A stretch of 23,764 bases of DNA from positions 1 through 23,764 of the IMG/VR virus record IMGVR_UViG_3300020214_000124; one strand, 5' to 3'. The notes beneath the pieces were generated by a model. The model had not been told where the DNA came from. It was given only the letters and a program-made list of their open reading frames with translations, and searched no databases. This document shows positions 1 to 23,764 of the stretch, one piece after another. Source of the DNA: a virus. A program made the position numbers and the translations under genes. Each line of letters opens with the position of its first letter. The first letter of the stretch is position 1.

Positions 1-209
1 GTAAAATAGAGACCATCAATTTGATCCGCAATATCGTCAATTGCTCCAACGATTTTATCAACAACGATTTCATATTGGTCTCCAGCTGTGATTGAGTATG
101 TGCCAGATGCAATTCCAGCTAAGTTATAAAGACCAAACACGTTACCGGACACGTTACCGACCGGTGTCTTGATATACAAGTCAATCTGTTTACGTTTAAT
201 TAGTGCCAT
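1..209 (-). CDS. Late structural-type protein of unknown function, C-terminus cut by window edge
   Basis: An open frame starts with ATG at 207-209 on the minus strand and runs off the left edge without a stop, so only the first 69 codons are visible. It begins MALIKRKQIDLYIKTPVGN and is rich in Ile, Val, Asp and Gly. I see no signal peptide or membrane segment. I do not recognise the family. A perfect TATAAATA box lies 24 bases upstream, at the spacing seen before other late genes here, so it is probably a virion or assembly protein made late. It points away from the replication block and belongs to the same transcription class as the minus-strand genes at the right of the window. Confidence 0.7.
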   Translation of the reverse strand, partial: MALIKRKQIDLYIKTPVGNVSGNVFGLYNLAGIASGTYSITAGDQYEIVVDKIVGAIDDIADQIDGLYF

Positions 210-304
210 TTATGCTTACAGGTTCTTTGTAGTTATTTATATCGGCTCCAGTAAAGAACTTTAGCCAAATTTTTAGTAAATTAGATAGACCAAACATCTT
301 TAGT
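210..304. promoter_or_regulatory. Divergent intergenic region between a late gene and the replication block
   Basis: This 95-base region separates the minus-strand late gene from the plus-strand polymerase gene. It holds the minus-strand late promoter at 234-241. An early or middle promoter for the plus-strand block is expected here, but I cannot point to a clear -35/-10 pair or a MotA-like box. No Shine-Dalgarno-like purine tract precedes the polymerase ATG at 305. Confidence 0.4.
234..241 (-). promoter_or_regulatory. T4-type late promoter (TATAAATA)
   Basis: Read on the minus strand, the sequence is TATAAATAACT, an exact match to the T4 late -10 element recognised by the gp55 sigma factor. 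It lies 24 bases upstream of the ATG at 209. The 10-mer ATAAATAACT recurs at three other places in the window, all on the minus strand. Confidence 0.8.
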
Positions 305-1687
305 ATGATAATTAGTACAGAATTCAATCAAGATACTTGCGAACTATTAGTTTCTTATTACGATTCAAACGGGCATGTTGCCTTTATTAAAAAATACATC
401 CACGATATTGATCAGTTCAATTGGGTATTGACACCAAGCCCAACTGAACACCGAAATTGGGATAATCGCTTCTTAAAAAAGGCCAAGAATAAGTGGCTTA
501 GCCGATTCAGACTCGAAGAGCTAATTCAAGAGAGATTTACACAAGAGGAACTTGCACTCATCTATTCAAATCAGGGCCCGAAAAAATATTATCTCGATAT
601 CGAGATCCTATTGACATCAAATGAGTTTCCTGATCCAGCAAAAGCGGTAATGCCAGTTAGCTTAATTACCCTCGTTAATGAAGATAACGTTTGCTATGTC
701 ATGTCAACCATGAGTGATCTCGATAAAGAAGTAGTTACTCGTCTTGAAACTGAAGTAAATGATTATTTTTCTACGCATGATCAGAGTTTTTCACTAAAAT
801 GCTTGTTTTTTGAAACAGAAGAGGCTCTAGTGTCAACTTTTTTCCATAAAGTACTTCCAAAAATACCGTTCTTTACCGGTTGGAACGTAATCAGCTTTGA
901 CTGGGTTTATTTAGTTAATCGAGCAAAGCGATTGAATATTGACTCTATGGAAAATATGCCAAGCGATAAGCTAATTGGGCAATATAAGATGCCACTGCAC
1001 ATTGGTCTACTTGACTATATGGAAGTATTTATGAATACTAAGCCATATAAAGTAGTTGAGAACTATAAGTTAGATTACATTGCGAATCTTGTGTTAGGTA
1101 CAACTAAATTGAACAGCAAATACGCGACAATGCTTGAAGCTCAGCAAGATGTTGAAAATTTCGTAAAATACAACATAATTGATACTATTCTTGTTAAACT
1201 AATTGAGGATAAGCTTGGTCTGCTTGACGTCGCCTTTTCAATTTCCAAACTCGCAAAGATTGATGTCTCTAAAGTATTCTCTGCCGTGTATATTACTGAA
1301 ACGCTGATGTGCCGAGAATTCTTAAGTCGAGGCAAGCTAATGGCAAGTGATCGCCGAGATATTGAAAGCGAAGCAACCTATGATGGAGCTTTTGTTGCAA
1401 CACCAGTTCCTGGATATTATAAGTACGTGTCGTGTTTTGACTTTGCATCAATGTATCCAAACTTACAGATCCAATTTAATATTTCGCCAGATTCATTTTT
1501 AGGCAAATTCAATCCAAATCAAAATGTTCCGCAAGAAACTATCTTCACTAAGAATGATACAATATTCACAAATAAGTTTGATTCAGCGGCTAGATCGATC
1601 CTAACCGGTCTGTACAATGAACGCTTTGAAACGAAGGCAAAAATTAAGTCGTTAGAAGACGAGCTAGCGCATGAAAAAACTACTTAA
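305..1687 (+). CDS. 43: DNA polymerase gp43, N-terminal part (exonuclease plus palm motif A), split gene
   Basis: This is the N-terminal part of a family B replicative polymerase of the T4 gp43 type. The 3'-5' exonuclease motifs are visible: Exo I with D98 and E100 (YYLDIE), Exo II with D199 (TGWNVISFD), and Exo III with Y289 and D293 (YNIID). Polymerase motif A follows at about D379 (DFASMYPNL). The protein then stops at residue 460 in a charged stretch that corresponds to the start of the fingers domain. Motif B (Kx3NSxYG) and motif C (DTDS) are absent here and in the downstream frames to the next genes. T4 gp43 is about 900 residues, so the palm C-part and thumb must be encoded elsewhere. 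Gene 43 is known to be split in some T4-like Aeromonas phages. Its last 17 bases overlap the next gene. Confidence 0.92.
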   Translation: MIISTEFNQDTCELLVSYYDSNGHVAFIKKYIHDIDQFNWVLTPSPTEHRNWDNRFLKKAKNKWLSRFRLEELIQERFTQEELALIYSNQGPKKYYLDIEILLTSNEFPDPAKAVMPVSLITLVNEDNVCYVMSTMSDLDKEVVTRLETEVNDYFSTHDQSFSLKCLFFETEEALVSTFFHKVLPKIPFFTGWNVISFDWVYLVNRAKRLNIDSMENMPSDKLIGQYKMPLHIGLLDYMEVFMNTKPYKVVENYKLDYIANLVLGTTKLNSKYATMLEAQQDVENFVKYNIIDTILVKLIEDKLGLLDVAFSISKLAKIDVSKVFSAVYITETLMCREFLSRGKLMASDRRDIESEATYDGAFVATPVPGYYKYVSCFDFASMYPNLQIQFNISPDSFLGKFNPNQNVPQETIFTKNDTIFTNKFDSAARSILTGLYNERFETKAKIKSLEDELAHEKTT

Positions 1688-2336
1688 CCGAATAAAAAAA
1701 GCACTAGGTATGGATATAGATGCAATAATGTCGCTGAAAAACAGCTTTCAAAACCAAAAATTTCAATTAGTTAAGGGAGCACCATCGACTAGACTTGGTA
1801 AAGTCTTTGAGGTCATGGACGTTAACCAAAACCGCTCCGGCTTCTATGTAGAACTCAATGATGGCACCAAGCTTTCAGTGGATACTTTAAATTCAGACTA
1901 TATGATGTTAATGGACGAACAACAGCCGTTAACGGCTGTTGAAATTCAGTCTATTAACATTGACTCTTACCCAATTAGCAATACTGTTAACCCACCCGAA
2001 ATTACTGATTTTGGAATTACTTCAACCAGTACTGCTCCAGTTACTAAGTCGATAGGCTCTGAGCCCACTCGGCAAACTGCTTCATCGACTACTGACCTAT
2101 TTGGTATGTTTTCGTTGGAGGAAACCCAGCTTAATATTTCGATAAAGGTAAATCTACCAAATAAGAACTTACTTAAAGTAATGTATCAGAATTCTCAAAA
2201 TCAATTAGATTTTGTCAATAAGCTCTCTAGCCATATAAATAATAGTGTAACAGCTGACTCCATTAAGGAATCTTTGTGGAAGATGCTCGATCCTGACAAA
2301 AAGAAGCAGCTTAATGACAAATCGACCAAAGATTGA
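1671..2336 (+). CDS. Unknown protein following the polymerase N-part
   Basis: A 221-residue protein starts at an ATG inside the end of the polymerase gene and overlaps it by 17 bases. A second plausible start is the ATG at 1710 (MDIDAIMSLKNSF). The N-terminal 90 residues look like a small folded domain with alternating charged and hydrophobic positions. Residues of roughly 95-145 are low-complexity and rich in Ser, Thr and Pro, a likely linker. The C-terminal 70 residues look helical and polar and end in a Lys/Asp-rich tail. It has none of the missing polymerase motifs, so it is not the rest of gp43. I do not recognise the family. Its stop overlaps the start of the next gene, so it is co-expressed with the replication cluster. 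Confidence 0.75.
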   Translation: MKKLLNRIKKALGMDIDAIMSLKNSFQNQKFQLVKGAPSTRLGKVFEVMDVNQNRSGFYVELNDGTKLSVDTLNSDYMMLMDEQQPLTAVEIQSINIDSYPISNTVNPPEITDFGITSTSTAPVTKSIGSEPTRQTASSTTDLFGMFSLEETQLNISIKVNLPNKNLLKVMYQNSQNQLDFVNKLSSHINNSVTADSIKESLWKMLDPDKKKQLNDKSTKD

Positions 2337-2892
2337 ATCTAGAGTTCCATTAATTGATACTCGATATGAAATGGTCTCAATTCAGCGAGACCAGGACCAG
2401 CTAAACCAGTTAAATTATCTTAAAACTGGCATAGCGGTTTTGCCATTTACCAGATCGCAAGATGGTAAAATTTCAAAAATATATGCGCTGTCTCAGCCTG
2501 ACTTTATTAAAGATCAGGAGTCAATTACACTAATTACTGACGAATATGACAGCGAAGTCGATGCTTCGCCATTTGAATCAGTTGGCCGGTGTATGATTGA
2601 AGAATGTGGTATGGACTTGTCTAGATTTAATTTGAATGAAGATTCTATGTTTTACCTTGGTGATCTATCAACGGTCAATCCAATCTATTCAACACACAAA
2701 TGCTATGCAATAGACGTAACAGAGGCGGTTTCAAATAAGGAATTTATCTTTTCAAGAGTACTATCTAAAAATCCGATTAATAAAGAGTCATCTTCAATCG
2801 AAGAAGTCGGTTTTTACAAAATTGTAAATGGCGATCACTCTGATGCTCTACTCCTAGCTTCGTGTTTCCTACTTGTTTCATACTTTTCGTGA
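2314..2892 (+). CDS. Nudix-fold-like protein with degenerate Nudix box
   Basis: A 192-residue protein overlaps the preceding gene by 23 bases. The segment ESVGRCMIEECGM (about residues 88-100) aligns with the core of a Nudix box (ExxxREUxEExG), but the Glu after Arg is Cys and the upstream Gly/Glu of the canonical box are not in place. The surrounding pattern fits a Nudix-like fold: an N-terminal strand (TGIAVLPFTR), a loop, then the helix, then FYLGDL and a CYAIDVTE strand. Active Nudix enzymes hydrolyse nucleoside diphosphate derivatives. With the degenerate box this one may bind rather than cleave. The C-terminus is hydrophobic (ALLLASCFLLVSYFS), either a buried helix or a short membrane-seeking tail. 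The family call is an inference from motif shape. Confidence 0.5.
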   Translation: MTNRPKIESRVPLIDTRYEMVSIQRDQDQLNQLNYLKTGIAVLPFTRSQDGKISKIYALSQPDFIKDQESITLITDEYDSEVDASPFESVGRCMIEECGMDLSRFNLNEDSMFYLGDLSTVNPIYSTHKCYAIDVTEAVSNKEFIFSRVLSKNPINKESSSIEEVGFYKIVNGDHSDALLLASCFLLVSYFS

Positions 2893-2946
2893 AACCTGAT
2901 TAACGGTCAGTGTACAAGATACTGAACTTTAAAAACATTAAGGATA
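2893..2946 (+). promoter_or_regulatory. Short gap carrying the uvsX ribosome binding site
   Basis: This 54-base gap is one of the few breaks in the plus-strand block. The tract AAGGA at 2940-2944 sits just before the uvsX ATG at 2947 and is among the few convincing Shine-Dalgarno sequences in the block. It would allow uvsX to be translated independently of its neighbour. I see no convincing promoter hexamers. Confidence 0.4.
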
Positions 2947-4140
2947 ATGGCTAAATCTCCGCTAGACGCATTTACAAAATTTAACGACATACTTGAAAAA
3001 AAGATAAAATCTAAAATAGAAATTCGAGGCTTCTCCGATATTGAGGAGTATATTTCAACTGGAAATTTTTTATTAAACGCCCAAATGTCGGGCTCTCTAT
3101 TTGGAGGTTATCCAAACACAAGAAGTATCGGTATTGCTGGTGATCCCGGTGCAGGTAAAACGTTCCTCTGTTTAAATGCGGTTCGTGAGCTTCAGAAAAA
3201 AGATTACATGGTGATCTATATTGATACTGAAGGTGCAATTGATTCATCAGATTATATAAAATTTGGTGTAGACTTAACTAAACTTAAGTATTTGCGTATG
3301 GGTCTTATTAGTGAAGTAAAATTCTTTATTAATGACCTAATTGAAACAATTAAAGAAAATCCAGGACTTAAACTGGCCCTATTTGTAGACTCGGTTGGAA
3401 TGTTAGACACTGATAAAAGTAAAACTGACATGGAAAAGGGTAAAAATGCAGCAGACATGGGTCTTAGAGCAAAGGAGATGCGGGCTCTATTTAAGTCATT
3501 TACTTTAGATCTTTCTAATTATAAAGTTCCATTTATTTTTACAAATCACACCTATGCTTCGATGGACCAATACACTCCAAAGGGTATGTCAGGCGGCGGA
3601 GGTCCAGAATTCTCCGCATCAATTATCTTGATGCTAAGCAAAGGAACTCTTCGCGATGAAGCAAAAATAACAACTGGTATTATTGTTAGGTCTAAAACTA
3701 AGAAAAATCGATTAGCAAAGCCGATCGATATTGAATTTCACATTTCATTCCATAAAGGTATGAATCCATTTGTTGGATTAGAAAACTTTGTAACTTGGGA
3801 ATCTTGTCGAATTGGTAGAGGTAACCTAATTACTCAAAAGGAATACGATAAAATGAAACCGGCTGAGCAAGAAGAGTGTAAATCATTTGAGTTAAAGGGA
3901 GAAACCTGTTATTTTCAACCGAAAAAGCTAGGTAAAACGTATCTAAATGGATTTACTGGCGACGCTGTTCAAGTTAGAGAGTTTTTCTCATCTAAGCTAT
4001 TTTCAGAAGAAGTATTGCGTGCACTTGATGAAAGCACAATTAAACCGACATTTAAATATCCGGAAACACAATCAGGAATTGACAGTCTAGAAACTGATGA
4101 GCTTGAAGATTTAACAGAATTTGATGATGTACAAGATTAA
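2947..4140 (+). CDS. uvsX: UvsX RecA-like recombinase
   Basis: A 397-residue RecA/UvsX-family strand-exchange ATPase. T4 UvsX is 391 residues, so the length fits. Walker A is GDPGAGKT at residues 65-72 and Walker B is LALFVDS at about 143-149. A glycine-rich loop (MSGGGGPEF) after FTNHTYASMDQYTPKG fits the DNA-binding loop L2 region. The acidic C-terminal tail (LETDELEDLTEFDDVQD) is typical of UvsX and RecA. It coats single-stranded DNA, invades homologous duplex, and starts recombination-dependent replication together with gp41, gp46 and gp47, all encoded just downstream. An AAGGA ribosome binding site precedes the ATG. The following gene starts inside its last codons. Confidence 0.96.
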   Translation: MAKSPLDAFTKFNDILEKKIKSKIEIRGFSDIEEYISTGNFLLNAQMSGSLFGGYPNTRSIGIAGDPGAGKTFLCLNAVRELQKKDYMVIYIDTEGAIDSSDYIKFGVDLTKLKYLRMGLISEVKFFINDLIETIKENPGLKLALFVDSVGMLDTDKSKTDMEKGKNAADMGLRAKEMRALFKSFTLDLSNYKVPFIFTNHTYASMDQYTPKGMSGGGGPEFSASIILMLSKGTLRDEAKITTGIIVRSKTKKNRLAKPIDIEFHISFHKGMNPFVGLENFVTWESCRIGRGNLITQKEYDKMKPAEQEECKSFELKGETCYFQPKKLGKTYLNGFTGDAVQVREFFSSKLFSEEVLRALDESTIKPTFKYPETQSGIDSLETDELEDLTEFDDVQD

Positions 4141-4462
4141 TTCAACATTGCCGATCAAGTATGATTTATTGGTTCATACAGCAATGCCTAATTATCCATC
4201 TCATTCTGATTTTGTTTTTGATGTATGTGCATATTTCGTAAGAGCGTATGGCTCAAAAAATAAAGAGCTTAAGCCAACTGATCTTAAGTTTTCAGCAAAG
4301 ACTCTTAAGTATATCTTTGGCGACCAAATCAACGATGAAAGCTTCAGGGTAAAGATTAAACAGATCGTTTCCGACTTATTAGAAGACGGTTCTCTAACAA
4401 GAACAGGAGAATTTATTTTTATTTCAGAAGAAACCTTTACTAAAAACTTTTTGATAGTATAA
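4124..4462 (+). CDS. Small unknown protein between uvsX and gene 41
   Basis: A protein of 112 residues, or 111 if the second of the two adjacent ATGs is used, overlaps the end of uvsX. The body appears soluble and mixed alpha/beta. The segment from about residue 45 to the end (KPTDLKFSAKTLKYIFGD, then a basic helix, then EDGSLTRTGEFIFI) has the helix-helix-hairpin rhythm of a small winged-helix domain, but this is only a shape argument. In T4 the position between uvsX and 41 is held by gene 40, a similarly short gene. I see no membrane segment of the kind expected for gp40, so orthology is not supported. Its function is probably tied to recombination or helicase loading by context only. Confidence 0.7.
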   Translation: MMYKINSTLPIKYDLLVHTAMPNYPSHSDFVFDVCAYFVRAYGSKNKELKPTDLKFSAKTLKYIFGDQINDESFRVKIKQIVSDLLEDGSLTRTGEFIFISEETFTKNFLIV

Positions 4463-4469
4463 CGTTTAT

Positions 4470-5978
4470 ATGATAGACTTTAAAGAAAATATTGAATTAC
4501 TTGAGAAAATCATTTTCAATTTTGCATTGACTGAAGATGATAATGATAGAGTGATTCGACCTAAAAATTACGATGGCATTGAAAAGCGAGAAATAATTCC
4601 AGCAATTAAAGCTCACTACTTCAATGACGATATGTTACAGAAGGTCTATCGTGAAGCAAAAAAGTTCTTCAATGAATACACGAAAATCCCAACTCGTAAT
4701 GAGTTGAGAGAAGTTTGTAATCTCGGTAACCTAAATATACCAGAAGCTAGATTTAATTCGTTATTTGAAGTAGATCTTTCTCAATATAACTACGACTTTT
4801 TATACAAGTACACAAAGGCTTTTATCTTTTATAAAAATCTAAATGAAACAGTCATTGACGTGCTGTCTTTTCTAAAGACGGCTGACATTAACCCAGGTAA
4901 TGTCGAGCTTATTACAAATGATGTTCGACAAAAGTTCAATGATAAGCTAAATGTAAATTTTGCAAATGCTGCATCAGGACTAGACTTCTTTAATCCAGAG
5001 CACCATATTCAATTATCAAAGATTGGCACGCCAACCGGTTTTCGATATTTCGATAAAGTACTCGGTGGAGGTTGGAACCCAAAAACGCTAGTTGTTTTTC
5101 AGGGTAGACCTAAAGTCGGTAAATCAATGGTGCTTTCAAATATTGCAACTCGAGCATTTCTTGCAGGTTGTGAAGTTGGTATTGCAACACTAGAGTTATC
5201 AGATGCAAAGTACATGAAGCGAATTGGATCAAACGCCCTTAATATCTTATTTAAGGAATATGATTCGTTATTACATAAGGATCAGGTCGGCGGAGTTAGA
5301 GAAAAGATTGAAATGCTTAAACTGAATAATTCCAAAATGGGCCAACTGTCAGTAAAGGAATTTCCAACGGGTACTGCTTCTGCAATAGATATTGAAAACT
5401 ACTTTATAACTGTTCAGAATAACACTGGCATTATGTTTAAAGTAATAGTAGTTGACTATATTAATTTGATGAGACCTATGCGAGAGCAGGGTAATGTCTA
5501 TGAAAAAATCAAGGTCATTTCAGAAGAATTGCGTGCAGTTGCAATTCGAAATGAGTGGTGTATTATTACTGCAACTCAAATTAAGCGAGACGCGGTAGAC
5601 GATCAAGATATTGGCATGAGCGATATTGCTGAATCTTTCGGGTTAGTGCATACAGTTGACGCGCTATTTGGGCTTATCCGAGGCCCAATGGAACGCCGTA
5701 TGAAAATAAAGCTTATCGCAAATCGAGACGGCGGCTATTCTGAAAGCTTTAAAATGTACAGAATGGATTATGACTATGCTCGATTAATTGAAGAAACTGA
5801 CCCAGCTAGTCAATATTATTCAGATGACGATGATACAATGTCTCTTGAAAATGAAATGAGAAATCAATATCAAAGCCATTCGTCTCAAAATGGAAATCAA
5901 TTAATCAACATGACAACACTACCGCCAATACAGCCAATAGTATCGTCACATGATGATATTTTAAATTCTATTAACTAA
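4470..5978 (+). CDS. 41: Replicative DNA helicase, DnaB family (gp41-like)
   Basis: A 502-residue hexameric 5'-3' helicase of the DnaB/gp41 family. T4 gp41 is 475 residues. The N-terminal 150 residues form the helical primase-interaction region. The RecA-like motor contains Walker A GRPKVGKS at residues 212-219, a H1a-type glutamate in ATLELSD, Walker B IVVDYINLM at about 325-333, the H3-type TATQIKRDAVDD sensor, and the H4 region (ALFGLIRG). The C-terminal 55 residues are acidic then Asn/Gln/Ser-rich and probably disordered, where the loader or primase may bind. It unwinds DNA at the fork ahead of the gp43 polymerase. Neither a primase (gp61) nor the loader gp59 can be recognised in this window. 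Confidence 0.95.
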   Translation: MIDFKENIELLEKIIFNFALTEDDNDRVIRPKNYDGIEKREIIPAIKAHYFNDDMLQKVYREAKKFFNEYTKIPTRNELREVCNLGNLNIPEARFNSLFEVDLSQYNYDFLYKYTKAFIFYKNLNETVIDVLSFLKTADINPGNVELITNDVRQKFNDKLNVNFANAASGLDFFNPEHHIQLSKIGTPTGFRYFDKVLGGGWNPKTLVVFQGRPKVGKSMVLSNIATRAFLAGCEVGIATLELSDAKYMKRIGSNALNILFKEYDSLLHKDQVGGVREKIEMLKLNNSKMGQLSVKEFPTGTASAIDIENYFITVQNNTGIMFKVIVVDYINLMRPMREQGNVYEKIKVISEELRAVAIRNEWCIITATQIKRDAVDDQDIGMSDIAESFGLVHTVDALFGLIRGPMERRMKIKLIANRDGGYSESFKMYRMDYDYARLIEETDPASQYYSDDDDTMSLENEMRNQYQSHSSQNGNQLINMTTLPPIQPIVSSHDDILNSIN

Positions 5979-5994
5979 AAAGATACAATATGAA

Positions 5995-6678
5995 TTGAAC
6001 ATAGTTAACCAACTACCAGATGAAGATGACGACCTAACTCAATACTCTGATCATGATGAGATTGACGAATCGGGTCTTGAAAATAACAGCTTCGATGAAG
6101 AATACGATGAGTATGACGAAGAGCTAGATGAGGATCCAGCTGAGTTAGAAAGACGTAAAACTCGATACGCTGAACTTAAAAAGGATGACAAGATTTTCAA
6201 TAACACATATAATATGGGTTATGAAACTCCAATGGATGAAGCTGATCCTGATGAAAATTCAAGAGGAGGCCGAGAAATCCGGATTGATGCATCTTCTCCT
6301 GACTATTTTCTATATGATCCGGACAAATACTCAGAGTACATTGATACACAGATTATCCAGCGAGAAATTTTTAACTTTATAGCTGGCCACTCAGAGATAA
6401 ATCGCATTTTAGGTTCTGAACCTGAAAAGAAAAAATTCGTAAAAGCAGAAATCAACGAAATATTTTCGATCCTGTGCAAGCACCTAATAACTAAAAATCA
6501 TCAAAATTATTTTATAACGCCAATCTATATTCTTGATGCAATTTCAATCACAGTAGCAATGGATTATAAAAAACTCTTCGATATGCTAAACTATGAAAAT
6601 AAGGAAGTCCTATTATTGGAGCTAAATAATAAATATGGATTTTTGGATAAGATATCAAAGTCTAATAAAATGTTCTAA
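5995..6678 (+). CDS. Unknown protein with strongly acidic N-terminus, between genes 41 and 47
   Basis: A 227-residue protein. No in-frame ATG exists near the beginning, so the start is most likely the TTG at 5995 (TTG AAC ATA GTT). An out-of-frame ATG at 5990 opens a two-codon reading frame that ends across this TTG. Residues 8-55 are extremely rich in Asp and Glu (for example DEEYDEYDEELDEDPAELE). The C-terminal half (about 105-227) looks like a folded helical domain with regularly spaced hydrophobic residues. I do not recognise it. An acidic arm on a protein encoded between helicase and recombination nuclease could mimic DNA or bind a basic partner; that is inference. Its stop overlaps the gene 47 start (TAATG). 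Confidence 0.75.
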   Translation: MNIVNQLPDEDDDLTQYSDHDEIDESGLENNSFDEEYDEYDEELDEDPAELERRKTRYAELKKDDKIFNNTYNMGYETPMDEADPDENSRGGREIRIDASSPDYFLYDPDKYSEYIDTQIIQREIFNFIAGHSEINRILGSEPEKKKFVKAEINEIFSILCKHLITKNHQNYFITPIYILDAISITVAMDYKKLFDMLNYENKEVLLLELNNKYGFLDKISKSNKMF

Positions 6679-7796
6679 TGATCAATCTAAAAGACATACG
6701 TAAAATACACCTAGTTGGAGATCTACATCTCGGCATTAAGAATAATGCAGGTGAATGGCTAGAAATCCAAAAAAGCTTTTTGTTAGAAGACCTAATTGAA
6801 AAAGTAGATCGAGACTTTGACCAGGATCGCGACATTTTGATTTTTGAAGGCGATATCTTTCATTCGCGCGAATCAGTCAATATTCGAATTCAAAATGAAA
6901 GCTTTGCAATATTTGTACAACTCGCTAAAAAGTTTAAGCGTGGAATCTATATTATTTTAGGTAATCACGATGTCTATTATAAAGATAACAACACAGTTAA
7001 CTCAGTCAAGTCGCTGTCATATCTATCAGATAATATTCACGTCTTTGAAAAAGCAGAAGTTATCTCAGTTAATGGCCTTCATAATTTCTTAATGCTGCCT
7101 TGGGTCGATGACTCTATTAGACTTGCTGGCATAATTGAAGACTATCGAGACACCACAGAATACATTATTTGCCACGCTGACGTTAAGGGCTTAACTCTTA
7201 ACAAATGGGCAAAGGTCGAGTACGGAATAGAACTAAGTGCTCTTTCTACGTTCAAAAAGGTTTTTTCTGGCCATATTCACATTCGTCAAGAAAAAGCAAA
7301 TCTACTCTATACTGGCACTCCATATCAAATGGACCGCGGAGATAGAGATAACCAAAAGGGACATTATGTGCTAGACGTTAGTGGCCAGCAAATTACTGAA
7401 GAATTTTTACCAAATACTAAATCGCCGGTCTTTTTAAAGCTTGATATTTTTAATGTTTTGGAAATGACCCAAGCCGAAGTCGATAAGTTATTTAAGAATA
7501 ATTTTGTCGACATTATGATCAGTGTCAATTTTGTAAGTAGGCTATCTGTTACTAATTTTTTAGAGAAAGTACAGACATGCGGCTATCGCAAAATTGAGTT
7601 CTTTACATACGTTGACAATAAGAGCGAAGAAACTGCCGCGCAAGTTGAATTTGATCTACAGGACAATTTCAATATTAACGATATTTTCTCTCATTATCTT
7701 AAAACAAGAGACTATTCAGAAGCAACAAAAGAGGCGCTATCTGAAAAGTTTGTTTCGACCATACAAAAAGTCAGAGAACTCGACAAATATGCATAG
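6678..7796 (+). CDS. 47: Recombination nuclease subunit gp47 (SbcD/Mre11-like)
   Basis: A 372-residue calcineurin-like metallophosphoesterase of the SbcD/Mre11 family. T4 gp47 is 339 residues. The metal-binding motifs are in order: HLVGDLHLG (residues 11-19), EGDIFHSRE (about 57-65), LGNHDVYY (94-101), a CHADV segment, and SGHIHIRQ. These supply the Asp, His and Asn ligands for two metal ions. It forms the nuclease of the gp46/gp47 complex, which resects DNA ends to make 3' tails for UvsX. The ATPase partner gp46 is encoded one gene downstream, the two being separated by a SET-domain gene. The start overlaps the upstream stop by one base, which implies translational coupling. Confidence 0.94.
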   Translation: MINLKDIRKIHLVGDLHLGIKNNAGEWLEIQKSFLLEDLIEKVDRDFDQDRDILIFEGDIFHSRESVNIRIQNESFAIFVQLAKKFKRGIYIILGNHDVYYKDNNTVNSVKSLSYLSDNIHVFEKAEVISVNGLHNFLMLPWVDDSIRLAGIIEDYRDTTEYIICHADVKGLTLNKWAKVEYGIELSALSTFKKVFSGHIHIRQEKANLLYTGTPYQMDRGDRDNQKGHYVLDVSGQQITEEFLPNTKSPVFLKLDIFNVLEMTQAEVDKLFKNNFVDIMISVNFVSRLSVTNFLEKVQTCGYRKIEFFTYVDNKSEETAAQVEFDLQDNFNINDIFSHYLKTRDYSEATKEALSEKFVSTIQKVRELDKYA

Positions 7797-8283
7797 GCCA
7801 TTTATACATAGAGCTCTTGAAATTAGGCCAATTAGCCAAACTCGGTTCGGTGTTTTTGCTTGCGAGGCTATCTCTAGAGGTACTAAGGTTGAGATCTGTG
7901 CAATTTTACCAATAACAAAGCAGGCAGTAAATGCAATAGTTAAAACAAATAATTCAACAGCTGATAAGCTATTTCAAAATCCAGATGGAGTTATTAAAGA
8001 GCGCACTATTTTAAATTCAATAAAGGAAATGGAATTGGAAAAGAGACTTGACGCAGGCTTATTAACTCCAGAAGATCTTAAGCGAATCTTACTTGATTCC
8101 GGTAATCTGACCCAAATCCTAGACATCGAAACGGCCGGCTTCTTGCTAGGTTACGGTTCCTTCTATAATCGATCACAATATCCAAACGTAGTTATCGAAT
8201 ATAATTCGGATTCTAAACTCTATGACATTATTGCAGTAAAAGATATCAGCACGAATACTGAGCTTACTTACTTGAAAAGATGA
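7789..8283 (+). CDS. SET-domain protein (putative protein lysine methyltransferase)
   Basis: A 164-residue protein inserted between genes 47 and 46, overlapping both (ATGCATAG at the front, ATGA at the back). SET-domain hallmarks appear in the right order: RFGVFACEAISRGTKVE (residues 19-35, the S-adenosylmethionine-side N-terminal segment with a Gly), then a helical insert, then GYGSFYNRSQYPNV (121-134), matching the N-H-S-x-x-P-N signature with Arg for His, then AVKDISTNTELTY (149-161), matching the classic [IV]xAxxDIxxGEELTYDY end. SET enzymes transfer methyl groups to lysine side chains, using a Tyr at the position of Y161 here. The post-SET cysteines are absent. Target unknown; virion, host or gp46/47 proteins are possible. 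No paralogue is seen in the window. Confidence 0.72.
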   Translation: MHRPFIHRALEIRPISQTRFGVFACEAISRGTKVEICAILPITKQAVNAIVKTNNSTADKLFQNPDGVIKERTILNSIKEMELEKRLDAGLLTPEDLKRILLDSGNLTQILDIETAGFLLGYGSFYNRSQYPNVVIEYNSDSKLYDIIAVKDISTNTELTYLKR

Positions 8284-9950
8284 AAATAGAAGAATTTGCA
8301 TTTAAAAATATATGTTCGTACGGTAACAAACTACAGCAATTTAAGTTTGATGACCAGGCTAAATTGGTCCTGGTTCAGGGAAAAAACGGCGGAGGCAAGT
8401 CCTCGATCTCTGATGCGTTAACTATCTCAATATATGGAAAATCAGCAGTCCGTAAAATCAAAGAAATTCCAAACCGCATTAACAAAAATGCATACACTTA
8501 CATTAAGTTTAAATCAAACACGGGAGAGTCAATTGAAATTGAACGAGGCCTTGAGCCTAATTTTTCTAAGCTTCAAATAAATGGAGTTGACCATAATTTG
8601 CCAGATAAACGTCGAGTTGATGAATTTATCGAAGACGACTTAACTAAGATTCCATTTAATGTTTTCTCAAATACAATTAGCTTATCAGTAAATGACTTTA
8701 AAAGTTTTGTAAAGTTAAGCCCACAAGACAAGCGTAAGATTATTGATAAAATATTTGGGCTAGACATCTTAAATGAAATGTCAACCCTAACTAAAGACGA
8801 GACCAGAGAATTATCTGCTCAAAGTAAAGGCCTACAAGTAACAATTGATCAAAACTCAGCTCTACTACAAAGCTCATTAACTCAGCTTGATGGGCTAAAG
8901 ACCGACGTCGTAAAGATCAATCAGACTAGAGTTGATGAATTAACTCAAAAAATCTCTGAACTAGAATCTCTACAGACAACAAGTAAAGATGAATTCACTA
9001 GTTTAAAGACAGAAATTGAGTCTCTATCTAGTGAACTTCAGCAAATAAATGAAGCTAAGTCAAAGATTGCATTTACCGTTGCTGATATTGATAAAAAGCT
9101 TGCAATTTATGAAAAGAATAAGTGTCCACACTGCCTATCAGACTTAACTGATACTGTTCATCTTGAGATAAAAACAAAACTTGACTCAAAGAAAGAGGCT
9201 GAAAAGCAACGATTGCCTGCAATAACGGAAAAGGTCTCCGAACTGACAAAAAGAATAGGCGAAATTCAGCAAACTCAAAACACGGCAAAGTCTAATTATC
9301 AAACGGCTACTGCACAATTACCTGCGCTTAAGAAAGAAAAGCAGCAGTTAGATAATCCAACGTTAACCGACTCGGCAGCGATTGAGAGAATGAAAACTGT
9401 CATTTCAAATATTAAGCAAAAGGTATCTGAGTTATCATCTGATAAAGCGCAAATTGACACTAAATTAAAGCTTAATCAAGAAATGGACATCATTCTTGGT
9501 GATTCTGGAATGAAGCGGTTGCTGATGAATCAAATCATTCCAATTCTTAATAAGAAGATATTAAAGATTGCCAAGATATTAGAATTCAAATTTGCATTTG
9601 AATTTGATCTGGAGTTTGATCCAATTATAACTCATTTAGGCGTTCAAATTTCTCCAGATTCTCTCTCTACTGGAGAGCAGAAAAAAATGAACTTAATTGT
9701 TTTGCTCTGTATTCTTGAATTAATTAAATTAAAACATCACAGGGTAAATCTTTTATTCCTAGATGAAGTTTTTTCGTCATTAGATGTTGAATCAATTTAT
9801 AAAATCGTCGACTTATTAAAGGACTTTTCTAAGAAGTATAATATGTCAATTTTTGTTATTTCTCATGATATGTTGCCAGAAGAACTCTTTGACATGAAGA
9901 TTTTTGTGGAAAACAACGATCACTTTTCTGACATGAAAATTGTTAATTAG
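8280..9950 (+). CDS. 46: Recombination nuclease ATPase subunit gp46 (SbcC/Rad50-like)
   Basis: A 556-residue SMC-like ATPase, close in length to T4 gp46 (560). Walker A is GKNGGGKSS at residues 34-42. Two coiled-coil arms flank a zinc hook, CPHC, at residues 282-285, which would dimerise two molecules through one metal ion. The ABC signature is LSTGEQKKMN (about residue 460), followed by Walker B LLFLDEVFSSLD and the H-loop FVISHD. It clamps DNA and drives gp47 nuclease activity during end resection. Its ATG overlaps the stop of the SET gene (ATGA), so its translation probably depends on ribosomes coming through the inserted gene. Confidence 0.95.
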   Translation: MKIEEFAFKNICSYGNKLQQFKFDDQAKLVLVQGKNGGGKSSISDALTISIYGKSAVRKIKEIPNRINKNAYTYIKFKSNTGESIEIERGLEPNFSKLQINGVDHNLPDKRRVDEFIEDDLTKIPFNVFSNTISLSVNDFKSFVKLSPQDKRKIIDKIFGLDILNEMSTLTKDETRELSAQSKGLQVTIDQNSALLQSSLTQLDGLKTDVVKINQTRVDELTQKISELESLQTTSKDEFTSLKTEIESLSSELQQINEAKSKIAFTVADIDKKLAIYEKNKCPHCLSDLTDTVHLEIKTKLDSKKEAEKQRLPAITEKVSELTKRIGEIQQTQNTAKSNYQTATAQLPALKKEKQQLDNPTLTDSAAIERMKTVISNIKQKVSELSSDKAQIDTKLKLNQEMDIILGDSGMKRLLMNQIIPILNKKILKIAKILEFKFAFEFDLEFDPIITHLGVQISPDSLSTGEQKKMNLIVLLCILELIKLKHHRVNLLFLDEVFSSLDVESIYKIVDLLKDFSKKYNMSIFVISHDMLPEELFDMKIFVENNDHFSDMKIVN

Positions 9951-9985
9951 TAAACTAACGCTCACTTTTATAGTAAAATACTGGT

Positions 9986-10882
9986 ATGTTAGTATTTAAG
10001 GGAAAAACTTTTGCACAAGCTTATTGGATTTCAATAAAGGCTCTCATGGAGGTGGGACAAACTAATAATGCTCGAGGCACTATAAGTAAAGAATTCTTGG
10101 ATGCGTGCTTAGTAGTTGAGGACCCAAGCCAATGTCTATATGAAAGTTCTGTTAGAGGTTCTCAGTTTAAGTATTTAGCTGCAGAGTTTATATGGTATTT
10201 CCTAGGCCGAAATGATGTTGACTATATTTCTAAACATGCTAAATTTTGGAAACAAATTCAAAACACTGACGGAACTGTAAATTCTGCATACGGCAACTTA
10301 ATCTTTACGATTAAGAATCAGTTCGGCAATTCGCAATATCAATGGGCACTAAATAGCTTGATCGCAGATTCAAATACTCGACAAGCAGTCATGCATTTTA
10401 ATATGCCTAGGCATCAATACGCAAACAATAAAGATTTTGTCTGTACGATGTATGCAAATTTTCACATTAGACAAAATAAGCTACATATGAGCGTGTTTAT
10501 GCGAAGCAACGATGCTATTTGGGGAACTCCAACCGATGTTGCTTTCTTTTGCGCTTTACAAATGCAAATGCTAGCCCATCTAAAGCCAACCTATCCAGAT
10601 TTAGAATTGGGTCAATATTCTCATACTGCTAATTCATATCATATCTATGATAGGCACTATGATCTTGCTGAAAAAATGATAAAGAGCATATTTACTCCGG
10701 TAAAAATGCCATTAGTTAAAACAGATCTAGTTGATCCATCTGGTAGACCAACACAAGATCTGGTTACAACATTTAAGTCGTTAGAAGAACCGACTCCCGA
10801 TACTACTCTAATTTTTCAAGAAAAAGAAGATCTATTACACTGGATTTACGAAAATTATTTGACCAATATTCAATCCATATGA
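9986..10882 (+). CDS. Thymidylate synthase-family enzyme, dCMP hydroxymethylase-like (gp42 type)
   Basis: A 298-residue member of the thymidylate synthase superfamily. The catalytic Cys is C153 in DFVCTMYANFHIR, and the phosphate-binding Arg region is DSNTRQAVMHF. The next motif reads MRSNDAIWGTPTDVA (residues 172-186). In true thymidylate synthase this is RSxDxxLGLPFNIA, where the Asn that selects dUMP lies 31 residues after the Cys. Here that position is D184, also exactly 31 after C153. T4 dCMP hydroxymethylase gp42 has the same Asp (C148, D179) and the same MCT and MRSND wording. Cytosine specificity is therefore more likely than dUMP, with 5-hydroxymethyl-dCMP as product. The automatic name would be thymidylate synthase. 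It overlaps the dCMP deaminase gene (ATGA). No Shine-Dalgarno is evident before the ATG. Confidence 0.85.
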   Translation: MLVFKGKTFAQAYWISIKALMEVGQTNNARGTISKEFLDACLVVEDPSQCLYESSVRGSQFKYLAAEFIWYFLGRNDVDYISKHAKFWKQIQNTDGTVNSAYGNLIFTIKNQFGNSQYQWALNSLIADSNTRQAVMHFNMPRHQYANNKDFVCTMYANFHIRQNKLHMSVFMRSNDAIWGTPTDVAFFCALQMQMLAHLKPTYPDLELGQYSHTANSYHIYDRHYDLAEKMIKSIFTPVKMPLVKTDLVDPSGRPTQDLVTTFKSLEEPTPDTTLIFQEKEDLLHWIYENYLTNIQSI

Positions 10883-11343
10883 AGATATTAACAAATTCTG
10901 AACGCCAGCATCAATATGATATTACCTACATGAAGATGGCACAAACTTGGGCAGAACTGTCAAAGGCTAACCGTAAAAAGGTAGGCGCGTTAATAGTTAA
11001 AGGCACAAGTATTATATCAGATGGATATAATGGAACCCCATCAGGTTTTGAAAATGAATGTGAACTTCCTATTTTTGATGAAGCTGGAGATTTTTTAGAT
11101 TATGAAACAAAATGGTATGTATTACATGCAGAATCAAATGCAATTGCAAAGATTGCTCGCTCCACTCAAAGCTGTGATGGTGCAACTCTTTATATCACGT
11201 ATTCACCATGCAGAGAATGTAGCAAATTAATTTTGCAGTCAGGTATTATACGGGTAGTTTATCTTGAAGAATATCGAGATAGACAAGGGCTTGATCTTTT
11301 ACATAAGGCTGGAATCGATATTAAAAAAGTCGATTTACCATGA
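10879..11343 (+). CDS. cd: Deoxycytidylate (dCMP) deaminase
   Basis: A 154-residue zinc-dependent cytidine/deoxycytidylate deaminase. The catalytic signature is HAESNAI (zinc ligand H83 and proton shuttle E85) with PCREC (zinc ligands C111 and C114). The DGYNGTPSGFENEC segment (48-61) matches the nucleotide-binding loop of dCMP deaminases. It converts dCMP to dUMP, feeding dTMP synthesis and setting the dCTP/dTTP balance. T4 Cd is 193 residues, so this is a compact form. It starts within the stop of the TS-family gene (ATGA), so the two are translated together. If the neighbour acts on dCMP, both would draw on the same substrate pool. Confidence 0.93.
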   Translation: MKILTNSERQHQYDITYMKMAQTWAELSKANRKKVGALIVKGTSIISDGYNGTPSGFENECELPIFDEAGDFLDYETKWYVLHAESNAIAKIARSTQSCDGATLYITYSPCRECSKLILQSGIIRVVYLEEYRDRQGLDLLHKAGIDIKKVDLP

Positions 11344-11735
11344 TAGAATCAGAAAGCCGGCTACTTGAAATATTATTTGTTCGAGATCAAAAACAGTTCA
11401 TTAATAAATTTTGTAAAAAAGCCAAAAGCGATTATTTATTAAATGTAAATAAGATTCTTAAGGATAAGTTTGAACAGGACGTTGTTGTACCAAATAAGAT
11501 CCAGGCCTTTCTAATTAATTATGAAATTAAAAAGTTAATTGATAAAGCAGTTAACGTTAGAAATCGTAAATATAGCCGAATTATTTACGTAAATGCAAAC
11601 CTAAATCCAATATCAATAATCAATACATTGGAGTTTTTAAACCGATCGTACTATTCAGTTAAGTTCTTTGCAAAGGTTCTTGACCCAGAAGATGAATTTA
11701 AGATTAATTCACCAAATATCATTGTTATAAAATAA
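11340..11735 (+). CDS. Small basic unknown protein at end of replication block
   Basis: A 131-residue protein, rich in Lys, Ile and Asn, is the last gene of the plus-strand block. It starts inside the dCMP deaminase stop (ATGA). The first 80 residues look helical and basic. The region RKYSRIIYVNANLNPISIINTLEFLNRSYYSVKFF has a strand-helix-strand pattern. I do not recognise a family and see no catalytic motif. Its position after two nucleotide-metabolism genes gives only weak context. A bidirectional terminator begins within a few bases of its stop. Confidence 0.75.
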   Translation: MIESESRLLEILFVRDQKQFINKFCKKAKSDYLLNVNKILKDKFEQDVVVPNKIQAFLINYEIKKLIDKAVNVRNRKYSRIIYVNANLNPISIINTLEFLNRSYYSVKFFAKVLDPEDEFKINSPNIIVIK

Positions 11736-11737
11736 AA

Positions 11738-11766
11738 AAAAGGAGGACGGCTAACGCTCTCCTTTT
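11738..11766. terminator. Bidirectional rho-independent terminator between convergent blocks
   Basis: AAAAGGAG (11738-11745) pairs with CTCCTTTT (11759-11766) around a 13-base loop. An A-run on the left and a T-run on the right let it work in both directions. It lies between the convergent stops at 11735 (plus) and 11790 (minus), which is where a shared terminator is expected. Confidence 0.75.
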
Positions 11767-11789
11767 GAGTTATTAAGAACCTACAAATC

Positions 11790-12461
11790 TTACTTTTCTT
11801 TTTCAGAATCGTCGACCGCTTCATCTTCGTCGCCTTCATCTTCGTCGCCTTCATCTTCGTCGCCTTCATCTTCGTCATCTTCTTCAGATTTGCACATATT
11901 TTCGATGGTTGCACAAAGGTAATCGCAGCATTCAGCTTTTTCCATTTCCATTTTTTCGCAAACTTCGTCTAGAATGTCTTTGAGCTGATCTCCGAATTCT
12001 TCCATAAGCATTTTGAGTTTTTCCTCGTCTAGCTCAGGTTTTTCGTCGATCGGCATGTCGTCTGCTGGCATGTCGTCTGCTGGCATATCATTGTCAGCAT
12101 CCATCATTTCTTCAAATTTTTCATTAACGAATTCTTCAAAACGGAAAAGTCTACCTTCCTCAATCTTGGTTGAAGTTTTTGTTACTGGAGTAGAGTACAT
12201 CGGATCAAATGGTTTTTTTCTAGCTTGTCTGGACACAACGTCTCGTGAGACTGCCTTCCAAGTGGTATCATAGTTATTTATAGTTTTACCTCCTTCAAAA
12301 TCTGCATTTCTATCAACTACTCGCTGATAGCCTTTTAGAAAGTCTCTTTTAGACTTATCAAAGTCAATTTTTTCTTTTGGTCCGCCAAAGCCAGGCTTTG
12401 AAAGATCCATCCAATTATTCATTTTAGGATTTCTTCTAGATTTTGCATTAAACATATCCAT
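11790..12461 (-). CDS. Late protein with acidic repeat tail and capsid-targeting-like motif
   Basis: A 223-residue protein, last gene of the late block. The N-terminal 87 residues are polar and basic (NAKSRRNPKMNNWMD). The segment RFEEFVNEKFEEMM at 107-120 resembles the T4 capsid-targeting signal (YQEFIAE). A DMPADDMPADDMPIDE repeat follows at about 125-140, then a helical Glu/Lys/Met region with four cysteines, then an acidic tail built on GDEDE repeats. A late-promoter-like TATAAATAACT lies inside the gene, ahead of an in-frame Met at residue 88, so a shorter 136-residue form is possible. Family unknown. The acidic, repeat-rich, motif-bearing layout fits an internal head or assembly protein, but that is inference. 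The start could also be the second ATG two codons in. Confidence 0.75.
   Translation of the reverse strand: MDMFNAKSRRNPKMNNWMDLSKPGFGGPKEKIDFDKSKRDFLKGYQRVVDRNADFEGGKTINNYDTTWKAVSRDVVSRQARKKPFDPMYSTPVTKTSTKIEEGRLFRFEEFVNEKFEEMMDADNDMPADDMPADDMPIDEKPELDEEKLKMLMEEFGDQLKDILDEVCEKMEMEKAECCDYLCATIENMCKSEEDDEDEGDEDEGDEDEGDEDEAVDDSEKEK
11821..11880. repeat. 15-bp tandem repeat encoding GDEDE
   Basis: The unit TCATCTTCGTCGCCT occurs three times exactly (11821-11835, 11836-11850, 11851-11865), with a fourth, diverged copy at 11866-11880. Being a multiple of three, it lengthens the acidic tail without changing frame, so copy number can vary between isolates by slippage. Confidence 0.9.
12052..12096. 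repeat. 15-bp tandem repeat encoding DMPAD
   Basis: The unit GGCATGTCGTCTGCT occurs twice exactly (12052-12066 and 12067-12081), with a diverged third unit to 12096. It is in frame with the acidic-tailed late protein, which thus carries two independent in-frame repeat tracts. Confidence 0.8.
12275..12282 (-). promoter_or_regulatory. Intragenic late-promoter-like box (TATAAATA)
   Basis: On the minus strand the sequence is TATAAATAACT, identical over 11 bases to the box at 234-241. It lies inside the 11790-12461 gene, where it encodes the residues TINNY. The first downstream in-frame ATG is at 12200, 74 bases away, longer than the 20-26 bases at most other boxes. It may be functional or a coincidence of codons. 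Confidence 0.45.
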
Positions 12462-12475
12462 GATTAAATTTCTCG

Positions 12476-13066
12476 TTATTTTGTAACATCGCCTAGTCGA
12501 ATTTCGGTGTAAGTATCAGCAGAGAACGTTGCATTTAGACGATAAATTTCGTCAGATGCATAATCCAACGTCATCTCAGTTAACTTATCTGGCCCAATGA
12601 ATACTGGCGTAAAGTTAAGTTCTCTAAAGATTTGACCTGACCTATTAAAGATATTTACAGTAATTATTGCATCTGCGTAATCTCTCTTTAAGCCTTGAGC
12701 ACCAGTTAATGGATTATAAACTAGATCTGCCCATGCTCTTAACGCATTATAGATGTACATATCATTATTTTGGTTTAAGTTAACCTCAAAGTCAATCTTA
12801 AGAGTTACAGTAGTTGCTTCAGGTTTAGCTGCTGCATACAGTCTCCTAGCGAACTTATAGAATTGTTCAACTATTTTACCGGTTCCTGCTTGTTCCGGTA
12901 TACCGGTAACTTTTCTAACATGATCTAGCATCAAGGTCGAACCAAATCCAATCGCAGCTGCAACTGCTGGTGGAGGAGTGATTAATACCTCAAACTGATT
13001 GAGATAAATTGGCTCATATTTCTCCTTCGCTGCGGTAGAATTTCTCCAATGTGGTAATCCAGCCAT
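12476..13066 (-). CDS. 19: Tail tube protein gp19
   Basis: A 196-residue structural protein of the T4 gp19 tail tube family. T4 gp19 is 163 residues. Recognisable conserved stretches are YLNQFEVLITPPP near the N-terminus, the core FEVNLNQNNDMYIYNALRAW with DLVYNPLTGAQGLKRDY, and the C-terminal LDYASDEIYRLNATFSADT. The core strands and the NALRAW helix belong to the tube fold, hexamers of which stack to form the inner tube through which DNA is ejected. The tail sheath gene (18) normally next to it is not in this window. A late promoter (AATAAATAACT) lies 21 bases upstream and overlaps the stop of the previous gene. Confidence 0.92.
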   Translation of the reverse strand: MAGLPHWRNSTAAKEKYEPIYLNQFEVLITPPPAVAAAIGFGSTLMLDHVRKVTGIPEQAGTGKIVEQFYKFARRLYAAAKPEATTVTLKIDFEVNLNQNNDMYIYNALRAWADLVYNPLTGAQGLKRDYADAIITVNIFNRSGQIFRELNFTPVFIGPDKLTEMTLDYASDEIYRLNATFSADTYTEIRLGDVTK

Positions 13067-13086
13067 TTCGTGTTTATACTTTTTAG

Positions 13087-13920
13087 TTATTTATTAGAGG
13101 CAGATTTGCTTGCTTGCATTTCTTGCGTTTTCTTTGCAGTTCTTGTCTGTCTAATTCGCAAAATCATGTTCTCAATTTCTGACAACTTTTCTTCAGGCAA
13201 TTTTTCTAAGTCTGCTCTAACTGCCTTAGTGACCTTGATTTCTGTTGATTCTTGATTATCGTATGCAAATATGTCCTCTTTTGCTTTAAATCTAACTTCG
13301 ATTGATGGCAGCACCTGAATAATTAGATTGCCGCCGAATTTAGTCACGTCTTCTTCAAAATCGTCAAGAGTCATGTTCTTTTGTAAAAGTTTTCCGTTTA
13401 GCGTATATAAAACCGCAATACTAATTTTATCTTGGTTAGTTAATCCGCCCCTACTTAGTTCAGGTTGTAAATTGCTAGATACTTTAAATAGTAATTCAGC
13501 TGAAGAAGTTGTAATATTTCTTTGACCTTCAGTAAATCTTAATTTATCTGCAGTAACAACTACTGTGTAATTACTTAGAACCTTTTTCTCTTCATCCCCG
13601 GTCACCCCAGTTTGACTGGAATTAGGTTCGTTAGGTTGCTTATTGTCTTCTGGCTTGGGTGACTCTGGCTGATCTGATAGGATAGCTTTTTCTATACGGA
13701 GGTTTATTGCAGCAATTAACTCATTAATTCTAGCAGCAGATACGTACTTAACATATGTTGCTCTTGCACTAGCTCCAGTATATTCTAAATCGGGATACAC
13801 GTCAGCATCATGAATAGTAATCTTTTGATCATTTTGATCCCAATTGATTTGACCATCCACTTTTCGCCAAGTAGTTTCAAAACTTGCAGTAGTTTCAATA
13901 ATTACACCACGCGCGTTCAA
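13087..13920 (-). CDS. Unknown late protein, two domains joined by a Pro-rich linker
   Basis: A 277-residue protein. No ATG lies near the beginning; the likely start is TTG at 13918-13920, which directly follows the TAATAA at the end of the upstream gene. The N-terminal 85 residues form one domain, ending in an amphipathic helix (ARINELIAAINLRIEKAIL). Residues of about 86-115 are a Pro/Asn/Ser linker (PKPEDNKQPNEPNSSQTG). The C-terminal domain is strand-rich (NYTVVVTADKLRF, ISIAVLYTLNGKLL, LIIQVLPSIEVRFKAK), with a basic Lys/Arg/Ala tail. I do not recognise it. Its place between head genes and the tail tube suggests a head-tail joining or minor head role, which is inference. Its stop codon lies within the late promoter of gp19. 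Confidence 0.72.
   Translation of the reverse strand: MNARGVIIETTASFETTWRKVDGQINWDQNDQKITIHDADVYPDLEYTGASARATYVKYVSAARINELIAAINLRIEKAILSDQPESPKPEDNKQPNEPNSSQTGVTGDEEKKVLSNYTVVVTADKLRFTEGQRNITTSSAELLFKVSSNLQPELSRGGLTNQDKISIAVLYTLNGKLLQKNMTLDDFEEDVTKFGGNLIIQVLPSIEVRFKAKEDIFAYDNQESTEIKVTKAVRADLEKLPEEKLSEIENMILRIRQTRTAKKTQEMQASKSASNK
13088..13095 (-). promoter_or_regulatory. Late promoter for the tail tube gene (AATAAATA)
   Basis: On the minus strand the sequence reads AATAAATAACT, one base from the T4 consensus and sharing the ATAAATAACT 10-mer with the other boxes. It is 21 bases upstream of the gp19 ATG. It overlaps the TAA stop of the preceding gene. Confidence 0.7.
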
Positions 13921-13923
13921 TTA

Positions 13924-14247
13924 TTAACCAACAGTTTTTTCACCTTTAAACTCTTTGCCTACATTTGCTTTTTTCTTAGTTGGGTCAACTGGTTTATAAT
14001 TTGCCCAAATTTCATTATAAATTCTGCAAGAGGCTCCCATGAAGTTGACAATACCAATATATTTCTTACGGTCTTCTCCCTTCATTTTTGTGATTTTCTT
14101 ACCAATAGCTCTTGCATCGTCCAGATCAAGTTCCTCTTCCTCAGTCTTACCGACTAAATCTTTTAAAGAGTTTTCTTGAACATATGATGAAAAGCTCTCA
14201 GCAACATAGCCCATTTCAAGGATGCTATTTGAGGTAGAGTTTTTCAT
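13924..14247 (-). CDS. Small unknown late protein with capsid-targeting-like motif near N-terminus
   Basis: A 107-residue protein starting at ATG 14247, ten bases after the stop of the upstream repeat protein, so the two are probably read from the same late promoter. The N-terminal part contains SFSSYVQENSL; residues 19-25 (FSSYVQE) match the pattern [YF]xx[YF][IV]xE seen in T4 capsid-targeting sequences. The middle is acidic then basic (KTEEEELDLDDARAIGKK), and the C-terminus is Lys/Gly-rich. No enzyme motif is visible. It may be an internal or minor head protein. Family unknown. Confidence 0.72.
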   Translation of the reverse strand: MKNSTSNSILEMGYVAESFSSYVQENSLKDLVGKTEEEELDLDDARAIGKKITKMKGEDRKKYIGIVNFMGASCRIYNEIWANYKPVDPTKKKANVGKEFKGEKTVG

Positions 14248-14257
14248 TTGTCAATAA

Positions 14258-14620
14258 TTACTTTTTAGGCATTTTCGCCATTGACGAATCAACTGACTTC
14301 TTTGAAACAGAACCTTTAACTACAAGGTTTGCAAACTTAGAATCTACTGATTTGCTGGGAACTGAACCTTTTGCAGTTGGAAGAGATGCAGCGCCAGTTT
14401 TAACTGACTTTGAAGGTACTGAACCCTTTGCTTTAGGAAGCTCTGCCATTCCAGGATCAACTGGTTTGCTCACGTTTTTACCCTTAGCTTCTAATTTTGC
14501 CATTCCAGGATCAACTGATTTACTGGGAACTGAACCTTTCTCTTTAGGAAGAGCTGCCAGGTCTTGATTCGCTTTTTCAGCAATGTATTCGAAATAATTT
14601 AATACAGGCTTAGTGCTCAT
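14258..14620 (-). CDS. Small internal-head-protein candidate with capsid-targeting motif and repeats
   Basis: A 120-residue protein. The frame is open further upstream, but that stretch contains the previous gene's terminator and the late promoter, so the ATG at 14618-14620 (MSTKPVLNYFEYIAEKAN) is the real start. It sits 26 bases below the promoter. Residues 9-15 (YFEYIAE) closely match the T4 internal-protein targeting sequence MKTYQEFIAE, with cleavage expected after E15. The rest is five or six imperfect repeats of about 16-22 residues around KGSVPSKSVD and PGMA, basic and low-complexity, as expected for a DNA-associated protein packed in the capsid. It lies directly after the major capsid gene. 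The function is inferred from the motif and context. Confidence 0.75.
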   Translation of the reverse strand: MSTKPVLNYFEYIAEKANQDLAALPKEKGSVPSKSVDPGMAKLEAKGKNVSKPVDPGMAELPKAKGSVPSKSVKTGAASLPTAKGSVPSKSVDSKFANLVVKGSVSKKSVDSSMAKMPKK

Positions 14621-14646
14621 GTGAATTATATTTTTTTCTGTAGAGT

Positions 14647-14654
14647 TATTTATT
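14647..14654 (-). promoter_or_regulatory. Late promoter for the small repeat protein (AATAAATA)
   Basis: The minus-strand sequence is AATAAATAACT. It lies immediately downstream of the capsid gene terminator and 26 bases upstream of the ATG at 14620. This placement decides the start of that gene. Confidence 0.75.
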
Positions 14655-14666
14655 TGCGAACAGGTT

Positions 14667-14700
14667 AAAAAAAGAATGGCTCCCCATCGGAGAGCCATTC
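14667..14700 (-). terminator. Rho-independent terminator after the major capsid gene
   Basis: On the minus strand, GAATGGCTC pairs perfectly with GAGCCATTC (9-bp stem, 9-base loop) and is followed by seven T residues. It lies 22 bases beyond the capsid stop codon, so it would end capsid transcripts before the next promoter. Confidence 0.88.
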
Positions 14701-14722
14701 AATGTGTGCGAAATCAGTACGA

Positions 14723-15004
14723 TTACGCTAGAAGACTCGCAACACCATTCACGGTTAGTGTGAAGTATTGAGTTTCAGGATGCCATCCAGCCTCAGTGAT
14801 AGCATATCTTGACTTCATACCGATCTTTGGAGAGAAAGTACCCTCAGAGATAGTTTGAAGAGACTCAGCCATGATGTAAGGAAGGAATTTAACACCTGGT
14901 TCTTCGTCAGCACCTTTACGGCCGACAATGACACGGTTATCTCCGAAGTTCATGTTAGGATCTACGTAGATAGTTAAGCCGTATACTTTACCAGCTGGGT
15001 ACAA
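14723..15004 (-). CDS. 23: Major capsid protein gp23, C-terminal fragment (separated by frameshift)
   Basis: This frame carries the C-terminal end of gp23. The segment KVYGLTIYVDPNMNFGDNR, then VGRKGADEEPGVKFLPY and the FSPKIGMKSRYAI region, corresponds to the conserved end of T4-type capsid proteins. It has no start of its own: the apparent TTG at 15004 is just the Leu codon of GQLYPAGK. The frame is lost because of an exact 85-bp tandem duplication at 15041-15210. Removing one copy joins this fragment to the upstream part as GYVIT-PFNNDLPSSAGQLYPAG without any stop. A strong terminator follows. Confidence 0.88.
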   Translation of the reverse strand: MYPAGKVYGLTIYVDPNMNFGDNRVIVGRKGADEEPGVKFLPYIMAESLQTISEGTFSPKIGMKSRYAITEAGWHPETQYFTLTVNGVASLLA

Positions 15005-16370
15005 CTGACCTGCACTTGAAGGAAGATCGTTGTTGAAAGGAGTGATTACATAACCGGCTACATCGGCAAGAGCAGAAGCGATACGGCCATTGGTTATTAC
15101 GAAAGTACCTGCACCGAAACGTCCTAGTGATTACATAACCGGCTACATCGGCAAGAGCAGAAGCGATACGGCCATTGGTTATTACGAAAGTACCTGCACC
15201 GAAACGTCCTCTGTGGTAGATTAGGTTAGCGATCTCAAGGATCTTAGTAACTACTCTACGCTGAGCAGATGCAAGAGCCATAGACTCACTAGCACCAGCT
15301 GCAGGAATAGTTAAAGTTCCGAGACCTGAAACACCTTCTACTGTAGCAGCCTTAGCTGCATGCACATCACCAAGCTTAGCAACACGGTCAACCAACCTCT
15401 TGTTGATAGACTGAGCAAGTTCGTTAACTGCTACGTTCTCCAACATTGAGATAACGTCGAAGTTCCATACGCGGTTAAGGTCTTGAATTTGCTCAACAGA
15501 AGCAGAGATTGATACTTGATCGCCTTTTGCTTCTACGAACTTGGTGAACATTCTTAAGCCCATTTGACGGAACTTAGAAACTTCAGCCTCGTCCCTGGTC
15601 ATGCCGAATCCAGATTGTGAATTTGTTTCTCCAAGATAAGGACCATTGAATCCGGTAGTAGCGTAATCAGCATCGGACACGGAAGTGAAACCGGAGATGT
15701 GATTTTCTAGAGCAGATACTAGAGCCACACCAGCAGCACTTGCTGCAATATTTGCAGCAACAGCAGCAGCAGCAACAGTTGTAGTACCATCACTACCTGT
15801 AACTACTTTATAGATTGGGTGACCATCTACTCTTGAGTAACCTACGAAAGTGAAAGTGAAATCACCGCTAGTAGCACCGTTAGTATCAGCAGCAGTACCG
15901 TCAGTAACTTTGATTAAGAACGGCTCGAATTGAGAGTCTACGTTACCGCCTTGGTATACGTAGTCAAGGTAAGGAAGGAATCCTACTGGAGAATCCATAG
16001 GAACAACACCAACTAGGTCGAAACCAATAGTTTTAGCTGCTACTTGGATTGCAACTGGCATAAGTGATGGAAATTTATCACCAGAGCCAGAACCGGTTGT
16101 TTTTACACCAGCTGCAGTGAACGGAGCCATTAAACTGGTTGGAGCGCCGACTGCGCCCATTGTGCCGACAGAACCTGGCTGTTGGAAGAACAAGCCTGGA
16201 GCTACGGCCGCTTCATTAATAGCGCCAGCATTTTCGAAGATTGCGTGGTTGTGAGCATAGTCAACTAACCAAGGGCGCTGATTTAGATCTACGCCATAAC
16301 CTTCTAAAACTGGAGCCCAAGTCTCACGTACGCTTGCGTCGTTGAGTCTTTTGAAAATTTTAGTTGCCAT
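14988..16370 (-). CDS. 23: Major capsid protein gp23, N-terminal part ending in a frameshift
   Basis: The T4-type major head protein. The first residues MATKIFKRLNDASVRETWAP and the WLVDYAHNHAIFENAGAINEAA region match the gp23 prosequence. Cleavage by the prohead protease is expected after INE at residues 51-53. The hexamer-forming body runs to GYVIT. From there the reading frame enters the second copy of an 85-bp duplication in the wrong frame and ends in a nonsense tail rich in Cys, Arg and Ser (CRYFRNNQWPYRFCSCRC). With one copy removed the protein is 520 residues, against 521 in T4 gp23. As written it could not make a normal capsid. No late promoter lies just upstream, so expression presumably comes through from the protease-scaffold gene. 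Confidence 0.92.
   Translation of the reverse strand: MATKIFKRLNDASVRETWAPVLEGYGVDLNQRPWLVDYAHNHAIFENAGAINEAAVAPGLFFQQPGSVGTMGAVGAPTSLMAPFTAAGVKTTGSGSGDKFPSLMPVAIQVAAKTIGFDLVGVVPMDSPVGFLPYLDYVYQGGNVDSQFEPFLIKVTDGTAADTNGATSGDFTFTFVGYSRVDGHPIYKVVTGSDGTTTVAAAAVAANIAASAAGVALVSALENHISGFTSVSDADYATTGFNGPYLGETNSQSGFGMTRDEAEVSKFRQMGLRMFTKFVEAKGDQVSISASVEQIQDLNRVWNFDVISMLENVAVNELAQSINKRLVDRVAKLGDVHAAKAATVEGVSGLGTLTIPAAGASESMALASAQRRVVTKILEIANLIYHRGRFGAGTFVITNGRIASALADVAGYVITRTFRCRYFRNNQWPYRFCSCRCSRLCNHSFQQRSSFKCRSVVPSW
15041..15210. repeat. Exact 85-bp tandem duplication in the capsid gene
   Basis: Bases 15041-15125 and 15126-15210 are identical over all 85 positions and directly adjacent. The flanking bases differ on both sides, so the unit is exactly 85. 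As 85 is not a multiple of three it shifts the frame by one. Confidence 0.97.
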
Positions 16371-16388
16371 TTTTTAGAATGGGTTTTT

Positions 16389-18362
16389 TTAATTTTTTGC
16401 TCTACGTTTTAGAGCGTCAAGATAGCCGTTTGAGTAACCTCTTAGCCTTTCATTGACTTTATTTAACGAGACGTAGCCTTCTGAACCTTGGCTTTCGTTA
16501 ATTTTTTCTGAATTTGATTTTTCAATCACAATTCTCTCATGAATTCCGCGAAGATCGCGAGAATCCCAGAAAGATTTAACTTGATATGCATTATTTAATT
16601 GGAAGTTATGTGCTTGTGCTGCAATCCAATTTCTTTCTCCATCTGTCATACTTTTAAATACTTCTTTGTATTTTTCTGGCATAAATCTCACATATTTAGG
16701 AGTGTTTTCTTCCTGCTTATTAAGAACTGCTTCAATTAAATTAATAACTTCAGCTTCTGTGAAATAAACAGCTCCTCTTAGAGTTTCTACGATTGCCGTC
16801 TTAGTCTCTTGGTCTAATGAGAAAAATTTCTGCTTATTATTTTCGCTTAGAAGTTTTAAGAATGGATATCTATTTTCTAAAACTGAATTAGCTGAGTTAG
16901 ATTTAATGTGGCCTATAATTCCGTCAACGGCTTCGACTAATTCGTCAACACCAGATTCTTCACTTACCTCATATGTAACTCCTTCGTTTAAGGTCTTAAC
17001 ATCAGCTAAGAGCTTGCGAGCAGAAACTGCTGAACGTGGAGTAAGGTTTTCATTCAAGGTTTCCGCTAAATATTCAGAATATTTAATTCCTTTTTCTAGA
17101 TTTTCACCTAAATAATCTGCATATTTAATAGCAGCTTCTAGGTTTTCACCAATATACTCAGAATAACGAATTCCTTTTTCAGCTTGTTCAGCAACATACT
17201 CAGCATACTGAATTCCTTTATCTGCTTGTTCAGCAACGTATTCGGTATACTTGATGTTTTTTTCAACGTGTTCAGCAACATATTCTGAATAGTTAATAGA
17301 TTGATTTACCTTTTCTCCAACATAATCAGAGTACTGAATGTTTTGTTCAGTTTTTTCTGCTAAGTAATCTGAGTAATCGATCACGTTATTCACTTTTTCA
17401 GCTACGTGCTCAGTATATTTAATTCCGCTATTCAACATAGTTGATAGGTAGTTAGTATACTCAACTAGCTTTTCCATTTCGCCAGCTAGATAGTTAACGT
17501 AGCTGATCATTTTTGGAGATTCGTTAGAACTTTCAGATAGAGCAACGATGCCCTTATTGTTCTTTTTAATGCTTTCTTGAAGAGCCTCGAACTTTTTCTT
17601 AACTAGCTCAGAATACTGATTAAGTTCTTCTCTACTTACAAACTCATTTGCCATTTGTTTGTTGTTATTTTGAGTCGGTGTGTTCATTTCTGAATTATTT
17701 ATCCTATAGACCTTTACAGAATCCTCGAAATTGAAATTTTCTGAAATATCCATAAGTTCATTAGTAATAGATGTCTGCTTTAATAGATCTAGCGATTCAA
17801 ATACATTAGTAAACTGTGTTTGCAGTCCCTCGTTAACAGATTTCTGTAAAATTGCTTGCGAGAAACCTGGCTCAGCAACTAGATCGTATGTAAAAATTCT
17901 ATGAAGTTTAACTTTACCTTCATTCATTACTTGGCCGGCCGCTCTTGATGAACAGGAAATTGTGCAACCCGATTCAACTAGGGTTTTTGCAATTTGGCCA
18001 GCTGGTGTATTTAAGATACGTAACTTAATTTTTACTGAATTAGATCCCTGATCATAATTTAATTCTTCAACTACGTGTGATACGTTCTTAAGAGACACGT
18101 CAAAACTCTGTGGGTGATCTAGTTCGCCAAATAATTGGCCCTTTGAAATTTTTTCCTGCAAATAAGACAGATGGGGTAGATACTCCTCTTTCTCATAAAC
18201 TCGGTTGTTGTTGTTCTTAACTCCGAATATTGCAGCAGTACCTTCCAAAACAATGTCTCCATTATTATTTGATACTGACAAGCCTTCATTGACTTTCTCA
18301 ATGATAAAGACTTGATTCTGAGTTGGAACCGCAGTGCTCAAATTGATAAGATTAGTATCCAC
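16389..18362 (-). CDS. Fused prohead protease (gp21-like) and scaffold (gp22-like)
   Basis: A 657-residue protein with a GTG start at 18360-18362, 20 bases below a perfect TATAAATA. Residues 1 to about 175 are a gp21/U9-type serine protease: GELDHP (79-84, His83), SCSSRAAG (136-143, catalytic Ser at 138 or 139) and FTYDLVAEPGF (157-167). Residues 237-657 are a scaffold with a coiled-coil lead-in (REELNQYSELVKKKFEAL) and eleven consecutive 14-residue repeats at 288-441 of the form YxxYxxExxxxxIx, then a helical C-terminal region. T4 makes these as separate proteins of 212 and 269 residues. The protease part ends near residue 225, as gp21 would, and a late-promoter-like box plus Met codons at 226 and 237 follow. 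Scaffold alone may thus also be made. The scaffold shapes the prohead; the protease then degrades it and trims gp23. Confidence 0.88.
   Translation of the reverse strand: MDTNLINLSTAVPTQNQVFIIEKVNEGLSVSNNNGDIVLEGTAAIFGVKNNNNRVYEKEEYLPHLSYLQEKISKGQLFGELDHPQSFDVSLKNVSHVVEELNYDQGSNSVKIKLRILNTPAGQIAKTLVESGCTISCSSRAAGQVMNEGKVKLHRIFTYDLVAEPGFSQAILQKSVNEGLQTQFTNVFESLDLLKQTSITNELMDISENFNFEDSVKVYRINNSEMNTPTQNNNKQMANEFVSREELNQYSELVKKKFEALQESIKKNNKGIVALSESSNESPKMISYVNYLAGEMEKLVEYTNYLSTMLNSGIKYTEHVAEKVNNVIDYSDYLAEKTEQNIQYSDYVGEKVNQSINYSEYVAEHVEKNIKYTEYVAEQADKGIQYAEYVAEQAEKGIRYSEYIGENLEAAIKYADYLGENLEKGIKYSEYLAETLNENLTPRSAVSARKLLADVKTLNEGVTYEVSEESGVDELVEAVDGIIGHIKSNSANSVLENRYPFLKLLSENNKQKFFSLDQETKTAIVETLRGAVYFTEAEVINLIEAVLNKQEENTPKYVRFMPEKYKEVFKSMTDGERNWIAAQAHNFQLNNAYQVKSFWDSRDLRGIHERIVIEKSNSEKINESQGSEGYVSLNKVNERLRGYSNGYLDALKRRAKN
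17040..17501 (-). repeat. Eleven 14-residue (42-bp) scaffold repeats
   Basis: Eleven uninterrupted units, for example YSDYLAEKTEQNIQ, YSEYVAEHVEKNIK and YTEYVAEQADKGIQ. Tyr is at position 1 and, in all but one unit, at position 4; most units have an aliphatic residue at 5, Glu at 7 and a hydrophobic residue at 13. Fourteen residues are two heptads, so a continuous helical coiled coil is likely. The DNA copies have diverged, so this is an old repeat. Confidence 0.9.
17696..17703 (-). promoter_or_regulatory. Late-promoter-like box at the protease-scaffold junction (GATAAATA)
   Basis: On the minus strand the sequence is GATAAATAATTC, one base from the T4 consensus. It lies inside the fused gene exactly where the protease part ends. 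In-frame ATG codons follow at 17687 (8 bases on) and 17654 (41 bases on; MANEFVSREEL). The second is the better start for a transcript beginning a few bases past the box. Confidence 0.5.
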
Positions 18363-18382
18363 TAAGTTATTTAAATTTTTAT

Positions 18383-18390
18383 TATTTATA
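18383..18390 (-). promoter_or_regulatory. Late promoter for protease-scaffold gene (TATAAATA)
   Basis: An exact T4 late consensus on the minus strand, 20 bases upstream of the GTG start codon at 18362. The spacing supports the GTG rather than a later ATG as the start. Confidence 0.8.
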
Positions 18391-18429
18391 CAGGAATAGC
18401 CCGCTAAATAAGATCTTTCCGTATACCAT

Positions 18430-18437
18430 TATTTATT
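18430..18437 (-). promoter_or_regulatory. Second late-promoter candidate upstream of protease-scaffold (AATAAATA)
   Basis: The minus-strand AATAAATA has the same octamer as the boxes before gp19 and the small repeat protein, but is followed by ATGG rather than ACT. It overlaps the stop of the J-domain gene and lies 67 bases above the GTG start, so it would act in tandem with the box at 18383-18390. Confidence 0.4.
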
Positions 18438-19344
18438 AAGGTCTATTTAAAAAATTCACAAAAGTAGATTTCTCTTCATCAGTTAGTTCGGAAATGTCAG
18501 GTTTTAATACATTTAGTTTAAAGACGTAACAGCCTACTGTTCCGTTTTCGAGAATAGTTCCTTGGTCTGGAATGTTTAAGCTAAACTTGGTTAAACTGTT
18601 GCCATTAAATGACCTAATCTTAAATTTCTTTGAGTCGATTGTCTCAAATATAAACTCTTCTGGAAATAGCACATCCTTTAAAGAAATGTCTACCTCTTGA
18701 ATAATGTTGCCATTTTCTAATTCTATTCTTTCAGTTGGCACAACTAGGTTTACAATAAGATCACCAATCAAAAGGTCGGTTCGGCCTTTCCATGGATCTT
18801 CGTATTCCATTGAATTGCCATATCCCTTTATTCTAAGCTGAACCGTATAGAGGCCAGCTCGCTGTTTTACAATAGGAAAATGTCTCTCTCGAATATTAAT
18901 GAATAGGCTGAGTGTTTTTGGCTCCTTTTTAACTGATCCATCCAGTGAAGTCATTGTCTTTTCAACCATAACTTCGAATTTTTCGCCAGTTAAAATAGAG
19001 AGTAGAGAAATTTGATGATTATACATTATTGACAAATTTTGAGTCGATTGCCGCCTACCGAATCCGCCAAAGTCCTTCCATGTTCTAAACTGGTCAGCAT
19101 TAAAATCTTTAAAACCAAATACATCTGCAGCAAATTTAGTTTTCTTAGGCGCGTCATACTCTGCCCGTTTCGTCTCATCACCAAGTACAGAGTATGCTTC
19201 TGCAATTTTTTTAAACTTCTCTGCTCCATCAGGGTTTTTATCTGGATGAAATTTAGTAGCTAGCTTACGATAAGATTTCTTTATTTCTTCTTTACTTGCA
19301 TCTCGCTTGATACCCAATATTTGATAATAATCTTCCAATATCAT
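18436..19344 (-). CDS. DnaJ-like J-domain co-chaperone (class II, no zinc finger)
   Basis: A 302-residue Hsp40-type protein. Residues 1-65 form a full J domain ([20 protein letters not shown], then HPD at 33-35 in [10 protein letters not shown], then the [15 protein letters not shown] end), which stimulates the ATPase of DnaK. A Phe/Gly-containing linker ([20 protein letters not shown]) follows, then two beta-sandwich-like client-binding segments similar to the CbpA/DnaJ C-terminal domain (for example [22 protein letters not shown]). The CxxCxGxG zinc repeats are absent, so it is the CbpA/DnaJB type. It is encoded directly upstream of the prohead protease-scaffold gene, which suggests it brings host DnaK to head or tail assembly; that is inference. 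A poor late box (GGTAAATA) lies about 30 bases upstream. Confidence 0.9.
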
Positions 19345-19371
19345 CTTTTATCGAACTAACTAAGTCGTTTT

Positions 19372-20172
19372 TTATTTACCGACAATAACGGTTTCAGACA
19401 AGCACATGACCTTTGCTGCTTCGACAATTTGTTGGGCTGCACCTGGAGTAGACGGAAACTTTGCGTCAATTAGACCGGCTAGAGTCTTTAGCATCGCAAA
19501 TAGTCTATCACCAAGGATTACTGGTCCAGTTAATGGACTGTGACCTATTCGAGTAGAGTCTCCATCTAACCATATTTGATCAGCCGTTGCTCTAACTGAA
19601 TTTGAAGTTATATTAACCTGACTATCTGATACAATTCGGATCGTTGCTCCTTCCATTTCAATAATTGAAAGAGAATCTTCATGTTCAAGAGTAATCTTTG
19701 AATTTTGGTCAATATTGATTCGAGAATTCTTGAGTTGAATAGTTAGGCCCTTCTTAACAGTAAACCAAACCTTAAGTTCCTCATCTCCATCAAATAACAT
19801 AAAATGAGAACCTGCGTATTCGCCATCTTTTCTAAGCTCTTCTTTAATATCATCTCCGATCTCTTGAACTTGCTTGTATTCTGGAGAATAGAGGTCTCCA
19901 TTATTAAATCTAACACCGACGGTTGAACCTAGTTTTGGAATAGAAACTGCTCCAGCCTTTCCATCCTGACCAAAAAATGCCGGTTTATGAATTGGAATTG
20001 CCCATGGAATGTCAGCCGCTTCTAGATTATCGAATATAGTAAATACTCGAATTCGGCATCTGCCCTCTTTTAATGGATCATTGATATCGACAACCTCTCC
20101 TAAATATTGAACACTACTCAATTCTCCACCAAACGGATCCTTAAATATGTCGTGATCAGGATTAGTTATCAT
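19372..20172 (-). CDS. 5: Baseplate central spike protein, gp5-like without lysozyme domain
   Basis: A 266-residue protein. The N-terminal 110 residues are an OB-fold of the gp5/VgrG type: EGRCRIRVFTIFDNLEAADI, PWAIPIHKPAFFG, AVSIPKLGSTVGVRFNNGD. Then comes a short strand-rich repeat region (KGLTIQLKNSRINID, SIIEMEGATIRIVSDSQVNIT, SVRATADQIWLDGDSTRIGH), consistent with a trimeric beta-helix. The C-terminal 60 residues are helical. T4 gp5 (575 residues) carries a lysozyme between OB-fold and helix; there is no room for it here. It would form the puncturing tip under the hub encoded two genes upstream. The start ATG is at 20170-20172, with no late box in the 41-base gap above. Confidence 0.75.
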   Translation of the reverse strand: MITNPDHDIFKDPFGGELSSVQYLGEVVDINDPLKEGRCRIRVFTIFDNLEAADIPWAIPIHKPAFFGQDGKAGAVSIPKLGSTVGVRFNNGDLYSPEYKQVQEIGDDIKEELRKDGEYAGSHFMLFDGDEELKVWFTVKKGLTIQLKNSRINIDQNSKITLEHEDSLSIIEMEGATIRIVSDSQVNITSNSVRATADQIWLDGDSTRIGHSPLTGPVILGDRLFAMLKTLAGLIDAKFPSTPGAAQQIVEAAKVMCLSETVIVGK

Positions 20173-20213
20173 ATACTCTCTTATACATTATATTATGAGT
20201 CTGAACCTCAGCA

Positions 20214-21359
20214 TTAATAAGCTCTGCCCAATTCGTCAGTGTTGGTTGGTGCCGGTCCTCTTGGCGAAACTCTACCAGCTGGTCCCTCAAATACTTTGCC
20301 AATTTCGCCAGTTAATCTATGATCAATATTAACAATATCTCTTCTTTGGCCAGAATATGCATTGCCTAAAGCTAAGTTTGTTACGGTAGATTGAAGTTCG
20401 TTAACTATTGACCCAATTATTCTGGCTGGAACTCTAGTTAGATTAGTTATTTGACGCTTAGCCTGATTTGCTAAACTGTTAACTGCTCCACTAAATATTC
20501 CTAGATTTATGCTTGCTGGGTCAAGCGTAATTGGGTCAGCATTTGCAAATTCAGATTCTTCAATCGCAAATCCAACATGAATTTTAAAACTCGCAGAGAA
20601 AGGTTTATCTTCAGTATAGGCCTTAACGTCAATTGGAGTGATTCCACCAGCCAAGGTTTCACTGAAATCAAATTCACACAGCTTACACTTAAATTTAAGA
20701 TAGTGGTTACCTTTTGTAAATTCAGATGTTGATTTAGAAAATGTACCGAAATCTTTTAGATTTCTAATTTCAAACAAATACAAATCAAACGCGAATAGTC
20801 TCATATTTTCTGGAACCTGATACGATCGCGTATTCTTATTATAAATTGCTTTTCTATAATGGTCAGCCATTTGGAGTATTCGTAAATCAACAGATTCAAG
20901 ACAGTTAACCGTTAATGTCACCTTTTTATTAACATCAGTGGTTGATGTCGACATTTTCCAGAGATCAGAAATTCCAGTTATTGACTGAAAATACCATGGA
21001 GCGGCGCTATATGTATTGTTTAAAATTGTCTGAAACTGTCTGAGACTTTTTGCAGCAGCTGAGTCATTCGGCTTTTTATTTTCAGATCTAGCTAAATATT
21101 CAATTGTACTTATCTCCAACTTCTCTGGAATAGTGGTCAATGAACAGTCTAGACTAGTCTCATCCATATCCATTAAGAGAGAATTAAACTTAAATGGATC
21201 ATTTAAGAAGTTATTTGCAACAGTTGGACTAAAGTCCATAAAAAAGGTCAAATATGTAGGATCTTCGTTTGAAGAAATTGAGCCTTTTCTAAACCTGTTT
21301 ATTTTTGAAGGCAGTGCCGTGCCTTGTCCAAAAAAGTTTATGTGAGTGCTGTTACTCAT
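20214..21359 (-). CDS. Baseplate-tail tube junction-like protein (gp48/gp54-like, tentative)
   Basis: A 381-residue protein overlapping the hub gene by 8 bases. The central segment ISDLWKMSTSTTDVNKKVTLTV, then CLESVDLRILQMADHYRKAIYN and VPENMRLFAFDLYLFEIRN has the feel of a tail-tube-like domain found in tube-initiator proteins (T4 gp48 is 364 and gp54 is 320 residues). The C-terminal 130 residues are Ala/Asn/Ile-rich helices ending in a flexible Gly/Pro/Arg tail (EGPAGRVSPRGPAPTN), which could lie along other baseplate parts. Two cysteines in KCKLCEF are not a full zinc site. The placement between hub and spike genes supports a baseplate role. The exact T4 counterpart is uncertain. Confidence 0.55.
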   Translation of the reverse strand: MSNSTHINFFGQGTALPSKINRFRKGSISSNEDPTYLTFFMDFSPTVANNFLNDPFKFNSLLMDMDETSLDCSLTTIPEKLEISTIEYLARSENKKPNDSAAAKSLRQFQTILNNTYSAAPWYFQSITGISDLWKMSTSTTDVNKKVTLTVNCLESVDLRILQMADHYRKAIYNKNTRSYQVPENMRLFAFDLYLFEIRNLKDFGTFSKSTSEFTKGNHYLKFKCKLCEFDFSETLAGGITPIDVKAYTEDKPFSASFKIHVGFAIEESEFANADPITLDPASINLGIFSGAVNSLANQAKRQITNLTRVPARIIGSIVNELQSTVTNLALGNAYSGQRRDIVNIDHRLTGEIGKVFEGPAGRVSPRGPAPTNTDELGRAY

Positions 21360-22836
21360 TTTCCTTCTGTAATAATTTTCCTGATGCGCTTGGCCAGTTT
21401 CGTTTAGATAAGATCATTTCCGTTGAAAATGGATGTTCTTCATCTGGATTTGTTCTAAATCTAGTTATAATGTCCTTTACATAGTAGTAATCTGAAAGCC
21501 TAGTATCTCCATCCTGGTTTTCAACTCGAGTTTTACCAGTTGGCTCGCCAAGATCGTTAAAAGTATTTTCTGGATCAGCTTCATATCCGCCGGCCGTTAC
21601 TTGTATAGAAAGTTCTCCAAATATGTCGACTTTAACGCGGCTTCCTCTAGGTACTGAAAAATTTGCTCCGTGCAAAACAACCTTCATCATATTCTTTAAT
21701 AACTCCTTTGAGTTATGCGAATTTAGGGCTCTTGCAAATTTGTAGTTTTTATGAGAATTTTGATAATCTACGCCAATCCATTTTACAATCTGATTTTTTG
21801 TAAAATCTTCTAATTCTGGAGTTTGGTGAGAAACACCACCATCTGGATTTAGGTCAGAAATAGGTTCAACAAAAAAGTCAAGTGTCTTTTCTCCATGAGA
21901 ATACCATTTGACATTTTTTCTAAAGGCTTCACTCTTTAAAACATCACCATTTTCAGAAATCAATGAATAATCAGTAATTGACATATCGCTTCGTACAGTA
22001 CCAGTTGAACGAGTTAGCACCATTGGAATTTCAATGTAGTCCTCAGTTTCTTTGCGATCATATTCATATCTTTTTTCGTCCACAATATTATTATCATATC
22101 CCCCATATGTTACATCAATCTCTTTATCTCGAGCAAACTGCTTTTCGACATTTATAAAAGTCAGAATATAGTTACGGTCAATGAAGCATGTAAAAAACGA
22201 TTTTTCATTTTTATAAGCTCGATTTGTAATCTGATTAATAACCGTTTTATAATTAAGATTTGGATTAATCCAAGTCATAGCATCATCAGTCCGGTCTTCG
22301 TTTGTTGCAAAACCTAAACCCAACTCTCCAGCAATTTTTCTTAGTGCTTCAATTGAGGTCATTGATCTGTACGCAGTTGATTTATTTGCATATAGGTTAG
22401 GCACATATAATTCTCCAATAAAGTCATATCGAATACCACCGTCTGGAATAGTAATAGATCTGATTTCAGTTATTAGAAAATCAGCAGATAGCGATTTTAG
22501 CTTTGTATGAGATGGCGCTAGGAATACACTAACTATTGGCTTTTTAGTTGGAAATTGGTTTGTTGTAAAACCATAATTATTATCCATAAAGCTTAAGTGA
22601 ATCTTCGGTAAAAAATCATTCTGATAAAGGGTAAAGCTTAACATCTCCTCAGCTGGAATTGTCATGCCGCTTATTTCTATAAGCGGATATATTTTACCGG
22701 CCTCTCGAATAAAACCCTGCCCGTTAGCTTCGACTACCTTATTTTTAGATTGATCTGTTTCGAGATCAATAAATTCGATTCGGGTCGGCGTAATCTTTGG
22801 AGCAAATTCAACAAGAACTTGATTTTTTACTGCCAT
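21352..22836 (-). CDS. Baseplate hub protein, gp27-like
   Basis: A 494-residue protein. Sequences such as VLVEFAPKITPTRIEFIDLE, SFTLYQNDFLPKIHLSFMD, ADFLITEIRSI and IGELYVPNLYANKSTAY fit the strand-rich, tube-like domains of gp27/VgrG-type hubs. The helix MTSIEALRKIAGELGLGFAT and the TWINPNLNYKTVINQITNRAY segment are typical of the hub's middle domain, and the later SRVKVDIFGELSIQV and YYVKDIITRF strands of its closing barrel. T4 gp27 is 391 residues, so there is about 100 residues of extra material. It would form the trimeric ring that joins the spike to the tail tube. It is coupled on both sides: one base of overlap upstream (TAATG) and eight downstream. Confidence 0.65.
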   Translation of the reverse strand: MAVKNQVLVEFAPKITPTRIEFIDLETDQSKNKVVEANGQGFIREAGKIYPLIEISGMTIPAEEMLSFTLYQNDFLPKIHLSFMDNNYGFTTNQFPTKKPIVSVFLAPSHTKLKSLSADFLITEIRSITIPDGGIRYDFIGELYVPNLYANKSTAYRSMTSIEALRKIAGELGLGFATNEDRTDDAMTWINPNLNYKTVINQITNRAYKNEKSFFTCFIDRNYILTFINVEKQFARDKEIDVTYGGYDNNIVDEKRYEYDRKETEDYIEIPMVLTRSTGTVRSDMSITDYSLISENGDVLKSEAFRKNVKWYSHGEKTLDFFVEPISDLNPDGGVSHQTPELEDFTKNQIVKWIGVDYQNSHKNYKFARALNSHNSKELLKNMMKVVLHGANFSVPRGSRVKVDIFGELSIQVTAGGYEADPENTFNDLGEPTGKTRVENQDGDTRLSDYYYVKDIITRFRTNPDEEHPFSTEMILSKRNWPSASGKLLQKENE

Positions 22837-23405
22837 TAACTAAAGATCTTATTTTTAAGTAAAGTTTCCTTTAGTTTTGCTCTTGAGATAGGGTCTGGGC
22901 AGTCTTCTTTTTTAATTGAAGTAACGTCTGCTCCAAAGATAATTCTACCATTTACTACTTTAACTGAATCATCGAGTGCAACATTTGGTGGAATTGCAAG
23001 AGCTCCCTTATTTTTAAGATAATCAAGCCGTTTTGCATCCTGTACAGTTTTCGGTTTGACAATATCTGGCGTGTTCTTGACTCGGTTTGCAGTAATGTCA
23101 GTTGGCTCAACTAACATTTTATCGAGGCCTTCGCCAGTTGGAATACGTAGTATTTGCCCTTCAGCTATTGAAAATGGATTTGAAATTCCATTGTATTTGA
23201 GCATAAGGCAAGTATAACTAATAGATCCTAAAAATGAATTAGCAATTAAGTCTGGTCGCATTTCGATGTCCTTTTCAACTACATAAAATTCACCAGCTAT
23301 TTTATCTACTCCAAGAAAAGAAACAGATCTCCGAGTTAGGTCAACTACTGTTGCGCTTGCCTTTTCAAAAAATTTCTTTGCATTAATAATACTTAATGAT
23401 AACAT
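22836..23405 (-). CDS. 53: Baseplate wedge protein gp53-like with LysM-like domain
   Basis: A 189-residue protein; T4 gp53 is 196. The segment VEKDIEMRPDLIANSFLGSI, then YTCLMLKYNGISNPFSIAEG and QILRIPT (about residues 43-90) has the layout of gp53-like and LysM-like baseplate proteins, in which a short domain ends in a G-x-x-L-x-I-P strand. The C-terminal half is polar and Lys/Asp-rich. In T4, gp53 joins wedges into the hexagonal baseplate. Its position directly upstream of the hub gene supports a baseplate role. Start and stop both overlap neighbours through TAATG junctions. A generic LysM tail protein is the main alternative. Confidence 0.6.
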   Translation of the reverse strand: MLSLSIINAKKFFEKASATVVDLTRRSVSFLGVDKIAGEFYVVEKDIEMRPDLIANSFLGSISYTCLMLKYNGISNPFSIAEGQILRIPTGEGLDKMLVEPTDITANRVKNTPDIVKPKTVQDAKRLDYLKNKGALAIPPNVALDDSVKVVNGRIIFGADVTSIKKEDCPDPISRAKLKETLLKNKIFS

Positions 23406-23764
23406 TACGACTTAGCGATATTTTTTCTAAAGTATGTTGTCAATAGCGTGTCAACGTCTCCTTTAAATTCAGTTATTGTATTCTTTTTATTGGCAACTTT
23501 TGCTCCAGAGTCATTTGCACTGTTGATTCCATATGCAAGATTAACTCTATCTTTATATCGTTTTAACGATGGATCGCTTTGTGAATTAAGATCAGCCTCC
23601 TTGTTTCCATAAATCTTTTTGTAGAGAGCATTACTCTCTTCTCCAAATGTATCATTTGCAGAAGATGGTGGGTTTAGTCTAGTTGCCGTCAACGAGCCAA
23701 TTCCCTGATTAAGCATTCTCTCAAGAGCAGTCTTATCTTTAGGTTTTCCTTGTTGTAGAGTAAC
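23405..23764 (-). CDS. Unknown late protein, N-terminus cut by window edge
   Basis: The frame is open from its stop at 23405-23407 to the right edge. The first ATG inside is at 23716, but 16 further codons upstream (VTLQQGKPKDKTALER) are open with no stop, so the true start is probably outside the window. The visible 119 residues are polar, with few hydrophobic clusters: LTATRLNPPSSANDTFGEES, a basic region LKRYKDRVNLAYGINS, and a helical end FKGDVDTLLTTYFRKN. I do not recognise it. It is coupled to the gp53-like gene by a TAATG overlap, so a baseplate or tail role is likely from context. Confidence 0.65.
   Translation of the reverse strand, partial: VTLQQGKPKDKTALERMLNQGIGSLTATRLNPPSSANDTFGEESNALYKKIYGNKEADLNSQSDPSLKRYKDRVNLAYGINSANDSGAKVANKKNTITEFKGDVDTLLTTYFRKNIAKS

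Follow-up and report, generated by a model that had tools for sequence, protein, structure and literature searches.

Capsid-targeting sequences (CTS) are known from T4, and to our knowledge the route by which the 10-residue T4 CTS takes a protein to the prohead core is still open. The window, an entire IMG/VR virus fragment of 23,764 bp, carries chiefly replication and nucleotide genes on its plus strand and a T4-type head and tail cluster on its minus strand. A sequence-only reading had proposed that a [YF]xx[YF][IV]xE motif is common to the scaffold and three small late proteins of this cluster, that these proteins are cargo entering the prohead by mimicking one scaffold repeat, and that each repeat is itself a protease site. 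Is the motif a head-targeting signal, and does its bearer copy the scaffold? Comparison with related phages leads us to regard it as a T4-type capsid-targeting and processing signal used at very large scale, with a probability of about 0.78, and to treat mimicry of the scaffold more cautiously.

A search for the strict motif in every window ORF of at least 40 aa, in all frames, located the scaffold and late-protein instances at exactly the residues proposed and found the motif nowhere else in the window; the plus-strand replication genes, which serve as a frequency control, returned zero matches. The three matches outside the scaffold compare with 0.54 expected from composition shuffles (P=0.023), so that the window alone makes a modest case against chance, and the case becomes decisive with the relatives. 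The closest of these in the phage collection searched are uncultured and have genomes of 462-735 kb; relatives of the protease-scaffold protein were found on at least 569 viral contigs. A narrower scan of bacterial genome contigs yielded no match, while a wider scan of bacterial genome bins yielded two, both labelled Bacteroidetes/Bacteroidales, which is weak evidence as to the host.

Table 1. Features of the window discussed in the text (all on the minus strand; a slash marks a predicted cut)
Feature	Window position	Residues	Description
Prohead protease fused to scaffold	16389..18362 (-)	657 aa	GTG start
Protease domain	17835..18257 (-)	aa 36-176	Identified by profile, fold and alignment
Eleven in-phase 14-residue repeats	17040..17501 (-)	aa 288-441	YxxY[VIL][AG]E..., predicted helical
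Scaffold C-terminal domain	16392..17039 (-)	aa 442-657	32-100% identity in relatives
Major capsid protein, Gp23 family	14988..16370 (-)		PF07068, E 5e-25; frame interrupted
Predicted capsid maturation site	16212..16220 (-)	aa 51-53	INE/A; [IL]NE/[AS] in window-clade orthologs
Small basic late protein (14258 protein)	14258..14620 (-)	120 aa	pI 10.1 after predicted cut; predicted head cargo
N-terminal tag of 14258 protein	14576..14596 (-)	aa 9-15	YFEYIAE
Small conserved late protein (13924 protein)	13924..14247 (-)	107 aa	Predicted head cargo
Near-N-terminal tag of 13924 protein	14173..14193 (-)	aa 19-25	FSSYVQE
11790 protein	11790..12461 (-)	223 aa	Basic N half, linker motif, helical hairpin, acidic tail
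Internal tag of 11790 protein	12120..12140 (-)	aa 108-114	FEEFVNE

The scaffold that carries the motif is fused to a prohead protease (Table 1). The fusion protein scores 37.6 bits against PF03420 Peptidase_S77 (cut-off 27) and matches the head maturation protease family phrog_207 (E 3e-34), and its best Foldseek match is T4 gp21 (5jbl, E 3e-7), followed by herpes proteases. GELDHP (His) and SSRAAG (Ser) in the protease domain align with GELNHP and VSSRGLG of gp21, and family profile, fold and catalytic His/Ser all assign the window protease to Peptidase S77. The repeat region consists of 42-nt repeats at the DNA level; the gene as a whole encodes five strict copies of the motif against 0.08 expected from composition shuffles, and repeats 1 and 2 lack the Glu in register. 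AlphaFold places helices at residues 282-350 and 358-436, with low pLDDT. From 44 scaffold proteins we extracted, by a procedure blind to positions 6 and 7, 532 units of 14 residues in 9-15 tandem copies per protein, with the consensus YSEYLAENLDKNIS. Nearly all units have Y/F at position 1 and Y/H at position 4, with [LIV] at position 5, mainly Ala or Gly at position 6 and Glu at position 7 in 479 of 532; about half of the units of the W01 phage have lost this Glu. Across the scanned genomes, the protease-scaffold protein alone has the unit in in-phase pairs.

Several other features of the head cluster deserve mention. The scaffold domain opens at a conserved in-frame Met (QMANEFV, window 17640-17700), preceded by an AAAATAA stretch resembling that found ahead of real starts in relatives, and it may start a nested product consisting of the scaffold only, like lambda Nu3; no Shine-Dalgarno sequence was found for such a nested gene, nor do the scaffold genes of this lineage have one at their own starts. 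The capsid gene contains an exact 85-bp tandem duplication (window 15041-15210) that causes a frameshift, the usual C-terminus resuming in a different frame at 14723-15004. Full-length capsid orthologs read through and lack the duplication, which may be either an assembly artefact or a real defect. A DnaJ-like co-chaperone gene (window 18436-19344), kept in window-clade relatives, adjoins the protease-scaffold gene and may serve head assembly.

All three late proteins have both aromatics, three residues apart, and the motif is kept in 21 of 21 distinct orthologs of the 14258 protein, 22 of 23 of the 11790 protein and 15 of 21 of the 13924 protein. When the 7,496 seven-mers of the window were ranked with a tag profile trained solely on N-terminal tags of other phages, the 11790, 14258 and 13924 sites ranked 1, 3 and 14; the top 14 also included nine scaffold repeats and two other minus-strand sites, and none from the plus strand. 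The 14258 protein, basic and repetitive and with a fully conserved tag, is the closest counterpart of the T4 internal proteins; orthologs back its start at 14620, as against the longest-ORF start at 14698, and its IAE fits the L/I-x-E rule for positions P3-P1. Both VQE in the 13924 protein and VNE in the 11790 protein have Val at P3. The 13924 protein is highly conserved outside a variable tag region, its 15 fitting orthologs having a spacing of one or two residues before Glu; three orthologs carry the variant FESFI..NE, and at least two (L178 and L197) have lost the tag.

The third protein fits the proposal less well. Its motif is present at residues 108-114 as proposed, but it is internal, so an N-terminal cargo tag is not an apt description of it. 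A somewhat more probable reading for this protein is that the protease cleaves at this internal motif and so splits a core protein in the manner of T4 gp67, and we consider such a divided core protein likelier than cargo. The motif holds its internal place near residue 108 in the conserving orthologs, separates a part of pI 9.7 from one of pI 4.1 and falls in a low-confidence linker of the AlphaFold model, and T4 gp67 likewise has NFLIE/GEE followed by an acidic tail, a cut assigned via the L/I-X-E rule. Against this reading, no other site in the window matches the N-terminal tag profile as well, and the match extends to the aromatics.

The genome-scale search for further N-terminal copies that the sequence-only reading had called for was run in the relatives, with [YF]xx[YFW][IVLM]xE beginning at or before residue 13. 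It revealed 140 otherwise unrelated proteins tagged at the extreme N-terminus in six related phages, 9- to 17-fold over background and rising to ~150 if one extra residue is permitted before Glu, counts that are approximate because ORF calling was mechanical, in 20-kb pieces, and covered 400 of the 642 kb of W04. The 735-kb phage W05 has 52 such tags against 3.0 expected (P=6e-45); observed and expected numbers are 22 and 2.3 in W01, 17 and 1.7 in W04, 12 and 0.7 in G001, 17 and 1.3 in G006, and 20 and 1.6 in G009. When 107 of the tagged proteins, from four of the phages, are aligned, MxxxxxYxxFxxE is the only feature they share. Pfam domains among the 107 include PPK2, methyltransferases, LRR, radical SAM, DeoC, MoxR/VWA and HNH, and additional tagged proteins have NUDIX, HAD, RNase T, lysozyme and RimK-like domains. 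The NUDIX, HAD and radical-SAM domains start at residues 18-22, directly past the tag, which therefore looks like an added module. P3 of the relatives' tags is mostly I or L. A second motif 14 residues downstream of the tag showed no enrichment (1/141). Lak phage was considered as a further tagged lineage and ruled out, with two N-terminal tags against 1.2 expected in the 300 of 542 kb read. The literature within our reach, which included few subscription papers, does not mention tags of this kind in huge phages.

Some genes stand out individually. In LR756500 (L092-L114), ~22 proteins open with a nearly identical MKYIKEYEEFILEA on mostly different bodies, which suggests that duplication or recombination has spread the tag recently. 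The 735-kb phage encodes a protein of 1,691 aa (L047:1458-6533) whose motif copies lie 58 residues apart, as against 14 in the scaffold. A small radical-SAM protein (L055:704-1237) carries the tag, and in the tagged set PADLOC gives weak hits for defence models, viperin-type ones among them.

Whether the tag copies a scaffold repeat was examined with profiles in both directions. Ranked among internal seven-mers by the tag profile, most scaffold repeats of W05 and W04 and part of those of G001 come in the top few 1e-4, and the degenerate repeats of W01 do not score; the proposed mimicry is only partly supported. In reverse, the scaffold-repeat profile recovers tags above chance in W05, where it finds 16 against 4.0 expected and is matched by 2 of 200 permuted controls, and reaches no significance in W04, G001 or W01; it was dropped as a tag-finding tool, and its failure outside W05 weakens strict mimicry. 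Tags prefer Phe at position 4 and Asn at position 6, repeats Tyr and Ala/Gly, and in W01 the repeats are often without Glu, yet tags, whose search pattern itself demands Glu, are numerous. The repeat scaffold and the tag co-occur in all six genomes scanned, and neither was found in PAU or in Lak (300 of 542 kb). The cross-matches of the profiles and the differing position preferences point to one pattern class comprising tags and repeats, for which common ancestry or a docking relation is possible. We give slightly less than even odds to the proposal that cargo docks on the scaffold by copying one of its repeats. The odds are balanced that the protease cuts the scaffold in each repeat; such cutting is compatible with the occurrence of [ILV]xE in one register in 479 of 532 units, and chopping of the core into 14-mers would likewise be compatible with the sequence.

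Comparison with T4 bears on what the tag does. Two ORFs of the T4 record begin MKTYQEFIAE, and their Y4, F7, I8 and E10 are the motif's four fixed positions. A review of T4 head assembly (PMC9026906) reports that in the CTS of IPIII targeting is governed chiefly by residues 4 and 7, and processing by residues 8 and 10, so that the likeness to T4 noted from the window extends to all four functional positions. The commonest tag ending, INE, has the same P3-P1 as the capsid-protein site, with Asn the most frequent residue at tag position 6. This last agreement also suits an unlikely alternative to a targeting signal, namely that the tag is merely a protease site in a helical context, that the proteins enter the head by other routes, and that likeness to the repeats reflects cleavage specificity and an amphipathic helix. 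The P3-P1 residues of tags are indeed closer to the capsid-protein site than to the scaffold repeats, and the repeat profile alone fails to pick out tags in W04, G001 or W01. However, the capsid-protein sites have no aromatic pair, and apart from PAU and Lak the tags of every lineage scanned retain it, and the corresponding T4 aromatics are those that determine targeting.

An independent check comes from another lineage, phage PAU (L279-L282 and L025), where a separate N-terminal tag, MKTLTxLYE, marks 19 of 294 genes (~19 against 0.5 expected), including four of the five proteins annotated by the depositors as internal capsid proteins (P=6e-5), an annotation whose basis the record leaves unstated. 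PAU gp152, labelled scaffolding, itself opens with the tag; gp155 looks more like a gp22-type scaffold than gp152 does. The tagged internal capsid proteins of PAU count against a decidedly improbable account in which the N-terminal motif addresses proteins elsewhere, to a replication compartment or membrane assembly site, and has nothing to do with the head. The mixed functions of the tagged proteins, many of which resemble enzymes of nucleotide or RNA metabolism, would suit such an address, but the core scaffold and T4 head proteins have the pattern too, and it recurs beside the capsid gene. It is very unlikely that chance produced the three window matches and that the scaffold repeat is a coiled coil unrelated to them, for although the window-only P is modest, the motif is conserved among orthologs of all three proteins and the N-terminal enrichment in relatives is extreme.

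We return to a capsid-targeting and processing signal, whose role as a cargo tag is well supported by the N-terminal tags, the CTS match, the capsid site and PAU. The shared motif, its N-terminal enrichment and conservation, the protease active-site residues and the match to the capsid site are features of the sequences compared; from them we infer targeting, cutting and ejection of the tagged proteins. Tagged proteins would bind the prohead assembly core through the aromatics at positions 1 and 4, the scaffold-fused protease would cleave after the Glu of [ILV]xE, and the mature cargo, freed into the head, would be ejected along with the DNA. The clade would apply this one signal to dozens of proteins, enzymes among them. 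Since the scaffold has 9-15 closely similar helical units, its own helical lattice is a likely docking site, where cargo would replace one unit. More tentatively still, the scaffold may be a polymer of the targeting peptide, each unit serving as assembly contact and protease site, so that a single code would govern building, loading and removal of the core. A scaffold built of CTS-like repeats suggests an answer to how the CTS docks and makes the question testable. The tag also offers a sequence rule predicting which proteins huge phages, even never-cultured ones, carry and deliver: ~140 candidate virion proteins are now named in six phages, with NUDIX, HAD, radical SAM, PPK2, methyltransferase, RimK-like and LRR domains among them.

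Among known systems, T4 gp21 resembles the window protease in Pfam family and fold, in its aligned His/Ser motifs and in its location in the head cluster, whereas the window protease forms a single polypeptide with the repeat scaffold; gp21 is also described as requiring L/I at P3, where the 11790 and 13924 proteins have V. Protease and scaffold share a single gene in lambda C/Nu3 and in herpesvirus assemblin. The window protein is likewise one polypeptide, but its protease family and its repeats differ from theirs. The scaffold is like T4 gp22 in lying between protease and capsid gene and in being predicted helical (from a low-confidence model), but the two have no detectable profile similarity (hhalign probability 0.9%), and no 14-mer array was found in the gp22 of six phages. 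The YINYVQRE of T4 gp22 was ruled out as a docking motif, being unconserved in EcS1, Acj9, ZPAH1 and P-HM2. The best-conserved part of gp22 begins with F/Y-x-x-H/Y-[LIV]-A-x-E-W-[LM]-x-E-N, for which homology to the scaffold repeats was not found. In pattern and composition the 11790 protein fits the arrangement of gp67, where a [hydrophobic]xE site precedes a highly acidic tail, and it is possibly a core protein of that type. The PAU tag MKTLTxLYEA is similarly one N-terminal peptide on ~19 proteins, of which four carry an internal-capsid annotation, but it has Leu-Leu for the aromatic pair, Glu one residue earlier and no accompanying repeat scaffold. The CTS of T4 IPII and IPIII agrees with the clade's tag in having aromatics three apart, a hydrophobic P3 and Glu at P1 at the extreme N-terminus, on basic cargo of a phage that encodes an S77 prohead protease. 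The clade differs in its preference for F and N at positions 4 and 6 and in the internal copy of the 11790 protein. Its notable novelty relative to the T4 system lies in scale and in the repeat scaffold: the tag is borne by dozens of proteins per genome, enzymes included, and accompanies a scaffold of 9-15 similar units, whereas T4 uses its tag without a repeat scaffold.

Follow-up and report, generated by a model that had tools for sequence, protein, structure and literature searches.

A protease-scaffold fusion gene with repeats resembling the T4 capsid targeting sequence in a clade of T4-like jumbo phages

In phages lambda and P2, protease and scaffold are encoded in one frame (C/Nu3 and gpO, respectively), with a nested start in C/Nu3 and release by self-cleavage in gpO; their proteases belong to families that are unrelated or distant. 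In T4, about 576 copies of the scaffold are found against 72-100 of the protease. The T4 protease gp21 cuts after L/I-X-E (PMC9026906, section 2.5). The capsid targeting sequence (CTS) of the T4 proteins IPII and IPIII is MKTYQEFIAE, in which section 2.6 of the same source assigns residues 4 and 7 to targeting and residues 8 and 10 to processing. In herpesviruses, the scaffold-only gene UL26.5, with its own promoter, lies within the protease gene (PMC4498786, in the part available).

How the T4 core takes up internal proteins by means of a ten-residue tag, and what serves as the scaffold of giant phages, both look open in the sections available (PMC9026906, sections 2.5-2.6; PMC5694885); according to the latter, no gp22 counterpart has been confirmed in any giant phage. 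Here, we describe a locus at which both questions become testable, since its scaffold appears to be made of the tag itself.

The fusion gene and its relatives

The window is the whole stretch of DNA analysed, 23,764 nucleotides of a viral record (IMG/VR IMGVR_UViG_3300020214_000124, positions 1 to 23,764), and its features are collected in Table 1. A preliminary description, made from the letters of the window, read protease and scaffold as one continuous protein with a scaffold part of about 420 residues. This is borne out on both counts: the plus strand across the gene has many stops and the minus strand is open for 657 codons, a single frame with the protease first. That the coding strand is the minus strand was absent from that description. 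The gp23-type capsid gene starts 18 nt past the fusion stop codon, so there is no separate scaffold gene between the two. A DnaJ-type co-chaperone gene (18436-19344, minus strand) lies directly upstream of the fusion. The capsid gene contains a perfect 2 x 85-bp tandem duplication (15041-15210) that splits its frame into 460 + 93 aa; in the relatives L005, L006 and L025, it is a single frame of 539-556 codons, and the duplication is probably an assembly artefact.

Table 1. Features of the fusion locus and its surroundings (positions in the window)
Feature	Position	Strand	Details and basis
Protease-scaffold fusion gene	16389..18362	-	657 aa, GTG start; ORF and profile matches
Protease domain, residues 22-170	17853..18299	-	His83 at 18114-18116; Ser138-139 at 17946-17951
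I206-S207-E208 (L/I-X-E), candidate self-cleavage site between protease and scaffold	17739..17747	-	Invariant in 7 aligned rows
Internal late-promoter-like element ATAAATAAT, coding for I221-N222-N223	17694..17702	-	Silent constraint, element match
Met237, proposed internal start of scaffold-only product	17652..17654	-	Conservation in relatives
Proposed scaffold-only product, residues 237-657 (421 aa)	16392..17654	-	Deduced
Nine tandem 14-residue CTS-like units, residues 314-439	17046..17423	-	
C-terminal helical domain, residues 490-616	16515..16895	-	Model
Late-promoter-like ATAAATAAT (within GTATAAATAAT) before the fusion's own start	18381..18389	-	
gp23-type major capsid gene	14723..16370	-	Directly downstream of fusion; frame broken by 85-bp tandem duplication
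Small repetitive protein, rich in Lys, tagged N-terminally with a CTS-like sequence (MSTKPVLNYFEYIAEK)	14261..14620	-	Late-promoter-like element at 14645-14653
Next small protein, FSSYVQE near N-terminus	13927..14247	-	Also in relative L020

The N-terminal part of the protein matches Pfam Peptidase_S77 (E 2e-9; PF03420, 37.6 bits against a curated cut-off of 27), PF20034 (37.7 against 23.4) and the PHROG head maturation protease (E 3e-34), which places the prohead protease at about residues 30-180. His83 and Ser138-Ser139, named as catalytic in the preliminary description, indeed align with T4 gp21 and are invariant in 23 sequences. In the AlphaFold2 model, a fairly confident domain (residues 22-165) is followed by a disordered linker (about 166-243), by long helices of low confidence (244-437) and by a helical C-terminal domain; the junction as previously placed (residues 220-240) falls inside the predicted linker. 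The protease model aligns with the T4 gp21 structure (5jbl_B) with Z 19.9 and an rmsd of 2.0 over 149 residues, followed in the fold search by herpesvirus proteases at Z 5-8, under the tool's level of trust. By profile, catalytic residues and modelled fold, this is a peptidase S77 of the T4 gp21 type. Cleavage at the ISE of residues 206-208 is a candidate event suggested by the gp21 rule (PMC9026906, in the part available).

We dropped the scaffold part as a gp22 homologue, as hhalign against the single T4 sequence gave a probability of 0.3%; its putative scaffold role follows from its position between protease and capsid genes and from its predicted helix content. For the fold of the C-terminal domain (model pLDDT 68), the best PDB row had Z 4.3, with nothing above noise, and the only BFVD matches below 0.001 were an uncultured-phage protease (657 aa) and an NIOZ-UU157 protein. 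Elsewhere in the window, the product of 11793-12461 (minus strand) has an internal CTS-like FEEFVNE near residue 107, which many relatives share, and ends in a highly acidic tail reminiscent of T4 gp67; it is possibly a second core protein.

Relatives were sampled from 18 IMG/VR contigs, then from three more scans of up to 80 each, and from phage records, giving 252 protease loci among the matches listed (one contig is present twice, as L072 and L105). The fusion is uninterrupted in 215 of these 252 loci, none of which has a stop codon at the junction; 209 carry the C-terminal signature and six, missed by this loose signature, were called by length (L054, L055, L057-L059 and L063). Two further loci (L010 and L022) are fused and each cut by a contig end, and L084 (740 aa) was set aside because its C-terminal part looks low-complexity. 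Among the same matches, 23 loci are short (contig ends account for L069 and L086, and the rest are PAU and T4-type proteases) and another 11 are either broken or truncated by contig ends; L108 stops at 347 aa, by which point eight repeat motifs have been read. The 211 nt spanning the junction are identical and gap-free in another contig, L002.

The fusion is kept in three branches, A, B (79/80 ORFs over 590 aa) and C (73/73 untruncated ORFs), among the matches listed, and reaches phages of 462-735 kb. The preliminary description knew of no T4-like case and proposed searching related phages for one. Besides the uncultured loci, precedents are found in the huge-phage records LR756500-LR756504 and LR745206 and in two cultured Flavobacteriia phages, Tenacibaculum phage PTm1 (564 aa) and Flavobacterium phage MaF61, so the fusion alone is not new. 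These cultured hosts, together with starts lacking a clear Shine-Dalgarno sequence, make Bacteroidota a reasonable guess for the host. In the protease tree, the fused forms and PAU share one starred set of 17 rows (100/98), with the T4-type separate proteases and L084 outside it, which fits either a fusion before PAU, with a later split, or a fusion after PAU. Two fused genes have no 14-residue repeats: L073 (509 aa) and Lak phage B2 (L102; 586 aa when read with code 15, TAG = Gln). By eye, their C-terminal part resembles that of the window, and Lak has an acidic region in place of the repeats. A bS21 gene, looked for by comparison with bS21 phages (PMC9723584, in the part available), is present in three of nine long contigs, never beside the protease, which is too little to place these phages in that clade. 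We conclude that this is a genuine, selected protease-scaffold fusion in a large clade of T4-like jumbo phages.

A candidate internal start at the junction

The preliminary description raised the idea that an internal start might supply extra scaffold, and comparison of relatives points to Met237 with a late-promoter-like element 48 nt upstream. This residue is kept in 66/66 aligned fused proteins, inside a linker that varies in length and sequence (L073 and Lak L102, whose scaffolds do not align at the junction, are left out of the alignment). A Met just before the conserved scaffold start is also present in 25/25 representatives, drawn from 55 candidates. Of nine Met in the window protein, 237, 309, 561 and 572 are invariant among the representatives, and only the first is in the linker. 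The junction Met recurs in 44/44 distinct anchored junctions in clade B (leaving out L135 and L169, which have no anchor) and 44/44 in clade C; going by local Met frequency, the chance of a Met within 13 residues in one sequence is 0.16 (A), 0.31 (B) and 0.48 (C), and these counts overstate significance because the relatives share descent.

The element itself is under silent constraint. Among the representatives, codon 221 is ATA in 25/25, compared with 373 of 2395 Ile codons gene-wide, codon 222 is AAT in 25/25, and codon 223 is AAT in 21 and AAC in 3. Silent-site homogeneity here ranks 1-3 of 236 windows, and among 56 conserved codon triplets, ATAAATAAT shows the greatest uniformity (21/25). 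Further peaks, as yet unexplained, exist at residues 496-498, 600-606 and 620-626, so the junction peak is the gene's strongest but is not unique; those peaks are possibly signals for the downstream capsid gene. In clade C, the top silent-constraint windows again lie at the junction, which has AGGATATAT in 28/44 distinct junctions, and the gene's own start mostly has TATATATA. Support from clade B is weaker: its top peaks fall in the repeat array, the junction ranks ninth, and NATAAATA, a published cyanophage late promoter (PMC2984593, in the part available), is upstream of the junction in 27/44.

A TATAAATAA stretch precedes the fusion gene in all relatives displayed side by side. Across 25 loci, we counted 117 element sites, of which 31 lie 10-60 nt before a start, 53 within genes on the same strand (including the junction elements), 5 antisense in genes and 28 elsewhere. 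The element is strand-specific and is found 27-29 nt upstream of tail-tube genes and 33-55 nt upstream of genes for tagged candidate cargo; of nine in the window, eight are on the late strand. No Shine-Dalgarno sequence was found before Met237, where the region is A-rich like that at other starts here. Our best reading, drawn from conservation and from the analogy with herpesvirus UL26/UL26.5, is that a scaffold-only product would be expressed from this putative internal promoter.

Scaffold repeats and tagged candidate cargo proteins

Although right about the continuous protein, the preliminary description missed that the scaffold contains a 14-residue repeat built on the capsid-targeting motif. 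The nine units are exactly 14 residues each, with the consensus I-x-Y-[STA]-[ED]-[YH]-[VLI]-[AG]-E-x5, and the autocorrelation at 14 residues is 0.478, whereas 2000 shuffles never exceeded 0.205. In nearly all repeat-bearing loci, the motifs are spaced by multiples of 14; L099 has one interval of 91, and L012 has one complete unit more. Residues Y4, F7, I8 and E10 of the T4 CTS are matched in the units by Y/F/H, Y/H, L/V/I and E. The equivalent positions hold nearly throughout in clades A and B; in clade C, nine proteins with a span called at 22-25 units dilute the position-wise counts. L/I-X-E occurs in 139/237 (A), 375/497 (B) and 507/665 (C) units, and V-X-E in 80, 116 and 67, respectively. 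In the window, five of the nine units have V-x-E and no L/I-x-E, so that a strict gp21 specificity would cut only four.

The same T4-type pattern (aromatic at 4 and 7, aliphatic at 8 and Glu at 10) is found in the units and in single tags at the N-termini of other proteins. Around the gene, 402 ORFs in 32 loci contain 21 N-terminal CTS-like motifs, mostly in orthologues of two or three families, compared with 0.65 in shuffles; the ORFs include some inner-Met readings of the fusion gene, which give no N-terminal match. Three long contigs, two from clade A and one from clade C, encode 9, 12 and 11 other proteins with one N-terminal tag, against 0.62, 0.52 and 0.94 expected. With permuted motifs as the control, and over a narrower position range in which 9, 11 and 11 are observed, all 600 permutations stayed below the observed count in each of the three genomes. 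The fusion gene of G004 has no early ATG and entered the count from an inner Met like any other ORF, with an effect on the 'rest' count of that genome only. Proteins that are otherwise unlike, one of them a NUDIX hydrolase, bear tags such as MKTFSQFINE, MKNLKGFTEFIAE and MKSYTEFLLEKK, and the matches include likely false ones, e.g. thymidylate synthase in G006. In the window, the Lys-rich protein of Table 1 is a candidate internal head protein. For the small protein next to it, the scan counts only the copy in L020, an opposite-strand ORF having displaced that of the window.

In PAU (L101, 638-8322), an N-terminus of the pattern MK[TS]..LYE recurs on several small proteins, among them the annotated scaffold gp152 and two annotated internal capsid proteins. 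It may be a targeting tag that PAU has for itself; if so, gp152 is possibly a cargo protein instead of the scaffold.

Proposed mechanism and comparison with known systems

We propose, with a probability of roughly 0.6 for the model as a whole, that the full-length protease-scaffold would put the protease into the core and that the scaffold-only protein (237-657), made via the internal late promoter and Met237, would supply excess scaffold. The middle of the scaffold would be a chain of 14-residue units, each equivalent to the T4 CTS with its cleavage site, and cargo with a single N-terminal copy would be drawn into the core, packing like one more scaffold unit. On shell closure, protease cuts behind the Glu of every unit would dissolve the core and, at the same time, trim the cargo. 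The boldest part of this proposal, which we consider as likely as not, is that capsid targeting sequences are the building units of a polymeric scaffold, that cargo carries one detached unit and that one kind of cut by the fused protease breaks down the polymer and removes the tag.

Several other explanations have to be weighed. The preliminary description suspected a one-base error that had merged two genes, and the same contig does contain a perfect tandem duplication that breaks the capsid gene; the identical, gap-free junction in L002 and the uninterrupted fusion in 215 of 252 loci among the matches listed refute this, and an assembly or sequencing error is hardly credible. A somewhat doubtful alternative is that the fused protein is the sole scaffold, present at 1:1 with the protease and released by self-cleavage, the Met and the element being incidental or the element serving the capsid gene. 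It draws on the continuous frame, the conserved candidate release site ISE and the fact that the capsid gene has no element directly before it. It has to contend, however, with a Met kept in a variable linker in all branches, 48 nt after the element, and a 1:1 ratio would be a large change from the T4 copy numbers.

The repeats could also be an ordinary coiled coil, with their CTS likeness a convergence of short aromatic and acidic helices, which we find rather doubtful. Fourteen residues make two heptads, the model shows long helices (at low confidence), and E-rich helices are common in scaffolds. Against this, conservation within the unit is among the highest for the aromatics at CTS positions 4 and 7 and for the Glu at 10, and the ordered motif, unlike its 600 permutations, marks the N-termini of unrelated proteins in the same genomes.

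If the scaffold is indeed such a polymer, this would account for protein targeting by a ten-residue tag in T4-like phages and would provide a readable code, predictable from sequence, for what jumbo phages pack and inject, packaged proteins being probably injected. We found no description of a protease-scaffold fusion or a CTS-repeat scaffold in the open literature searched, including the available parts of PMC3185693, PMC7824862 and PMC12363816. What is new here is the conserved Met237 with its internal element, the CTS-like units of the scaffold and the other proteins with such an N-terminal tag; the nested-expression signal and the identity of the scaffold repeat with the cargo tag deserve particular attention.

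Compared with T4, the locus has a homologous protease and the same order of protease, scaffold and major capsid genes, and both scaffolds have L/I-X-E sites. Genes 21 and 22 are separate in T4, whereas here protease and scaffold share one frame, and by eye gp22 has no 14-residue array. The T4 CTS has its targeting and cleavage residues in the order seen here; it is a single N-terminal copy on cargo, whereas here tandem copies also form the scaffold. Among cultured phages, PTm1 (ORF-300) and MaF61 (ORF140) combine the protease and a scaffold-like part in one gene, and no CTS array was seen by eye in their translations, that of MaF61 being cut at the locus end. Sphingomonas phage PAU, a cultured protease relative in the same starred tree set, has its protease (gp151, 246 aa) and annotated scaffold (gp152, 277 aa) as separate genes. 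We know of no CTS array in lambda C/Nu3 or P2 gpO. The proposed nested arrangement closely parallels that of the herpesviruses, where UL26/UL26.5 likewise place the protease N-terminal to the scaffold in one frame and a scaffold-only gene is nested in the same frame; any likeness of the proteases would be at the level of fold only, at scores below the trusted level.
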